Below are positions 1 through 64,000 of a stretch of DNA of 64,000 nucleotides, one piece after another. Origin of the DNA: Cognatundibacterium jejuense (GTDB lineage: Bacteria; Pseudomonadota; Gammaproteobacteria; Burkholderiales; Burkholderiaceae_D); the NCBI RefSeq assembly GCF_014284255.1, contig NZ_JACOFV010000011.1:62001-126000 (forward strand), read 5' to 3'. The position numbers were made by a program, and so were the translations under genes. Below the pieces are notes generated by a model. That model saw nothing but the letters and a program-made list of their open reading frames with translations, had not been told where the DNA came from and made no database searches. Positions within the stretch are counted from its first letter, which is position 1. Each line of letters starts with the position of its first letter.

Positions 1-1018
1 TGGCATTTCCAACGTGTGCTCTATCTCGGTCGATAGAAATATTTTTCTCAAAATTAAACGCAAGACCTAAACCCGTATCACTGACTTCCAGTAGTATTTG
101 ATTGTTATTTTTTCTGACGCTGACGGTGATTTCTCCACCTTCTACTTTGGGTTCCAATCCATGCTTGATTGCGTTTTCTACCAGAGGTTGCAATAGCATA
201 GGTGGGATTTTCTCTTCTTCCAATCCGGACGGTAAATCGAGCGTATAGCGCAGACGTTTTCCCATACGGATCGCGAGTAAATCCAGGTAGGCCTGGATTA
301 AAATAAATTCTTGTTTTAAGCTGATATTTTCGGCACGGGAAGAGCTCAGCGTGGCACGCAGATATACAATCAATTGTGCCAGCATGTGTTGCGCTCTATC
401 GGTATCGATGGCGATTAAGCCTTGTAAATTTGCCAGCGTATTAAACAGCATATGCGGCTCTATCTGTGCTTGTAGCAATTGCAGTTGCGCTTGCATTGCC
501 TGCCGTTCAATCGATGCCGTGCGGGCTTTTTCTTTTTCTGCATTTGCGATCAATTCTGCAATCTTAATTTTGTTCCAAAATGACCATGCAGCGATGACGC
601 TGATCAGGCAGCTTAAAGCAATGAATGCAGAAATATAGTTACTTTGAAAATGTAATACTTCACCAACGGGATAAGAGAATATCAACGCGCCAATAACTGA
701 TCCCAATGTAAAACCCACTGGCGCTAAAAAAATGCACAATAGATAAAACGCGAACATGTTGCGCTGTGCCTTTCCCCAAATGAGACGATCGGCGACGCGA
801 ATCAGAGCATGACAGCTAAACCCAATAGCATTTGAAAAAACGAGGTTTTCCAAAAACGAGCTACCATTGCGCATGATAAAGGTAACCAGGATTGCACAAA
901 GAAAATTGATGACGAGTAATCTCGGTATTTCGCCGATAATTTTTTTAAGTAAACTATCTGGAATTACCTGGTATTTTTTCTGCAACCGTTCTCGCATCTG
1001 GTGGACTATCTGCATCAT
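1..1018 (-). CDS. LytS/YehU-type sensor histidine kinase, 3' end cut by window edge
   Basis: The gene reads leftward from ATG at 1018 and stays open to base 1, so the C-terminus is missing. The first ~155 residues are hydrophobic with several membrane segments. A charged linker is followed by the LytS-family H-box IEPHMLFNTLANLQ, with the phosphoacceptor His at about codon 189, and then the typical ISLKQEF..IQAYLDL segment. The N-box of the ATPase domain follows (LLQPLVENAIKHG), then VSDTGLGL. The family (His_kinase plus HATPase_c) autophosphorylates and usually passes phosphate to a LytTR-type regulator, which here would lie beyond the left edge. One oddity is Met in place of the usual Phe in PHFLFN. 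The signal is unknown. Confidence 0.9.
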   Translation of the reverse strand, partial: MMQIVHQMRERLQKKYQVIPDSLLKKIIGEIPRLLVINFLCAILVTFIMRNGSSFLENLVFSNAIGFSCHALIRVADRLIWGKAQRNMFAFYLLCIFLAPVGFTLGSVIGALIFSYPVGEVLHFQSNYISAFIALSCLISVIAAWSFWNKIKIAELIANAEKEKARTASIERQAMQAQLQLLQAQIEPHMLFNTLANLQGLIAIDTDRAQHMLAQLIVYLRATLSSSRAENISLKQEFILIQAYLDLLAIRMGKRLRYTLDLPSGLEEEKIPPMLLQPLVENAIKHGLEPKVEGGEITVSVRKNNNQILLEVSDTGLGLAFNFEKNISIDRDRAHVGNA

Positions 1019-1174
1019 AGATATTCTTTGCTGTGGTGAAGTCTGAAGGGTATTCAATAATAAGGGTTTGTCGCAAGTAACTGGCGACGACATGTAGAAT
1101 GATGTCGCCAACGGTCTCTGGTAAGGCGGGAGCTGGATCTTTGTTTAAAAGAATATTTGTCCGGCACTTGCTGC

Positions 1175-2416
1175 TTAGATTACTTTTTTTTCTTTCAGTA
1201 ACTGCAGTTGATTTACATCGTAATTGAGTAAGCGCTGCAACACGGATTCGGTATGTTGTCCCAGCAAGGGTGGCGCACCTGCATAATTCACCGGTGTCGC
1301 GGATAATTTCATCGGACTGGCGACCAGTTTGACCGTTCCTGCGGTTGGATGTGGTAAGTCAATTTGCATGGCGCGTGCTTTGACTTGCGGGTCGTCGAAA
1401 ACTTCATTGAGCTGATTGATAGGGCCACATGGGACGCCAGCTTCTTCCAACAGAGTGATCCATTCGCCTTTGGTTTTACGTTTCACCATGTCTGCCAACA
1501 TCGGAACCAGCGTGTCGCGATGTTGTACCCGCGCTGGGTTGGTGCTGAAGCGAGGATCCTCCGCCAATTCTGGCTGACCGCCAATGTGGACAAATTTTTT
1601 GTACTGGCCGTCATTTCCAGCGGCGACAATAATGTGTCCATCAGAAGTCGCAAAGGTTTGGTAGGGGACAATATTGGCGTGGGCATTGCCCCAACGTTTT
1701 GGCGCATTACCGGTGGTCAGATAATTCATGTTCATATTTGCTAACATTGCTACTTGCACATCGAGTAAAGCCATATCGATGTATTGACCTTCACCCGTGC
1801 GGTCGCGATGCGTAAGGGCAGCCATGACGGCAATGGTGGAATACATTCCGGTCATTAAGTCTGTAATGGCAACGCCAGCTTTTTGCGGCCCGCCCCCAGG
1901 CAGGTCATCGCGTTCACCAGTGAGTGACATAAAGCCACCCATGCCTTGCACAATGAAATCATAACCTGCGCGATTCGCATAGGGTCCATCTTGTCCGAAG
2001 CCGGTAATTGAGCAATACACCAGATCAGGTTTGATGAGTTTCAGAGAGTCGTAATCTAGGCCGTATTTTTTGAGTTGCCCGACTTTATAGTTTTCCAGCA
2101 CCACGTCAGAAATCGCTGCCAACTCGCGAATAATCGCCTGCCCTTCTGGCGTAGCAATATCGACCGTTATCGCTTGCTTACCGCGATTGGCAGCAAGGTA
2201 GTAGGCTGCCTCAGTGGTGTTGTTACCTTCGCCATCGCGCAAATACGGCGGCCCCCAGCTACGGGTATCGTCGCCGCAACCAGGGCGCTCTACTTTGATA
2301 ATTTCTGCTCCTAAATCCGCCAAATTTTGTGCACACCATGGTCCGGCAAGAACTCTGGTCAAATCCAACACACGAATATGGCCCAGTGCTGTTTTAGGTA
2401 ATGATGCAGTCGTCAT
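1175..2416 (-). CDS. CaiB/BaiF family CoA-transferase
   Basis: The 413-residue protein has the full length usual for class III CoA-transferases, which move CoA between acyl-CoA donors and free carboxylic acids through an enzyme-bound aspartyl intermediate. Seen directly: the N-terminal LDLTRVLAGPWCAQNLADLG, the KVERPGCGDDTR segment, NRGKQAITVD, and VAITDLMTG, where Asp ~186 aligns with the catalytic Asp of formyl-CoA transferase. Its substrate cannot be read from the sequence; succinyl-CoA:dicarboxylate or similar activity is possible. It is divergent from the downstream phosphodiesterase gene, with only 44 bases between starts, so the two promoters must overlap or lie inside the genes. Confidence 0.9.
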   Translation of the reverse strand: MTTASLPKTALGHIRVLDLTRVLAGPWCAQNLADLGAEIIKVERPGCGDDTRSWGPPYLRDGEGNNTTEAAYYLAANRGKQAITVDIATPEGQAIIRELAAISDVVLENYKVGQLKKYGLDYDSLKLIKPDLVYCSITGFGQDGPYANRAGYDFIVQGMGGFMSLTGERDDLPGGGPQKAGVAITDLMTGMYSTIAVMAALTHRDRTGEGQYIDMALLDVQVAMLANMNMNYLTTGNAPKRWGNAHANIVPYQTFATSDGHIIVAAGNDGQYKKFVHIGGQPELAEDPRFSTNPARVQHRDTLVPMLADMVKRKTKGEWITLLEEAGVPCGPINQLNEVFDDPQVKARAMQIDLPHPTAGTVKLVASPMKLSATPVNYAGAPPLLGQHTESVLQRLLNYDVNQLQLLKEKKVI

Positions 2417-2460
2417 CTTCGTTTATCCTTATGTTTATTTATTATTTTCAGGAGAGCAGT

Positions 2461-3207
2461 ATGTGGCCCTATCCTAAGGTCATTGCCCACAGAGGTGGCG
2501 GAACCTTGTCGCCAGAGAATACACTGGCGGCGATGCAATGTGGTCTCGATTATGGATTTGCCGCCGTAGAATTTGATGTCATGTTATCAAAAGACGGCAT
2601 TCCTGTGCTGATGCATGATCCTGAATTTGGCCGCACCATTGCGGGTGCCGGTAGTGTCGCTGCCAGTCTGGCGGCAGAATTGCAAGAAATGGATGCCGGG
2701 CGTTGGTTTTCAGATAAATTCACTGGCGAGCCCGTGCCCACTTACGAACAAGTGGTACGGTTTTGCCGTAACCACAGCATTTGGATGAACGTGGAAATCA
2801 AACCAGCACCTGGTTACGAACAGGACACTGGACGTGTCGTCGCAGAAATGACCACAGCCTTGTTTGCTGATGTCGGTGTGACAGATTTGGCGCATTTACC
2901 GCTGTTTTCATCGTTTGAATTTGATGCGTTGATGGCGGCAAAACATGCTGCGCCTAATATTCCACGCGGCTTTCTGATGGACGAAATGAAATCTGACTGG
3001 CGTGCCCAAATGCAAGAATTAGCCGCTTGTGCAGTACATACTAACCATAAGTATCTGACACCCGGCATGGCTAAGCAGATCAAAGATGCAGGTTATGGAT
3101 TATTTTGCTACACCGTCAATACGCCAGAGCGGGCACGAGAAATTTTGAGTTGGGGTGTTGATGCTTTTTGCACAGACAGAATTGACCTGATAGATGCTGA
3201 TTTTTAG
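2461..3207 (+). CDS. ugpQ: glycerophosphodiester phosphodiesterase
   Basis: This 248-residue GDPD-family enzyme would hydrolyse glycerophosphodiesters to glycerol-3-phosphate and an alcohol, in the cytoplasm since no signal peptide is visible. Motifs: the N-terminal VIAHRGGGTLSPENTLAA, then AVEFDVMLSKDGIPVLMHDP, which carry the metal and catalytic His/Glu/Asp residues, MNVEIKP in the middle, and the C-terminal CYTVNTPERAREILSWGVDAFCTDR. The frame is open further upstream (from 2401), but ATG 2461 is chosen because a GGAG box sits just before it and the protein then begins right at the family's N-terminus (MWPYPKVIAHRGG). No ugp transporter genes are adjacent. Confidence 0.9.
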   Translation: MWPYPKVIAHRGGGTLSPENTLAAMQCGLDYGFAAVEFDVMLSKDGIPVLMHDPEFGRTIAGAGSVAASLAAELQEMDAGRWFSDKFTGEPVPTYEQVVRFCRNHSIWMNVEIKPAPGYEQDTGRVVAEMTTALFADVGVTDLAHLPLFSSFEFDALMAAKHAAPNIPRGFLMDEMKSDWRAQMQELAACAVHTNHKYLTPGMAKQIKDAGYGLFCYTVNTPERAREILSWGVDAFCTDRIDLIDADF

Positions 3208-3346
3208 ATGTTAATAAAAAGCAATCTCTTGGTCAGATATTATTCGTCGCATAGGTTTTGTAAGTGTAGTAATTTGGCAACTCGATTTCGCCCTATTTAC
3301 GACTTATTTGCAGGCGGATTGCTGATGTCGCACTTAATTTATACCG

Positions 3347-3352
3347 TATAAT
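3347..3352 (+). promoter_or_regulatory. probable -10 element for alaS
   Basis: A perfect TATAAT lies 39 bases upstream of the alaS ATG in an AT-rich intergenic region. I see no convincing -35 hexamer at 16-18 bp spacing, so only the -10 is claimed. Confidence 0.45.
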
Positions 3353-3390
3353 CAAAAATTAGACCATTTTTAGCTCAGCCATCTCAATTT

Positions 3391-6003
3391 ATGAACTCGT
3401 CAGAAATCCGCGATAAATTCCTTAGCTTTTTTGAATCCAAAGGCCACAGCCGTGTGCGCTCATCAAGCTTGATTCCAGGCAATGATCCAACTTTGTTGTT
3501 CACCAACTCTGGTATGGTGCAATTTAAAGATGTTTTCCTTGGGCAAGATAAGCGTTCGTATAGCCGCGCCACAACCGCGCAACGTTGCGTGCGTGCGGGT
3601 GGTAAGCATAACGATCTGGAAAACGTCGGTTACACCGCGCGTCACCACACATTCTTTGAAATGCTGGGTAACTTCTCGTTCGGCGACTATTTCAAAACGG
3701 ATGCGATCCACTATGCTTGGGAATTGCTGACGGTTGTTTATGGCTTGCCAAAAGACAAGCTGACCGTCACTGTCTATCAAGAAGACGACGAAGCCTACGA
3801 TATCTGGAAGAATGAAATCGGTGTTCCTGTCGAACGTATTATTCGTATCGGCGACAACAAAGGTAGCCGCTATGCGTCAGATAACTTCTGGCAAATGGCT
3901 GATACTGGTCCTTGCGGCCCATGTACAGAAATTTTCTACGACCACGGACCTGAAATCTGGGGTGGTCCTCCAGGATCTGAGCAAGAAGATGGCGATCGTT
4001 TCATTGAAATCTGGAATCTGGTGTTCATGCAATTTAACAAGGATGAAGCAGGTGTCTTGCATCCTTTGCCTAAACCATGCGTTGACACTGGTATGGGTTT
4101 GGAGCGCTTGTCTGCAGTATTGCAGCACGTGCATTCCAACTACGAAATTGATACCTTCCAAAATCTGATCAAGGCAGCTGCACGTGAAACCGGCTGCACC
4201 GATCTGGAAAACAATTCTTTACGCGTCATTGCTGATCATATTCGTTGCGCTGGCTTCCTGATTGTCGATGGCGTCATTCCTGGCAATGAAGGCCGTGGTT
4301 ATGTGTTGCGTCGCATTACTCGCCGCGCGTTACGTCATGGTCACAAACTGGGTCAGAGTCAGCCTTTCTTCTTTAAACTGGTCGCTGATCTGGTCAAAGA
4401 AATGGGTACCGCTTACCCAGAGCTGGCAGACGCTGCAGAGCGCGTTGCGCAAGTGATTAAGCAAGAAGAAGAGCGTTTCGGCGAAACGCTGGAACACGGC
4501 ATGAAAATTCTGGAAACCGCATTGGCTAAAGACAGTAAGCAGCTCGATGGCGAGACGGCGTTTACTTTGTATGATACCTATGGTTTTCCATTAGATTTAA
4601 CTGCTGACATTTGCCGTGAGCGCGATGTGGTGCTGGATGAGTCAGGCTTTAATGCCGCGATGGAAATCCAACGAAAAAAAGCGCGAGAAGGCGGTAAATT
4701 TAAAATGGCTGCTGCCATCGATTACAGCGGTGATAAAACCAAATTTGTCGGTTACGAACAACTACAACACGAAGCAAAAATCGTTGCATTGTATGTCGAT
4801 GGCAGCGCGGTGAATGAAGTCAAGGCTGGACAACAAGCGATTGTCGTTCTGGATACTACGCCGTTTTATGCGGAATCTGGTGGTCAGTGCGGCGACTCCG
4901 GGGTACTGATCGGCAGTGATGGTGCGGTGTTTGAAGTCAATGACACACTCAAAGTACAAGCTGACGTATTCGGACATCATGGTGTTGTGAAGTCTGGTAG
5001 CTTGACTATAGTGCAAAGCGTCAAAGCCGAAGTCAATGCGGAGATCCGCGCTCAGACCATGCGCAACCACTCTGCGACACATCTGATGCACAAAGCATTG
5101 CGTGAAGTATTAGGTAGCCATGTTGCACAAAAAGGTTCTCTGGTTGACGTGGAAAAAACCCGCTTCGACTTTAGCCACAATGCACCAATGACAGCCGAGG
5201 AAATTCGTCAGGTTGAAACCATTGTCAATCGCGAAATTTTAGCCAATATAGCGACTCGCGCTCAGTTGATGGCCTATGATGATGCGGTTAAGCACGGCGC
5301 TATGGCTTTGTTCGGTGAAAAATACGGCGATGAAGTGCGCGTATTAGACATCGGTACTTCACGCGAATTATGCGGTGGTACCCACGTATCCCGTACAGGC
5401 GATATCGGCTTGTTTAAAATTGTTGCTGAAGGTGGCGTTGCTGCTGGTATTCGTCGCGTCGAGGCTGTGACCGGTGAGGTGGCACTCAATCTGGTACAAA
5501 GTCTGAATAACCGTGTTAATGAAGCTGCAGCGGCATTGAAAGCGCAGCCTGAGGAATTGACACTACGTATCACTCAGGTGCAGGATCATGTTAAGTCTTT
5601 GGAAAAAGAATTAGCAACGTTAAAATCTAAATTGGCCTCCTCTCAGGGTGATGAATTGGTGGCGCAGGCGGTTGATATCAAAGGCATCAAAGTCTTGGCT
5701 GCTGTGTTGGAAGGTGCTGACGTGACAGCACTGCGCGAAACCATGGATAAGCTTAAAGATAAACTGAAAACTGCGGCAGTCGTACTGGCAAGTGTGAATG
5801 ACGGTAAAGTCAGCCTGATTGCTGGCGTGACTGCAGATAGTACGTCGAAAGTTAAAGCGGGTGATTTGGTTAATTTTGTTGCTCAACAGGTTGGCGGTAA
5901 AGGTGGTGGGCGCCCGGACATGGCTCAGGCTGGCGGTACTGAACCAGCAGGCTTGTCTCAGGCTTTGGCTAGCGTCAATGAATGGGTGAATGGAAAATTA
6001 TGA
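3391..6003 (+). CDS. alaS: alanine--tRNA ligase
   Basis: This full-length AlaRS (870 residues) charges tRNA-Ala with alanine and edits mischarged Ser/Gly. Seen: the class II catalytic core at the N-terminus ([41 protein letters not shown]), the editing-domain zinc motif HSATHLMH (His ~560 and ~564) together with CGGTH (Cys ~661, His ~665), and the C-terminal C-Ala domain ending in [14 protein letters not shown]. Its stop codon overlaps the start of the next gene (ATGA), so the GNAT and Nudix genes are probably translated from the same mRNA. Start ATG 3391 matches the usual N-terminus, beginning [19 protein letters not shown]. Confidence 0.98.
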
Positions 6004-6518
6004 TCCACGTACGTCGCGCAGAACTCTCTGATGCGGCCCAGATCCAACGGGTCTATGCAAGTACCGGAGCCTATTCCGGTACTTTGCAGTTACCGCATCC
6101 TTCAGTTGAAATGTGGCAGGAAAGGTTACGAAATTTTGACCCTGATAGCACTATGTTGGTAGCGGTATATGATGGTGTTATCGTGGCTAATGCTGGTTTG
6201 CATTTAGAGAAGAAGCAGCGACGTTCGCACGTGGCAAGTATGGGGCTAGGGGTTGCTGATGCATTTACCGGTCGCGGCGTGGCGACTGCCTTGCTGACAG
6301 AGTTACTCAATCTTTCAGACAATTGGCTGCATATTTTACGGGTTGAGCTGACGGTATTCTGTGACAATGCACCAGCCATTCATTTGTATAAAAAATTTGG
6401 TTTTGAAATCGAAGGAACACACAGAGCACATGCGATGCGCAATGGGCGTTTCACTGATTCGTATTCAATGGCGCGATTGCATCCACATCAGCCTCTGATA
6501 CCTTTGCGCGAAACCTGA
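6000..6518 (+). CDS. GNAT family N-acetyltransferase
   Basis: The 172-residue protein has a single Gcn5-related acetyltransferase domain. The acetyl-CoA-binding motif A is visible as [20 protein letters not shown], followed by the strand/helix [27 protein letters not shown] typical of RimI/PhnO-like members. The acceptor is unknown. The start is ATG 6000, whose last two bases form the alaS TGA (ATGA overlap); the frame is open six codons upstream but those lie inside alaS and lack a better ribosome-binding site. Its own TGA overlaps the next start (TGATG), so alaS, this gene and the Nudix gene look translationally coupled. Confidence 0.85.
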
Positions 6519-7036
6519 TGGAATTACGATTTTGTCCGGTGTGCGCGGGCACGTTAGCTACCCGTGTGGATGAACAAGATCCGCAAAAGCTACGCCTGTC
6601 TTGTCCTGATGGTCATTGGACGCATTGGGATAATCCTTTGCCGGTTCTGGCAGCCTTAGTTGAAGTCGATGGAAAAATTTTGCTTGCGCGCAATGCTGCA
6701 TGGCCAGAAAAAAACTTCGCTTTAATCACCGGTTTTATGGAACGCGGAGAAACACCAGAGCAGGGCGTGGCGCGCGAACTCAAAGAAGAAACCAATCTTG
6801 ATGCCGACATCATCAGTCTGATCGGCGTCTATGAATTCATCAAAAAGAATGAAGTCATTATCGCCTATCATGTAAGAGCGAGCGGGGACATTAATCTATC
6901 GCCTGAGTTAGTTGAATACCGATTAATTGAGCCGCAAAAATTGCGCCCATGGAATGCCGGAACAGGTCATGCGGTGGCAGATTGGATGCGATCAAATGGA
7001 TACGATCCAGTGTATGCAGAGTGGCCTTCAGGATAG
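6518..7036 (+). CDS. Nudix hydrolase with N-terminal zinc-ribbon-like segment
   Basis: This 172-residue protein hydrolyses an unidentified nucleoside diphosphate-X substrate. The N-terminus shows CPVCAGTL (Cys-x2-Cys) and CPDGH about 20 residues later, resembling the zinc ribbon of NudC-type and related Nudix proteins. The Nudix box follows at roughly residues 72-94 (GFMERGETPEQGVARELKEE); it fits the G-x5-E-x7-RE-x2-EE pattern, but the usual later Gly is replaced by Asn. At 172 residues it is shorter than full NADH pyrophosphatase (~260), so it lacks the N-terminal NudC domain. The start overlaps the stop of the GNAT gene (TGATG). Confidence 0.85.
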   Translation: MELRFCPVCAGTLATRVDEQDPQKLRLSCPDGHWTHWDNPLPVLAALVEVDGKILLARNAAWPEKNFALITGFMERGETPEQGVARELKEETNLDADIISLIGVYEFIKKNEVIIAYHVRASGDINLSPELVEYRLIEPQKLRPWNAGTGHAVADWMRSNGYDPVYAEWPSG

Positions 7037-7221
7037 AAAAAGTGATCTTTTCATGGCTAAATGATAATTTAATGCATAAATTTGGTGCATTTAGTTTTCA
7101 TTAAATTAAGAAAATGTTGTTAGAGTGTTGCGTTGCACCATCTCAAAGAAATTTCCGGTAGAATTGGTGCATCATATGTTTTGTAAATGAGCTGAACTCA
7201 TTTGCTGCTACAGGAAAAATC

Positions 7222-7449
7222 ATGCAATTCAACAAAGAACTGGATGCACGCGGACTCAATTGTCCTTTGCCCATTTTAAAGACCAAGAAGGCACTCGCAG
7301 AAATGATTACCGGTGAGGTACTGCATGTGCTGGCAACAGACCCGGGATCAGTCCGCGACTTCAAGGCGTTTTCTAAACAGACCGGCAACGAATTGCTGGC
7401 TCACCAAGAAAACACCAATGAGTTTGAATATTTTATTAAGCGAAAATAA
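7222..7449 (+). CDS. tusA: TusA-family sulfurtransferase
   Basis: The 75-residue protein is the usual size for TusA, a small cytoplasmic sulfur carrier for tRNA 2-thiolation and other sulfur-relay routes. The signature is at the N-terminus: LDARGLNCPLPILKTKKAL, with the conserved CPxP cysteine accepting persulfide sulfur. LHVLATDPGSVRDFKAFSKQ and the C-terminal FEYFIKRK also match. A clear ribosome-binding site (AGGAAAAATC) precedes the ATG. It stands alone between the alaS cluster and a strong terminator. Confidence 0.92.
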   Translation: MQFNKELDARGLNCPLPILKTKKALAEMITGEVLHVLATDPGSVRDFKAFSKQTGNELLAHQENTNEFEYFIKRK

Positions 7450-7512
7450 GCACTAGCTGGAAGATAAACGGCTTCACTGTAAATTGGTAGCTTTCTGAAT
7501 AAGATAGGCCTT

Positions 7513-7544
7513 AAAAACCCGCAAATTTGTTTGCGGGTTTTTTT
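7513..7544 (+). terminator. Rho-independent terminator after tusA
   Basis: Perfect hairpin AAAACCCGCAAA / TTTGCGGGTTTT with a very short loop, followed by more T residues, 64 bases after the tusA stop. Confidence 0.9.
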
Positions 7545-7768
7545 ACGTCCGCAGAGTGCGCCGCATCAGCATCAAATGCGATAAATTGATTTTGTAATGA
7601 GAGAAAATATGGTGTGTGGCAAATTGATTTTAAAGTTCTTTGGACGAGGCTTTATGTAATAGCGATGCAAGAGTGACTTTTAAGAGTGACTTTTTCGGAT
7701 TGCTGTTGAGTTTGCTAAATCGATTTAAACTAACACATCAAAATAAAGCAAATGCAAAGGGGATAAGA

Positions 7769-8160
7769 ATGAAACTAGTTAAACGCTGCATGCTTTTCAC
7801 GTTAATGCTGGGTGTGTCACTTTCAACGTGGTCGCAGACATCTGCATCCGCCATTGCGCCCGTCGGTCACGTTACCGGAGTGGGTGGCATATTCTTTAAA
7901 ACCAGGGATACCAAGGCCTTAGTTGCCTGGTATCGCGACGTGCTAGGCGTACCCGTCGCTGTTTGGGGCGGAGCTATCATGCGCTATGACGCGCCAGAGC
8001 ACCCTCCAGCCATTGCATGGAGCATTTTCCCTTCGAGTACCAAATACTTTGCGCCGTCGACTAGTGAAATGATGATCAACAAGGTCGTTTTGCGTGGATA
8101 CTTGATCCCGAAGGAAATAAGGTAGAGTTATGGGAACCTAAGCCAAAAACGGCCCAATAA
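7769..8160 (+). pseudogene. VOC/glyoxalase-family gene broken by an internal deletion and frameshift
   Basis: From ATG 7769, preceded by a strong AAGGGGAT site, the frame gives an apparent signal peptide (MKLVKRCMLFTLMLGVSLS) and the first half of a vicinal-oxygen-chelate fold: GVGGIFFKTRDTKALVAWYR and SEMMIN. It then runs into unrelated residues and stops at 8125. In the next frame, from about 8080, the family's conserved C-terminus appears intact: GRFAWILDPEGNKVELWEPK, ending at a TAA at 8158-8160. Comparing with the usual domain, roughly 25 residues between MIN and GRFAW are missing and the join is out of frame. The gene is therefore almost certainly inactive. The thioesterase gene starts 12 bases later. 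Confidence 0.85.
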
Positions 8161-8172
8161 ACGAGGAAAACG

Positions 8173-8970
8173 ATGTCAATTGACCTGTTGCTGAAAGAAG
8201 CGCAAACGCAGTCCAAATTAATTATTCCCGCAAACTGGGGGCAGGGGCGTGCCACATTCGGTGGCTTAATCGGTAGTTTAATGTTAAGCCGTCTGACCGC
8301 TGAATTGGGTGAGTTGGCGAATGACCGGGTGTTGCGATCAGCGACCATTTCTTTTATTGGTGCGGTAACGCAAGGCGAAGTGGAAATCAGTACCGAAATT
8401 TTCCGTAGCGGAAAATCAGTGACACAAGCGGCTGCAAAATTAACTCAAAATGGTGAGGTCATGGCGTTCTTGCTGGCAAGCTTTGGCAGCGTGCGCGCGT
8501 CAGGTATTCACGTCGCGCCGCGCAGCATTGCTCCCGAATTTAAAGCGCCGGGTGACGCAGTAAGACTGCCTCACATCCCAAATCTAACGCCGGAATTTTT
8601 GCAACAAGTGGATCTGCGCTGGGCACACGGCGATGCACCATTCAGTGGATCGAATAAGGCTGATTTTGGAGGCTGGATGCGTTGGGTTGACGATTTTCCT
8701 TGCATAACGGTTACGCACTTACTTGGATTGACGGACTCCTGGCCACCTTCAGTGTTGCCAATGCTTAAGGGCCATGGCAACGCAAGTACGCTTAGTTGGA
8801 ATATCGAATTTTTCTCTCATGAATTTCAGAAGACGAGCGAGAATTGGTGGCAATATCAGGTCACAACCGATTTTGCAGAGTCGGGATACGCTCATGCGGA
8901 GGCACATATCTGGGATGATGATAAAAATCTGGTTGCTATCAGCCGCCAAGTATCGACAATTTTTGCTTGA
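8173..8970 (+). CDS. acyl-CoA thioesterase family protein (double hotdog)
   Basis: The 265-residue protein has the length and two-part layout of TesB-like/4HBT_3 thioesterases, which hydrolyse acyl-CoA to free acid and CoA. The N-terminal half has WGQGRATFGGLIGSLMLSR and RSATISFIGAVTQGEVEI (first hotdog). The second half has GGWMRWVDDFPCITVTHLLGLTDSWPPS and the C-terminal YAHAEAHIWDDDKNLVAISRQ. A GAGGAAA ribosome-binding site precedes ATG 8173. It sits behind the broken VOC gene and is convergent with the LCAT-like gene. The physiological acyl-CoA is unknown, but fatty-acid genes occur nearby. Confidence 0.85.
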   Translation: MSIDLLLKEAQTQSKLIIPANWGQGRATFGGLIGSLMLSRLTAELGELANDRVLRSATISFIGAVTQGEVEISTEIFRSGKSVTQAAAKLTQNGEVMAFLLASFGSVRASGIHVAPRSIAPEFKAPGDAVRLPHIPNLTPEFLQQVDLRWAHGDAPFSGSNKADFGGWMRWVDDFPCITVTHLLGLTDSWPPSVLPMLKGHGNASTLSWNIEFFSHEFQKTSENWWQYQVTTDFAESGYAHAEAHIWDDDKNLVAISRQVSTIFA

Positions 8971-9045
8971 TGTTTACTAAAGCAAATACCGTTGGCTCCT
9001 CAACTTGCAGGAGCTTGAAGCCGACATTGTCATTGATGCCCTAGA

Positions 9046-10488
9046 CTACTTAGTTTTCATTTGCGATGGATCATTTTCCCATGGTAAAGAGCGCGTCAGC
9101 AAAACGTTTAAAAGATTGTCTTGAAAGTTAATATTATTGGTCAATTGCACATGGTCTTCGCATAAGAAAAACCAGTATGCTACCGGGATGAAACTATCTT
9201 CGCTTTGCTCAGTCGATGGGTCCAGTGTTTCTCTGGCTAAAAAAGAGGGCTTGGTGACGCGACCATCGCCTGGTTCCAGCATCAATTCATCGTATCTTAC
9301 TCCTGCAATTGGCCTGTGGATTTCAGACGGATTGAGTCTGGTCATGAGTTGATCGCCATCAGGTTCAAGCAGCAGTCTTGCAGGAGTCAGATTGCAGTCG
9401 CCACCAAATAGCACATAGCGTATTGGTGTTTCAGGCTCCGATGTGGATAGTGCCCACATAAAGCGTCGCGCACGTTCCAGTCGGTAGGCGAAAAAACGTT
9501 TTAAATCGGCGAGACTCTCGCCCGCCATAGCGCGTCCTGAGTTAAGCATTCGCTGCTGAATACTCGGATTGAAGATGCTCCAGCGATAGCGTTCCCAAGT
9601 CGCAACATCGAACAAATTGTCATTGAGTGTATTGCCGTTGATATCAATGAGCCAACTGACCAAAGGGTGAGGAAATAACTGGTAACCGCTCGGCATTGTC
9701 GCTAACACCTCAGGGGCAATTTTTCCGAAACCGACCTTTTCCCCATTCAGAAAAGCATGTAGCGAAGACGCTGAGCCAAGATTAGGCGTACCGAGCAAAA
9801 TCAGCTTGCGCACCCGTGTTGTGCCATACAGAGTTACTTGTTCATGGTCACCATTCAATACATCTGCCACACCATAGCGTAAGTAATACCTTGCGACCAG
9901 ACCGCCCATACTGTGCGCTACCAGATCAACTTTCAAATCTGGGTTGCCATAGTCGCGTCGAATCTGATCGATTAAGGCTTCCAGCGCAAGCGCATGGCGG
10001 CTGTTATCCTGACGGAAGTCATACGGAAAAATATAGTAGCGTCGTTCGTTTTTTAATGCTGGTGCCCCCAGCGCTCCGCGTTGGTAGCCGCCACTTTTTT
10101 CTAGAGTAGAAATGATAGGACCATAAATATCTTGCCCGAGCACCCGGTCTGCAACATCGTAGGCCTCCAGATTGTCTGGCAGCACTTGCAAGGTCTCACG
10201 ATCGAATTTAAGTGCAAGTTGTTGGTAGTCGCTGAACAAAACATCGGTTGCAGATCCGGGCCATACCTCTTTACCGGTTTGCTTGTCGCGCAGTTTAGAT
10301 CCAAATAAACCGGGAATAAGAATGACGGGGGTATTGTCTGTCGTCTGATCGCTGATCCGGTATAGGCGGGACAGGTCTGGACGAAGTGGGGCGGAGCAGT
10401 CGCACAACAATGTGCACATCAATACGGATGTCAATGACAGCAAAAGAAAGTGTGCTATGTTTTGAAGGCGGACATTGACGTTCAGCAT
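9046..10488 (-). CDS. exported LCAT-like alpha/beta hydrolase (lecithin:cholesterol acyltransferase family)
   Basis: The 480-residue protein starts with a signal peptide (hydrophobic residues ~11-29); cysteines at ~29 and ~31 could be lipidated, but the lipobox is not canonical. The mature part opens with TPVILIPGLFGSKL, typical of the LCAT/PDAT fold, followed by YDFRQDN and the nucleophile elbow VDLVAHSMGGLVARYY (Ser ~193). It then has KLILLGTPNLGS and a C-terminal part with DGRVTKPSFLAR, close to the family's late Asp/His region. It would act outside the cytoplasm on a lipid or other ester. Bacterial members are poorly characterised, so the substrate is not predictable. No neighbouring gene forms an obvious operon with it. 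Confidence 0.82.
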   Translation of the reverse strand: MLNVNVRLQNIAHFLLLSLTSVLMCTLLCDCSAPLRPDLSRLYRISDQTTDNTPVILIPGLFGSKLRDKQTGKEVWPGSATDVLFSDYQQLALKFDRETLQVLPDNLEAYDVADRVLGQDIYGPIISTLEKSGGYQRGALGAPALKNERRYYIFPYDFRQDNSRHALALEALIDQIRRDYGNPDLKVDLVAHSMGGLVARYYLRYGVADVLNGDHEQVTLYGTTRVRKLILLGTPNLGSASSLHAFLNGEKVGFGKIAPEVLATMPSGYQLFPHPLVSWLIDINGNTLNDNLFDVATWERYRWSIFNPSIQQRMLNSGRAMAGESLADLKRFFAYRLERARRFMWALSTSEPETPIRYVLFGGDCNLTPARLLLEPDGDQLMTRLNPSEIHRPIAGVRYDELMLEPGDGRVTKPSFLARETLDPSTEQSEDSFIPVAYWFFLCEDHVQLTNNINFQDNLLNVLLTRSLPWENDPSQMKTK

Positions 10489-11099
10489 CAGGAAACTCCT
10501 GTATCAGATCGGAAGAAAAATGCGTGTTTCAAAACCCATTAGTTCATCGCAGGTAGCATATCATTGCCGGGGAGATGCAGCCGGACAATTCCTGAGCAGG
10601 TGTCAGTCAGAAGCTTAACGCTATTTATTTCATATCGACGTTGGTGGGCTGTATTTGACCTCGCTCGGAATTAATTTGGTTGACCGAATGAAAAATAGAA
10701 GTAATCTGCTTAATTAGTTACCTGTTTTCATTTCTTATTGTTCTTTTAGTGTTTGTGACAGCATCTTTAGGTGTTTCGCTCTAGCCTCAATTGAAGTAAA
10801 AAAGGAACGATCGTGCTAAATTATGCAAAATGTTCCTGATTTCGATTTATAATCGTTAAGATTTACGTATACGTCAATTTGAACGCGTTGAAGTGCCGCT
10901 TAATATGTTGTTAGTGCTCACTAATGCAATTTAAGGATTAGTATTCAGTGTTTGTCAGAGAAAGCGTAAGCAGAATTCGAAGTAGGATTGATGTTAATTC
11001 AATATCAATTCGCTTAAGCGTTATTAAGCATTATTTAAGCAATACACTCAATTAGCAATACCCTCAGTATCCCCAAAATTAGCTCATAAAGGCAGAACT
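10489..11099. other. 610-bp intergenic region between LCAT-like gene and etfB
   Basis: AT-rich and without a plausible gene. It must hold the divergent promoters for the LCAT-like gene and etfB. Near etfB the hexamer TTAAGC recurs three times within 30 bases (around 11012-11040), which could be a binding site or chance. An AAAGGCAG ribosome-binding site precedes etfB. Confidence 0.6.
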
Positions 11100-11852
11100 A
11101 TGAAAGTCCTGGTACCAGTCAAACGAGTAGTCGATTACAACGTCAAAGTGCGCGTCAAATCTGACGGCTCAGGGATGGATATCGCCAACGTTAAAATGTC
11201 GATGAATCCTTTCGACGAAATCGCTGTTGAAGAAGCAACCCGCCTGAAAGAAGCTGGTGTTGTGACTGAAGTTGTGGCGGTTTCTTGTGGCGTAGCACAA
11301 TGTCAAGAAACCTTGCGTACTGCGATGGCGATTGGTGCTGATCGCGGTATCCTGGTGGAAAGCGATGCAGAATTGCAACCACTGGCAGTCGCTAAGTTGC
11401 TCAAAGCACTGGCTGACAAAGAGCAACCACAATTGATTATTCTCGGTAAGCAAGCAATTGACGATGATTGCAATCAAACTGGTCAAATGCTGGCAGCCTT
11501 GTTGGGTTGGCCACAAGCAACGTTCGCTTCTAAAGTGACTGTTGCTGACGGTAAAGCAACGGTGACACGTGAAGTGGACGGCGGTCTGGAAACTTTGTCC
11601 CTTACTTTACCAGCGATCGTCACCACAGATTTGCGTCTGAACGAGCCACGATATGTGACTTTGCCAAACATTATGAAGGCAAAGAAAAAACAATTGGATA
11701 ACGTCAAGCCAGCGGATTTGGGTGTCGATGTGACATCCCGCGTTAAGACTTTGAAGGTAGCAGAGCCTGCAAAACGTAGCGCCGGCATTATCGTGCCAGA
11801 CGTTGCGACGCTGGTTTCTAAACTGAAAAATGAAGCAAAAGTAATCGGCTAA
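11100..11852 (+). CDS. etfB: electron transfer flavoprotein subunit beta
   Basis: This 250-residue ETF beta subunit pairs with EtfA (next gene) to take electrons from acyl-CoA dehydrogenases and deliver them to ETF:ubiquinone oxidoreductase. Seen: the N-terminus [54 protein letters not shown], and the signature [27 protein letters not shown] spread over ~residues 160-190. Full length for the family. It is followed by etfA after 113 bases and by an acyl-CoA dehydrogenase, a standard beta-oxidation arrangement. Confidence 0.97.
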
Positions 11853-11965
11853 TTTTTAGCAACTTTTTAGCTTCTTTTTGGCTTCTTTTTTAGTTTCGCT
11901 GAGAATATTTACGAATAATTTTTCACCAGACCAAGTTGCTGGTGATTTACTAAGTGGAAAACATC

Positions 11966-12898
11966 ATGACTACACTCGTCATCGCTGAACACGACAACGC
12001 TGGCCTCAAGGGCAGCACTTTAAATACCATCACTGCTGCTGCACAATGTGGCGCGGATGTACATGTTCTGGTTGCTGGCTTTAATGCTGGCGCAGTGGCT
12101 CAAGCCGCAGCACAAGTTGTTGGCGTCAGCAAAGTATTGCATGCTGATGCAGCGTACTTCGCTGACGGTCTGGCAGAAAATGTTGCTGAACAAGTTCTGG
12201 CGATTGCTGGTTCTTACAGCCATATTTTGGCTCCTGCAACAGCCTACGGAAAAAACATTCTGCCACGCGTGGCAGCTAAACTGGACGTATCACAAATTTC
12301 TGAAATCACTAAAGTTGATTCTCCAGATACTTTCGAGCGCCCAATCTACGCAGGTAATGCGATTGCCACTGTGCAATCTACTGATGCAGTGAAAGTGATT
12401 ACTGTACGTACAACAGGTTTTGATGCTGCTGCAGCGACAGGTGGTTCCGCTGCTGTAGAAACGATTGCTGCGGTTGCTGATTCTGGCAAATCTGCTTTTG
12501 TTTCGCGTGAAGTGGCTAAATCTGATCGTCCAGAATTGACTGCTGCTAAAGTCATCGTTTCTGGTGGTCGTGGTATGGGCTCTGGCGATGCATTTAAAGT
12601 GCTTGAGCCATTGGCTGATCGTTTGGGCGCGGCAATGGGTGCGTCCCGTGCAGCCGTCGATGCTGGCTTTGTACCAAATGACTGGCAAGTTGGTCAAACC
12701 GGTAAGATCGTTGCGCCACAACTGTATATCGCTGTCGGTATCTCTGGCGCAATTCAGCATCTGGCTGGTATGAAAGATTCCAAAACGATCGTCGCCATCA
12801 ACAAAGACCCAGAGGCACCAATTTTCTCGGTTGCTGACTACGGTATCGTTGGCGATTTGTTTGAAATCGTACCGCAACTAGTTGCTGAATTAGGTTAA
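11966..12898 (+). CDS. etfA: electron transfer flavoprotein subunit alpha
   Basis: The 310-residue FAD-carrying ETF subunit begins [11 protein letters not shown], a typical EtfA N-terminus. The C-terminal FAD-binding domain is clear: [60 protein letters not shown] and GAIQHLAGM, then [21 protein letters not shown]. The frame is also open from GTG 11954, but ATG 11966 is preferred because GGAAAA lies correctly ahead of it and the protein then matches the family start. It forms the EtfAB heterodimer and ends at a strong terminator. Confidence 0.97.
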
Positions 12899-12946
12899 TC
12901 AGCAGTTATTGCCAGCAATTGCCGATCAATTTATTGATCTGAACAG

Positions 12947-13024
12947 GACAGAATGAGTCGTTTGTCGCGCTATTAACAGCAAACAGTTTGTTGTTGTGAC
13001 ACATTGCTCGTTCTGTCTTTTTTT
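12947..13024 (+). terminator. terminator after etfA (long-loop hairpin)
   Basis: Arms GACAGAATGAG (12947-12957) and CTCGTTCTGTC (13007-13017) pair at 10 of 11 positions and are followed directly by seven T. The ~49-base loop contains smaller inverted words. This separates etfBA from the acyl-CoA dehydrogenase gene. Confidence 0.7.
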
Positions 13025-13173
13025 ATGGGCTTTTCTTTGTTGGGGCTCGTATTCAAGCTTGATACAAAATTGCTCTCAATAAGCATGTTCAAATTGCTTA
13101 AAAAAGCAGGCCCCGCGCCACGCTTTTGCCAGAACCATTTTGCGTCAGTCTTAACTATTTTTGGGGAAATACT

Positions 13174-14964
13174 ATGAGTTATGTAGCACCTGTAAAAGAC
13201 ATGTTGTTTGCGATTAATGAACTCGCAGGTCTGTCTGAAGTCAATGCTTTACCAGGCTGTGAAGACGCAACAGCAGAAACAGTCGAAGCGGTTTTGGAAG
13301 AAAACGCCAAGTTTGCAGGCGAAGTAGTTGCGCCCCTCAATTGGGAAGGCGATAAAGCGCCTAGCTACTGGCAAGATGGTCAGGTATTTACTACCAAAGG
13401 CTTCAAAGAAGCGTTTAAATTATTTGGTGAAGCCGGTTGGCAAGGTGTACAGCATCCGCAAGAATTTGGTGGTCAGGGCTTGCCAAAATTGGTTGCTACG
13501 CCATGCATAGAAATGCTCAATTCCGCTAGTATTTCTTTCGCACTGTGCCCATTGTTAACGGATGGCGCCATCGAAGCTTTATTGACAGCTGGTAGCGATG
13601 AGCAAAAAGCGATTTACCTTGAAAACCTGATCTCTGGTAAATGGACGGGTACTATGAATCTGACTGAACCACAAGCTGGTTCTGATCTGGCGATGGTGCG
13701 TAGCCGTGCTGTTCCACAAGGTGATGGTACTTACAAAGTGTTTGGTACCAAGATTTTCATCACTTACGGTGAGCATGATATGGCAGAAAATATCGTTCAT
13801 CTGGTATTGGCTCGCACACCGGACGCACCAGAAGGTGTGAAAGGTATTTCTCTGTTCATCGTTCCTAAATTCCTCGTCAATGCTGATGGCAGCTTAGGTG
13901 CACGTAACGATGCGCATTGCGTATCCATCGAACACAAACTGGGTATCAAAGCCAGCCCGACAGCGGTATTGCAGTTTGGTGATCATGGTGGTGCTATCGG
14001 TACGCTGGTTGGTGAGGAAAACCGTGGTCTTGAATACATGTTCATCATGATGAACGCCGCACGCTTTGGCGTTGGTATGCAAGGTATCGGTGTTGCTGAG
14101 CGCGCTTATCAAAAAGCCGTGCAGTATGCGCGTGATCGCGTGCAATCGCGCGATCTGGCTGGTTCTGCTGGTCCTGTTTCTATCATTCATCACCCAGACG
14201 TACGTCGTATGCTGATGTCTATGCGTGCTCAGACCGAGGGCGCTCGCTCCCTGGCCTACGTAGCGGCAGCTTTGAGTGATGTGGCCCATCATCATGAAAA
14301 CCCAGAAACACGTAAAGCAAATCAGACAGTCTATGAATATCTGGTACCTATCGTTAAAGGCTGGTCCACAGAAATGTCACTCGATGTAACTTCAACTGGT
14401 GTGCAAGTGCATGGCGGTATGGGCTTTATAGAAGAAACAGGTGCAGCTCAGCATTACCGTGATGCCAAAATTCTGACTATCTATGAAGGTACGACAGCGA
14501 TTCAGGCAAATGACTTAGTCGGTCGTAAAACCGTGCGTGATGGTGGCGCAACTGCGAAAGCGTTGATTGCTCAAGTACGCGCTGTTGAAGCGGAATTGGC
14601 AGCCGTTGGCACGCCTGATATGTTGGCTATTCAAGCACAATTAGCTTTGGGTTCAGCAGCGTTGGAAGATGTTGTTAACTTCGTTGTTGCCAACGTGAAG
14701 CAAGATATCAAAGCCGTATTTGCAGGTAGCGTGTTGTATCTGAAACTGGCAGGTATCGTTTTAGGCGGCTGGCAAATGGCGCGTGCCGCATTGATTGCGC
14801 ACAAAAAATTGCAAGCAGGTGAGGGTGATGCGGCGTTCTATCAGGCAAAAATCGTTACAGCACGTTTCTTTGCTGATCATATTTTGTCTGCTGCACAAGG
14901 TTTACGTTCAGCGATTGTGAGTGGTAGTGCCGGGGTATTAGGTCTCCCTGTCGACCAATTCTAA
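13174..14964 (+). CDS. acyl-CoA dehydrogenase, long form with C-terminal extension
   Basis: This 596-residue FAD enzyme oxidises acyl-CoA to trans-2-enoyl-CoA and passes electrons to ETF, encoded just upstream. Motifs: an N-terminal segment starting MSYVAPVKDMLFAINE, then the dehydrogenase core with MNLTEPQAGSDLAMVRSRA, KIFITYGEHD, and the C-terminal QVHGGMGFIEETGAAQHYRD...ILTIYEGTTAIQANDLVGRK. A further ~120 residues form the extra C-terminal helical domain of long bacterial acyl-CoA dehydrogenases (DmdC/AcdA-like). The frame is open from 13126, but ATG 13174 has TTGGGG ahead of it and gives the standard N-terminus. Chain-length preference is unknown. Confidence 0.92.
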   Translation: MSYVAPVKDMLFAINELAGLSEVNALPGCEDATAETVEAVLEENAKFAGEVVAPLNWEGDKAPSYWQDGQVFTTKGFKEAFKLFGEAGWQGVQHPQEFGGQGLPKLVATPCIEMLNSASISFALCPLLTDGAIEALLTAGSDEQKAIYLENLISGKWTGTMNLTEPQAGSDLAMVRSRAVPQGDGTYKVFGTKIFITYGEHDMAENIVHLVLARTPDAPEGVKGISLFIVPKFLVNADGSLGARNDAHCVSIEHKLGIKASPTAVLQFGDHGGAIGTLVGEENRGLEYMFIMMNAARFGVGMQGIGVAERAYQKAVQYARDRVQSRDLAGSAGPVSIIHHPDVRRMLMSMRAQTEGARSLAYVAAALSDVAHHHENPETRKANQTVYEYLVPIVKGWSTEMSLDVTSTGVQVHGGMGFIEETGAAQHYRDAKILTIYEGTTAIQANDLVGRKTVRDGGATAKALIAQVRAVEAELAAVGTPDMLAIQAQLALGSAALEDVVNFVVANVKQDIKAVFAGSVLYLKLAGIVLGGWQMARAALIAHKKLQAGEGDAAFYQAKIVTARFFADHILSAAQGLRSAIVSGSAGVLGLPVDQF

Positions 14965-14972
14965 GTCGTCCA

Positions 14973-15115
14973 TTCGAAAAGCCGCCCCAACGGCGCTGCG
15001 ACTCCTTTCCGTGCTGAAGCACTGTCTGCGTCGTCGCGCCTTGTTGGAATGGCTTTACGGGATTCCGTTGGGTGTGCTTTCGAAAAATCGCCCCAGCTAC
15101 ATTGCGATGACGTGC
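14973..15115 (+). repeat. intergenic hairpin repeat, copy 1, with adjacent partial duplicate
   Basis: Bases 14987-15047 form a long hairpin: CCAAC/GTTGG outside, GCGAC/GTCGC in the middle, and GTGC-tgaa-GCAC at the tip. The same layout recurs at 17378-17438. In addition, TTCGAAAA-n2-CGCCCCA-n7-TGCGA occurs at 14973 and again at 15079 with identical spacing, so the element is partly duplicated in tandem with a unit of 106 bases. Probably a non-coding repeat family of this genome. Confidence 0.6.
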
Positions 15116-15118
15116 AAA

Positions 15119-15158
15119 AAAAACGACCCATTGAAATATTCTCTGGGTCGTTTTTTTT
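15119..15158. terminator. terminator between acyl-CoA dehydrogenase and TM2 gene
   Basis: Hairpin AAAACGACCCA / TGGGTCGTTTT followed by T8, and preceded by an A-run, so it can work for both convergent genes. Confidence 0.85.
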
Positions 15159-15179
15159 GTAAGTCGTATTGATCTGAAT

Positions 15180-15611
15180 TTATCCGTAAGCCCCACCGGT
15201 ATAAAACAGGTCAAAAGCGCGGGCGATTGTGCCAATCAGTGCGATGGCACCGAAGCCGACGGTGAATACCAGAATCAATGCCAGCGGCCAGGAAGACTCA
15301 CTTGGGTGTTCAGACAGCTTATTATGTCGCGCATCCCATTTTTCATCGGGAGTTAGGCCAATGATCAGCACCTCCAATAAAGAGACTAGAAAAGACAGCA
15401 CGAGGGCGCTATATATGACTAGTCCGGGCTGGCCAATAAACAAGTGGCTGGCGATAAAAGAGATTGGCAATGATAAAAAATGCAACCATCCCCATTTGTC
15501 ACTTTTGCCATACATGTAAAATCGGTGTCCGCCGATACTCCCAGTCAGGACGGCGAGGAGGGTCGTGATGGTTTTATTTTTATGTGGCGACGTCATTGAG
15601 GGCGATTTCAT
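15180..15611 (-). CDS. TM2-domain membrane protein
   Basis: A ~143-residue small membrane protein. The TM2 hallmark is near the N-terminus: TLLAVLTGSIGGHRFYMYGK, then WGWLHFLSLP, i.e. a first helix, the GxHRFY motif, and a second helix. Two further hydrophobic segments follow (VIYSALVLSFLVSLLEVLII and LALILVFTVGFGAIALIGTI). The start could be 15701, 15611 or 15596. I take 15611 because the residues further upstream look unlike a protein of this family and would overlap the rpsP promoter region; 15596 (MTSPHKNKTITT) is also plausible. Function is unknown; TM2 proteins are widespread and uncharacterised. Confidence 0.75.
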   Translation of the reverse strand: MKSPSMTSPHKNKTITTLLAVLTGSIGGHRFYMYGKSDKWGWLHFLSLPISFIASHLFIGQPGLVIYSALVLSFLVSLLEVLIIGLTPDEKWDARHNKLSEHPSESSWPLALILVFTVGFGAIALIGTIARAFDLFYTGGAYG

Positions 15612-15695
15612 CGTTAATGAAGAGTCATGATTGTAGCGCGATGTGCCTGTTACGGGCGAAAAGCATACGCTTGTCGTCGAAATCGTTGATAATCC

Positions 15696-15725
15696 TTGCA
15701 TGATTGGATTTAAGCGGGCTATAAT
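15696..15725 (+). promoter_or_regulatory. predicted promoter of the rpsP operon
   Basis: TTGCAT and a perfect TATAAT, 18 bases apart, lie 42 bases before the rpsP ATG, as expected for a strong housekeeping promoter. The -35 is a weak match, so the assignment rests mainly on the -10. Confidence 0.55.
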
Positions 15726-15766
15726 CTACAGCTTTTTCCGCGTTTAGAACATTTTTTGGAAATATT

Positions 15767-16018
15767 ATGGTCGTTATTCGTTTAGCTCGTGGTGGCGCAA
15801 AAAAGCGTCCTTTTTACAACATCGTTGCAACTGATTCCCGTAATCGTCGCGATGGTCGCTTTATCGAGCGTATCGGTTTTTACAATCCAGTAGCAACTGG
15901 CAATGCAGAATCCGTACGTGTTGCAGCTGACCGCCTGGCTTACTGGCAAGGCGTAGGCGCACAATTGTCTCCGGCAGTTGCACGTCTGGTTGCTCAAGCT
16001 GGTAAAGCAGCAGCTTAA
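15767..16018 (+). CDS. rpsP: 30S ribosomal protein S16
   Basis: The 83-residue protein is the standard length for bS16, a small-subunit assembly protein. [41 protein letters not shown] and the C-terminal [16 protein letters not shown] are all typical. It is the first gene of the widely conserved rpsP-rimM-trmD-rplS cluster and lies 13 bases before rimM. Confidence 0.98.
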
Positions 16019-16031
16019 TAGTTTGCTCGCG

Positions 16032-16574
16032 ATGTCAGTTGGAATCGATGTTCCTGATGATTTAGTCTTGGTTGGCTATGTCTCGGGAGCATTTGGCATT
16101 CATGGTTGGGTAAAGATTCGTCCTTACTCGCCAGATGCTGATGCTATGCTTTCTGCCAAGCACTGGTGGATAGATAAGCCTGAATTGCAAAACATTGCAC
16201 GTATGGAAGCAAAAATCCATGGCGAAGATGTGGTTGCAAGACTGGCAGGTGTCACAGATAGAAATGCGGCTGAAGCACTGAGAGGTGCAACGGTCAAAAT
16301 TTCGCGCAAACAATTCCCGGCTTTATCCGATGGCGAGTTTTATTGGGTAGATTTGGTTGGCTTGCAAGTTGAAAATTTGCAAGGCGAAAGCTTAGGTATC
16401 GTCAGAGATTTGATGGATAACGGCGCGCATCCGATTTTACGGGTGGCAGCTGCCGATATTCCTGAAGCTGAGTTGCAAAAGCATGAAAGATTAATTCCTT
16501 TTGTCGATCAATTCGTCAAAGAAGTGAATCAGGAAGCGCGAAAAATACAGGTTGACTGGGGTACAGATTATTAG
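16032..16574 (+). CDS. rimM: 16S rRNA processing/30S maturation factor RimM
   Basis: The 180-residue protein helps mature the 3' domain of the 30S subunit by binding uS19. The N-terminal RimM domain shows [19 protein letters not shown]; the C-terminal PRC-barrel part shows [27 protein letters not shown] and [14 protein letters not shown], then IQVDWGTDY. The frame is open further upstream inside rpsP, but ATG 16032 avoids the overlap and gives the usual length. It is followed by trmD after 25 bases. Confidence 0.95.
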
Positions 16575-16599
16575 TCCGATGGAATCAGAAAGCATAGCT

Positions 16600-17346
16600 A
16601 TGCAGTTTGATGTCATCACTCTGTTCCCTGAAATGTTCGCAGCGATCACCCAATCTGGTGTGACGCGGCGTGCGTTTGAACAAAAGAAGTGCGAATTAAA
16701 GCTGTGGAATCCGCGTGATTTCACCACAGACCGACACCGGACTGTGGATGACAGACCTTACGGCGGCGGACCAGGTATGGTCATGCTGGCGAAGCCCTTA
16801 CAAGAAGCGATTCAGGCAGCGAAAGCGCGTCAGAATGCCTTGGGAAAGGCTGAACCCAAAGTGATTTACTTATCGCCCCAAGGCAAGCGCCTGACGCATC
16901 AACGTGTTATGCAAATGGCAGATTTATCTGGCATGGTGTTATTGTGTGGCCGTTATGAAGCAGTTGACCAGCGTTTGCTGGATTCCTGTGTGGATGAAGA
17001 AATTAGTCTTGGTGATTTTGTCTTGTCTGGTGGAGAGTTACCTGCCATGGCATTGATGGACTCGGTAATCCGGCAAATTCCAGGTGTATTGCATGACGAT
17101 ATGTCGGCTGTGCAAGATAGCTTTGTGAATGTGCTGCTTGATTGTCCACATTACACCAGACCGGAAGTTTTCGAAGGACTAGCAGTCCCCGCTGTGTTAA
17201 TGGGCGGGAATCATGCTGAGATTGAAAAATGGCGGCGTCAGCGGGCACTGGAAGCCAGTGTGCAAAAGCGACCTGATTTAATTCAAGCTGCGCGTGAGGC
17301 TGGTTTGCTTAGTCGCACTGATGAAAAGTTTTTAAGCAGTCTATAG
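16600..17346 (+). CDS. trmD: tRNA (guanine-N1)-methyltransferase
   Basis: The 248-residue SPOUT-class enzyme makes m1G37 next to the anticodon and prevents +1 frameshifting. Seen: [16 protein letters not shown] at the N-terminus, [11 protein letters not shown], the knot region [14 protein letters not shown] and [16 protein letters not shown], and [19 protein letters not shown]. The C-terminal domain has [20 protein letters not shown] 16600 is chosen over 16579 and 16552 because it gives the canonical N-terminus and has GAAAG at a good distance. Confidence 0.97.
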
Positions 17347-17377
17347 TAGTCTATAGCAGGACATACGCAACATCGTT

Positions 17378-17438
17378 CCAGCGGCGTTATGGCTCTTGGC
17401 CGTACATTTGTACTTGCTTCGTCGTCATACCTTGCCAG
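17378..17438 (+). repeat. intergenic hairpin repeat, copy 2
   Basis: This block shares spacing and words with 14987-15047: CCA-n-CGGCG, CCGT, CGTCGTC and CCTTG. The tip is GTAC-attt-GTAC and the middle stem ATGGC/GTCAT, so paired bases have changed together relative to copy 1. It lies between trmD and rplS. Confidence 0.55.
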
Positions 17439-17465
17439 GATAATTTTGTGTTCGTCATACAAGTT

Positions 17466-17592
17466 TTCTTATTTGCGTTGCAAATAAGAATGTAAAGCGC
17501 ATACCTCGGTATGCATGTTAAACCCCATCCTCTACCGGGCAGAAGTCAGACCTAGTCTGCGGCGTCGGCAAGATGGTTATCGGAGTATAAAA
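17466..17592 (+). promoter_or_regulatory. structured leader upstream of rplS
   Basis: Three inverted repeats lie in a row before rplS: TTCTTATTTGC-gtt-GCAAATAAGAA (17466-17490, 11 perfect pairs), GCATACC-tc-GGTATGC (17499-17514), and AGAC-cta-GTCT within a GCAGA/TCTGC pair near 17540-17562. None is followed by a T-run before rplS. Possible roles are mRNA stabilisation, or feedback control by ribosomal protein; this is inference. Confidence 0.5.
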
Positions 17593-17976
17593 ATGGATCT
17601 GATCCAAAAATTAGAGCAAGAAGAAATTGCTCGCCTCGGCAAAAACATCCCTGACTTCGCACCTGGCGATACAGTCATCGTTAGCGTGAACGTTGTTGAA
17701 GGTACACGTAAACGTGCACAGGCTTACGAAGGCGTTGTTATTTCCCGTCGTAACCGTGGTTTGAACTCTAACTTCATCGTTCGTAAGATTTCTTCCGGCG
17801 AAGGCGTAGAGCGTACATTCCAGTTGTATTCTCCTTTGATCGCTTCTATCGAAGTGAAACGTCGCGGTGACGTACGTCGCGCTAAGTTGTACTACTTGCG
17901 TGAACGTTCAGGCAAATCTGCACGTATCAAAGAAAAATTGCCAGCACGTAAAGTGGCAGCAGCAAAAGCAGAATAA
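17593..17976 (+). CDS. rplS: 50S ribosomal protein L19
   Basis: The 127-residue bL19 sits at the 30S-50S interface. [60 protein letters not shown] and [19 protein letters not shown] are all canonical, as is [20 protein letters not shown]. The frame is open from 17515, but ATG 17593, after ATCGGAGT, gives the conserved N-terminus. It is the last gene of the rpsP cluster, with a structured 246-bp gap from trmD, and is followed by a terminator. Confidence 0.98.
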
Positions 17977-17994
17977 TATCTGCCTGCGTTGTTC

Positions 17995-18027
17995 AAAAAA
18001 GGGATGCCTTGTGCATCCCTTTTTTTG
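17995..18027 (+). terminator. Rho-independent terminator after rplS
   Basis: Hairpin GGGATGC-cttgt-GCATCCC flanked by A6 and T7, 18 bases beyond the rplS stop. Confidence 0.93.
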
Positions 18028-18266
18028 TTTGATTGCCGTGTATTCTGACCTTGATCAGCGGTACGTTTAAAGAAAGAGTTAAACATGACCGGTTACACCC
18101 GCCAAAACAAATCTAATCTTCCTATTGACTGATTCTCCCAGTTCACTATAACTCGTTCATAATACGAAGATTGACGCCAATGCAGTCGCAAATTGATCGT
18201 AATGCACTACCGTTATCTTGTTGTGTAAACCGTATATTTTCCTTTTCTATGCAGAATTGAAACCCA

Positions 18267-18935
18267 GTGAGCAAATTAATTTTTGACCCGGAAATTTTAC
18301 CTATCCTATCAGTGGCCAGCGAAGAGCCCTTGCCACATGTGAGACTGACGCCAGATCATTTAAAGCAACGTTTTGCACAAGCGCCCGTCTGGACGCCAGA
18401 AATACAGATGGAAGAAAGTCTATTTAAGGATCTTTCATTTCGTCCGGCATCGGTATTGATACCTCTGGTTTTGCGTGAGAGTGGATTGACGGTGCTACTG
18501 ACGCAACGCGCGACGAGTTTGAATCATCACGCAGGACAAATTAGTTTTCCTGGTGGGCGATTTGAAACCAGTGACGTGAACCCGATTGAAACGGCGTTGA
18601 GAGAAACTGAGGAGGAAATTGGCCTGTCTCGAAAGCACATTGATATCCTGGGTAACCTGCCTGAGTATAAGACTGGCACTGGTTATCTGGTGACACCTGT
18701 CGTATCCTTGGTGCATCCACCATTTGACTTAATCACTGATCCGGCTGAGGTGGCGGCGGTCTTTGAGGTCCCACTGGCGTATTTGATGAATGGACAGCAC
18801 CACCAGCGTCGGGTATTTCAGATGCCGGATGGTAGTGGACAGCGCAGCTTCTATGCTATGCCGTATGAACAGCATTTTATCTGGGGGGCAACGGCAGGCA
18901 TGTTACGTAACCTGTTTCATTTTCTGCGTGCATGA
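18267..18935 (+). CDS. CoA pyrophosphatase (Nudix)
   Basis: The 222-residue protein belongs to the YeaB/NudL-type CoA pyrophosphatases, which split CoA or acyl-CoA into 3',5'-ADP and 4'-phosphopantetheine. The core reads ASVLIPLVLRESGLTVLLTQ, RATSLNHHAGQISFPGGRFE (the UPF0035/LLTxR...SFPGG signature) and TALRETEEEIGL (the Nudix helix with RE-x2-EE). The C-terminus has LPEYKTGTGYLVTPVV and FIWGATAGMLRNL. Translation starts at GTG 18267; no in-frame ATG lies before the conserved part. The gene is alone, separated from rplS and the CobD-like gene. Confidence 0.9.
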   Translation: MSKLIFDPEILPILSVASEEPLPHVRLTPDHLKQRFAQAPVWTPEIQMEESLFKDLSFRPASVLIPLVLRESGLTVLLTQRATSLNHHAGQISFPGGRFETSDVNPIETALRETEEEIGLSRKHIDILGNLPEYKTGTGYLVTPVVSLVHPPFDLITDPAEVAAVFEVPLAYLMNGQHHQRRVFQMPDGSGQRSFYAMPYEQHFIWGATAGMLRNLFHFLRA

Positions 18936-19095
18936 TGTTTTTTGCTGAGCTTTGGTCGTGATTCTATGTAGTTTCGACCGAGTTTGTATTTCGTTTCGGA
19001 ACAAAGCTTCATAATCTACGCAATTCCGTTTACACTTGCCGCATTAGCAAACTCATTGACCATTGTCGTTTGCCGCGACTTTTGCCTAGCCTACC

Positions 19096-20046
19096 ATGAC
19101 ATTTCTTTCTATCTTGTTTGCCCTGCTGATCGAACAGCTTAAACCTTTGCGTGCAGATAATGTGATTTACATGCAAATCCAGACATTGGCGACGAAAATT
19201 GAAGCGTCGTTTAATGCCGGAAAAGCCAAGCACGGGCGTTTGGGCTGGTGGATTATGGTGGGCTTACTAACTGTGCCAACAGCTTTGATTCATTATCTGT
19301 GTTTGCGTTTTAGTCCGTTTGCAGCGTTTATCTGGAACGTCATCATTGTTTATCTGACCCTCGGTTTTCGTCGCTACAGTCACTATTTTACGTCGATACA
19401 ACTGGCACTTAGTTCTGGAGATGAAGATGCTGCGCGTCGTTTTCTCGCTGAATGGACGCACCGCGACACCAGTGATATGGATGTGTCCGAAATTTCCAGG
19501 ATTACGATAGAAAGTGCATTAATTGCGACGCACAGGAATGTGTTCGGTGTGTTTTTTTGGTTTTTAATGCCAGTAGGTCCGGCTTGTGCCGTGATGTATC
19601 GAGTTGCAGAATATCTGGCGCGTGCCTGGACAGAACCAGATCACATGAAAAATGAAGAGTTTGGTATCTATGCGACGAAAGTGTTTTATTGGATAGACTG
19701 GATCCCTGCACGCCTTACTGCTGTCGCATTTGCCGTTGTCGGTAATTTTGAAGATGCGGTTTATTCATGGCGTAACTATGCTGATCGTTGGGCGGATGAA
19801 GTGGTCGGTATTATTTTGTCTGCTGGCGGTGGCGCCTTAGGAGTGCGTCTGGGAGAACCAGAAGAAAAGGCCATGGTACTGCAAGCCGATGCTAGTGCCG
19901 TCGATGTTGATAGTTTGGAATTAGAAAGTCAGCCTGGTGCAGAGGCATCGCCACGGGCTTTGCAAAGTGCCGTTGGTTTGGTGTGGCGTGCTTTGTTGCT
20001 ATGGATGTTGTTGCTGCTGTTGCTCTCGTTTGCGATTTGGATTTAA
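19096..20046 (+). CDS. CobD/CbiB-family integral membrane protein
   Basis: This 316-residue membrane protein resembles the CobD/CbiB (adenosylcobinamide-phosphate synthase)/AmpE-like family. Seen: an N-terminal FLSILFALLIEQLKPL, membrane segments near residues 50-95 and 150-180, LPVGPACAVMYRVAEYLAR-like family text around residues 155-175, WIDWIPARLTAVAFAVVGNF, and a final hydrophobic helix (LLWMLLLLLLSFAIWI). No other cobalamin gene is nearby, so true cobinamide synthesis is uncertain; such stand-alone homologues occur in related bacteria. Confidence 0.75.
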   Translation: MTFLSILFALLIEQLKPLRADNVIYMQIQTLATKIEASFNAGKAKHGRLGWWIMVGLLTVPTALIHYLCLRFSPFAAFIWNVIIVYLTLGFRRYSHYFTSIQLALSSGDEDAARRFLAEWTHRDTSDMDVSEISRITIESALIATHRNVFGVFFWFLMPVGPACAVMYRVAEYLARAWTEPDHMKNEEFGIYATKVFYWIDWIPARLTAVAFAVVGNFEDAVYSWRNYADRWADEVVGIILSAGGGALGVRLGEPEEKAMVLQADASAVDVDSLELESQPGAEASPRALQSAVGLVWRALLLWMLLLLLLSFAIWI

Positions 20047-20070
20047 GTTATCGGTGATAAAGTGAAATAA

Positions 20071-20098
20071 GAAGCCGCTTTTAAGCGGCTTCTTTGTT
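20071..20098 (+). terminator. terminator after the CobD-like gene
   Basis: GAAGCCGCTT-tt-AAGCGGCTTC hairpin followed by TTTGTTTG, 24 bases after the stop codon. Confidence 0.88.
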
Positions 20099-20336
20099 TG
20101 TCATTGCCAGGTTGTTACCTTAATTTGCTTTTCGTTGATTGCGCGAGCTTTACTAAGCGTCAAAATACACTATATTGAGTGCGTGTCTTGCTTAAGGTGC
20201 ATTGTTACCGTATTAAAATGTATCGGAGGTTTCGATCCAAGTCTTCTATAAGATATAATACTGATTATCTAGAAAGCTGAGTGTCACATAATGATATTTT
20301 GCTTTTTTCAATTTTGCTTCACAGCGAGCCGAGCAC

Positions 20337-20675
20337 ATGGCCGATTCCAATAAAATTCATTCTGAGCCAATTAAAGAATTTTTCATCCAAGGCATTACCA
20401 GCGATGGAAAACAGTTCCGCCCTAGCGATTGGGCGGAGCGGCTTTGTGGCGCCATGTCTTGTTTTAGTCCTGATGGTGGACGTAATTCGCATTTACAGTA
20501 TTCACCCTACGTCCGTCCGATTTTGTTAAATGGCGTGCGTTCTGTGGTCGTGAATGAAGCCATTCGTGAGATTGAACCGCTGGCGTATCATTTTGTGGTC
20601 AGTTTTGCTAAAGATAATGATTTACAAATTGTCGATGCCTGCTTGTTGCCTGATGAGCCAGAAAAGAAAAAATAA
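20337..20675 (+). CDS. DUF3579 family protein
   Basis: A 112-residue soluble protein. It matches the betaproteobacterial DUF3579 pattern: IKEFFIQGITSDGKQFRPSD, WAERLCGAMSCFSPDGG, YSPYVRPILLNGVRSVVVNE and LAYHFVVSFAKDNDLQIVDA. No catalytic motif is visible and the function is unknown. It is transcribed alone between two terminators. The start ATG 20337 leaves a short polar N-terminus (MADSNKIHSEP). Confidence 0.88.
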   Translation: MADSNKIHSEPIKEFFIQGITSDGKQFRPSDWAERLCGAMSCFSPDGGRNSHLQYSPYVRPILLNGVRSVVVNEAIREIEPLAYHFVVSFAKDNDLQIVDACLLPDEPEKKK

Positions 20676-20740
20676 GCAGAGAAAATCAAGTCAGCCAGCA
20701 TGTCGTAGCCTGCATATTGGACGCTATCCTGGTATAAAAG

Positions 20741-20771
20741 AAACCGCTAACTTTTAAATTGGCGGTTTTTT
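20741..20771 (+). terminator. terminator after DUF3579 gene
   Basis: AAACCGCTAA / TTGGCGGTTT arms (one mismatch) followed by T residues; it lies between DUF3579 and the convergent LysR gene. Confidence 0.8.
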
Positions 20772-20802
20772 GCTTTCTTTGCCATCGATTTTTATTCAGA
20801 AG

Positions 20803-21702
20803 CTATCCAAAAGCCTGCATTATTTGCTCTCTGAGCCAACAATTAGCCGGATCGCTATCCAAATTCTGATGCCAGTAGAGATAGACATCCCATGAGGGCA
20901 TGGTCAAAGGCAAGGCTAATATCTGATTGGTAAATTGTTGGTTGACGATACGTGCGTAGGCTTCTGGCATGGTCAACAATAAATCGCTCTGGCTGACGAC
21001 CCTGCAGGCGGCAAAATAATGCTGACAACGCAGGCGTATGCGCCTTTGTAACCCTAAACGGCTGAGTTCAAAATCTTCCAAACCCATACCCTTACGACGT
21101 GAACTGGCGAGGATGTGTTCGGCTTCCAAATATTGTTTTAAATTGAGGTTGCGCTTAATTAAAGGATGGTCTTTGCGAGCCAGCACAACGGTGGTATCTC
21201 GCGAGACTTGTTGCCGTCGGATTTCAGGCGGTAAGGGCAATAACATATCGATCGCAACGTCGAGTGTACCTGCTGCTAATTCGCTTGCTAATTCGCGCCT
21301 TTCAACCTGAAAAGCCGCCAGATTAATTTCTGGTGCTTGTTGGGTAATGCTTTCTACGATTGGTGGTAGCACTGTCGATTCCAGTACATCACGCAGTCCC
21401 AGATTGAATTGCTTGCGTGCCTGCGATGGATCAAATTTGCCGTTATCGGTCAGCGTCATTTCTAAGCCGCGTAAAGCTTGTCGGACAGGTTCAATAATGC
21501 TGCGCGCCAGCGGTGTTGAGACCATACTATTTCCCTGACGTACGAACAAGGGATCATCGAACATGCTGCGCAGGCGATTTAGCGCATGACTGATCGCGGG
21601 TTGCGTGAGGTTCAGTTGTTGACTGGCACGCGTGACCGTGCCTTCTGTATAAATGGCTTCAAATACAATAAACAGGTTTAGATCAACGCGAGATATATGC
21701 AT
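20803..21702 (-). CDS. LysR family transcriptional regulator
   Basis: A 299-residue LysR-type regulator. The N-terminal winged helix-turn-helix is MHISRVDLNLFIVFEAIYTE then GTVTRASQQLNLTQPAISHA and LNRLRSMFDDPLFVR; the rest is the effector-binding domain. The frame opens at a TTG at 21726, but ATG 21702 begins directly at the family's N-terminus. It is divergent from the histidine phosphatase/acyl-CoA dehydrogenase pair with ~137 bases between, the usual position for a LysR protein controlling its neighbours. Whether it does so, and the effector, are inference. Confidence 0.92.
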   Translation of the reverse strand: MHISRVDLNLFIVFEAIYTEGTVTRASQQLNLTQPAISHALNRLRSMFDDPLFVRQGNSMVSTPLARSIIEPVRQALRGLEMTLTDNGKFDPSQARKQFNLGLRDVLESTVLPPIVESITQQAPEINLAAFQVERRELASELAAGTLDVAIDMLLPLPPEIRRQQVSRDTTVVLARKDHPLIKRNLNLKQYLEAEHILASSRRKGMGLEDFELSRLGLQRRIRLRCQHYFAACRVVSQSDLLLTMPEAYARIVNQQFTNQILALPLTMPSWDVYLYWHQNLDSDPANCWLREQIMQAFG

Positions 21703-21839
21703 GAAATTAATATTATTTGATAACAACTATTCATTTGATCAATTATATCCCCAGACTTACACTCCGTAGCTAACCTGTGGAAAATCAGCAGCACGCTGAG
21801 CAATTGGTAATTTGAACTCAAAAGAAAGTGGAACATACA

Positions 21840-22574
21840 ATGGCGCAACTGTATCTGATACGGCATGGACAAGCCTCATTTGGTAGTCAGAACTATGATC
21901 AATTGTCTGAACTTGGGACGCAGCAGTCACGCCAGTTAGGAAAATGGTGGGCGGAACGGGACTTTTCTGTGCATCGTATTGTTACCGGTGCCCTGCACAG
22001 GCATCAGCAAACAGCATTGGCTTGCATGTCCGCCCTCCTTGATTGCGAAGAAGATAAGCTCGATACGACAGGCTGGCATACCGATGCTGGCTTTAATGAA
22101 TATCATCACCATGAGGTGTTAGTGAAACATGTGCCAGAATTCGAGGATCCTGCGGTGGTTAAACATTTTTTAAAAAGCAAACCCGATGCCGGGCGCGAAT
22201 TTCAGGACATCTTTTCTGCGGCTATTACACGCTGGATGTCAGGTCAGTTTGATACTGACTATACCGAAACCTGGCATGCATTTCAGAATAGGTGTATTGC
22301 CGCTTTTCAAAAACAATTGGCATTGAATGATGGTGCCAAAAACATTGCCGTTTTTACGTCAGGCGGTACGATTTCTGCGATTTGCCAGCATCTTCTTCAT
22401 TTACCCGATAGCAAATTTTCTGAATTGAATTGGACCTTAGTCAATAGCGGTGTCACGCGTATTCATGTTCAACCAGAGCGTGATGGGCAAGCGCAGCGAT
22501 TGGCGTTGGCTTATCTCAATAATTTCTCTCACCTCGAGGTGCTCAATGACCCCAAGTGTATTACCTATGTTTAG
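21840..22574 (+). CDS. histidine phosphatase family protein (phosphoglycerate mutase-like)
   Basis: The 244-residue protein has the branch-2 histidine phosphatase signature at its N-terminus, LYLIRHGQASFGSQNYDQLS (RHG with catalytic His), and VTGALHRHQQTA with the second active-site Arg/His set; the late NIAVFTSGGTISAI matches the usual VxHGG region, though His is replaced (TSGG). It is probably a phosphatase of unknown substrate rather than a glycolytic mutase. Start ATG 21840 has GGAAC upstream; the frame is open from GTG 21828. The gene lies directly before an acyl-CoA dehydrogenase, 68 bases away. Confidence 0.85.
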   Translation: MAQLYLIRHGQASFGSQNYDQLSELGTQQSRQLGKWWAERDFSVHRIVTGALHRHQQTALACMSALLDCEEDKLDTTGWHTDAGFNEYHHHEVLVKHVPEFEDPAVVKHFLKSKPDAGREFQDIFSAAITRWMSGQFDTDYTETWHAFQNRCIAAFQKQLALNDGAKNIAVFTSGGTISAICQHLLHLPDSKFSELNWTLVNSGVTRIHVQPERDGQAQRLALAYLNNFSHLEVLNDPKCITYV

Positions 22575-22642
22575 TGCCGCAATTTTTTCAAAACGTTGAT
22601 GCCGTCATTTTTTTGAATCTTATTTAATCAAAGAGGAACCAC

Positions 22643-23869
22643 ATGGATTTTCAATACAGCCCTAAGGTTATTGATTTGCAGTCGCGCTTAAAGGCGTTTA
22701 TGGATGCGCATATTTATCCAAATGAAGCGACATTTTTTGGTGAGATTGCTGCCAATCGTAAAGCGGGCGACGCGTGGGTGGCGACGAAGATTGTCGAACA
22801 ACTCAAAGCAAAGGCAAGAGATGCAGGGCTATGGAATTTATTTCTGCCAGAGTCAGGCCATGGCGCAGGGTTGACCAATCTGGAATACGCACCGTTATGC
22901 GAAATTATGGGACGCGCATTGTGGTCGGCTGAAGTCTTTAATTGTTCGGCCCCCGACACTGGCAATATGGAAGTGTTCGCACGCTATGGCACGCCAGCGC
23001 AGCAAGAGCAATGGCTTAAGCCGCTACTGCGTGGTGAAATTCGTTCATGCTTTGCGATGACAGAACCTGCAGTCGCTTCTTCAGATGCAACGAATATCGA
23101 AGCGTCAATTCGCCGCGACGGCGATGAGTACGTGATCAACGGTCGCAAATGGTGGTCTTCCGGTGCCAATGATCCTCGCTGCAAAGTATTCATCTTCATG
23201 GGTAAAAGTGATCCACAGAATGCCGATCGTCATAAGCAACAGTCAATGATCATCGTACCGCGCGATACCCCAGGCGTGACGATTTTGCGCGCCTTGCCAG
23301 TGTTTGGATACGATGATGCGCCACATGGTCATGGCGAAGTCTTATTTGACAATGTCAGAGTCCCAGCATCGAATATGTTGCTTGGTGAAGGCCGTGGGTT
23401 TGAAATCGCACAAGGCCGTTTAGGCCCGGGTCGGATTCATCACTGCATGCGTTTGATTGGTCTGGCTGAACGGGCACTCGAAGATATGTGCAAACGTTCT
23501 TTGACCCGTATTGCCTTTGGTAAGCGTGTGGCTGAACAAGGCGTGACACTGGAACGCATCGCCAACGCCCGCATCTTGATCGATCAGGCGCGTTTTCTGG
23601 TGTTGAATGCGGCACAAATGATGGATGCCGTAGGCAATAAAGCTGCCGCCAAAGAAATTGCCATGATCAAAGTCGCCGCACCAAATATGGCATGTCAAGT
23701 AATTGATTGGGCGATACAGGCGCATGGCGGTGGTGGCGTTTCAGATGACTTTGGTTTGGCCTATGCGTATGCTCAAGCGCGTACACTGCGACTGGCGGAT
23801 GGACCGGACGAGGTGCATAGAAACCAGATCGGCAAGATGGAATTAAAAAAATATACCAGCAATAAGTAA
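22643..23869 (+). CDS. acyl-CoA dehydrogenase (ACAD10/11-like)
   Basis: This 408-residue FAD-dependent enzyme oxidises an acyl-CoA. Seen: [60 protein letters not shown] (the WWSSGA variant is typical of the ACAD10/11 subgroup), [20 protein letters not shown], and the C-terminal [20 protein letters not shown] followed by [27 protein letters not shown] precedes ATG. It pairs with the upstream phosphatase and is followed after 232 bases by an acyl-CoA ligase, forming a probable fatty-acid catabolic group. Confidence 0.93.
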
Positions 23870-24101
23870 CGCATGTTGAATGCGACAAGCCAATATCAGA
23901 CTGTTGGTTTGTCGTTTTTTTTGTTATGGCACACATCTAAAGATAGTAGCCGCAGAGTAAATCAGATTTCGGGAGTATCATCAAAAAGCTATAAATATCA
24001 CTGCGTGCTAATCAGGAAGCTACGTAGAGAACCTCAGAAAGATTTGCAATTGATTTGTTGTGCTTAATTTTCCAAAAAAATGAAAAATTCAGGAGACAAA
24101 A

Positions 24102-25808
24102 ATGAGCGAAACACCGTGGGTCAAATCTTATCCGGCAGGCGTACATTGGGATGCCAATTTACCTGTCAGCACTGTACCAGCATTGTTGCATGATGCTGTA
24201 GCGCGCTGGGCAGATCAAGTTGCACTCGAGTTCATGGGCAAGCAAATCACCTATCGTGAATTACAACACCTGGTTGATCAAGCGACCAAAGGTTTTCAGT
24301 CACTGGGCGTCAAGCCTGGCGTGCATGTGGGCTTGTTTTTGCCAAATACGCCGCATTATGTGATTTGTTTTTTTGCGATTTTGCAAGCGGGTGGAACGGT
24401 GGTGAACTACTCGCCACTTGATGCAGAAAAAGTGTTGGCACATAAAATCGAAGACAGTCAGACCGATTTGCTGGTGACCCTGGATATGGTCATGTTATAC
24501 CCGCAAATGGCAGGGATGTTATCTCATACGCGACTGAAAAAAATCATCGTGGGTAACGTCGCTGAGATGTCGCCATATCCGGAAGCTATCAACGCTAATT
24601 TACAAAAAGCAGGACAGCTCAGCGCGATCCCACTGGACGCGCAACATCAACTATTTGCTAGTCTGATCGATAATGATGGTCGTTACCAGGCAATCGCAGA
24701 AACCGATCCCGCGGAGACCATCGCCGTACTCCAATACACGGGCGGCACCACGGGCTTGCCAAAAGGCGCAATGCTGACCCACGCGAATCTGACAACCGCA
24801 TGTAGCCAGATTTTAGAGACCACCAATGTAGAGCCGCGCATACTTGAAGAAGGCAAAGAACGCGTATTGGCTGTACTACCGCTGTTTCATATTTACGCAC
24901 TGACGGTTGATATGCTATTCGGCATCCGCATGGGAGCAGAAATTGTTCTGCATACGCGCTTTGATGTTGATGCTGTCGTTAAAGAATTAGCCGCAAAAAA
25001 AATCACGGTTTTCCCTGGTGTTCCAACTATGTATGCGGCGATTATTCAACATCCGCAGATAGCCGAATTTGATCTGAGTTCATTGAAGTTTTGTAATTCG
25101 GGCGGTGCGCCTTTACCCGCACAAGTTTTGCAAAAATTTCAGTCATTGACTTCGTGTAATTTGCTTGAGGGGTGGGGTATGACAGAGACCTCTCCTACTG
25201 GTACTTTTACACCTGCCAGTGGGCTGAGAAAAGCGGGTTCATGTGGCTTACCGACACCAGGGATCAGTTTTAAATTTGAAAGCATCGATGAGCGAGGGAA
25301 ATATGTAGGTTTAGGCGAGCGTGGTGAAATTTGTGTCTCTGGTGCCAATATTATGAAAGGCTATTGGAATAAGTCAGATGCCACTAAAGAAGCGTTTACG
25401 GACGATGGTTATTTCCGTACTGGCGATGTTGGATACATGGATGCTGATGGCTTTGTATACATTGTGGATCGTACCAAAGACATGATTTTATCTGGTGGCT
25501 TTAACGTTTATCCACGCAATATTGAAGAAGCGATTTACCTGCATCCGTCCGTTGCTGAGGTCAGTGTGATCGGTATCCCGGATGATTATCGCGGTCAGGC
25601 GGCGAAGGCGTTTATTAAACTCAAAGCCGGGCAAAGTACACTGCTATTTGATGAACTGAAAGAGTTCTTGCGCGACAAATTAGGCAAGCATGAAATGCCG
25701 CAAGAAATTGAAATTCGGGCAGAATTACCGAAAACGCCGGTTGGAAAATTATCCAAAAAAGAGTTATACGATGAAGAGGAAAAAAGGCGTGCTGTGAAAC
25801 GTATCTAA
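24102..25808 (+). CDS. long-chain fatty acid--CoA ligase (AMP-binding)
   Basis: The 568-residue acyl-adenylate enzyme activates a carboxylic acid to acyl-CoA through acyl-AMP. Motifs: the P-loop-like QYTGGTTGLPKGAMLTHANL, VLPLFHIYALTVDMLFGI, NSGGAPLPAQVLQKFQ, EGWGMTETSPTG, YFRTGDVGYMDADGF, and the C-terminal DRTKDMILSGGFNVYPRNIE and ELPKTPVGKLSKKELYDEE with the catalytic Lys. CAGGAGACAAAA precedes ATG. Long- or medium-chain substrates are likely; a dicarboxylate-CoA ligase is another possibility. Confidence 0.92.
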   Translation: MSETPWVKSYPAGVHWDANLPVSTVPALLHDAVARWADQVALEFMGKQITYRELQHLVDQATKGFQSLGVKPGVHVGLFLPNTPHYVICFFAILQAGGTVVNYSPLDAEKVLAHKIEDSQTDLLVTLDMVMLYPQMAGMLSHTRLKKIIVGNVAEMSPYPEAINANLQKAGQLSAIPLDAQHQLFASLIDNDGRYQAIAETDPAETIAVLQYTGGTTGLPKGAMLTHANLTTACSQILETTNVEPRILEEGKERVLAVLPLFHIYALTVDMLFGIRMGAEIVLHTRFDVDAVVKELAAKKITVFPGVPTMYAAIIQHPQIAEFDLSSLKFCNSGGAPLPAQVLQKFQSLTSCNLLEGWGMTETSPTGTFTPASGLRKAGSCGLPTPGISFKFESIDERGKYVGLGERGEICVSGANIMKGYWNKSDATKEAFTDDGYFRTGDVGYMDADGFVYIVDRTKDMILSGGFNVYPRNIEEAIYLHPSVAEVSVIGIPDDYRGQAAKAFIKLKAGQSTLLFDELKEFLRDKLGKHEMPQEIEIRAELPKTPVGKLSKKELYDEEEKRRAVKRI

Positions 25809-25818
25809 ATTTGTGCTG

Positions 25819-25869
25819 AATGTATCGGTAACGGGTGACTCAGGAAGTCGGGTATGAAACCGATACATT
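25819..25869 (+). terminator. perfect inverted repeat after the acyl-CoA ligase gene
   Basis: AATGTATCGGT (25819-25829) and ACCGATACATT (25859-25869) are perfectly complementary, with a 29-base loop containing GACT-cagga-AGTC. There is no good T-run, so it may be a processed 3' end or a binding site rather than a classic terminator. Confidence 0.5.
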
Positions 25870-26353
25870 TAAAATTCATGCTCCTTTTTGAGTGATAACC
25901 TCATATCAGTCAATTTGATAGAAATTGTATTGTAAAAATACGATCTCTTGCTCGTATAACTTTTCGTAGAATTTATCGCTGGCGTCTGGCTGTGAAAATT
26001 AAGTTAAATTAATTTTGATTTATACTTATTTGTGGAATCACGGAGATGTCTTGCGTAAGAATGAGCAGAAAAGAACGTGATAGTTCGTATCAAAGAATTC
26101 AACGACATTGCAAAAAAATAATTAACTTAATTGCAGTAGTTTTTTCAGTGGATTGAAATGGGTATTTGAAGTATGCAAATAGTTCATGGAGTTCCGGCAA
26201 AGAAAAATTTTTTTAGGCGCATTGTATCAAGCGGAATTGTAGTAAATGAAGGCGAAATTCATCCTATAATCAATTACCGACGCTAAAGATACTCATCATT
26301 TCAATTGTAGGCTGACTGAAGGTGTTTTATCGCCGTAAGAGGCGAGGTATAAA
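25870..26353. other. AT-rich intergenic stretch, no gene recognised
   Basis: About 480 bases without a convincing coding region or RNA gene. Only a 36-codon ORF at 26173 could be seen and it lacks support. The promoter for the downstream binding-protein gene should be here. Confidence 0.6.
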
Positions 26354-26446
26354 ATGACTGGTTCATTGAAGCTTTTTCAGAATAGACTGGAAAAACTTCT
26401 CGCTGCGCAGAGGAATCGCGAATGGATAAGCTATTTACCATACTAA
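26354..26446 (+). CDS. possible 30-codon leader ORF overlapping the next gene
   Basis: ATG 26354 follows an unusually good ribosome-binding site (GAGGCGAGGT) and opens a 30-codon frame ending in TAA at 26444-26446, 22 bases inside the following gene in another frame. The peptide starts MTGSLKLFQNRLEKLLAAQ and has no recognisable function. It could couple translation to the binding-protein gene or be chance. Confidence 0.3.
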   Translation: MTGSLKLFQNRLEKLLAAQRNREWISYLPY

Positions 26447-27171
26447 TTTCCAGCTTTCTGGCAGCGACTCCCGTTCACGCGACGGAAATCATCAAGATAT
26501 TAGAGGGTGACAATATTGAGCCCTATGCCATCAAAAATAACCCAATTAGTCAAGGTGCTGAAGTTGATATTATAAAGGCAGCCTTCAGGGATAGCGACTT
26601 TACTCCTGTGTTTGTTTTCGTTCCCTTAGCACGCGTCACTATTAATTTCGATTGGCCGGATATTGCTGGGTCTGCTCGCATGACCGAAGTAGGGAAGAAA
26701 GGTTTTTTTACTAACGACTATATTCGTTACAGAGCCTGCTTCATTACTTTGGACGAGCGTCGGTCAATTCAGGAAATTGCTGATATGGCTAATTATAGTA
26801 TCGTGGCCTTTCAAGGTGCTTCTGTCTCTTTTGGGGAGCAATTTTTTGCGGTAACGCGTCAGAGTCCTCGTTACCAAGAACTGAATGATCAGGTCGCACA
26901 GCTGGAAATGTTGATGGCTCAACGCACTGATGCAATTGTTGCTGATCAATATATTGCTCAATATAAGCTTGCTGAATTGACACAGCGGGGGAGGGTGAAG
27001 AGTGGGAAAATTAGCTGTAGCTACGAATTTAAAAATTCACCATACAGGGCATTCTTTAAAAACAAAGCCGTGGCTGATACGTTTAATTCAGGATTAGCGA
27101 AAATCATTCAATCAGGAGAGTACGAACAAATTTTAAAGCGGTACGGTTTGAAAAATCGTTTGCAACCTTAA
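26422..27171 (+). CDS. periplasmic solute-binding protein, family 3
   Basis: A 249-residue protein with a signal peptide (MDKLFTILISSFLAATPVHA). The mature part resembles bacterial extracellular solute-binding proteins family 3 (amino-acid type): ISQGAEVDIIKAAFR, TVFVPLARV-like text, IVAFQGASVSFGEQFF, and the C-terminal KAVADTFNSGLAKIIQSGEY then EQILKRYG. AGAGGAA precedes ATG. No ABC permease or ATPase is adjacent, so it is an orphan, and may serve sensing or a distant transporter. The ligand is unknown. Confidence 0.8.
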   Translation: MDKLFTILISSFLAATPVHATEIIKILEGDNIEPYAIKNNPISQGAEVDIIKAAFRDSDFTPVFVFVPLARVTINFDWPDIAGSARMTEVGKKGFFTNDYIRYRACFITLDERRSIQEIADMANYSIVAFQGASVSFGEQFFAVTRQSPRYQELNDQVAQLEMLMAQRTDAIVADQYIAQYKLAELTQRGRVKSGKISCSYEFKNSPYRAFFKNKAVADTFNSGLAKIIQSGEYEQILKRYGLKNRLQP

Positions 27172-27221
27172 GTTTTCGTACTGATACTGACATTGGTACT
27201 GATTTTGGTGGGGTCAAATTC

Positions 27222-27260
27222 AAAAGGGCTTTCACTTTTGTCGTGAAAGCCCTTCTTTTA
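27222..27260. terminator. bidirectional terminator between the binding-protein gene and pstS
   Basis: Hairpin AAAAGGGCTTTCAC / GTGAAAGCCCTT with a 7-base loop, T-rich on the plus side and A-rich before it, between two convergent genes. Confidence 0.88.
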
Positions 27261-27294
27261 GAAACCGCCAACTAATTAAATTTCTTCTACTGAA

Positions 27295-28338
27295 TTACCA
27301 AACAGCCTTACCGGAGCCGTCTTTGATTTGTGCTTTCCAAGTTTTTTGGATCAGCTCAACAACAGAAGATGGCATTGGGATGTAATCGAGCTCTGTAGCC
27401 ATTGCTGTACCATTTTTATAGGACCAGTCGATGAATTTCAGAGTTTCTTTGATTTTAGCTGCATCAGGCTGAGTTTTGTGAACCAACACAAAAGTCGCGC
27501 CAGTGATTGGCCAGCTTGCTTTACCTGGTTGGTCTGTTGACACCACAGCGAAGCCTGGTGTTTTGTCCCATGCAGCACCAGCCGCAGCAGATTTAAATGT
27601 ATCTGCATCTGGTGTAACAAACTGACCTTCACGATTTTTCAACTGTGTGTAAGACAGATTGTTTTTCTTAGCGTAAGCAAATTCTACGTAGCCGATAGAA
27701 CCATTGATACGTTGAACGTTAGCGGCAACGCCTTCGTTACCTTTGCCGCCCAAGCCTGCTGGCCATTTAACTGCTGTGCTGGAGCCAACAACTTTTTTGA
27801 ATTCTGCATTTACTTTAGACAAGTAGTCAGAGAACAAGAAAGTGGTGCCGGATGCGTCAGAACGGTGAACGACAGTGATGTCTTCAGTTGGCAATTTAAC
27901 GCCAGGATTGATAGCCGCAATTTCTGCATCAGTCCATTTTGTTACTTTACCCAAGTAGATGTCAGCGATTACCTGACCAGTCAATTTCAATTGGCCTGGT
28001 TTGATGCCATCGATGTGAACGACAGGTACTACACCGCCCATAACTACCGGGAATTGCAATAAGTCTTCTTTGTCCAGTTCTTCAACTGTTAAAGGCATGT
28101 CAGATGCGCCAAAATCAACTGTGTTTGCTTTAATTTGTTTGATACCGCCACCAGAACCGATGGATTGGTAGTTGAGGCTGTTGCCAGTCGCTTTTTTGTA
28201 AGCTTCTGCCCATTTAGAAGCGATAGGGTAGACGAAGCTGGATCCGGCGCCGGTAATTTCAGCGGCGATTGCGGAAGAAAGGGTCAACAGAGTTGCTGCA
28301 GTAACGAGTGTAGTTTTCAAAAAGAATTTCATTTTCAT
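27295..28338 (-). CDS. pstS: phosphate ABC transporter substrate-binding protein
   Basis: The 347-residue periplasmic phosphate-binding protein starts with a signal peptide (MKMKFFLKTTLVTAATLLTL...AIAA). The phosphate site is clear: ITGAGSSFVYPIASKWAEAY, YQSIGSGGGIKQIKANTVDF, GASDMPLT and HRSDASGTTFLFSDYLS. Start ATG 28338 follows AAGGAT; the open frame to 28401 runs through the Pho box and is rejected. No pstC, pstA or pstB follows, so the gene is separated from its transporter. The Pho box upstream predicts PhoB-controlled induction by phosphate starvation. Confidence 0.95.
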   Translation of the reverse strand: MKMKFFLKTTLVTAATLLTLSSAIAAEITGAGSSFVYPIASKWAEAYKKATGNSLNYQSIGSGGGIKQIKANTVDFGASDMPLTVEELDKEDLLQFPVVMGGVVPVVHIDGIKPGQLKLTGQVIADIYLGKVTKWTDAEIAAINPGVKLPTEDITVVHRSDASGTTFLFSDYLSKVNAEFKKVVGSSTAVKWPAGLGGKGNEGVAANVQRINGSIGYVEFAYAKKNNLSYTQLKNREGQFVTPDADTFKSAAAGAAWDKTPGFAVVSTDQPGKASWPITGATFVLVHKTQPDAAKIKETLKFIDWSYKNGTAMATELDYIPMPSSVVELIQKTWKAQIKDGSGKAVW

Positions 28339-28383
28339 ATCCTTAAACTCCAAACTTGGAGTCCCGAACCTTACAGATAATTT

Positions 28384-28401
28384 ATGACAGAATGATGACA
28401 A
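28384..28401 (-). promoter_or_regulatory. Pho box upstream of pstS
   Basis: Read on the minus strand: TTGTCAT-catt-CTGTCAT, two 7-bp PhoB half-sites with the standard 4-base spacer (18 bp), 45 bases before the pstS ATG. This is a near-perfect match to the CTGTCAT direct-repeat consensus. Confidence 0.88.
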
Positions 28402-28801
28402 CCCTGCGTTGTGAATATTTAAATTTATTATTCTTCAATACCCCTTTCAACGCATTTAAATTTTCAGTAAAGTAACGGACTGCAACAAAAAATTGCAAAC
28501 CCCAACATTTCTATCGTCAGTCATTGAGCGCTCTTCCATCCCGCTTCCGCTGTACCCCTATCTATTGCAATTCAATTCGCTCAGAAGTTAAAAATATCTT
28601 CAAAGACATTAATTACTATGAAAAAAAGTTTTTAATGCGTCATAATTTAGGATGTTCAGAAAAATGTACTGAACGCCCTTGTTTTAACCTATTTGCCGTT
28701 CTGTGTAAAACCTTGATACTCTGATTTTTGCGATGTGAGATCAGGTGGCAATGAGACTGGCACTAGAAAACATTTATATTTAATAAGTCAGGTGTGAAGC
28801 A
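28402..28801. other. intergenic region between pstS and the PBP7-like gene
   Basis: 400 AT-rich bases between divergent genes. Apart from the Pho box at its left edge I see no gene, RNA or strong repeat. Confidence 0.6.
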
Positions 28802-29647
28802 ATGTTGAAACGCTTAGTTGGGCTATGCCTGGTGCTACATTTAGGTAGTGTCTCGGCAGTGCAGTTAAATTCACAGCACGCGATCGTGGTCGAAGATGGC
28901 ACGGGTAAAGTGTTGCTGGAAAAAAATGCGACTGAGGTGGCACCGATTGCCTCTTTGACCAAGCTGATGACAGCGATGGTCATTTTAGATAGCAAACCAA
29001 ATATGGATGAAATGATTTCCATAGAAAATTCTGACATGGATACGCTCAAGCATAGCTTGTCGCATGTACCGGTTGGTGCTACCTTGCCGAGGAAAGATGT
29101 CCTGCAATTAGCGTTGATGTCCTCAGATAATCGCGCTGCCGCAGCACTGGCAAGAACCTATCCAGGTGGAAATGTCGCTTTTGAGAAGGCAGTGAATGTC
29201 AAAATCAAAGCATTAGGAATGACCAATACTGTGATGAAAGAACCAACTGGTTTATCGCCAGAAAATACGTCTACGGCAGCCGACCTGGTAAAAATGGCCG
29301 TTGCAGCATCGCATTATCCACAGATTACTGATATTACGACCGACACATCAGATGTGATTGATATTAAAGGTCGTAAGCGCCTGTTCCACAATACCAACCG
29401 TCTGGTCGGTAAAAAAGGCTGGGACATTTTACTTTCGAAGACTGGGTTCACGAATGAAGCAGGCAATTGTTTGATCATGCGTATTAAGCTGGCAGAGAAA
29501 AAAGCAACTTTGGTCTTGTTAAATGCCAGCGCTAGTTCCTCGCGTTTTGTCGATGCGATGAATATTTCGCGCCTGATCAAAGGGGAAGATATCGCGCCTG
29601 CAATCCATGCATCGATTCGCCGACGATCCCGTTCAGCTAAAGTTTGA
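28802..29647 (+). CDS. pbpG: D-alanyl-D-alanine endopeptidase / PBP7-like serine hydrolase
   Basis: A 281-residue periplasmic peptidase with signal peptide MLKRLVGLCLVLHLGSVSA. The three penicillin-binding motifs are present: SLTK (in IASLTKLMTAMV), SDN (in LMSSDNRAAAALARTYPGG) and KTG (in LLSKTGFTNEAGNC). The organisation matches PbpG/DacB-like low-molecular-weight PBPs that cut peptide cross-links in peptidoglycan. It is a single gene, with GTGAAG upstream of ATG, and no cell-wall neighbours. Confidence 0.9.
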   Translation: MLKRLVGLCLVLHLGSVSAVQLNSQHAIVVEDGTGKVLLEKNATEVAPIASLTKLMTAMVILDSKPNMDEMISIENSDMDTLKHSLSHVPVGATLPRKDVLQLALMSSDNRAAAALARTYPGGNVAFEKAVNVKIKALGMTNTVMKEPTGLSPENTSTAADLVKMAVAASHYPQITDITTDTSDVIDIKGRKRLFHNTNRLVGKKGWDILLSKTGFTNEAGNCLIMRIKLAEKKATLVLLNASASSSRFVDAMNISRLIKGEDIAPAIHASIRRRSRSAKV

Positions 29648-29732
29648 GCGTTTTCTGGCTGTCAGCTCTAAGGTTTTCGAAAAAGCATTGAGCTGGCTGC
29701 TGGTTATAGTTGGTTATCGTTTTTAAAGTTTA

Positions 29733-30338
29733 TTATAGCCAGCCTTCGTCCCTTGCCATACGGTAGGCTTCTACCCGATTTTTTGCGTTTAATTTACTGA
29801 TAGCCTCCGACAAGTAATTTCGCACTGTTCCTTCAGATAAAAACATTACCCTGGCAATTTCTGCGCTGGTCGAACCAGTGCCCGCCAAACGAAGAACTTG
29901 ACGTTCTCGCTCACTTAATGGGTCTTGTGATCCGCCCCAACTTTCAATTGCCAATTCTGGTGCAATCGCTTTGCCACCCACATGTACTGTGCGTATGGCC
30001 TGTGCCAGGGCTTCTGCAGGTGCGTCTTTGAGCATATAGCCGCGTACTCCACTGGCAAGGGCGCGACGTAAATAGCCAGTACGTGCAAAAGTCGTGAGCA
30101 TGATCACTTTGCAAGCCAGCTTCTGTTCTTGAATTGCAGCGGCAAGTTCAAGGCCAGTCATTACCGGCATTTCAATGTCGGTGATTAAAATGTCGGGAGT
30201 GTCTTGCTGGCAGTAGTTGAGCGCTTCCTGGCCATTCTTTGCCTGCCCAACGACTTGTAAATCGTGCTCCATTCCAAGTAAGGCCGCCAGCGCACCGGAA
30301 ACCATGGCCTGATCTTCAGCAATAATAATTCGTATCAT
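29733..30338 (-). CDS. NarL/DesR-type response regulator
   Basis: A 201-residue regulator. The receiver domain has the acidic pair DQ near residue 9, phosphoacceptor Asp ~54 (ILITDIEMPVMTG) and the late Lys in YMLKDAPAEAL. The C-terminal LuxR-type helix-turn-helix is LSERERQVLRLAGTGSTSAE then IARVMFLSEGTVRNYLSEAI. The gene follows the cognate kinase with only four bases between, so the two are co-expressed. The DesR-like architecture suggests an envelope or membrane-stress signal, but no target gene is adjacent. Confidence 0.92.
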   Translation of the reverse strand: MIRIIIAEDQAMVSGALAALLGMEHDLQVVGQAKNGQEALNYCQQDTPDILITDIEMPVMTGLELAAAIQEQKLACKVIMLTTFARTGYLRRALASGVRGYMLKDAPAEALAQAIRTVHVGGKAIAPELAIESWGGSQDPLSERERQVLRLAGTGSTSAEIARVMFLSEGTVRNYLSEAISKLNAKNRVEAYRMARDEGWL

Positions 30339-30342
30339 CGGC

Positions 30343-31464
30343 TTACCCTTTAGCGCTCGTCTTGTTTGGAAATTGAAGCATGAGTGTCATTCCTTGTTCT
30401 GCTTCAATAATGAGCCTGCCTCCAAGCGATGCGACGCGCTCAGACATACCCATTAATCCGTTTCCCTGTTTATGGATGCTGAAGTTTTTGCGACCAATGC
30501 CATCGTCCTTAATGCTGAAAGTAATCTGCTCAGGGTCTTCAGTCAGTCGAATGTGACAGACACTGGCATGTGCGTGACGAATGATATTCGTGGTTGCTTC
30601 TTTGAGCGCGAGGGCGATGACATTTTCTGTCATTGGTGTCAGGGCGACGCTTGCTATTTCCTGAGTCATGATCACCTGTGCCGCAGCCAGTGCTTCCTGC
30701 GCTGAGTGCAACTCATGTGCTAAGCCAGTTGATCGGTAGCCAGTCAATGCCGTACGAACCTCGGATAAGGCAACACGAGCCGCATGTTCTATGTCAATTA
30801 GTTCTTTTTTACAGGCATCTCTATCCCGATCAAACAGTTTACGTGCGAGCTCAGCCTTGAGCGTAATCACGGACAGACTGTGTCCAAGTACATCATGCAT
30901 ATCACGGGCGATGCGTTCACGCTCCGCTAATGCAGCCAGATGTTCAACCTCTTCTTGTTTTCGCAGAAGGCTCTCTTGGGTTCGTTTAAATTTTTCTCCT
31001 ACAATGACGCTGACCCCTGCCGTCACGCTGAAGATGGTCGCAGGAATCCAAAATGCTGCGTTGAAATGCAAGACGAAGCTCAGAAGGCTTGTGACACCAG
31101 TGAGTGAAAAAAGACATAGGTATGAAGTACGGGTCGGTAATTTATGTCCTATCATCGACGACGCGAAAATACAGAACGTAGAGCTACCAAAGTTAAATGG
31201 TGCCCAAGCGATGCCTGCGAGATAAATAGCAAGGGCGCATAGTAATTGCAGTCGTTGCGGAGCCCAAAAACTATAAAAGTAACAAGGCAAAAATAGGAAC
31301 AGAGTGACCGCGCTTAAAACAAGCTCAAAAATAGTTGGCGCCTGATAGAAATATTTTAATCCGAATATTCCTAATGATAGCAGCCAGAAATAAGGCGCAT
31401 GGCCGAAACTGTCCGGGACCCACGGAAATCGAAACGCAGCGCTGATCTGTTTGGCTGAAATCAT
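30343..31464 (-). CDS. DesK-like sensor histidine kinase
   Basis: The 373-residue kinase has about five membrane segments in residues ~25-155, then a coiled-coil linker. The HisKA_3 motif is RERIARDMHDVLGHSLSVIT with His ~190, and the ATPase domain shows ALKEATTNIIRHAHAS (N-box), FSIKDDGIGRK (G1) and GNGLMGMSERV (G2). This is the DesK/NarX-type core. It would autophosphorylate and pass the phosphate to the NarL-type regulator encoded four bases downstream. The small membrane sensor implies a membrane-derived signal. Confidence 0.92.
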   Translation of the reverse strand: MISAKQISAAFRFPWVPDSFGHAPYFWLLSLGIFGLKYFYQAPTIFELVLSAVTLFLFLPCYFYSFWAPQRLQLLCALAIYLAGIAWAPFNFGSSTFCIFASSMIGHKLPTRTSYLCLFSLTGVTSLLSFVLHFNAAFWIPATIFSVTAGVSVIVGEKFKRTQESLLRKQEEVEHLAALAERERIARDMHDVLGHSLSVITLKAELARKLFDRDRDACKKELIDIEHAARVALSEVRTALTGYRSTGLAHELHSAQEALAAAQVIMTQEIASVALTPMTENVIALALKEATTNIIRHAHASVCHIRLTEDPEQITFSIKDDGIGRKNFSIHKQGNGLMGMSERVASLGGRLIIEAEQGMTLMLQFPNKTSAKG

Positions 31465-31581
31465 GGCAAATTAAAAGATGAAAAAATGACTGCGACATTC
31501 ACTGACGCAAAAATAGATGGATTTTTATTTTTGCGTCATTTGTTTGTAACGATGACGGATAAAAAGTATCCCGTTTTATCT

Positions 31582-33414
31582 TTAGTTTTCTTCTGGTAGC
31601 AACCGAACATCAGCGATTGTAAAATGATAAGTCTCAATTTCTGGACCAGCATAAAAAGTAATCATCGTCACAATACTAAGATCCAGGCCTTTAAAATCAT
31701 CGAGTAGCAGCTTAACAGTCTGCCACTCATTGCTGCTTTTGAGTTGCTTTGTTATCGGAATATAGTTGCCCTGAATATAGAAGCCAACATTGTATGGCTT
31801 TCCGTCTCCTTTTATTTTGAACGAGATTTTTTTTGCGGCACTCAGATTTGCTGCTTGCCCAGGATCGCTACCGGGAAAAAATACCACCCCGGCCCATGGG
31901 TAAGCAAATCCAGATTGTACCTTGGCATCGATATTGAGTGCAGGCTGTCCAGCTGGTTCAGTCCCAGAAAGTGTCAAAGAGACGCTCGATTTACCCCCCA
32001 TGCGCTCATCATTGGATGGAAACCAACCTGCTCCAAAAGGGCTGCCTAATTTTTCTTCGCTGAATAAGCTGATGCGACCATCGGCTGGTAATTGAAACAC
32101 TGTTTTTTGCGCTTTATTTTCCTTGCTTACTGCAAGCAATTTCTGTTGGCGAAGATCATTGACTAGTCTGCCGTCTTTCCAGATGTTGATAATATTACGG
32201 GTGGCATTAATATCTTTATCCGGATCGCCTTCGACCAATAGCAAATCTGCTTTATACCCGTTTGCAATACGTCCTCTGTCATTGAGACGAAAAGCTTTGG
32301 CTGGCACTGACGTGGCGGATGCCAATGCTGCACTTGGGCTTAAACCAGCATTCACCAGTGAAGCTAATTCATGATGCAAGCTAATGCCATATTGAGTGCC
32401 AGCATTACCTGCATCGGTGCCGGCGAGGATGGGAACCTGTGCGGCATTCAGCGCTGCTGTGCTTACATTTGGTACTTGAAGAATGGATTTATTCTCTGTT
32501 TTACCATACATTTTTTTTAATGCTTGTAGTTGCGATATATTAAGTAAATTGGTCAATCTCTGATCTTGTAAAACGTCTTCCGCTTTGATTCCTGCAATGC
32601 TTTCCAGTACTGAAAAGGTGGGAATAATGAAGGCATGTTTATTTTTCGCTGTTTTCACGAACTTCTTCAGATCGTCATCACCGATTGTTGTTCCAGTGAA
32701 TAAATGCACTAAGCCATCAGCATTCGCGTCCAGAGCAGCTTGTGCATCTTTGAGGCTACTGACATGAACGACTGCTAATCGACTGCGCTTGTGTGCAGCT
32801 TGAATCAGTGCTTTCACCGTTGCCATATTAAGACTGTTGATTGGATGTTTGTCGCTGCCTTCCTCCATCACAATTTTGATAAAGTGCGAACCTTCCGCAA
32901 TACGCGCGTCAACCCAGGCTTGCGCTTGTTCTGGCTTGGTCAAGGTAGCTATTGGAATGCCATATTCTGTACCATGACCACCAGGAGCAGTTGCCAGTGT
33001 GCCAGCTGAAATAACATCGGATTGGTCGTCATTTTGCTTATGTTGCATTTTGCGATTAAAGTCCTGCATTACTGCAACCGAGGTAAACATATCGATTTCT
33101 GTGGTTACCCCAAATAGTAGTGGCAGGTCGAAATCCTGATAGGCATGGACATGTGAATCAATCAGACCCGGTAAAAGCGTTTTGCCTTTGCCACTGACTT
33201 CAATTGCTGTAACCGGTGTTGGCCCATGAAAGTCACTATTTTTAATTTTCCCATCGCTGATCAGAACAGTTCTTTTTTCAAAACTGCGTTGGCCATCAAA
33301 AACACGAACGTTACGAATCAGGTACTCATTCACGGATGCGTTGGCACTAATGCAGAAACAGTATCCGGTCATACATGCAAAAATAATTTTTTTCAACGTC
33401 GTTAACTTGTTCAT
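31582..33414 (-). CDS. exported amidohydrolase with C-terminal CIA30/CBM-like domain
   Basis: A 610-residue protein with signal peptide (MNKLTTLKKIIFACMTGYCF...SANA). The N-terminal ~420 residues are a metal-dependent amidohydrolase: LLPGLIDSHVHAYQDF (HxH), EIDMFTSVAVMQD, an IVMEEGSD Glu, AVVHVSSLKDAQAAL, GTDAGNAGTQYG and the closing NDRGRIANGYKADLLLVEGD. The last ~170 residues form a beta-sandwich-like segment (GWFPSNDERMGGKSSVSLTL, ISFKIKGDGKPYNVGFYIQG, FKGLDLSIVTMITFYAGPE), resembling CIA30/NADH:ubiquinone complex-assembly or CBM11 folds. Likely a periplasmic or secreted peptidase or hydrolase; the substrate is unknown. Confidence 0.85.
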   Translation of the reverse strand: MNKLTTLKKIIFACMTGYCFCISANASVNEYLIRNVRVFDGQRSFEKRTVLISDGKIKNSDFHGPTPVTAIEVSGKGKTLLPGLIDSHVHAYQDFDLPLLFGVTTEIDMFTSVAVMQDFNRKMQHKQNDDQSDVISAGTLATAPGGHGTEYGIPIATLTKPEQAQAWVDARIAEGSHFIKIVMEEGSDKHPINSLNMATVKALIQAAHKRSRLAVVHVSSLKDAQAALDANADGLVHLFTGTTIGDDDLKKFVKTAKNKHAFIIPTFSVLESIAGIKAEDVLQDQRLTNLLNISQLQALKKMYGKTENKSILQVPNVSTAALNAAQVPILAGTDAGNAGTQYGISLHHELASLVNAGLSPSAALASATSVPAKAFRLNDRGRIANGYKADLLLVEGDPDKDINATRNIINIWKDGRLVNDLRQQKLLAVSKENKAQKTVFQLPADGRISLFSEEKLGSPFGAGWFPSNDERMGGKSSVSLTLSGTEPAGQPALNIDAKVQSGFAYPWAGVVFFPGSDPGQAANLSAAKKISFKIKGDGKPYNVGFYIQGNYIPITKQLKSSNEWQTVKLLLDDFKGLDLSIVTMITFYAGPEIETYHFTIADVRLLPEEN

Positions 33415-33913
33415 TTGATTTCCTTGAAAAGAAAGTGGAACTTATAAAAAATTGTTTGTGCGAGGCACGCGATAGCGGTAGAAAATGCGCCACCTTAGAC
33501 TGATAACGCAGTTCGAAAAGTATTTCGTAAGTCGTCAGAAACGTCGTTATGTTGACCGATGCATATTTCACAAACAAGATTCGTTTGCCACGAAATCTAT
33601 ATGACATTTGTCACACTTTTGTCTGACCGACCCTGTCAACGATATTGGTCGCGCGAAGTGGCTCATAAAAGAGAGGCAGGTGTGTTTCTGTATTTATCTG
33701 CAACAACGATCAAAGTTTAAACAAGCAAGCCCAAATTTTGCTTAATGCTATGTTTTTTTGTAGTTAAAAATGGTCGACAATTGCACTTGAATAGCGCTTA
33801 CATATCGCTTCAATGCAAAAAAGATAATTGCGTTGTAAATTGTTCTATAATATTGCTATTAAAGCAAAACCGATTCCCATGTTTTGTTGCATTTAAACTC
33901 AAGGACAAAATTT
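33415..33913. other. intergenic region between amidohydrolase and ATP-grasp genes
   Basis: 500 AT-rich bases with divergent promoters expected. A perfect TATAAT at 33846-33851 could serve the ATP-grasp gene, but no good -35 accompanies it. Nothing else is recognised. Confidence 0.5.
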
Positions 33914-35059
33914 ATGCGCCATTTCCGGGTTCTGATTGTTACTTACGCTTACTGGGAGGGCTTATCCAGGCTTCCTGCACTGTTACATGAAGCCGGATGT
34001 GAGATTTGTGTGTTGGGGGTTCCGGATAATTTTCCGTCTTATTCCCGTTTTGTAAAACGTCTTTTTATATCACCTAACGATGTTGATGCAGTCGTTGCAG
34101 ATCTCAACGTTCACTTGCAGAATCAGAGCAACAAATATGATTGGGTCATTATTAGTGATGACCCATTGTTATATGCTTTAGAAAAGCGTCGCAACGAAAC
34201 CTGGGTTAAAGAAAATTTCCCGACAATTGCAGGAGATGCAGGAATCGACTTCATTACGTCGAAGTCCGCATTTATTGAGGCTTGTCGCAATAAAAATATC
34301 AAGGTACCGGATTTTGATTTATGTTCAGATCTGTCGCAAATACAAACAGCTGGTCATCGACTCGGCTATCCATTGGTGATTAAGCAGGAACAAGGTTTTG
34401 CCGGATTGGCAGTGCGTATTGTTGATCACGCAGAGTCACTTTCTGGCATTCATGTTGAACGACAAGTTATTGCACAAGAGTTTATTCGCGGGCGTCTGGC
34501 AAGTGCTGCGGCAGTCTTTAAAGAGGGCAAGCCGATTGCATGGTTTTCGTATTATCGTTCACGCACTTGGGGAGATTGCGGTCCATCAGCAGCAATAGAG
34601 GCAAAAATTTTTCCTGAGCTTGAACATATGTTGAACCAACTTGGGGAGCTCTCGGGCTTTCATGGATTGTGTGGTATCGACTTTTTTGAACAAGAAAATA
34701 CGGGTGAACTGATATTGCTTGAACAGAATTTTCGGCCTACCTTAACTATAAGCCTTGGTAAGCGCCTTGGCGTTGATTTTGCGATGGCAATTCGGATTTT
34801 CCTGGGAAGTGATGAAGCAATAAAAGAGCACGCTTTGACGCAAAAGGAGGTAGTAAAGAGAGTCATTCCTTTATTTCCACAGGATGTGTTCCGTGCAATT
34901 GATGCCCAAGACAGGCAGGGCTTGTTGAAGTGGTGCTTTTATCCTTTATGGTGGCGGGAAATGCGCTGGAATGAACCGTTTATTATGTTCCTCAATTTAC
35001 GCCATATTATTCAGAAATTGCGTGGAATTAAGAAAGTGAATACACGTCGTTTCGTTTGA
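33914..35059 (+). CDS. ATP-grasp domain protein, substrate unknown
   Basis: A 381-residue protein starting MRHFRVLIVTYAYWEGLSRL, i.e. an N-terminal Rossmann-like pre-ATP-grasp part. The ATP-grasp core is visible: TSKSAFIEACRNKNIKVPDF, RLGYPLVIKQEQGFAGLAV, VIAQEFIRGRLASAAAVFKE, and GLCGIDFFEQENTGELILLE then QNFRPTLTIS, with the metal-binding Glu/Asn. Such enzymes ligate a carboxylate to an amine or thiol via acyl-phosphate. The family resembles stand-alone carbamoyl-phosphate-synthase-like ligases of unknown product. ATG 33914 follows AGGAC; the frame to 33884 is not used. No biosynthetic partner is adjacent. Confidence 0.8.
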   Translation: MRHFRVLIVTYAYWEGLSRLPALLHEAGCEICVLGVPDNFPSYSRFVKRLFISPNDVDAVVADLNVHLQNQSNKYDWVIISDDPLLYALEKRRNETWVKENFPTIAGDAGIDFITSKSAFIEACRNKNIKVPDFDLCSDLSQIQTAGHRLGYPLVIKQEQGFAGLAVRIVDHAESLSGIHVERQVIAQEFIRGRLASAAAVFKEGKPIAWFSYYRSRTWGDCGPSAAIEAKIFPELEHMLNQLGELSGFHGLCGIDFFEQENTGELILLEQNFRPTLTISLGKRLGVDFAMAIRIFLGSDEAIKEHALTQKEVVKRVIPLFPQDVFRAIDAQDRQGLLKWCFYPLWWREMRWNEPFIMFLNLRHIIQKLRGIKKVNTRRFV

Positions 35060-35197
35060 TACCAATCGCGATGTTTGACCTGAAACCTGATCGGCATCGA
35101 TGAAAAACTTGCTCAAGATCGCTCAATAAAAAAGTCCTACTCTTTTTGGCTTTTCAAAAGGAGATACTCAGTTTGTTCATTGCATTTTTCATTTAGC

Positions 35198-35228
35198 AAA
35201 AAAAAAGCAGCAGAGTTACCCCTGCTGC
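35198..35228 (-). terminator. terminator of sppA
   Basis: On the minus strand: GCAGCAG-8 bases-CTGCTGC-like hairpin directly followed by T9 (the A-run at 35198-35206). It lies 23 bases beyond the sppA stop. Confidence 0.85.
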
Positions 35229-35250
35229 CTATTTAATTTTTATTCTTCCT

Positions 35251-37107
35251 TTATGGTGCTGAACACAAACAATGGGTAATCGCTGAGTAACCCTTGCCAT
35301 CTTTATTGACATCCGCTAACCAGGCAAAGTCAGACATAATTTGTGTTGCCGCAACTGGTGGAATACCTGTCGGTACTAAAGCAACTTTAAATTGGTCTTG
35401 TAAAATATGTGCCGCTTGCGAGCCGATCAGATCAAAGATCCGATCAAACTTGGTCAGTTCCGGCTCGACATAGCTGATACGGTAGTCATTGCCTAACTTG
35501 GCTCTGCTTGCAGCCGAGCTGATCGCATCGGAATAGCTACCGACTTTATCAACCAGACCGCGTTCCTTCGCCTGAGCCCCTGTCCAAACGCGTCCTTGTG
35601 CTACCTCATCGATTTTCTCTGGTGTCGTTTTACGCGCCGCTGCTGCTTTAGTCGTGAACTCGGAATAAATATGGTTAATACTTGATTGTACTAATTCGCC
35701 AAATTTAGGATTCAGAGGACGCAATGGATTAAACGGATCAGCCAGCCAGGTCGTCGTCGTGCCGCCAGTATGAATACCTAATTTTTCGATCGCCTTGTCT
35801 GCGGTTGGTAATATTGCGAAAACACCGATCGAACCTGTCACGGTCGCTTCATCAGCGATTACTTCATCAGACGACATCGAAATCCAATAACCGCCAGAAG
35901 CTGCCACATTGCCCATAGAAACGACCACAGGTTTGCCTGCTTTACGCGTCAGTTCTAATTCACGACGGATTAATTCAGAGCTGAATGCGCTACCGCCAGG
36001 AGAGTCTACCCGTAACACAACGGCCTTAATGCTGTCGTCTTCTCTTGCTTTGCGGATCAGGGCAGAAGTAGATAAACCACCGATAGATCCCGGTGGCGCT
36101 TTGCCATCACCGATTTCACCGGAAGCAACAATCACACCGACCGCATCACCAAACAATTTTGGTTTCTGGCGGCTCAGATAGTCATCAAATGCGATTTGAC
36201 GGAAAGTATGATTTTGGACATCACGTGCACCACGTTTGAGCATTAACTCACGCAGTTCATCGCGTGTTTTTAAGCCGTCGACCAACTTCATATTCAATGC
36301 CAGTTTGGCACTATCATCACCAGCTGCTTTCATTAACTCTGGTAATTGGTCGATGCCCTGCATGATGCTGCCAACTGGAAGTTTGCGTGCTTGTTCAACG
36401 TTGTTGGTATAGGTTTTCCACATTGCATTGTAGAGAAAACTCTCGGCTTCTGTAGCTGCCTCGGAGGGGGCATTGGCGATATACGGTTCTGCAAAACTTT
36501 TGTAGGTGCCGACTTTAAGCAAGTTAACGGTGATACCCACTTTGTCTAATGCATCGCGATAATAATTTCGGTATCGACCAAACCCAGTCAACATCACTGA
36601 GCCCATCGGATGCATATACACTTCATTGGCATGCGCAGCTAAAAAGTATTGACGCTGGTCAAAGCTCGAGCCCCAGGCAACCACGGTTTTTCCGCTGGCT
36701 TTAAAGCGGTCGATCGCGGCCGCAACTTCGCGCAACATCGGTAGGCCAGTCGGGCCCATGTCGTCGAGTAACAAGACTGCACTATTGATCTTGTTGTCTT
36801 TAGAAGCACTGTCGAGCACCGCTAAGATGTCACGTAATTGCGTCGATTTTTTGGCATTGCCTTGTGCTTCAGCCAGTAAGGCATCGCGCGCGTTTCCAGA
36901 ATGTTGCTCAACGACCGGGCCTTTGAAATCAAGGATCAGTGATGTTTTGTCCTCTAACTTGCTCAAACCGCCACCGAAGATGCCGATAGCGATCGCAAGC
37001 AAAATAAAAAAGGTCAGGATATTTAAAAAAATCTTACGGCTGGTATCTAGCGCATTCCATAAAAATTTGAAACCTGCGCCTATCCAGCGAAACAGTGGGA
37101 AACTCAT
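35251..37107 (-). CDS. sppA: signal peptide peptidase SppA, 67K type
   Basis: The 618-residue inner-membrane serine protease degrades cleaved signal peptides. A single membrane helix lies at residues ~27-47, followed by two tandem S49 domains. The catalytic dyad is recognisable: Lys ~203 in [12 protein letters not shown] (N-terminal domain) and Ser ~404 in [14 protein letters not shown] (C-terminal domain), plus [18 protein letters not shown] and [10 protein letters not shown]. Length agrees with the E. coli enzyme. It is followed by its own terminator and lies 39 bases downstream of nothing obviously co-transcribed except the nuclease gene, which ends just upstream. Confidence 0.95.
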
Positions 37108-37132
37108 AGTCAGTCCTTTATTGTCTTAAAAA

Positions 37133-38146
37133 CTATTCAGGCCAGATGGCTTGTAATATCTGCGCCAGATGGGCGCCAGCACGGGCTAGCGCATCTTCTT
37201 TAACATTTTGCATGGTTTTTTCATATTCTAACGGCAAGCCTATAGACCAATTACTACCAAATTGGTTCTGCGTACTTTTGCTAAACTGTGTTCCTGCAAA
37301 AATCAGTCTGGCATCGGCAATGGCATCGTCAGCCCATAGCACCGGTAGTTGATCGACAGGTGCACTGGCAAGCGTCAGTGTACGGGCTTTTTTGCTTAAC
37401 GTCGCATTCATGCGGCCGCGTTTGAATAGCATAGGGACATCATCCCAAAGTGCATGGAAATTTCCGCACGGGCATTGCAATGCGTTGCCACCGACCGTAT
37501 TGTTGCTTTGGTTGTGTGCAACATCGTCGGGATTGATTATTTGGCCATTCGCATCTAAGAACACGGAACCGACATGTAAAGGTTGATGTATATCGCCGAT
37601 GTAATGGGTGATGAGTGCTAAAGCTTCTGCCTTGTTTTTGAAATTAAAAGGTGCTGGCGCTGGTTTGTCTTGCAAAACCAGTGCTGCGGCGCGAATTGCG
37701 TGAACCACGTCATGATCGCTGGTGCCCACATAACCAGTTTGATAATGGGAGTGTTGCAGGCTCACGTCGGCGTAATGATATTGTTTGTGGCAACTTTCTT
37801 CACCTGCAGCTGGATGACAATCATCCGAATTACGCTTTACGTAATCTGCCATCGCAGCGATGCCGTTGGCCGTTTCAAATGGTGCACATTCAGGATAGCG
37901 ACCAGTTGAGGTATAGGCGAAATCTTTTTCAGGCGAAATACCCTTAACGCAATCCGCCCACACTGACATTTTTTCCAGGGTGTTATTGTCCAACAAGTTT
38001 TTGACTTGTGCCCCGGCTTTAGTACCAGTGAGTAAGGTGTCGGCAATCGCTCCGACGGTTTGATGACCATCGGCACCCCAGGCAAAACTGAGTTGCGGTA
38101 CTGTCGCTGCAGTCAGCATGGAAAGACAAATCAAGAGTTTTTTCAT
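37133..38146 (-). CDS. S1/P1-family nuclease, exported
   Basis: A 337-residue zinc-dependent nuclease. The signal peptide (MKKLLICLSMLTAATVPQLS...FA) ends just before WGADGHQTVGAIAD, so the mature N-terminal Trp and the following His are zinc ligands as in P1 nuclease. Other ligands are in YHYADVSLQHSHYQ, HAIRAAALVL, ALITHYIGDIHQPLHVG and FHALWDD. The open frame continues to 38395, but ATG 38146 alone produces a signal peptide. Secreted single-strand nucleases supply phosphate and nucleosides. It may be co-transcribed with sppA (25 bases apart), though a functional link is not evident. Confidence 0.9.
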   Translation of the reverse strand: MKKLLICLSMLTAATVPQLSFAWGADGHQTVGAIADTLLTGTKAGAQVKNLLDNNTLEKMSVWADCVKGISPEKDFAYTSTGRYPECAPFETANGIAAMADYVKRNSDDCHPAAGEESCHKQYHYADVSLQHSHYQTGYVGTSDHDVVHAIRAAALVLQDKPAPAPFNFKNKAEALALITHYIGDIHQPLHVGSVFLDANGQIINPDDVAHNQSNNTVGGNALQCPCGNFHALWDDVPMLFKRGRMNATLSKKARTLTLASAPVDQLPVLWADDAIADARLIFAGTQFSKSTQNQFGSNWSIGLPLEYEKTMQNVKEDALARAGAHLAQILQAIWPE

Positions 38147-38410
38147 TTGCGTCAGAAAGGGAAAGAAAAATAGGAAAAATAAGCATACTATCTTGTAAAG
38201 ATGACTAGCATATAGCAAAGCTTGAAAAAATACTCCTCGGAGCATATCGCGCTTCTTTTTTTTGCCGGAATGCGTCATGCCTGCATGAAATTTCCCCGAT
38301 CTATTGATCAGTCCCCTAATGTGTTTAAGATATTGTTTGACTGTCAATTCGACTTCGGCCGCAATACCAGCTAAACTTGCACGTTTTTCTTCCATTTTGC
38401 GGCACCTGCA

Positions 38411-40108
38411 ATGAACACCATGAACGAATCCTCAGGCGAAAGTCCTGAATCAGCGTCTGACTCTGTAGTAGATACAACGCTTGAGTCTGCGAACGCTACT
38501 TCGCCATCGAGCGATCTGATCAGCCGCGAAGTGGCGCGCCGTCGTACTTTCGGCATTATTTCCCACCCGGATGCGGGTAAAACCACGCTCACTGAAAAAC
38601 TGCTGATGTTTTCTGGTGCGATTCAGCTCGCCGGAACGGTCAAGGCGCGTAAGAGTGGTCGCCACGCTACCTCTGACTGGATGGAGATCGAAAAGCAACG
38701 CGGTATTTCGGTTGCGTCGTCCGTGATGCAGTTTGAATACCGTGATCACGTCGTTAATCTGCTCGACACGCCAGGTCACCAGGACTTCTCAGAAGATACG
38801 TATCGGGTGTTGACGGCAGTGGATTCGGCACTGATGGTGATCGATGCTGCTAAAGGTGTCGAAGAGCAAACGATTAAATTGCTCAATGTTTGCCGTATGC
38901 GCAACACACCGATCATTACCTTCGTCAATAAAATGGACCGTGAAACTCGCGATCCTTTGGAATTGCTCGATGAACTGGAATCGGTATTGAAGATTCAATG
39001 TGCACCAGTGACCTGGCCGATAGGTATGGGCAAAACGTTCCGTGGTGTGTACCACATTCTGAAAGACGAGATTTTGTTGTTCACGCCTGGTAGCGAACGC
39101 GCCGATCAGGAATTTGAAGTGATTAAAGGCATCGATAATCCGCGTCTGGTTGAAATGTTCCCGCTGGAAATTGAACAGCTCAAAATGGAAGTCGAGTTAG
39201 TGCATGGTGCTTCTCATCCGTTTAGTCTGGAAGACTTTTTAGCTGGTGTACAAACGCCAGTATTCTTTGGCTCAGCGATTAATAACTTCGGTGTGCGTGA
39301 AATTTTAAATGCCTTGCTGGATTGGGCGCCGCCGCCTTGCGGTCGTGATGCGACTGTTCGTACGGTTGAATCACGCGAGTTGCCATTCTCTGGTTTTGTA
39401 TTCAAAATTCAAGCCAATATGGATCCGGCTCATCGTGACCGCATCGCGTTTTTGCGCGTGTGTTCTGGTCGATTTGAACGCGGTATGAAGCTCAAGCATT
39501 TGCGACTCAATCGTGACATCAAAGTGTCATCTGTAGTGACGTTCATGGCGTCCTCCCGCGAGCAAGTAGAAGAAGCCTACGCTGGCGATATCATTGGTTT
39601 GCCGAACCACGGCAATATGCAAATCGGTGACAGTTTCTCTGAAGGTGAATTGCTGCAATTTACTGGTATTCCCTATTTTGCACCGGACTTTTTCCGCACT
39701 GCACGTATTTTGAATCCGCTGAAAATCAAGCAACTGCAAAAAGGTTTGCAGCAGTTGGGCGAAGAGGGCGCCGTCCAGGTGTTCAAACCAGTCGTGAGTA
39801 GCGATCTGGTGTTAGGTGCAGTCGGTGTGTTGCAGTTTGAAGTGGTGGCAAGTCGTCTCAAAAATGAATACGGTGTTGACGCTGTGTTTGAAGGTACGAG
39901 TATCAGTAGCGCGCGCTGGATTACTTGCGACGACAAGAAAATGATGGCTGACTTTGAACGCTCTGCCGCCGGCGCCAATATTGCCTATGATGCCGCTGGC
40001 AACATGGCATACCTGGCGACTTCTGGTGTCAATCTGAAATTGACGCAAGAGCGTTGGCCTGGCATCACTTTCCATGCGACTCGTGAGCATGCCGCAAAAT
40101 TGAGTTGA
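38411..40108 (+). CDS. prfC: peptide chain release factor 3
   Basis: The 565-residue GTPase recycles RF1/RF2 from the terminating ribosome. GTP-binding motifs: [19 protein letters not shown] (G1), [14 protein letters not shown] (G2), [19 protein letters not shown] (G3) and [16 protein letters not shown] (G4). The C-terminal part has [19 protein letters not shown] and the RF3-specific [17 protein letters not shown] end. It carries an unusual acidic, Ser-rich N-terminal extension of ~35 residues (from [14 protein letters not shown] to SDLISREV). An in-frame later start cannot be excluded, but residues 36-45 align with the usual N-terminus ([11 protein letters not shown]). Confidence 0.96.
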
Positions 40109-40637
40109 TGTATTGTTGCACCCGTAGCTACTACTTTTGTAGGGCGGGTGCAAGCCGCCAACTCGCATCAGGTATTGTAATTCCTACGTGTTTTTAGCAG
40201 GAATCCAGTTTCTTTAAGATCTTGCGCATATTACACCGACACTGAACACTCCTGGATTCCAGCCTGCGCTGTAAGCAAAAGCTTGCTATGGATAGCAGTA
40301 TTTAGGAGCAACTTTTTTCAATGCTAGCCGGATTCAGAAAACATTTCCTTATTCGGAAATTTTTCTTCGATAATCTTTCTTTGCGTACATATCTAAACGC
40401 AAGATGAAATAATAAATTTCCTCTCGCGCCTACGCGCCTTACAAGGGTTTTTGTCTTGAAGAGCCGCTCTGTAATTAGCTTTCCTGAAAAAACCCGGCGT
40501 CGAATTTCTTTGGTAATATTCCCGTTACTGAGGTTCATAGGAGGACTTGTTTGTCCGGCTTCAGTTGCGAGGTAAGTTCTTCATCCCACACCCATTCTTC
40601 TTCTGTTTTTTGTTCGTTGTAAATAAGGAGTATTGTC
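40109..40637. repeat. intergenic inverted repeats downstream of prfC
   Basis: Two elements are visible. TTGCACCCG (40116-40124) pairs with CGGGTGCAA (40145-40153), with an inner CTAC-tttt-GTAG stem, followed by AAGCCGCC; this resembles common small proteobacterial repeats. GGAATCCAG (40200-40208) is inverted as CTGGATTCC (40252-40260), followed by AGCCTGCGCT, a word found in many dispersed repeats. From 40290 to 40637 I see nothing except the promoter area of the next gene. Confidence 0.55.
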
Positions 40638-40952
40638 ATGGCACTTTTCTTTATTGAGGCAGTCCGGTTTGACGATAGTGGCGAGCGTGTCGCTAAAGTG
40701 CGTTGGGGGCGAAGCAAAGGGGGGCAGGTGATGCCACCCGCAGTCGTTGATCAACTGCAAGAGGCGGATGTATCGGCGGTATGGGAAACGATCACGAACG
40801 GCGATGAGGTCGTGACGAAATTTCAGCGTGACAATGCCATTATTCTTGGGCCGAAGGTGGTCGGAATCATGTATGAAGATGGCATGCCAGGGTTAAGTAC
40901 TGAAGTAGATGTTGTCTACGGTAGTCGACTGACAGACCTGCCGCAATTTTAA
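40638..40952 (+). CDS. conserved hypothetical protein (possible DUF3892 relative)
   Basis: A 104-residue soluble protein, starting MALFFIEAVRFDDSGERVAK. AGGAG lies just before ATG. The layout, a strand-rich start, VVDQLQEADVSAVWETITNG in the middle and a Tyr/Arg...Asp-Leu-Pro end (YGSRLTDLPQF), is reminiscent of DUF3892 proteins, but I cannot confirm this by eye. No catalytic motif is seen and the function is unknown. It lies alone, convergent with the YoaK gene. Confidence 0.75.
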   Translation: MALFFIEAVRFDDSGERVAKVRWGRSKGGQVMPPAVVDQLQEADVSAVWETITNGDEVVTKFQRDNAIILGPKVVGIMYEDGMPGLSTEVDVVYGSRLTDLPQF

Positions 40953-40970
40953 GACGTGGTTTTACAAGCA

Positions 40971-41001
40971 CTGCGCCAGTAAATAGTAATTGCTGGCGCA
41001 G
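40971..41001. terminator. inverted repeat between convergent genes
   Basis: CTGCGCCAG (40971-40979) and CTGGCGCAG (40993-41001), perfect 9-bp arms with a 13-base loop, between the hypothetical gene and the YoaK gene. There is no strong T-run on either side, so the terminator function is moderate inference. Confidence 0.55.
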
Positions 41002-41012
41002 AGGCTTAAGTT

Positions 41013-41774
41013 TTATTGGATTTGCTTACTCTGTTTTAATCGCCGTTTCAGATTCGGTGCTAATGATAAAATAATGAGTGCGATCGACAACGGTACAGTG
41101 GAGATAAATCCCAGATGTTTAAACGCGGATGCGCCTAAGACTCCACCAATAAAAAACCAGACAACTAACAAGAGATGCAAGCGCAATTTATCCATATTTG
41201 CCGCCACTTCTGCCGATGGATGCAACTCATCTTTGTTTTTGTTCCAATATACCAATTTCCCTAGTTCTATCCCTATATCTGTAACTAATCCTGTGACATG
41301 TGTCGTCCGGATTTCTGCGTTAGAGATTTTGGTGATCAAGGCATTTTGCAATCCCATCGTGTAACACAGTAATACCGTGGTGAATGAAACGGTAATGACT
41401 TCGTGTTGTTGAAGTCTCGTGCCTACCAGTCCAAACATCAGCAGCAACGCTGCTTCAAGAAGCAATACTGGCGTGTAGATATAGCGCAGGTGATTGCGTT
41501 TGGCGAAATTCACAATTAATGCAGTACATGCGGCACCAGTCGCAAAACTTAGTAATGAAAACATGGCCGCTATCGCTGGCAATATTCTTCCTAATACCAA
41601 ATCATCTGTCGCTGCTGCCAACATACCTGTCATATGTGAAGTGTATTGACCAACCGCTAAAAATCCACCGGCATTGAGAGCGCCGGCAATCGCGGCAAGG
41701 CTGACACCCAGATGTAGGTTTGTTCGCGCAGAGCGCTTTGGAGAAGTCAGTGCAGACAGGTAGTTGATAGGCAT
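41013..41774 (-). CDS. YoaK family (DUF1275) membrane protein
   Basis: A 253-residue protein with about six membrane helices, characteristic of YoaK/DUF1275: LGVSLAAIAGALNAGGFLAV, GQYTSHMTGMLAAATDDLVL, the TAFIxGLLxFxxG-like stretch FSLLSFATGAACTALIVNFA, and MGLQNALITKISNAEIRTTH then VTGLVTDIGIELGK. The function is unknown; some relatives may transport small compounds. The start ATG 41774 gives a short polar leader. It is transcribed away from the TonB receptor region. Confidence 0.88.
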   Translation of the reverse strand: MPINYLSALTSPKRSARTNLHLGVSLAAIAGALNAGGFLAVGQYTSHMTGMLAAATDDLVLGRILPAIAAMFSLLSFATGAACTALIVNFAKRNHLRYIYTPVLLLEAALLLMFGLVGTRLQQHEVITVSFTTVLLCYTMGLQNALITKISNAEIRTTHVTGLVTDIGIELGKLVYWNKNKDELHPSAEVAANMDKLRLHLLLVVWFFIGGVLGASAFKHLGFISTVPLSIALIILSLAPNLKRRLKQSKQIQ

Positions 41775-42012
41775 AACGGTGCGCGCATTTTTACGAGTCG
41801 GAATTCAAGTGTAGTCGAGATCTTGCCGCAATTGTGCAGTGAAATAATCCGCTTGCTCATAGTGTCTTTGATTTTCGTCAGTGAATTAAGCTTTTCTGGC
41901 TCATTGCAAACCCAAACCCCGAAAAACAGGAGCTCCACGCCTTTTATGAATCCCTACTATCCCTACTTTTGCGTGCAGTTCTTTACTGTTTTGTATTGCC
42001 AAATAACGTCTT

Positions 42013-42029
42013 AATACCACTTAGATATG
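42013..42029 (+). promoter_or_regulatory. operator-like site A
   Basis: AATACCACTTAGATATG; it matches the shared operator AATRCCACKTARRTRCC except at the final bases. Possibly an auxiliary site of the GntR regulon, 370 bases before site B. Confidence 0.4.
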
Positions 42030-42400
42030 TTTTCTTAATTTTATTCGAAAAAAAATGTTCTCTGATGGAAAGTTTCTGGTTCTGAGGTTGCCGGTTCTTT
42101 TACTTTTTTATCTCCGTGTATAAAAAATCCTAGTAATTTTTAACGACAATCTTTCCTGGGAAGTTACTGTCAATTCAGGCGCCAATTTACTGGAAGTTTT
42201 GATTTTAAATGGTCGTAAAAATATAGTGTTACTTCATGTGAATCTGATATGCATTAAGTAAATATCTATATGTCATTGTTGGAAAAACTAAACAGACCAC
42301 TTTATCTTGGTATTTAAAATAAATTAAATATAGTTGTTTAAAAACAGGTGCTTACATCCAATTATTGATCAATATAATTAATACCAATGTCGCTCATGTT

Positions 42401-42448
42401 AATACCACGTAGATACCGCTTGACAACCACTTTTGCCGTCCTTAAAGT
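42401..42448 (+). promoter_or_regulatory. operator B and promoter of the TonB-dependent receptor
   Basis: The operator AATACCACGTAGATACC (42401-42417) is followed by a -35 TTGACA (42420-42425) and a -10 TAAAGT (42443-42448) at 17-bp spacing. The block up to ACCACT is 27/31 identical to the one before nagK (46497), with the same 19-base offset from operator to -35. A repressor bound here would block RNA polymerase. Confidence 0.7.
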
Positions 42449-42803
42449 GAGACTCATTCGAAGTTTTTGTCTGATTTTCACTCGCAATATCCAGGTTTGA
42501 AATCGACAATTCCGGATGCAAATGGGTGGTGTAATTGCCGAAAACTCTTTTTAAATTGAGGTGAATTTTGCGGTTTGGCTCAATAATTTATTTGTAAAAA
42601 AATAATTTTAAAATGATTTTTGGGACGAAGTTATAAGGCAATTTTACAAAACAAGAATATTGCCTCCTTTATTTGTAGTGGCATCTAAGTGGATTTTTTT
42701 TGTTGTAAAAAGTTGGTGTTTTTGTGTCGGTGGGGACTTGGCTTTTCATTAAATTGAAGTACTTTAGCTAAAAAATTGTTTAAAAAAATCCTTGGGGGAG
42801 TAA

Positions 42804-45455
42804 ATGAAACATAATTCAACATCTGGTTTGACACCTATTGCTTCGGCAGTGGCGCTGCTGGTTCTGAGTGCAACGATGTCAGCGCAAGCACAGCAGGCGC
42901 AGCAGCCTGCTGCACAAGAGGTCGTTGTAACGGGCATCCGTGCATCGATGCAAAATGCAGTAAATATTAAGAGAAATTCAAATTCTGTCGTTGACGCCGT
43001 CTCTGCAGAAGACATCGGTAAGATGCCAGATACCGACGTTGGTGAATCCTTGGGACGTGTTCCAGGCGTTTCTGTTGGCCGTGCTTTTGGTCAAGGTGCA
43101 TCTGTTTCTGTGCGCGGCTCTGATCCACAAATGACATACACGACATTGAATGGTCAGACGATTGCTTCTACTGGTTGGTATGACCAGCAATCTATCGATC
43201 GTTCATTTAACTACTCCTTGTTGCCTTCAGAGTTGATTGGTGGCATAGAAGTGTACAAATCCTCTCAGGCAGATCTGACTGAAGGTGGTATTGGTGGTAC
43301 GGTGATTGTTAAAACCCGTAAGCCATTGGATATGCCATCTGGTTCTGCATTTATCGGCGCGAAAATCGGTAAAGGCACTGTCAGCACTGAGTTGGATAAA
43401 GATGTGTCTGGTCTTTATAGCTGGAAGAATGAAGCCAATACATTTGGTGTGTTAGTTGGTGGTGCGGTCGAAAATGGTGAATATATTCGCCGTGGTATTG
43501 AGTCTGATTCACGCTGGTCTGGTGACGTTGCGCCAACGACCTTCGTGCAAGAGCGTAAGCGTCAAGCGTTTAACTTGAACCTGCAAGCTCGTCCAACCAA
43601 AGATCTGGATCTTGGTTTGAATTACTTAAAACTGAAATTGACTGGTGATAACTCGAACACGAGTCAGTACGTTTTCCAAAACACTTACGATCCTGCAGCG
43701 AAAACAGGATTCAATAACTGTACATCTTTGAATGCTGCTGGTGTATGTACAAGCAGTACAACAACGGCTGCAACTGCAAACAATGCATTCTTGCAGACTT
43801 GGGCGCGTACTGCAGAAATGACGTCTGATAGTTTGAATCTGAATGGTACGTACAAGGGTAACGGCTTTAAACTGGATGCGGTTGCTGGTTCTACCAAGGC
43901 AGACGGTGGTACTTCTGAAACAACTAACTACGCTTACTATTCAGGTGATGCGACTGGTCCAAATCTGCCAAAATGGACGGGTAATATCAATGCTACAGGT
44001 AAGCAAATTATTATGACACCAAGTTCGCCTCAGGACGTTACTTTGGCGAATTTGCCTGGAAGTATCGGCCCTTCAGGTTCATGGGCAACGTCTAAAGGTC
44101 CTAACACCGACAAAGAAAATTATGCGCAAGCTGATTTGTTGCTGAACCTGGACTGGGCTAGTGGTATTTCTTCCTTCAAAACTGGCTTCCGCGTCTCGGA
44201 TCACACGTTTGAAAAGAGTTCTTACCGTGCTAATTTTGCTGCGACTACCATCAACGCCCCAACTGCAAGTTTGTACAGCGGCACGATTGCGATGGGTCCA
44301 AATGGTTGGTCAAATCCAAAACCAAATATTGATGCAATGATGGCTAACACCAATCAAAACATCACTGGCTGGACTTATGATCGTAGCGGTTACGGCAAAC
44401 TTGAAGAAAAAAATACCGCAATCTACGGTATGTTTAACTTCGAAAAAGAACAGTGGCATGGTAACTTTGGCGCTCGTTATATTAGTACTGATGCTACTGG
44501 GACCGGATATGCGTTTAACGGCACGCCATTGGCTGCTGGTGACATTGGCAATAACAATGGCTGGAGTAATAGTCTGACTAGTCAGACGGCAAAATACAAC
44601 GACGTATTGCCAAGTCTGAATATTGCTTATGACCTCAACAAAAACACGATTTTGCGCTTAGCAGCTTCTCAGGCAGTTACTCGTCCAAATTTTGATAATA
44701 TGTTCCTGGCGACAGAAACTGGTTATCAGGATAAAACGGCCGGTAATGAAACAATTACTTACGGTAGTGTAGCTCTGAAGCCAATGAAGTCCACACAGTT
44801 GGATCTCAGTGTTGAGTACTATTATGGTAAGGGTAACCTGTTGTCTCTGACTTACTTCCACAAAGACATCAATAACTTCATCACTACGCAGACTGCTGTT
44901 AATCAAAGTATTGGTGTGGTTAGTCCAGATAGCGGAAAAGATAGCTGGACAGTGAATCGCTACGTCAATGCTGGCGGCGGTAAAATTGATGGTTTGGAAG
45001 CGCAAATCAATCATTCATTTGATAATGGTTTCGGTGTTGTTGCCAACTACACGCTGGCAAACGCCACTGCACCAGCAACTAGCTACCAGGATCAGTTGAA
45101 CGTATTTACGCAGTCTTCCAAGCACAATGTGAACTTGCTCGGTTACTGGGAAAGCCCACAGTACTTTGCTCGTGCTGCCTACAACTGGCGTTCTGAATAC
45201 ATGCTGCGTGAAACTGGTTGGTACGGTAACCGTATGCATGATTCTTATGGCACATTGGATGCAAGTATTGGTTGGAATGTTACTGACAAAATTCGCTTGA
45301 CGTTGGAAGCAACAAACTTGCTGAAAGCAGACGATGTTCAATATGGTACGGCATCAACCACGACTACAGTAAAAGTGCCTTTGCAAGCTGGCTATCCAGC
45401 GTGGTCATTCAAGGGAGAAACAACTTATCGTCTGAGTGTCAGCGCTAAGTTCTGA
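42804..45455 (+). CDS. TonB-dependent receptor, amino-sugar/oligosaccharide type
   Basis: The 883-residue outer-membrane receptor imports a large ligand using TonB energy. A signal peptide (residues ~1-29) is followed by a TonB-box/plug start EVVVTGIRASMQNAVNIKRN, SNSVVDAVSAEDIGKMPDTD and VGESLGRVPGVSVGR, typical of Xanthomonas/Caulobacter carbohydrate receptors. The barrel fills residues ~170-883 and ends in aromatic RLSVSAKF. The GlcNAc catabolic genes start ~1.1 kb downstream with a matching operator, so chitin oligosaccharides or GlcNAc-containing fragments are likely ligands. It ends with a strong terminator. Confidence 0.93.
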   Translation: MKHNSTSGLTPIASAVALLVLSATMSAQAQQAQQPAAQEVVVTGIRASMQNAVNIKRNSNSVVDAVSAEDIGKMPDTDVGESLGRVPGVSVGRAFGQGASVSVRGSDPQMTYTTLNGQTIASTGWYDQQSIDRSFNYSLLPSELIGGIEVYKSSQADLTEGGIGGTVIVKTRKPLDMPSGSAFIGAKIGKGTVSTELDKDVSGLYSWKNEANTFGVLVGGAVENGEYIRRGIESDSRWSGDVAPTTFVQERKRQAFNLNLQARPTKDLDLGLNYLKLKLTGDNSNTSQYVFQNTYDPAAKTGFNNCTSLNAAGVCTSSTTTAATANNAFLQTWARTAEMTSDSLNLNGTYKGNGFKLDAVAGSTKADGGTSETTNYAYYSGDATGPNLPKWTGNINATGKQIIMTPSSPQDVTLANLPGSIGPSGSWATSKGPNTDKENYAQADLLLNLDWASGISSFKTGFRVSDHTFEKSSYRANFAATTINAPTASLYSGTIAMGPNGWSNPKPNIDAMMANTNQNITGWTYDRSGYGKLEEKNTAIYGMFNFEKEQWHGNFGARYISTDATGTGYAFNGTPLAAGDIGNNNGWSNSLTSQTAKYNDVLPSLNIAYDLNKNTILRLAASQAVTRPNFDNMFLATETGYQDKTAGNETITYGSVALKPMKSTQLDLSVEYYYGKGNLLSLTYFHKDINNFITTQTAVNQSIGVVSPDSGKDSWTVNRYVNAGGGKIDGLEAQINHSFDNGFGVVANYTLANATAPATSYQDQLNVFTQSSKHNVNLLGYWESPQYFARAAYNWRSEYMLRETGWYGNRMHDSYGTLDASIGWNVTDKIRLTLEATNLLKADDVQYGTASTTTTVKVPLQAGYPAWSFKGETTYRLSVSAKF

Positions 45456-45471
45456 TGTAAGTTTGATGTAT

Positions 45472-45503
45472 AAAAAAGCCCGGTTTATGCCGGGCTTTTT
45501 TTG
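45472..45503 (+). terminator. terminator after the TonB receptor
   Basis: GCCCGG-tttatg-CCGGGC hairpin flanked by A6 and T7, 17 bases after the stop. Confidence 0.92.
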
Positions 45504-45665
45504 AAACTCATGCCAGATTGATGCATGGATTGTCAAAATATAGTCCCTCCTTTAGTCTGTGATTTTTATGTACGACTGTGTTGATCACTGCGCAAATACG
45601 GTGCCAGTGGATCCCTCACATAATGAAGAAATACCGATATTTTCAGATACCTCATCGACGATTAT

Positions 45666-46373
45666 ATGGACACTCGTTTTGAAATTAGTATGCCGCCCGT
45701 CATTGAGTCAGTGAAGATAGGCGAGCATTATGCCTTGATCATCGATAATTTTTTGCAGGATCCGAAGGCTTTAAAAGAAATTGCCATACAAAGTCAGTTT
45801 GAACCTTATCCTGGAGTGCGGGACGGTAAAGGATATCCTGGCGTGCGCGCTAAAGCACCAGAGCAGTATTCGTTCAACCTGACCGAATTACTAGAACCAG
45901 TTATTAAAACAAATTTTGATGTGCCAGAGCTATTGGCTATACGCAAAAGTATCTGCATGTTTTCGTTGACGACCACACCAGCAAACGAGTTGGGTCCCTT
46001 GCAATGCACGCCACATTTTGATGCTAGTACACCAAATCATATGGCAGTGTTACTTTATCTTTGCGATCAGCAGCATGGAGGGACTGGTTTCTATCGGCAT
46101 AAGAAGACTGGTCTGCAGCAAATTACTGCTGGCAATCGAGAAAGCTACCTTGACATTTATTACGAAGAAATTAATGCGGAACGACCACAGCAAAGATATT
46201 TTGATGAATCGAACTCTCAGTTTACTTTTCTGGGAATGATCCCAGCAAAATTTAACCGGCTGGTGGTTTATCGCGGCAGCTTACTGCATTCTGCGTGCAT
46301 CAATCCGGCAATTAGTATCAATGCGAATCCAGATTCTGGACGTCTGACGGTGAATACCTTTTACGATTTCTGA
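45666..46373 (+). CDS. DUF6445-like protein with 2OG-Fe(II) oxygenase-type motifs
   Basis: A 235-residue protein matching the DUF6445 pattern often found beside TonB-dependent receptors: LIIDNFLQDPKALKEIAIQS, QFEPYPGVRDGKGYPGVRA, CTPHFDASTPNHMAVLLYL and RLVVYRGSLLHSACINPA, then SGRLTVNTFYDF. H-x-D (PHFD), a later His (LLHS) and an Arg (SGRLT) are arranged as in 2-oxoglutarate/Fe(II) dioxygenase folds. The enzymatic role is inference. It follows the receptor and its terminator, so it has its own promoter. In related genomes such genes flank carbohydrate receptors; the function is unproven. Confidence 0.7.
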   Translation: MDTRFEISMPPVIESVKIGEHYALIIDNFLQDPKALKEIAIQSQFEPYPGVRDGKGYPGVRAKAPEQYSFNLTELLEPVIKTNFDVPELLAIRKSICMFSLTTTPANELGPLQCTPHFDASTPNHMAVLLYLCDQQHGGTGFYRHKKTGLQQITAGNRESYLDIYYEEINAERPQQRYFDESNSQFTFLGMIPAKFNRLVVYRGSLLHSACINPAISINANPDSGRLTVNTFYDF

Positions 46374-46496
46374 TGATAAACGGCTCTGGTTTGATTGGAA
46401 AGTGGTTGGAGAAATGCGATGCGTTAAACAGTGTTTTTGTTTAATTGGGACATACAAAAAACAAAGAGGTATTTGAGCTTAGTATTATTTCGATAC

Positions 46497-46545
46497 AATA
46501 CCACTTAAATACCTATTGACAACCACTATAAAAAAACTTTACAGT
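46497..46545 (+). promoter_or_regulatory. operator C and promoter of the nagK operon
   Basis: Operator AATACCACTTAAATACC (46497-46513), then TTGACA (46516-46521) and TACAGT (46540-46545) at 18-bp spacing. Together with the following ACCACT it mirrors the receptor promoter. The likely start of transcription is near 46552, inside a second shared word (TGAAGTACTTTAG, 46545-46557). Confidence 0.72.
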
Positions 46546-46617
46546 GAAGTACTTTAGTTTAACAGAACTTCAAACCTACATTGCGTTTCGGAAAATTTGC
46601 TCGCTATAAATATATCA

Positions 46618-47562
46618 ATGAATAATTTACACACACCGCAGGCAACTCTGGAAACATCGAACCAGACTAAGAGCGTTGAACAAGCACGCGAGATATGCTA
46701 TCTGATTGGTGTCGATGGTGGCGGTACTGGCACGCGAGTGGTGTTAGCTGATGAAAGTGGTACTGAGTTGGCGCGCGGTGCTGGCGGACCATCTGGTCTG
46801 GTGCATGGGCGGCAAAAAGCGTGGGATTCTATCCTGGTCGCCATCCGTCAAGCATTTCAAGATACCAACCTGGCGATGCCGGAATTATCTGCAATCGCCA
46901 TCGGTTGCGGCTTGGCTGGTGTGAATAATGTTCAATGGGCTGCTGAGTTTATCGCGCTCAATCCTGGTTTCGCCTTACTCCAGGCGGAAACAGATGCTTA
47001 TACCACTTTGCTCGGCGCACATCTTGGACAACCAGGTGTGGTTATTGCATTGGGGACGGGTAGTGTTGGTGAAGTGCTGCAAGCGGATGGTCAGCGGCGC
47101 GAGGTTGGTGGTTGGGGTTTTCCTGTCAGTGATGAGGCAAGTGGTGCATGGTTGGGCTTGCATGCAGTCAATCACTTGCAACGTACGCTCGATGGCCGTG
47201 CTCTTGCGAATCCATTTTCGGCTGCGGTATTAGCGCATTGTGGTGGCAATAAAGATGCCGTTTTTGCGTGGCTCGCCAGTGCTAACCAAACCCGCTATGC
47301 CGAATTGGCGCCTATCGTAATTCGTTGTGCCACAGAAGTAGATGTGGCGCGTAACATCATGCTGGCCGCAGGTCGCGAGGTGCAAGCAATGGCGCATGCA
47401 CTTGACGCTAGCGGACAATTGCCGATCGCCTTGTGTGGTGGTCTGGCCGCGGTGATGGCGCATTATTTACCATTGGAATTGCAACAAAGAGCGCAAAAAC
47501 CGCAGGGAGATTCAGCGAGCGGTGCTTTGATTTTGATTCAACATTATCTGCAAAAAATATAA
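46618..47562 (+). CDS. nagK: N-acetylglucosamine kinase (BadF/BadG/BcrA ATPase family)
   Basis: A ~314-residue sugar kinase that would phosphorylate cytoplasmic GlcNAc to GlcNAc-6-P. Motifs: phosphate-1 LIGVDGGGTGTRVVLADESG; GCGLAGVNN; the adenosine-side ALGTGSVGEVLQADG; EVGGWGFPVSDEASGAWLGL; LCGGLAAVMAHYLP at the C-terminus. ATG 46618 and TTG 46597 are both possible starts (GGAAAA precedes the TTG); I take the ATG. It is the first gene of the operon nagK-gntR-nagA-deaminase and carries operator C upstream. Without a PTS this kinase is the entry step to catabolism. Confidence 0.87.
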   Translation: MNNLHTPQATLETSNQTKSVEQAREICYLIGVDGGGTGTRVVLADESGTELARGAGGPSGLVHGRQKAWDSILVAIRQAFQDTNLAMPELSAIAIGCGLAGVNNVQWAAEFIALNPGFALLQAETDAYTTLLGAHLGQPGVVIALGTGSVGEVLQADGQRREVGGWGFPVSDEASGAWLGLHAVNHLQRTLDGRALANPFSAAVLAHCGGNKDAVFAWLASANQTRYAELAPIVIRCATEVDVARNIMLAAGREVQAMAHALDASGQLPIALCGGLAAVMAHYLPLELQQRAQKPQGDSASGALILIQHYLQKI

Positions 47563-47577
47563 CAAGAGAGACAAAAA

Positions 47578-48312
47578 ATGCTGACACAACTGGATGATTT
47601 TAAACCTGATAACGAGAGCTCTACGCCGCTCTATTTGCAATTGGCAAATAAGCTGGCGAACGGCATCCATAGCGGACAGTGGCAGCCTGACGAGGCACTG
47701 CCATCAGAGCGTATGCTGTCCGAGGTTTTGCAGATTTCCCGCGTCACCGCGCGTAAAGCCATTGATATGTTATGTGAGCGTGGTTTGTTGACCCGCAAAC
47801 ATGGCTCTGGCACTTACATTACGCCGAAGTTGGAGCAACCTTTATCCCGTCTGACCAACTTTAGTGAAGAGTTGCGTCAGCGCGGTTTTGTGCCTGGATC
47901 GCGCTGGATTTCCCGTGAAACTGGCATTGCATCGCCAGAAGAAATTTTATCTCTGGGCTTGTCGCCAAATACCGTTGTATCTCGTCTGAAGCGTTTGCGT
48001 ACCGCAGATAACGTGGTGATGGCGATTGAAAGCACCACCGTACCAGCGATGTATATGCCAAACCCAAAATTGGTCACAGATAGTTTGTACGGCTATTTGG
48101 AATCACACAATGTCGCGCCGACCCGTGCGTTGCAACATATTCGCGCGGTGAATGCGACACCAGAGCAAGCCCGATTGGCAGATATCAAACAAGGTGCTGC
48201 CATGTTGTTCATTACCCGCGTTGGTTACTTACCAAATGGCACCGCCATTGAGCTTTCGCATTCATATTGCCGTAGCGATTACTACGACTTCGTGGCGGAG
48301 TTGTTCAGATGA
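47578..48312 (+). CDS. GntR/UTRA family regulator (NagR/NagQ/DasR-like)
   Basis: The 244-residue regulator has an N-terminal winged helix-turn-helix (PLYLQLANKLANGIHSGQWQ, LPSERMLSEVLQISRVTARK, then LCERGLLTRKHGSGTYI), and a C-terminal UTRA effector domain (ESTTVPAMYMPNPK, YGYLESHNVAPTRALQHIRA). UTRA proteins of this class bind GlcNAc-6-P or GlcN-6-P. It is encoded within the amino-sugar operon, 15 bases after nagK, and its stop overlaps nagA (ATGA). It is the natural candidate for binding the AATRCCACKTARRTRCC operators; binding is inferred. Confidence 0.9.
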   Translation: MLTQLDDFKPDNESSTPLYLQLANKLANGIHSGQWQPDEALPSERMLSEVLQISRVTARKAIDMLCERGLLTRKHGSGTYITPKLEQPLSRLTNFSEELRQRGFVPGSRWISRETGIASPEEILSLGLSPNTVVSRLKRLRTADNVVMAIESTTVPAMYMPNPKLVTDSLYGYLESHNVAPTRALQHIRAVNATPEQARLADIKQGAAMLFITRVGYLPNGTAIELSHSYCRSDYYDFVAELFR

Positions 48313-49421
48313 GTGTGAATCAACAATTGCTAGGAAAAATACTCACCCCGGAAGGCTGGGTAAAGGGTGAAATTCAGTTTTCAGAAAAGATTGAAAGCAT
48401 CGAGGCGAGTGATTTTTCTGCTGAACCAGAGTATTTTATTTTGCCTGGGTTTGTGGATTTGCATGTACACGGTGCAGGCGGCAAAGACACCATGGAAGCC
48501 GGAGACGCAGTGCAAGTGATTGCACGTCAACATGCTAAACATGGGACGACCAGTTTGCTGGCGACCACCATGACCGCGCCAATGGCCGATATTGAAGCGG
48601 CACTGCGTGCGATACAGCCTGTGATCGAGCAAAGACCTGCTGGCGCAGCAAGAGTGCTTGGCGTGCATCTGGAAGGGCCTTACATTAATCCGGGTAAGCT
48701 TGGTGCGCAGCCCGATTTTGCTGATATTGGTTCGCTCGCACAAGTAAAACATCTGGATGCGATTGCGCCGATTAAACTCATCACCGTTGCACCTGAGATG
48801 GAAGGGCATTTGCAACTGGTCAGCGAATTGTGTGCGATGGGTATGCAGGTGCAAATTGGTCATACTCTAGGCACGTATGAAGATGGTGTCGCTGCTTTGC
48901 AAAATGGTGCTAAGGGCTTTACTCATTTGTACAACGCGATGTCGCGTCTTGATCATCGCGCACCGGGTATGGTTGGTGCAGCTTTAGCGCATGCCGAGTT
49001 TTCGGAAATTATTCCTGATTTATTACACGTACATCCTGGTGCAATTAAAGCCGCAATGCGGGCTATTCCTCATTTGTTTTGCGTGACTGATTCTACGGCT
49101 GCTTCTGGTATGCCTGATGGGCAATATATGCTCGGTCGTCAGGTGGTGCATAAATGTTTGGGCGGTGTGCGCCTCGAAGATGGCACGTTGGCAGGTAGCA
49201 CCCTGACCATGGATCAGGCTTTGCGCAATTTGGTCAGTATCGGACTTGATTTGGAAGATGCTTCCAAACGGGTTTCTACTTACGCCGCTGATTACCTCGG
49301 ATTATCTGAACGTGGCCGTTTGAAAACGGGCGCGTTTGCCGACCTCGTTGTGCTGGATCGTCAGCTCAACCTCATTGCTGTGTATGTAGAAGGAGAAAAG
49401 ATTGACCTCGCAAATGCTTAA
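48309..49421 (+). CDS. nagA: N-acetylglucosamine-6-phosphate deacetylase
   Basis: The 370-residue metal enzyme converts GlcNAc-6-P to GlcN-6-P and acetate. Motifs: LPGFVDLHVHGAGGKDTMEA (HxH, His 52 and 54), GVHLEGPYINPGKLGAQ (metal Glu), VQIGHTLGTYEDG (His), FTHLYNAMSRLDHRAPGMVG and the catalytic-Asp segment VTDSTAASGMPDGQY. Length and motifs are complete. It is translationally coupled to the regulator (ATGA at 48309) and overlaps the deaminase gene start. Confidence 0.97.
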   Translation: MSVNQQLLGKILTPEGWVKGEIQFSEKIESIEASDFSAEPEYFILPGFVDLHVHGAGGKDTMEAGDAVQVIARQHAKHGTTSLLATTMTAPMADIEAALRAIQPVIEQRPAGAARVLGVHLEGPYINPGKLGAQPDFADIGSLAQVKHLDAIAPIKLITVAPEMEGHLQLVSELCAMGMQVQIGHTLGTYEDGVAALQNGAKGFTHLYNAMSRLDHRAPGMVGAALAHAEFSEIIPDLLHVHPGAIKAAMRAIPHLFCVTDSTAASGMPDGQYMLGRQVVHKCLGGVRLEDGTLAGSTLTMDQALRNLVSIGLDLEDASKRVSTYAADYLGLSERGRLKTGAFADLVVLDRQLNLIAVYVEGEKIDLANA

Positions 49422-50424
49422 AGAAGCCTGTTCTTCCGCAGAACGTGTCGCTTATCAATTAACCCAGGATCGTGAACGCTATGTTGAGCTTGGTGCTCAT
49501 CTGCGCGCCAAGCCGCCGACTTCAGTCGTGACTGTTGCGCGCGGTAGTTCTGACCATGCAGCGAATTATGCAGCGTATCTGATCATGCAAAGACTGGGAC
49601 GCATCGTCGCATCCTTACCGATGTCTTTGGTCACTTTAAACAAAGCACCATTGCTGGCAAAAGATGCATTGGCAATTGCTATTTCCCAATCTGGTCAGAG
49701 CCCTGACGTGGTAGAGCCTATCTCCTATTTCAGTCAGGGTGGCGCCACCACGGTAGCACTCGTGAATGACGCAAGCTCGCCTTTAGCCCAAGCAGCACAA
49801 TGGACTATGCCTTTGCATGCCGGTCCAGAATTGAGTGTTGCTGCCACCAAGAGTTTTATCACTTCGTTGGTCGCTGGTGCTCGTCTCGCAGGTCATTGGC
49901 AAAACGACGCGGCATTTTTAGATGCGATCGAACAGTTGCCTGAAGCGCTGACAGCAGCGACTCAATTAGATTGGTCACCTGCATTAGAAGTGCTGACGCC
50001 AGCACAACGCATTATGGTGGTGGGGCGTGGTATCAGTTTCCCGGTTGCATTGGAATCGGCATTGAAGTTTAAAGAAACCTCAGTCATTCAAGCAGAAGCA
50101 TTTAGTGGTGCAGAGATCAAGCATGGTCCTATGGCCTTGATTCATGATGGTTATCCTTTGTTGATCTTCGCAACGCGTGGGCCAGCACAAGATGGTTTGA
50201 TCAAGCTCGCCGAAGAAATGCGTGGCCGCGGTGCGAATGTATTGTTGGCAGCACCGGATAATATTAAAGAACGTAATCTTACTTTGCCTGTTGCAGCGAC
50301 TCCTGACCTTGATCCTATCGTGGCGATTCAGGCGTTTTATGTGATGGCGGCTCATTTGTCAGTGGCACGCGGACTTGATCCGGATAAGCCACGTCATCTG
50401 AGCAAAGTGACTAAAACCAACTAA
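49402..50424 (+). CDS. nagB-II: SIS-type glucosamine-6-phosphate deaminase (NagB-II)
   Basis: A 340-residue two-SIS-domain protein that would convert GlcN-6-P to fructose-6-P and ammonia; it is unrelated in sequence to classical NagB. Motifs: TVARGSSDHAANYAAYL, ISQSGQSPDVVEPISYF, SVAATKSFITSLVAG, GRGISFPVALESALKFKETS and VIQAEAFSGAEIKHGPMAL. The glutaminase domain of GlmS is absent. TTG 49402 is preferred as start: AGGAG at 49390-49394 lies 7 bases before it, but 19 bases before ATG 49414. The start lies within the end of nagA. Confidence 0.92.
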   Translation: MTSQMLKEACSSAERVAYQLTQDRERYVELGAHLRAKPPTSVVTVARGSSDHAANYAAYLIMQRLGRIVASLPMSLVTLNKAPLLAKDALAIAISQSGQSPDVVEPISYFSQGGATTVALVNDASSPLAQAAQWTMPLHAGPELSVAATKSFITSLVAGARLAGHWQNDAAFLDAIEQLPEALTAATQLDWSPALEVLTPAQRIMVVGRGISFPVALESALKFKETSVIQAEAFSGAEIKHGPMALIHDGYPLLIFATRGPAQDGLIKLAEEMRGRGANVLLAAPDNIKERNLTLPVAATPDLDPIVAIQAFYVMAAHLSVARGLDPDKPRHLSKVTKTN

Positions 50425-50524
50425 ACCCAAGTAAACCTGTTCAGGTTGGTGTGAAATTTTTTTAATGTATAAAAATATACTCCCTCTCAGTATTAAAAAA
50501 TATTCTAATAAAGGTATTGGTTAG

Positions 50525-51877
50525 ATGAACTATTTTTTAAAAAAATGGGGGAGTATATTTAATCTGCGTATTTCTAGCAAAATCCTTTCCTGTCGCAAGC
50601 GAGACGGCAGGCTTGTTTTCGCTCAGGTCATCTGCGCCTTTGTTTTGCTATTTTCTTTTCAGGCCTCCGCTTTTGCAGTTCAGAAAATCGAATTCTGGAC
50701 CATGAGTCTTAAGCCCAAATTTATTCCGTATTTTCATGATCTGGTGCGTGATTATGAGGCTACTCACCCCGGCGTTCAGATCGTCTGGGTGGATTTTCCG
50801 TGGGACATCTTGCAGCTCAAATTGATCACTGCCATTGCCGCAGGCAAACCGCCAGCACTGGTTAATCTCAGTGTGCCCTGGGCTGAGGAAATGGCACGCG
50901 ATGGCTTGCTGGAACCCTTGGATGCGTATTTAACTACGCCGGGGCAAGCGATACCCTACACCGATGCGGCATTAGCAGATTTGCGTTTTAATGGAAAAGT
51001 GTATGGCTTTCCCCATTACAGCAACGTTAATGTGATTGCCTATAATCGCCAACTATTGGCCGCAGCGGGAATCACGCAAGCGCCTCAAAATATGGATGAG
51101 CTGTTAGCACTGGCTGTCAAGGTGGCCGCCAAAACTGGCAAACCAGGCTATGCACCCGCTTTAGGTAAAATCGATGGATTCATGATGCAGCAAGGTCTGG
51201 ATTTGATCGTTAATGGCAAGGCGGTTTTTAATTCGCCAGCGCATGTTGCCTTAGTAAAAAAGCTGGCTGCCACCTACAAAGCGAATGGCTTTTTAAAAGA
51301 TAAGTTGTTCGCTGAAGATAATTTTCCTGCTGTTGTTGATGCTTATCTAGGGGGACGATTAGCGGTCATGGTGAGTGCTCCCACGGCGATCAAACGCATA
51401 CAAACTGATGCACCTGATATTTATGCCCAAACCGGCATTTTTCCTATGCCAGCAGGCCCCACAGGTATTAACGACGGTGGCTGGATGTTTCACTTCGCGA
51501 TTCCACAAGGTGTGAAGTCACAAGACATGCCAGCCGTCGCCGAATTTGCACGTTACCTGACCGGTGATCGCAGCCAACTTGCTTTTGCCCGATTAGCTGG
51601 CGTCATGCCAACCACGAAGCAAGCCTTAGCCAATCCGTATTTCAAACAATTGCCAGTCAATGCCGGCGCGGCGGAATTAGCATCTGCCGTGGCCGCAAAC
51701 TCGATGAATTCAGCACGTAGCTTATATGTTGCCGGCATCGATGATTATGATGAATTACGTCGTTTTCTGGTGAAAGCGGTTGAGGCTGGCGTTACCGGAA
51801 AAGCCGACATCCAGACTTCCCTCAATGAAGCCGTTGCGATCTGGAATAAGAAATTAGCCAAGGTACACAGGCCATGA
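50525..51877 (+). CDS. sugar ABC transporter substrate-binding protein (family 1)
   Basis: A 450-residue extracellular solute-binding protein family 1. It has a long N-terminal leader with the hydrophobic signal near residues 33-53 (AQVICAFVLLFSFQASAFA). The mature part shows KIEFWTMSLKPKFIPYFHDL, HPGVQIVWVDFPWDILQLKL, GFPHYSNVNVIAYNRQLLAA and LGGRLAVMVSAPTAI. It is the first gene of a transporter operon: its stop overlaps the permease start (ATGA). By context the ligand is GlcNAc, chitobiose or anhydromuropeptide-derived sugar. Confidence 0.9.
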   Translation: MNYFLKKWGSIFNLRISSKILSCRKRDGRLVFAQVICAFVLLFSFQASAFAVQKIEFWTMSLKPKFIPYFHDLVRDYEATHPGVQIVWVDFPWDILQLKLITAIAAGKPPALVNLSVPWAEEMARDGLLEPLDAYLTTPGQAIPYTDAALADLRFNGKVYGFPHYSNVNVIAYNRQLLAAAGITQAPQNMDELLALAVKVAAKTGKPGYAPALGKIDGFMMQQGLDLIVNGKAVFNSPAHVALVKKLAATYKANGFLKDKLFAEDNFPAVVDAYLGGRLAVMVSAPTAIKRIQTDAPDIYAQTGIFPMPAGPTGINDGGWMFHFAIPQGVKSQDMPAVAEFARYLTGDRSQLAFARLAGVMPTTKQALANPYFKQLPVNAGAAELASAVAANSMNSARSLYVAGIDDYDELRRFLVKAVEAGVTGKADIQTSLNEAVAIWNKKLAKVHRP

Positions 51878-52746
51878 GTCATTACCGCCATTCATCTAAA
51901 TTAGCCTACGCCTTTCTGGCCCCGGCATTGCTGTTACTGGCGGCGTTTTCATTCTGGCCAGTGTTTTACGGTTCGTATTTAAGCTTCACCGATTTTAGTC
52001 TGATGCGAACCACGCATTGGGTTGGCCTGGATAATTATCAGGCTTTGTTTAGCAATGATATGTTTTTAACCGGTCTGAAAAATTCGCTGATTTTTTTATT
52101 GGTCGTGCCATTTACCCAGATCGGTGCGATCAGTTTGGCGGTGCTGGTCAACAATCAATTGCCTGCGATTCGCTGGTTCCGTGCCGCGTATTATGTACCC
52201 GTAGTGACGACCGTTTCTGTGGTGGGCATTATGTGGGGTTTTATGTTTCATGAGCAAGGCACGCTCAATTATGTGCTGTTGCAATTACATTTGATACACA
52301 CGCCCTTAGGTTGGTTGTCTGATGATGCATTAGCCTTATTTGCCATCATGTTTGTATCGTTTTGGCGCGGTCTGGGTTGGTATATGGTGATGTATCTGGC
52401 GGCTTTGCAATCTTTACCTTCAGAGATGCAAGAAGCCGCCATACTCGATGGTGCGAATCGTTGGCAACGTTTCTGGCGTATTACCGTGCCTATGCTATAT
52501 CCAACCATCATGGTATGCAGCATCATGTCTGTATTAGCGGCATTAAAAGCGTATCAGGAAGTCGATGTGCTAACACAAGGCGGGCCGATGAATTCGACAT
52601 TTACGGCTCTCTACTATGCGTATGATCAAGGTTTAAAACATTTAAAATTGCCGCGCGGTTTGGCTGCTAGTTTTGTTGTGTCGATTTGCTGTATAGGCAT
52701 TGCCTTCGTGTGTCTGAAATATCTGAAGCCAAGGCACCGCGAATGA
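51874..52746 (+). CDS. sugar ABC transporter permease (MalF/UgpA type)
   Basis: A 290-residue inner-membrane protein with six predicted helices. The N-terminal LAYAFLAPALLLLAAFSFWP is typical of MalF/UgpA-like CUT1 permeases, and the EAA loop is EMQEAAILDGANRWQRFWRI followed by TVPML. It pairs with the next permease. It overlaps its neighbours at both ends by ATGA, so the complex subunits are coupled in translation. Confidence 0.93.
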   Translation: MSHYRHSSKLAYAFLAPALLLLAAFSFWPVFYGSYLSFTDFSLMRTTHWVGLDNYQALFSNDMFLTGLKNSLIFLLVVPFTQIGAISLAVLVNNQLPAIRWFRAAYYVPVVTTVSVVGIMWGFMFHEQGTLNYVLLQLHLIHTPLGWLSDDALALFAIMFVSFWRGLGWYMVMYLAALQSLPSEMQEAAILDGANRWQRFWRITVPMLYPTIMVCSIMSVLAALKAYQEVDVLTQGGPMNSTFTALYYAYDQGLKHLKLPRGLAASFVVSICCIGIAFVCLKYLKPRHRE

Positions 52747-53582
52747 AATTAGCAGCCAAAATGAATCATCATAAAATTCTCCGTATCGTGTCGCAGTATC
52801 TGGTGCTCGGCGTGATCGCTGTGATTTGCGTTTTCCCGTTTTGGTGGACTTTTGTCGTCGCCATTTCTACCAAAGGAAATATGTTTGAATTTCCGCCGAC
52901 GTTTTGGCCGCAAGGCGTCTCGCTGGCTAATTTTATTGAGGTCTTTCGGGTAATACCCATTCTGGCATTTTATAAAAATTCGCTCTTGATTACAGTTGCC
53001 ACGGTACTCGGCAAGTTAGTGATTTGTTCGCTGGCCGCTTATCCTTTATCGAGGATGGCATTTCGCGGCAGTAAATTAATACTGGGCATCATTCTTGCAA
53101 CGATGATCTTGCCTTCTGAAGTGAATTTTTTGGTCAACTTTATTAGTATGACAAAACTAGGTCTGGTTGATACCTATACCGGTGTGGTGTTGCCTAATGT
53201 TGTGACAGCTGTTTCTATTTTATTGCTCAAGCAGGCGTTTGATGAGGTGCCGCAGGATTTGTTAGATGCAGCGCGGGTGGATGGTGCAACAGAATGGACG
53301 ATTTTTTATCGCATTGTTTTACCATTGATTACGCCGTGGCTGGCGACGGTTGGTATTTTGACGGCGGTGGAAGCGTGGAATGAATATATCTGGCCGTCGA
53401 TCATCATTGCTAAGCCGGAAGATTTTCCTTTATCGGCAGGTGTTTTGTATTTGCGCGGCACCTACGGCAGCAGCACCCGCGTGATTGCAGCGGGAACTAT
53501 TTTGACAGTCGCACCAATTCTGGTCGCCTTTTTATTTACTCAGCGCTTTTTTATGCGCGGTATGGATGGAGCAGTGAAATGA
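52743..53582 (+). CDS. sugar ABC transporter permease (MalG/UgpE type)
   Basis: A 279-residue CUT1 permease: the first helix YLVLGVIAVICVFPFWWTFV, a periplasmic loop, SLAAYPLSRMAFRG, and the EAA loop DLLDAARVDGATEWTIFYRI ending VLPLI, which contacts the ATPase. The ORF is open from 52686, but ATG 52743 overlaps the previous stop (ATGA) and is the natural start. Its stop in turn overlaps the GH3 gene's ATG at 53579. Confidence 0.93.
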   Translation: MKLAAKMNHHKILRIVSQYLVLGVIAVICVFPFWWTFVVAISTKGNMFEFPPTFWPQGVSLANFIEVFRVIPILAFYKNSLLITVATVLGKLVICSLAAYPLSRMAFRGSKLILGIILATMILPSEVNFLVNFISMTKLGLVDTYTGVVLPNVVTAVSILLLKQAFDEVPQDLLDAARVDGATEWTIFYRIVLPLITPWLATVGILTAVEAWNEYIWPSIIIAKPEDFPLSAGVLYLRGTYGSSTRVIAAGTILTVAPILVAFLFTQRFFMRGMDGAVK

Positions 53583-55093
53583 CGCAAGACAAACAGCATG
53601 TAATGAGCCTTGAAGAAGCACGACAACTGGCTGGTCAGTTGGTGATGATACGTATGCCGATCACCAGTCTGGATGAGGTATCAGCACACTATTTGAAGCA
53701 ACATCACATCCGTGCCATCTGCTTGTTCCGCGGCAATATGACAGATGAAATTCAGCTCAAAAAATTGACATCTGATTTGCGTGAAGTGATGGGGTCAGAA
53801 TCTTTGATCGCTATTGATCAAGAGGGTGGGGCGGTAGTCCGTGCCACTTGGGTACCGCAACCACCTGCAGCAATGTCACTCGGTGCTAGTGATGATCCAG
53901 AATTATGTTATCAGGTTGGCGCAGCCGTAGCACGCGGCGTGAAGGCGTTGGGTTTTAACTGGAATTTTGCACCCGTACTGGATTTGAATAATAACGTCGA
54001 TAACCCAGTCATTTCTGAACGCTCATTTGGCTCTGATCCACAACGTGCAAGCGAATTGGCGCTGGCCTGGATGGACGGTAGTTTATCTGAAGGCGTGGCG
54101 TGTTGCGTCAAACACTTCCCAGGCCATGGCGATACCAATGTCGATTCACATCGCGACTTGCCGACCGTGGATAAATCACTTGAACAATTGCAGGCGCTGG
54201 AACTGGCTCCATTCCAGATCGCCGTTAGCCGCAACGCGCCAGCAATGATGACCGCACACATCGTTTATCCGGCTTTGGATGCAGACAACCCGGCAACGAT
54301 GTCTAAGCCTATCCTGACCGGCTTGTTGCGTGATCAGTGGAATTATCAGGGCGTGGTCATTACCGATGGTATGGACATGCATGCGATCGCTGGTCGCTAC
54401 GGCGTTGGTAATGCCGCCGTCAAAGCCTTATTGGCGGGTGCTGATCTAGTGATGGCCTTGGGCACAACAGAAACACAAATTGAAACGCTCGAAGCCTTAA
54501 CTGAAGTCATTGCGAGTGGTCAGATTACCCGAGAAGAAATTGCCAAGCGCCTGGAGCGTGTGCGTAGCCTGACTGATGCTTATCCATGTCAATCTACTGC
54601 ATATCAATCAGACATGGCAGACCGTATTTTGATGTCGTCCGCATGGAAGCGTGGATTGACCGTCAGCGGCAATCCAGCTGCACCAGCCAAAGGTAGTAAG
54701 GTGCGTCTGGTCATCAGTGCCGACGTTGTGAGTGATGGCGTTTCTGAAGCAGGTATTCCTGCCGAAAAAGTCACGGCCATGCTCAGTAGCGTGTACGACG
54801 TTGAGACTGTTTGTTTTGAAGACGCCAATAGCTTTGACTGGAACGCTTTGCCGCAAGATGGTCGCTTTGTGATTCTGGCATCCACAGTACGTATTCGATA
54901 CAGCCAACAAGTCCGCGATAGTTGGAAGCCTGATTTGCATCTGGTGTTGTGGAATCCGTTTCAAATGTTGGATATTCAGGCACCAGCCTTGATGACATAT
55001 GGCTTTGCACCACCAGCGGTGGATGCCGCTCGCGCTTGGTTTGCAGGTGAAATCAGTGCAGACGGAAAAATTCCTGTTCACGGATTTAACTAA
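53579..55093 (+). CDS. nagZ: GH3 beta-N-acetylhexosaminidase (NagZ-like) with C-terminal extension
   Basis: A 504-residue glycoside hydrolase family 3 enzyme without a signal peptide, so apparently cytoplasmic. The GH3 signature is KHFPGHGDTNVDSHRDLP (His/Asp), with ALEIDQEGG-like SLIAIDQEGGAVVR earlier and the nucleophile region YQGVVITDGMDMHAIAGRYG (Asp in TDG). Proteobacterial NagZ is ~340 residues, so ~160 extra residues at the C-terminus form a second GH3-type domain, as in the longer NagZ forms. It would release GlcNAc from chitobiose or muropeptides after import. It is sited inside the ABC operon between permease and ATPase genes. Confidence 0.92.
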   Translation: MTQDKQHVMSLEEARQLAGQLVMIRMPITSLDEVSAHYLKQHHIRAICLFRGNMTDEIQLKKLTSDLREVMGSESLIAIDQEGGAVVRATWVPQPPAAMSLGASDDPELCYQVGAAVARGVKALGFNWNFAPVLDLNNNVDNPVISERSFGSDPQRASELALAWMDGSLSEGVACCVKHFPGHGDTNVDSHRDLPTVDKSLEQLQALELAPFQIAVSRNAPAMMTAHIVYPALDADNPATMSKPILTGLLRDQWNYQGVVITDGMDMHAIAGRYGVGNAAVKALLAGADLVMALGTTETQIETLEALTEVIASGQITREEIAKRLERVRSLTDAYPCQSTAYQSDMADRILMSSAWKRGLTVSGNPAAPAKGSKVRLVISADVVSDGVSEAGIPAEKVTAMLSSVYDVETVCFEDANSFDWNALPQDGRFVILASTVRIRYSQQVRDSWKPDLHLVLWNPFQMLDIQAPALMTYGFAPPAVDAARAWFAGEISADGKIPVHGFN

Positions 55094-55119
55094 AAATATT
55101 TCAAATCCCTGCACAGAGA

Positions 55120-55165
55120 AGATCAGCAGATTGAGCCAGGCCTTTGAGTCTCAATCTGCTGATCT
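55120..55165 (+). repeat. 16-bp perfect inverted repeat inside the transporter operon
   Basis: AGATCAGCAGATTGAG (55120-55135) and CTCAATCTGCTGATCT (55150-55165) are exactly complementary around a 14-base loop, in the 115-base gap between nagZ and the ATPase gene. It is not followed by a T-run, so it more likely acts as an mRNA stabiliser or attenuator than as a terminator. Confidence 0.8.
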
Positions 55166-55208
55166 GAAAAACCCGTTTTCAAAAAAATAAAATCATCAGA
55201 GACAAATC

Positions 55209-56336
55209 ATGGCCGACGTCAGACTTCAACAACTCGCAAAGTCCTATGGCAATAATCAGGTACTGCGACAGATCGATTTGCACATACAGGATGGCGAGTT
55301 CATGGTTTTTGTCGGACCGTCTGGTTGCGGTAAATCGACATTGCTGCGCATGATTGCTGGTCTGGAAGAGATCGACGAAGGCGACTTAATGATTGGTGGG
55401 ATGCGCGTGAATGACACGCCGCCCGCGCAACGAGGCTTAGCCATGGTTTTTCAATCGTATGCTTTATATCCGCATATGACGGTATTTGAGAATATGGCGT
55501 TCAGTCTGAGTTTATCTAAAATGCCTAAGGCTGAAATTTCTGATGCTGTGCATAAAGCCGCCGCAGCATTACAAATCACGCATTTGCTGGATCGTAAACC
55601 ACGCGACCTGTCAGGTGGACAACGACAACGGGTTGCAATTGGTCGCGCTATCGTGCGTCAACCGCAACTATTTTTGTTTGACGAGCCATTGTCTAATCTT
55701 GATGCCAGCCTACGCGTACAAATGCGTATAGAACTCAGCAAAATGCATAGAGAATTGCAGTCAACCATGATTTATGTCACGCATGACCAGGTAGAAGCAA
55801 TGACGCTGGGGCAGCGTATCGCCGTCTTTAACGGCGGCGTTATTGAGCAGGTTGGTACGCCATTGGCATTGTATGAACATCCGGCTAATTTGTTTGTGGC
55901 TGGTTTTCTCGGGTCACCAAAAATGAATTTTTTATCTGCCTCTGCGATGACTGCCAGCGCTCAAGGTTTAATCGTGCAATTGACGGATGGTAGTCTTTTG
56001 CAAGTCTTGGTCGATGCTGGTGACATACAAATTGGCGATAAGCTGACCATAGGAATAAGAGCGGAACATCTGTGTCTTAGCGATGCTCGTGAAACAGAGC
56101 AAAATCAACTGAATGTTAACGTGAATTTTGTTGAGCATTTAGGCGACACGTATATCGTTTATGCGAATTTTCCTGGTGCCGAAAATCTGTTGGCTGCAAA
56201 ATTCCCGGCAACGCATCAGTCTTTACTGGCGGGTCAACAATTGTGCCTGAAGGTAGAAGCAAAGCATTGTTATGCCTTTACCAAAGCGGGTGCAGCGTTG
56301 TCGCGTTTGACTTCGACACTGGCGAGTGAAGTTTGA
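55209..56336 (+). CDS. sugar ABC transporter ATP-binding protein (UgpC/MsmK type)
   Basis: The 375-residue ATPase of the preceding CUT1 transporter. Walker A GPSGCGKST (residues 36-44), Q-loop AMVFQSYALYPHMTVFENMA, signature RDLSGGQRQRVAIGRAIVRQ, Walker B LFLFDEPLSNLDASLR, then H-loop VTHDQVEAMTLGQRI. The C-terminal ~130 residues form the TOBE/OB regulatory domain. Its stop codon overlaps the start of nagX (TGATG). Confidence 0.95.
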   Translation: MADVRLQQLAKSYGNNQVLRQIDLHIQDGEFMVFVGPSGCGKSTLLRMIAGLEEIDEGDLMIGGMRVNDTPPAQRGLAMVFQSYALYPHMTVFENMAFSLSLSKMPKAEISDAVHKAAAALQITHLLDRKPRDLSGGQRQRVAIGRAIVRQPQLFLFDEPLSNLDASLRVQMRIELSKMHRELQSTMIYVTHDQVEAMTLGQRIAVFNGGVIEQVGTPLALYEHPANLFVAGFLGSPKMNFLSASAMTASAQGLIVQLTDGSLLQVLVDAGDIQIGDKLTIGIRAEHLCLSDARETEQNQLNVNVNFVEHLGDTYIVYANFPGAENLLAAKFPATHQSLLAGQQLCLKVEAKHCYAFTKAGAALSRLTSTLASEV

Positions 56337-57550
56337 TGAATACGGCTACCGTCAATTGTGCTAGCACAGGTAATCGAAGTCTGAGCATTGATGTCTTTCG
56401 CGGTATCACGATTTTGCTGATGATTTTTGTGAATGACTTAGCTGGCGTTTCTGCTGTGCCGCTTTGGTTGAATCATATGCCTGCAGATGTTGACGGCATG
56501 TCTTTGGCTGATCTGGTTTTTCCTGCCTTCTTATTCATCGTCGGTTTATCTCTGCCGCTGGCGCTAAAGCAGCGACAGCGGGCTGGAGCAAATCGATCTC
56601 ACCTGCTGGCGCATCAGCTGCTGCGTTCACTTTCGCTGATCGTCATTGGCGTGATGATGGTGAATGCTGAAGATGGGTTCCAGCAAAAAGCCATGCCTGT
56701 CTCTATCCATTTATGGTCCGCATTTTCATTAGTCGCGATGATTATGGTGTGGCATGTTGCGAGTAAATTTTCTCCGCGCAGCAGTTTGTTCTTACGTTGG
56801 CTAGGCATTGCCGTATTGGTGGCTTTAGCTCTGATTTATCGCGGCGGTGAGGATGGCCAATCAGGATTGCAAGTGCAATGGTGGGGCATACTTGGCTTGA
56901 TAGGTTGGGCGTCGCTATTTGCCAGTTTAGTGGCGATTTTCTTTGGTCTTTCGCTACCGGTCATCATAGTTAGTCAACTCCTGTGCTTGCTTGGATTTAT
57001 ACTTTTCCAGCCACAGTATTTGTCTCAAATTCCGGTGCTGCATTGTCTGCGAGACGAAGCGAATCAGTTCACGCATACCATGTTGGTGCTATGCGGTGCA
57101 TGTGTTTCGCAGATGTTGTATGGTTTGCCCGCGACAACTGTAGCAGAGCAGTATCAACGTTTGCGCTTATTGTTGATCTGGAGCGTTAGTGCATTCGTGA
57201 TTGCGATGATCTTGCATCGCTATTTTCCGATTTCAAAAATTCATGCAACACCCTCGTGGGCGTGGTTTTCAATCGCTTTTTGCAGCACTATTAGTTTGTT
57301 ACTCTATTTGGTGATTGATGTTGTGCGATGGGAAAACTGGTATCAGTTTTTGCTTTCCCCGGCAAAAAATTCGCTGCTGATCTATTTGTTGCCGTTTTTG
57401 ATTTATAGTGGTTCACAGTACTTGCAACTCGAATTGTTACCCATATTGCGGACTGGCATCTTTGGAATGCTATCGAGCCTTATTTACGTCGGGCTGTTAA
57501 TTTACCTCGTAAAGTTTTTGAATAGGTTAGGATTAAAATTAAAATTGTGA
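56336..57550 (+). CDS. nagX: NagX-like integral membrane acyltransferase (DUF5009 family), copy 1
   Basis: A 404-residue membrane protein, about ten helices. The N-terminus SLSIDVFRGITILLMIFVND is the hallmark of the heparan-alpha-glucosaminide N-acetyltransferase/DUF5009 (NagX) family, followed by MSLADLVFPAFLFIVGLSLPL. NagX genes often lie in proteobacterial chitin/GlcNAc loci; the proposed role is transmembrane acetylation of amino sugars, not proven. ATG 56336 is chosen (the frame is open from TTG 56333). It is the last gene of the operon, coupled to the ATPase by TGATG. A second homologue starts at 62960. Confidence 0.88.
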   Translation: MNTATVNCASTGNRSLSIDVFRGITILLMIFVNDLAGVSAVPLWLNHMPADVDGMSLADLVFPAFLFIVGLSLPLALKQRQRAGANRSHLLAHQLLRSLSLIVIGVMMVNAEDGFQQKAMPVSIHLWSAFSLVAMIMVWHVASKFSPRSSLFLRWLGIAVLVALALIYRGGEDGQSGLQVQWWGILGLIGWASLFASLVAIFFGLSLPVIIVSQLLCLLGFILFQPQYLSQIPVLHCLRDEANQFTHTMLVLCGACVSQMLYGLPATTVAEQYQRLRLLLIWSVSAFVIAMILHRYFPISKIHATPSWAWFSIAFCSTISLLLYLVIDVVRWENWYQFLLSPAKNSLLIYLLPFLIYSGSQYLQLELLPILRTGIFGMLSSLIYVGLLIYLVKFLNRLGLKLKL

Positions 57551-57869
57551 CAATGTAATAATGGCAGGCTTGAGTATAATTTTTTTAAAGGTTCTGCCTT
57601 TTTTGTCTTGTTCAATTTTTATATTGGACTCGTCGGGTGGGGTGTCCCAGCTTGTTATTTTTATTGCTATTGATGCGCTTGCTGGGTAACCGTTTGTATG
57701 TTTAACATGCTATCGTATCAAAAAAATACATTTTCTAGCTTTTCACTACATTGCAATCCAAGACTTATAGCCCGCGATTCGCCCGCATGCAATAATTGGA
57801 CATTCTTCGCAGCAAGTTTATTGCTGAATATCTTATTGTTAAAGCATATTTTTTGATGGAGCTTGTTAG
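57551..57869. other. gap between nagX and the PhnD-like gene
   Basis: 320 bases, AT-rich. GGCAG (57563-57567) pairs with CTGCC (57594-57598), followed by T6: a weak terminator for the nag transporter operon. The rest presumably holds the promoter of the sensor pair. Confidence 0.45.
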
Positions 57870-58715
57870 ATGTCCTGGACATTGACCCGTCTACGCTGGC
57901 TGGCTTTGTTTTTTGCATTTGCTACGTCTATGCCCGACGCCGCTGAATTGCAGCGCAATATCAAGGTCGGCATTCTTCCATACCTTTCCCCCCAGGTTCT
58001 GATCACTTTGTTTGCTCCGGTTCGCGAGCAATTGCAACAACAAACTGGAATCCCGGTTGAACTTTATACCGCTACTGATGTACCTGGTATCTTAAAAAAA
58101 TCTCTGCACCAGGATTATGATGTGCTCATCATGTCGGCACATCTTTCCAGATTTCTACAAAAAAGAGCCGGTTATATTCCCGCGATTCAATTTACTAATG
58201 ATTTGTATGGTTCCGTGTTTGTGGCGGATAATTCCAAGATAGTTAAATTGGCCGATTTGCGGGGGAAGAAGCTGGCTGTCACTGACCGGGCAGTGTTGGT
58301 TAATTTAGCGGTATTCAAAGCGCTTCAAGAAGACCATATACGTGAAGGTGATTTGATAGTTAGGCCAAGTTTGAATCAGAACGCAGCGCTGTTATCCATA
58401 GTTAAAGGCGAAAATGACGCTGCGATAGCCGCTCATTTTGCCTTGGATCAAATGCCTGAAGAACAAGCGCGTTGCTGTCGTGAAATTTTTCGTACTCAGA
58501 CCTTGCCAAATATGATGATCTCGTTTTCTTCGCGATTAACCGAGAAGCAAAGGCTGGCCTTGACGGCGGCACTGCTCAACTTGCCAGAAACTGAGGCTGG
58601 CGCGCAATTTTTAAAAAATAGTCGGTTTGGTGGGGTAAAAAAAATTGAGTTGTCGAGTATGCCTGAATTGGATAAATTTCTTCCTGAAACCTTAAAGTAT
58701 CTGGATTTGCAATGA
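57870..58715 (+). CDS. PhnD-like periplasmic binding protein (phosphate/phosphonate SBP family)
   Basis: A 281-residue protein with a signal peptide (MSWTLTRLRWLALFFAFATS). The mature part reads IKVGILPYLSPQVLITLFAP, VREQLQQQTGIPVELYTATD and GSVFVADNSKIVKLADLRGK, then RGKKLAVTDRAVLVNLA, as in PhnD/SsuA-type binding proteins. It overlaps the next gene by ATGA and has no ABC permease, so it probably delivers a ligand signal to the adjacent sensor kinase rather than to a transporter. The ligand is unknown. Confidence 0.85.
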   Translation: MSWTLTRLRWLALFFAFATSMPDAAELQRNIKVGILPYLSPQVLITLFAPVREQLQQQTGIPVELYTATDVPGILKKSLHQDYDVLIMSAHLSRFLQKRAGYIPAIQFTNDLYGSVFVADNSKIVKLADLRGKKLAVTDRAVLVNLAVFKALQEDHIREGDLIVRPSLNQNAALLSIVKGENDAAIAAHFALDQMPEEQARCCREIFRTQTLPNMMISFSSRLTEKQRLALTAALLNLPETEAGAQFLKNSRFGGVKKIELSSMPELDKFLPETLKYLDLQ

Positions 58716-61084
58716 GATTGTCGTTACGTTGGAAATTGGTTTTAGGCTGCGTACTGGTAGAAGTGGTCATGCTGAGCTTTTTGGTTGCTAATAGTTTACG
58801 GCTCAATCATGATCACATGTTGCAATTGGTCGATCTTCGGTTGAAAGAAGTCTCAGTCTTATTGAATGCATCCATCGCCCCAGCGCTCGCTCAAGAAGAT
58901 TACGCTGCGATTAACGATGTGTTTCGCAGTAGTCGTCGCAAAGACGGTATTGTTTATTTTCTTTTGTTTGATCACGATCATCATTTGATCGTCTCGAATG
59001 GTTGGGATAGTGAATTGCCACAGGACCTTTCCCATTTTCAAACCGCAAAAAGTCCAACGCGCATTGATGCACGCTTGCCTGTCACATTGGCTGGTTTGCC
59101 CTATGGTGATTTGATGTTTGGCGTGAACACCCAATTTGTACTGGATGCACGTAACAATTTGTTGAAAGAATCTATTCTGATTGCCGCGGTAGAAATTTTA
59201 CTGTCTTTTATTTTTATCGCTTTACTAGGTTCTTGGCTGACACGTCATTTAAAACGTCTTGAAGTCGCTGCAAACGCAATCTCTCGTGGTGAATATGGAC
59301 TGCGCATTGCGCATACAGGTAATGACGAAGTTGGGATAGTAGGACGTGCTTTAAATGTTATGGGAGAACAATTAGAGCGCGATATTCTCACCTTAAAGCA
59401 TAGTGAACAGCAACAACGTGAAACCGCCGAACGATTGCAGTCGGTATTTGAAGCAGTTCCTGATTACCTGACACTGAGCAAATTAGACAATGGCATGATC
59501 GTCTATGCGAACGCGGGTTTTGAAGCAATAACTGGCTACACACGTAATGAGACCATGGGTAAAACCAGCCTGGAAATGGGAATTTGGCTCGATATCGAAA
59601 ATCGCAAACGTTGGGTAAAAATTGTTAAAGTCAACGGCTACGTGAGTGATTATCAGACATCCATTCTGGCTAAGGATGGCACGGTAAAAGCGATACTGTT
59701 GTCAGCAAAGCTTCTGAACATTGATGGAGTTCCTCACATCGTCACTATTTGTAAAGATATTACGGAGCGTCTTGAGTCAGAAGTGAAGGTGGAGATGAGT
59801 CGTCGCAAACTTCAAGCGGTGTTGGATGCCGCTTCAGAAGTCTCGATCATAGCGACGGATGTCTACGGCAAAATAACGATGTTCAATAGTGGCGCAGAAA
59901 AAATGTTGGGATATAGTGCAGATGAGTTTTTGGGCAGACTGACACCAGCACCTTTTCACGACAAAGAAGAATTGCGCGAACGTAGCCGGCAATTATCTAA
60001 ACAATTTTCGCGCCACATTTCTGGTATCGAGATTTTTACCGCGATAGCGATTAGAGATGGTTCTGATTTCACTAACTGGACGTATATTCACAAAAGCGGC
60101 AAACGTATTAATGTTTCCCTTGTCGTCACAACAATGCGCGATGAGTTTGAAAACGTCGTCGGCTTTTTGGGGATCGCGCGCGACATTACGCCACAAGTTG
60201 AGGCTAGAGCTGCACTGAGTAAACTTAATGATGAACTCGAATCAAGAGTTGTTGTGAGAACTGCGGAACTGAAAACAGCCAACGATGAGTTAGCTGAAGC
60301 AATGGAAAAATTACAGCTGGCGCAGGATGAATTGATACGCTCTGAAAAGCTCAAAGCTTTAGGAAATATCGTTGCCGTAGTCGCGCATGAGCTCAATACG
60401 CCGATTGGCAATAGCCTGACAGTGGCGAGCACTTTGCGTGAAAAAACCAAACATGTGAATCAATTATTTGCTGAAGGTGGCTTACGCAAATCGAGTCTCA
60501 GTGAGTATCTGAGCGATGCTGATGAGGGAACCTCTATTTTAATCCGTGCGTTAAATCGCTCCAGTGATCTCGTTAACAATTTTAAACATGTTGCTGTCGA
60601 CCAGACCACAGAACAACGCCGGCCATTTGATTTGCATGACGTTATCGTCGATGTGGTTGCAGTATTGAGTCCGATGTTACGCAAAACACCTTACCGTTTT
60701 AATTTTGAGGTTCCTTCAGGGATATTGATGGATAGTTACCCCGGCCCGTTAGAGCAGGTCGTGACAAATTTAATCACCAATTCTCTGGCGCATGCATTTG
60801 AGGATAAAGATCAAGGCGAGATGTATTTGAGCGCATCTCTACTTGACGACAATACGGTTCAAATTATTTTTACGGATGATGGCATAGGGATAGAAACAGA
60901 TCACCTATCACGAATTTTTGATCCGTTTTACACCACCAAATTAGGGCGTGGTGGAACAGGTTTAGGTTTGAACATCGTACACAATATTGCCACCAAAACT
61001 TTAGGGGGAAATTTGAGTGTTGAGAGCATTTATGGCAAGGGTACCGTATTTACTCTCAACATCCCGTTAAAGGCGCCAATCTGA
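58712..61084 (+). CDS. membrane sensor histidine kinase with HAMP and PAS domains
   Basis: A 790-residue kinase. Two membrane helices (residues ~8-27 and ~155-172) bracket a periplasmic region, followed by a HAMP domain (LEVAANAISRGEYGLRIAHT), PAS repeats near residues 245-355 (YANAGFEAITGYTRNETMG, HIVTICKDITERLE) and 370-500 (NSGAEKMLGYSADEFLG, GFLGIARDIT), a coiled coil, and the H-box GNIVAVVAHELNTPIGNSLT with His ~559. The ATPase domain ends in FTDDGIGIETDHLSRIFDPF and GRGGTGLGLNIV. It is coupled to the PhnD-like gene (ATGA). No response regulator is adjacent. Confidence 0.9.
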   Translation: MRLSLRWKLVLGCVLVEVVMLSFLVANSLRLNHDHMLQLVDLRLKEVSVLLNASIAPALAQEDYAAINDVFRSSRRKDGIVYFLLFDHDHHLIVSNGWDSELPQDLSHFQTAKSPTRIDARLPVTLAGLPYGDLMFGVNTQFVLDARNNLLKESILIAAVEILLSFIFIALLGSWLTRHLKRLEVAANAISRGEYGLRIAHTGNDEVGIVGRALNVMGEQLERDILTLKHSEQQQRETAERLQSVFEAVPDYLTLSKLDNGMIVYANAGFEAITGYTRNETMGKTSLEMGIWLDIENRKRWVKIVKVNGYVSDYQTSILAKDGTVKAILLSAKLLNIDGVPHIVTICKDITERLESEVKVEMSRRKLQAVLDAASEVSIIATDVYGKITMFNSGAEKMLGYSADEFLGRLTPAPFHDKEELRERSRQLSKQFSRHISGIEIFTAIAIRDGSDFTNWTYIHKSGKRINVSLVVTTMRDEFENVVGFLGIARDITPQVEARAALSKLNDELESRVVVRTAELKTANDELAEAMEKLQLAQDELIRSEKLKALGNIVAVVAHELNTPIGNSLTVASTLREKTKHVNQLFAEGGLRKSSLSEYLSDADEGTSILIRALNRSSDLVNNFKHVAVDQTTEQRRPFDLHDVIVDVVAVLSPMLRKTPYRFNFEVPSGILMDSYPGPLEQVVTNLITNSLAHAFEDKDQGEMYLSASLLDDNTVQIIFTDDGIGIETDHLSRIFDPFYTTKLGRGGTGLGLNIVHNIATKTLGGNLSVESIYGKGTVFTLNIPLKAPI

Positions 61085-61103
61085 GGGCGCTATTGGTTGC
61101 CGA

Positions 61104-62423
61104 TTAAGCTTTGCTATTTGCTTCCATGCTTTGATCTGTGACGACAGTATCGTTGGTCGCTGGTGTGCCGTCCTTAATCTTGACAAAGCGTGTCAGTATC
61201 AAAACAGGAATAGCTGAGATTAATACCCATACAAAAAAATTCTTGTATCCCAAAGCAACCTGAATATCGCCACTGATCATTTTAAAGAACACAAAACCCA
61301 GTTGCATGACACCAGTACCTAAGGCGTAATGCGCAGTCTGGTATTTACCGACCGCCACAACTTGCATGATGAAAAGAATTAATCCGACAAAACCAAAACC
61401 ATAGCCAAACATTTCAAAGCTCAATGCAGTCGCGATCACGCTCATATTGTCGGGCAGCGTGCTGCTCAGAAAAAAGAACACCAGGTTTGGTACATTCATC
61501 GCCAAAATCAACCAAGGCAGTGCCCGACGTAAGCCCAGCCACGACGCGAAATAACCACCGAGAATACTCCCCCCGAGAAACGCGACTGTACCTGCCGTTC
61601 CATAGACGACACCGACCTGATCTGTACTCAGACCTAATCCACCGAGTTCCCGTGAATCGCGCAAAAACAAGGGACCTATTGTTTGAATTTGACCTTCACC
61701 TGCGCGAAATAAAATGATGAAAGTAATTGCAAGCCAGATACCCGGTTTTTTGAAAAAATCGATAATCACATCGAGTAAGGTCGTGAATACACTGCGCATT
61801 GATGCTTCAGTGTTAGTGTTTTTAGTCCCTGGCAACGCCCAGCTATGATATAAACCGAGCGCTGTCAGCATGATGCCCAGTATGCCAAAAATGATCATCC
61901 AGGCGTGATGCGCATCCATTTGTTTTTCTAAATAACCCGCCAGAATGACCAGTCCACCGAGCGAGATAAATTTAGCAGCATTAAAGAATGCACCTTGCCA
62001 ACCTGCGTAGGCGGCTTGTTGCTTATTGCTGAGGCTGGCAATATACAAACCGTCGGCAGCGATATCATGGGTTGCCGAAGCGATTGCTACTACACCTAGC
62101 AGTGCAATACTCATAGCAAAATACATAGGCATTTGTAACGATAATGCGACTAGTCCAAGGCAGACACCGCCGATGAGTTGAAACGAGACAACGATGAGTT
62201 TTTTACTGCTAGCAGCTTCCAGAAATGGACTCCATAGACATTTAAATACCCAAGCCAAACCAATCAAGCCAGTCCAGCGGGCAATTTGATCATTGGGAAC
62301 ACCTAAACTTTTATACATCAGACCTGCGACCAAGGCGACGGCATAAAAGGGTAAACCTTCTGCCAGATATAAGGTGGGTACCCAACGCATAGGGTGGACG
62401 CTTACTGTCTTTTCAGTAGTCAT
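61104..62423 (-). CDS. MFS transporter, AmpG/PAT-like
   Basis: A 439-residue transporter with about twelve helices. The N-terminal RWVPTLYLAEGLPFYAVALV, WTGLIGLAWVFKCLWSPFLE and ATHDIAADGLYIASLSNKQQ match the AmpG/PAT branch of the major facilitators, which move muropeptides, sugars or acetyl-CoA across the inner membrane. It stands between the sensor kinase and a second nagX gene, with an operator-like site in its upstream region. A role in importing GlcNAc-containing oligosaccharides or anhydromuropeptides is inferred from context. Confidence 0.85.
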   Translation of the reverse strand: MTTEKTVSVHPMRWVPTLYLAEGLPFYAVALVAGLMYKSLGVPNDQIARWTGLIGLAWVFKCLWSPFLEAASSKKLIVVSFQLIGGVCLGLVALSLQMPMYFAMSIALLGVVAIASATHDIAADGLYIASLSNKQQAAYAGWQGAFFNAAKFISLGGLVILAGYLEKQMDAHHAWMIIFGILGIMLTALGLYHSWALPGTKNTNTEASMRSVFTTLLDVIIDFFKKPGIWLAITFIILFRAGEGQIQTIGPLFLRDSRELGGLGLSTDQVGVVYGTAGTVAFLGGSILGGYFASWLGLRRALPWLILAMNVPNLVFFFLSSTLPDNMSVIATALSFEMFGYGFGFVGLILFIMQVVAVGKYQTAHYALGTGVMQLGFVFFKMISGDIQVALGYKNFFVWVLISAIPVLILTRFVKIKDGTPATNDTVVTDQSMEANSKA

Positions 62424-62959
62424 AAGATAGTCTCAATGGCATAAATTATTATGGTGCTGATCGGCTTGAATTTTCATCTTTATAACGTCGACAGCAAAGC
62501 TTAGGATTCAGAACATACTAGCGCCTGTCATCTAGGTCAACTGGTTTTATATTTGCAATGCCACTTAAGTGCCAGTATTATTTGTTTGGTTTAAATATCG
62601 AGCATATTTTTTACTTTAATACACTGAGAATCTTCCATAAATCGCCGATTATCAGCACGCTGTCTGGGTGTTGCATCTGCTAGGTTAACATGTGTTGATT
62701 GATTAACTGGTATTGTCATCGCTAAGTTTATTTTTTGCTGTTTTCAGGATGCCAGGAAGATGATTTTCTCGGTAATTGGTATTGGAATTAATTCAAATGC
62801 GGAACTGTAAGACCTTCTGAGTTTTGTTGTTGCAGAGTTTTGTGCTGCACAGAGCCGGGTAGCTTGCACGGGTTATTTGATAAAGACAAGAAGGTAGTTT
62901 TTTTTAGTGCTTTCTAGTACATCAATAAAATTACTTGTATAAAAATGGAGACAAAGTAC
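62424..62959. other. divergent regulatory region between MFS and second nagX
   Basis: About 535 AT-rich bases. Contains operator-like site D (62557-62573) and a reversed partial match at ~62701-62715 (AATACCAGTTAATC on the minus strand). No gene or RNA is seen. Confidence 0.55.
62557..62573 (+). promoter_or_regulatory. operator-like site D
   Basis: AATGCCACTTAAGTGCC, which fits AATRCCACKTARRTRCC and also contains the palindrome CACTTAAGTG. It lies 134 bases upstream of the MFS start and 387 bases upstream of the second nagX; no TTGACA follows at the offset seen in sites B and C. Confidence 0.5.
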
Positions 62960-64000
62960 GTGGAAAAACAAAAACAAGGTCGTTTTTTATCGGTAGATGT
63001 ATTTCGTGGCCTCACCGTCGCCGCCATGTTATTGGTCAATAATGCTGGTGATTGGGACCACGTATTCCCATGGCTTGAGCATGCCGAGTGGCACGGATGT
63101 ACACCGGCAGATTTTATTTTTCCTTTCTTTTTGTTGATTGTCGGATTATCGGTTTCTCTTGCATTGAGCCCACAATTAGAACGTGGCGCCAACGTGAATG
63201 CCTTGCGATCTTCCGTGCTGTGGCGCGCTGTACGTTTGTTTTGTCTGGGCTTGGCATTGCATTTGATTGCTACGTTAACGATTGATGGGCGTGCGTTCCG
63301 ACTGCTTGGCGTGCTGCAAAGAATTGGTATTTGTTTTGCTTTTGCAGGTTTATGCGTACTGTACATACGCTCCTTCATACAGCGTTGGATATTGACTGCT
63401 TTGATCCTGGTGACTTCTACTTTGGCACTGTTGGCATACGGATCTTTATTGCCAGGACAAAACCTGGCAGACCATATTGATACGATGTTATTAGGTCATT
63501 TCGCTTATAGCTTTGATGCGGTGACAGGGCTGGCACATGACCCTGAAGGTATCTTTTCTACATTCCCGGCTTTCGCCAGTGTTTTGTTGGGTGTTCAGGC
63601 CGCCTGGTTTTTGCGTCAAAGTAAATTATCTGCTTTATGTCTGATCGGTGTCGGCATGTTGGTGGTGGGCTATTTGATGTCTTACTGGTTGCCAATGAAT
63701 AAGCAATTGTGGACGGCTTCATTTGTGTTTTGGACCAGTGGCGCCGCTTATATCGTTATCGCTGCGTTTCATTGGCTGATTGATCTCAAGAATTTTCCTG
63801 GGATTGGGCGTAGTTTTGGCATCAATTCCATCGCTGCTTATGCTGGATCATGGGTGGCGACTTGTTTGCTTGCATTTAGCGGTTGGGGAGACGCCATTTA
63901 CAAGCATGTCTTCTTGCCATTGTTGGGCGCGCGATTCGGTGAGGACTTTTCGTCGGTTGCGTTTGCGTTGGCATTTACCGCAGTGTTCGCCGCGCTCATG
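62960..64000 (+). CDS. nagX: NagX-like membrane acyltransferase, copy 2, cut by window edge
   Basis: The frame stays open for 347 codons to the end of the window, so the C-terminus is missing. It starts at GTG 62960 because GGAG lies 9 bases before it; an in-frame ATG at 62945 has no ribosome-binding site. The N-terminus shows GRFLSVDVFRGLTVAAMLLV, NNAGDWDHVFPWLEHAEWHG, and CTPADFIFPFFLFIVGLSVS, the complete DUF5009/NagX signature; several helices follow (LGVLQRIGICFAFAGLCVLY, FGINSIAAYAGSWVATCLL). Compared with copy 1 it is the better match to classical NagX. It is likely a membrane acetyltransferase for amino sugars; this role is inferred. Confidence 0.9.
   Translation, partial: MEKQKQGRFLSVDVFRGLTVAAMLLVNNAGDWDHVFPWLEHAEWHGCTPADFIFPFFLLIVGLSVSLALSPQLERGANVNALRSSVLWRAVRLFCLGLALHLIATLTIDGRAFRLLGVLQRIGICFAFAGLCVLYIRSFIQRWILTALILVTSTLALLAYGSLLPGQNLADHIDTMLLGHFAYSFDAVTGLAHDPEGIFSTFPAFASVLLGVQAAWFLRQSKLSALCLIGVGMLVVGYLMSYWLPMNKQLWTASFVFWTSGAAYIVIAAFHWLIDLKNFPGIGRSFGINSIAAYAGSWVATCLLAFSGWGDAIYKHVFLPLLGARFGEDFSSVAFALAFTAVFAALM

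Follow-up and report, generated by a model that had tools for sequence, protein, structure and literature searches.

In Escherichia coli, the uptake and the catabolism of N-acetylglucosamine (GlcNAc) are governed by one repressor, NagC, with operator looping aiding repression, and DasR-type relatives of the regulator considered here also act as repressors. The NagQ regulon, headed by a GntR/HutC regulator, has been described in alpha-, beta- and some gammaproteobacteria, and its published motif consists of direct (tandem) TGGTATT repeats (PMC4494728, PMC5343134). In Xanthomonas, nagK and TonB receptors are assigned to a LacI-type NagR rather than to NagQ (PMC5343134). NagR (YvoA) of Bacillus subtilis is described as a repressor that contacts its operator through Arg38, Arg48 and Gly69, and each of its dre sites is an imperfect inverted repeat whose half-sites lie six bases apart (PMC4333415). 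Here we examine two promoters in a stretch of 64,000 nucleotides (hereafter the window) that share a 31-bp block. Sequence comparisons make it probable that this block is the operator of the NagQ-type repressor encoded at 47578–48312, which would repress a TonB-dependent receptor and a nag operon together until relieved by GlcNAc-6-phosphate, with auxiliary sites tightening the control. The features, in window coordinates, are as follows.

42013..42029, + strand: predicted auxiliary operator AATACCACTTAGATATG, upstream of the main box by 388 bp; third-best PWM match in 64 kb
42401..42431, + strand: main 31-bp operator block ahead of the TonB receptor (sequence; shuffles; PWM score 27.8)
42401, 42412 and 42423, + strand: receptor-block half-sites AATACCAC, GATACCGC and ACAACCACT, at 11-bp pitch
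42420..42425, + strand: receptor promoter, -35 hexamer TTGACA, flanked by the second and third half-sites
42443..42448, + strand: receptor promoter, -10 hexamer TAAAGT after a 17-bp spacer
42680..42696, - strand: predicted downstream inverted auxiliary operator in the receptor leader, 279 bp past the main box; fourth-best PWM match in 64 kb
42804..45455, + strand: TonB-dependent receptor, TIGR01782, Xanthomonas/Caulobacter type (Pfam and NCBIfam)
46497..46527, + strand: main 31-bp operator block ahead of nagK (sequence; genus conservation; PWM score 28.6)
46497, 46508 and 46519, + strand: nagK-block half-sites AATACCAC, AATACCTA and ACAACCACT
46516..46521, + strand: nagK promoter, -35 hexamer TTGACA (sequence)
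46540..46545, + strand: nagK promoter, -10 hexamer TACAGT after an 18-bp spacer (from the letters and aligned relatives)
46618..47562, + strand: nagK, N-acetylglucosamine kinase-like, BadF/BadG ATPase family (PF01869; NF046058 below cut-off)
47578..48312, + strand: GntR/UTRA regulator, NagQ-type, proposed binder of both blocks (PF00392, PF07702)
48309..49421, + strand: nagA, GlcNAc-6-phosphate deacetylase (TIGR00221 above cut-off)
49414..50424, + strand: NagB-II-like glucosamine-6-phosphate deaminase, SIS domain (PF01380; best NCBIfam NF046059 below cut-off)

The copies of the block at 42401–42431 and 46497–46527 agree at 27 of 31 positions, differing at positions 9, 12, 18 and 19. An earlier note on this DNA had singled out this pair at the same coordinates, and the resemblance lies far beyond chance: with up to three mismatches, the note's block pattern matched just these two places in 64 kb, and nothing in 100 dinucleotide shuffles. 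The distance of 19 bases that it gave from operator to TTGACA is correct when measured start to start, and 2 bp separate the end of the 17-bp operator from the hexamer. Read from the letters, the block appears to consist of three half-sites repeating every 11 bp, the last two of which flank the -35 hexamer. Domains and gene order also agree with the note's placing of the blocks ahead of the TonB receptor and of the nagK operon, whose second gene encodes the GntR/UTRA regulator. The order nagK, regulator, nagA and SIS gene recurs in most of 40 genus loci searched with tblastn, and the SIS gene was not seen by this method in some of them (for example, L072, L079, L080 and L082). A search for RNA elements between 41700 and 51000 returned seven Rfam matches at E values up to 5, none at the gathering score.

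The regulator combines a GntR-type DNA-binding domain (PF00392, E 2.3e-17) with a UTRA effector domain (PF07702, E 2.2e-36), and its closest solved relative is NagR/YvoA (E 4.5e-43). Its R45, R55 and G76 align with Arg38, Arg48 and Gly69 of NagR, so that the base-contacting residues are kept. On their minus strands the two blocks read CGGTATC-N4-TGGTATT and AGGTATT-N4-TGGTATT, which are direct repeats of the NagQ kind. Neither block has a GG on the plus strand, as an inverted repeat of the dre kind would; therefore the operator here is a direct repeat, unlike the dre sites.

A scan of this genome and its close relatives, proposed in the earlier note, found the block conserved in all 43 genus genomes searched (Undibacterium, judged by named relatives), at 96 places compared with one for the reversed control. 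The targets of 95 collected boxes, assigned by blastp to the window proteins, were nagK (42), a TonB-dependent receptor (42) and others (11); these counts overstate independence, because the genus genomes are related. Among 37 distinct receptor promoters, TTGAC is invariant, and alignment columns 43–48 read TA(A/C/G)AGT in all 37. One of the other targets was confirmed as tonB-exbB-exbD-exbD (G005); of the five TonB frames found at boxes, this one was checked with Pfam and the remaining four were named by likeness. Searching the window's own genome with the G005 TonB gave four matches, of which two are N-terminal pieces lying at contig ends; none of the four has a listed box nearby. In this genome, the 17-bp core occurs at 2 places without mismatch and at 10 with two mismatches, a total of 12 at that tolerance, which is not above the 15 of the reversed-pattern control. 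One of the ten is window 42013–42029, and the five others examined (L003 and L005–L008) all lie inside reading frames; the whole-genome pattern scan found no further full boxes. A strict pattern that includes the -10 hexamer matched 8 of 399 order genomes, all within the family, and 1 of 398 phylum genomes, which is the own genome, counts for this strict form that set no bound on NagQ sites in general.

That a different regulator binds the block, with the GntR gene of the operon controlling something else, is scarcely probable. A survey of 89 family genomes found the box together with the GntR/UTRA regulator in 28, the box alone in one, the regulator alone in none and neither in 60 (Fisher 2.7e-22, relatedness ignored); the box is thus present in 28 of 28 regulator-bearing genomes and absent from 60 of the 61 others, and both the published NagQ motif and the kept base-contacting residues speak for the operon's own regulator. 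Such a rival draws some support from G812, the one family genome with a box (one mismatch) and no regulator, and from G037, in which a box persists and nagQ is reduced to pieces of residues 154–243. G037 also counts in favour of NagQ, in that its single box has a mismatch and no box stands at a receptor. The assignment of nagK and TonB receptors to a LacI-type NagR in Xanthomonas (PMC5343134) counts against the NagQ reading. It is likewise improbable that the bound regulator activates, or both activates and represses: the position of the box immediately before the -35 hexamer, its two upstream half-sites ending at a fixed 2 bp before TTGACA, could suit an activator, but the -35 hexamer is a perfect consensus, a conserved half-site within the -35/-10 spacer suits occlusion, and NagR and DasR-type relatives repress. 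Repression of both promoters by the NagQ-type regulator is the reading followed below.

The third half-site lies in that spacer. Of 95 boxes, 70 have CCAC at column 27 (other offsets, at most 15), the element is inverted in 14 of 42 receptor boxes, and an inverted TGGT takes its place in 33 of 48 boxes from 50 loci outside the genus set (80 loci, less 30 that were Undibacterium or copies of genus genomes). The original Xanthomonas NagQ paper reportedly described a third TGGTATT, and the third half-site may already be known. It is unlikely that the CCACT in the spacer is instead promoter sequence inherited among related strains. The genus genomes are related by descent, four of five boxes from other family genera have no clear third half-site, and columns 36 and 37 of the nagK promoters also hold 1.34–1.38 bits; however, columns 34 and 39–42 hold just 0.30–0.50 bits, and the element keeps its 11-bp phase and is found in both orientations.

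Weak distal sites were sought with a PWM built from 19 distinct 17-bp main-box cores (the window's two included, auxiliary sites excluded), in leaders that run to the first frame of at least 180 codons, which means that the true start codon may lie elsewhere in some cases. Downstream sites were found in 19 of 42 receptor leaders, compared with 0.93 expected from shuffles, all on the minus strand and 230–280 bp from the box, and 14 of 41 receptor promoters have an upstream site, compared with 1.25 expected; 23 of 42 leaders have no downstream site and 27 of 41 promoters no upstream one. The nagK promoters have downstream sites in 2 of 42, and the PWM scan found no downstream site at three receptor boxes of other genera. 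Shuffle controls numbered 100 per leader in the first scan and 40 in the final auxiliary-site count, and promoters with less than 200 bp upstream were dropped from the upstream count (one of 41 or three of 42). That weak extra operators are far commoner at receptor than at nagK promoters suggests looping. It is rather doubtful that these sites are remnants of old promoters or chance matches with no function: the downstream site occurs in a minority of receptor leaders, related strains enter the count repeatedly, and the thresholds (7 and 6.9 bits) were set after the first leader scan had been seen, but the excess over shuffles, the uniform strand and spacing, the near absence from nagK promoters and the third and fourth ranks of the window's own pair argue for function. 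Sorted by the orientation of the third half-site, a downstream site accompanies 15 of 20 direct, 2 of 14 inverted and 2 of 8 boxes with neither, an association that may follow receptor lineage.

A 13-bp word was put forward by the earlier note as a further shared element. It is present exactly at both places, 42755–42767 and 46545–46557; as an element common to the two promoters it amounts to no more than chance, and we rejected it as a second operator. Two matches with up to two mismatches were reached in 30 of 100 shuffles; the genome holds 4 places with at most one mismatch, fewer than the 14 of the control; the word's third exact copy in the genome sits inside a reading frame; and none of 82 other genus nagK and receptor leaders (2 being too short to scan) matches it with fewer than three mismatches. 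Its position also differs, at the end of the nagK -10 hexamer and about 330 bp downstream of the receptor -35 hexamer. The word is a coincidence outside the system.

The note's central idea, that one repressor controls outer-membrane uptake and catabolism, gains support from the conservation of the block, its co-occurrence with the regulator, the NagQ motif match and the kept base-contacting residues, and GlcNAc uptake and breakdown are likely to be switched together. NagQ would hold on to half-sites (about ATACCACT) that follow one another head to tail every 11 bp, a pair of them immediately before the -35 hexamer and one in the spacer, so that the bound repressor would shut out RNA polymerase. 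GlcNAc-6-phosphate, made after sugar entry, would release NagQ, and outer-membrane uptake, phosphorylation and catabolism would then rise together; as the product of the second gene of the nag operon, the regulator would also limit its own synthesis. Repression at the receptor promoter is probably made tighter by the two weak operators, one lying 388 bp upstream and the other, inverted, 279 bp downstream, and a DNA loop may be the means. We tentatively advance a fuller version as one possibility, in which NagQ sits on three half-sites around the -35 hexamer, the last facing either way, and is looped at receptor promoters to distant operators, one of them inverted; if so, the receptor would be under a tighter switch than the catabolic operon, as would the TonB-ExbB-ExbD motor that some relatives have for it. 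This small, firm Undibacterium regulon bears on the way in which amino-sugar import through the outer membrane is kept in step with catabolism in such bacteria. Its natural variants (an extra 11-bp unit in G035, a third half-site facing either way, distal operators present or absent) form a ready comparison set for asking how a GntR/HutC protein reads a direct repeat while its solved relative binds inverted repeats.

Compared with NagC, the system proposed here would be alike in its way of working, with uptake and catabolism under one repressor and repression aided by looping; NagC, however, is a ROK-family protein with an unrelated operator, and the regulator here is not a member of its family. 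The likeness to NagR/YvoA lies in the same base-contacting arginine pair and glycine and in two adjacent guanines per half-site, the GG of GGTAT (PMC4333415). With the NagQ regulon as described, the locus shares a GntR/HutC regulator adjoining nag genes, nagA and a deaminase among the targets, and direct TGGTATT repeats with a 4-bp gap (PMC5343134, PMC4494728). By contrast, the proposed regulon here takes in a TonB receptor and, in relatives, also TonB-ExbB-ExbD, and the third half-site and distal operators are absent from the published descriptions compared (PMC5343134, PMC4494728). The protein for which both promoters carry the same site is very probably a NagQ-type amino-sugar repressor, and the system is of a known kind, within which the operator layout is somewhat unusual.

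Both copies of the 31-bp block that the earlier note had described, an operator joined to a −35 element, are present at 42401–42431 and 46497–46527; they are identical at 27 of 31 positions (0 matches in 100 shuffles), and TTGACA starts 2 bp past the operator end. The blocks are set in the following gene order.

Gene order around the two blocks (G000:C3:62001-126000, from the species' own draft genome of 4.44 Mb in 87 contigs)
DUF1275 gene, minus strand
42401–42431, plus strand: block ahead of the receptor gene
42804–45455: TonB-dependent receptor gene
45666–46373: DUF6445 gene
46497–46527, plus strand: block ahead of nagK
46618–47562: nagK
47578–48312: GntR/UTRA regulator gene, NagQ-type
nagA
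gene for a NagB-II-like SIS protein
ABC sugar transporter gene
GH3 hexosaminidase gene
transporter ATPase gene
gene weakly nagX-like

The receptor leader (42431–42803) is long, with 403 bp from box to start codon (216–421 bp in the genus), and its sequence is hardly conserved except for an auxiliary site and the ribosome-binding region. Directly 3′ of the receptor gene, at 45477–45502, a G+C-rich hairpin with a T-run behind it appears terminator-like by eye, and the receptor is therefore probably a separate transcript. The DUF6445 gene lacks a box of its own; its relative in the Undibacterium genome G024 follows a box-bearing tryptophan halogenase gene.

Allowing up to 2 mismatches, AATACCACNTNNATACCNNTTGAC occurs at 96 places in 43/43 genomes of the Undibacterium set, and the reversed control at 1. 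In the 95 boxes analysed (all but G012:C1:406820, with 2 mismatches), the first downstream frame is nagK in 42 (41 genomes; including the farther box of G032, 521 bp ahead of the frame and upstream of nagK's nearer box), a TonB receptor in 42 (36 genomes) and another in 11 (10 genomes). These 11 comprise five TonB-like proteins (one cut short, one Pfam-checked), one tryptophan halogenase with a DUF6445 gene after it, and five boxes without a frame in the stretch examined. Box-bearing receptors share 28 to 78% identity with the window protein over the aligned part, and thus several receptor types own the box. In genome G005, exbB and two exbD genes come after a box-bearing TonB gene, and nagK, which has a separate box, lies beyond them; this tonB-exbB-exbD-exbD set (L048:10461-13543), between the receptor region and nagK, is apparently an energy motor dedicated to amino-sugar uptake. 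G024 (L081:2079-8551) encodes an additional NagQ-like regulator (71% identical), adjacent to both a box-bearing receptor gene and the box-bearing tryptophan halogenase–DUF6445 pair.

The box travels with the regulator. Among 89 family genomes, the regulator (E ≤ 1e-50) is found in 28, all included in the 29 with a box (≤1 mismatch); the other box-bearing genome, G812, carries one site only, with one mismatch, and gives no regulator match. Counted by genus, 13 of 44 have the regulator and 14 the box. Two of the 43 Undibacterium genomes yield no regulator match at 1e-40: G027, which is 73% complete, and G037. Between nagK and nagA, the latter retains only C-terminal remnants (L131:6803-7006, like residues 154–185 and 213–243) without the DNA-binding domain, and a single one-mismatch box precedes nagK; G037 would thus represent a natural loss of the repressor with a slightly changed box kept.

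NagQ sites are described as direct repeats of TGGTATT (PMC4494728) and, for alpha-, beta- and some gammaproteobacteria, as tandem repeats (PMC5343134); the minus strand of the two blocks gives CGGTATC-N4-TGGTATT and AGGTATT-N4-TGGTATT. Among solved proteins, NagR/YvoA is the closest to the regulator (E 4.5e-43); its Arg38 and Arg48 contact bases (PMC4333415), and regulator residues R45, R55 and G76 align with NagR Arg38, Arg48 and Gly69 (PMC4333415). At the sequence level, the conservation, linkage, motif agreement and residue agreement of block and regulator uphold the earlier proposal that one regulator serves both the receptor and the nag operon. The 13-bp word also linked to this system is present at 42755–42767 and 46545–46557, but is best read as coincidence, because it is exact only in this genome's two leaders and the other genus leaders (80 of 82 scannable) match it with at least 3 mismatches (3 in one case).

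The nagK block resolves into 11-bp units, AATACCACTTA / AATACCTATTG / ACAACCACTAT, with the −35 straddling the boundary between the second and third. Across 40 distinct nagK promoters, information is 1.66–2.00 bits in the five CCACT columns and 0.30–0.50 bits in column 26 and columns 34 and 39–42; the A-rich columns 36 and 37 reach 1.34–1.38 bits, and the nagK spacer is therefore not otherwise free. CCAC (at least 3 of 4) stands at column 27 in 70/95 boxes; among the other offsets in columns 25–46, the highest count is 15. The third element is direct in 41 nagK boxes (neither orientation in 1), direct in 20, inverted in 14 and neither in 8 receptor boxes, and direct in 9 and neither in 2 others. 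Beyond the genus set (48 boxes in 50 loci, 4 loci having no box by the expression used), 33 are inverted, 14 direct and 1 neither. Of five boxes examined in other family genera, 4 have no clear third element, which counts against a third half-site. The nagK operator of G035 has one extra whole 11-bp unit, giving four half-sites in a row (L080:6979-7020, regulator's strand).

A position matrix derived from the main boxes and run over the 64 kb, plus and minus strand alike, ranked 46497 (+), 42401 (+), 42013 (+) and 42680 (−) highest, the third and fourth flanking the receptor promoter. Across the genus, where relatedness of the genomes lowers the effective numbers, 19/42 receptor leaders have a downstream site of at least 6.9 bits (0.93 expected from shuffles), all on the minus strand 230–280 bp from the main box, and 14/41 receptor promoters have an upstream site of at least 7 bits (1.25 expected; 12 plus strand, 2 minus). 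The corresponding nagK counts are 2/42 downstream (0.55 expected; one is G032's nearer box) and 3/39 upstream (0.48 expected; one is G032's other box). No downstream site was found at the receptor boxes of three loci beyond the genus set (L153, L165 and L172).

We suggest that the regulator would repress by occlusion at the promoter and limit its own synthesis, that GlcNAc-6-P, an effector bound by NagR (PMC4333415), may act as inducer, and that DNA could loop between the main box and the distal operators. NagQ control of nag genes is already known, and Xanthomonas receptors are assigned to a LacI-type NagR (PMC5343134); a limited literature search found no account of a TonB receptor or TonB–ExbB–ExbD under NagQ. 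The NagR dre site is inverted, whereas neither block here has GG on the plus strand, indicating a different layout, and the operator layout of this system is unusual within known NagQ-type control.
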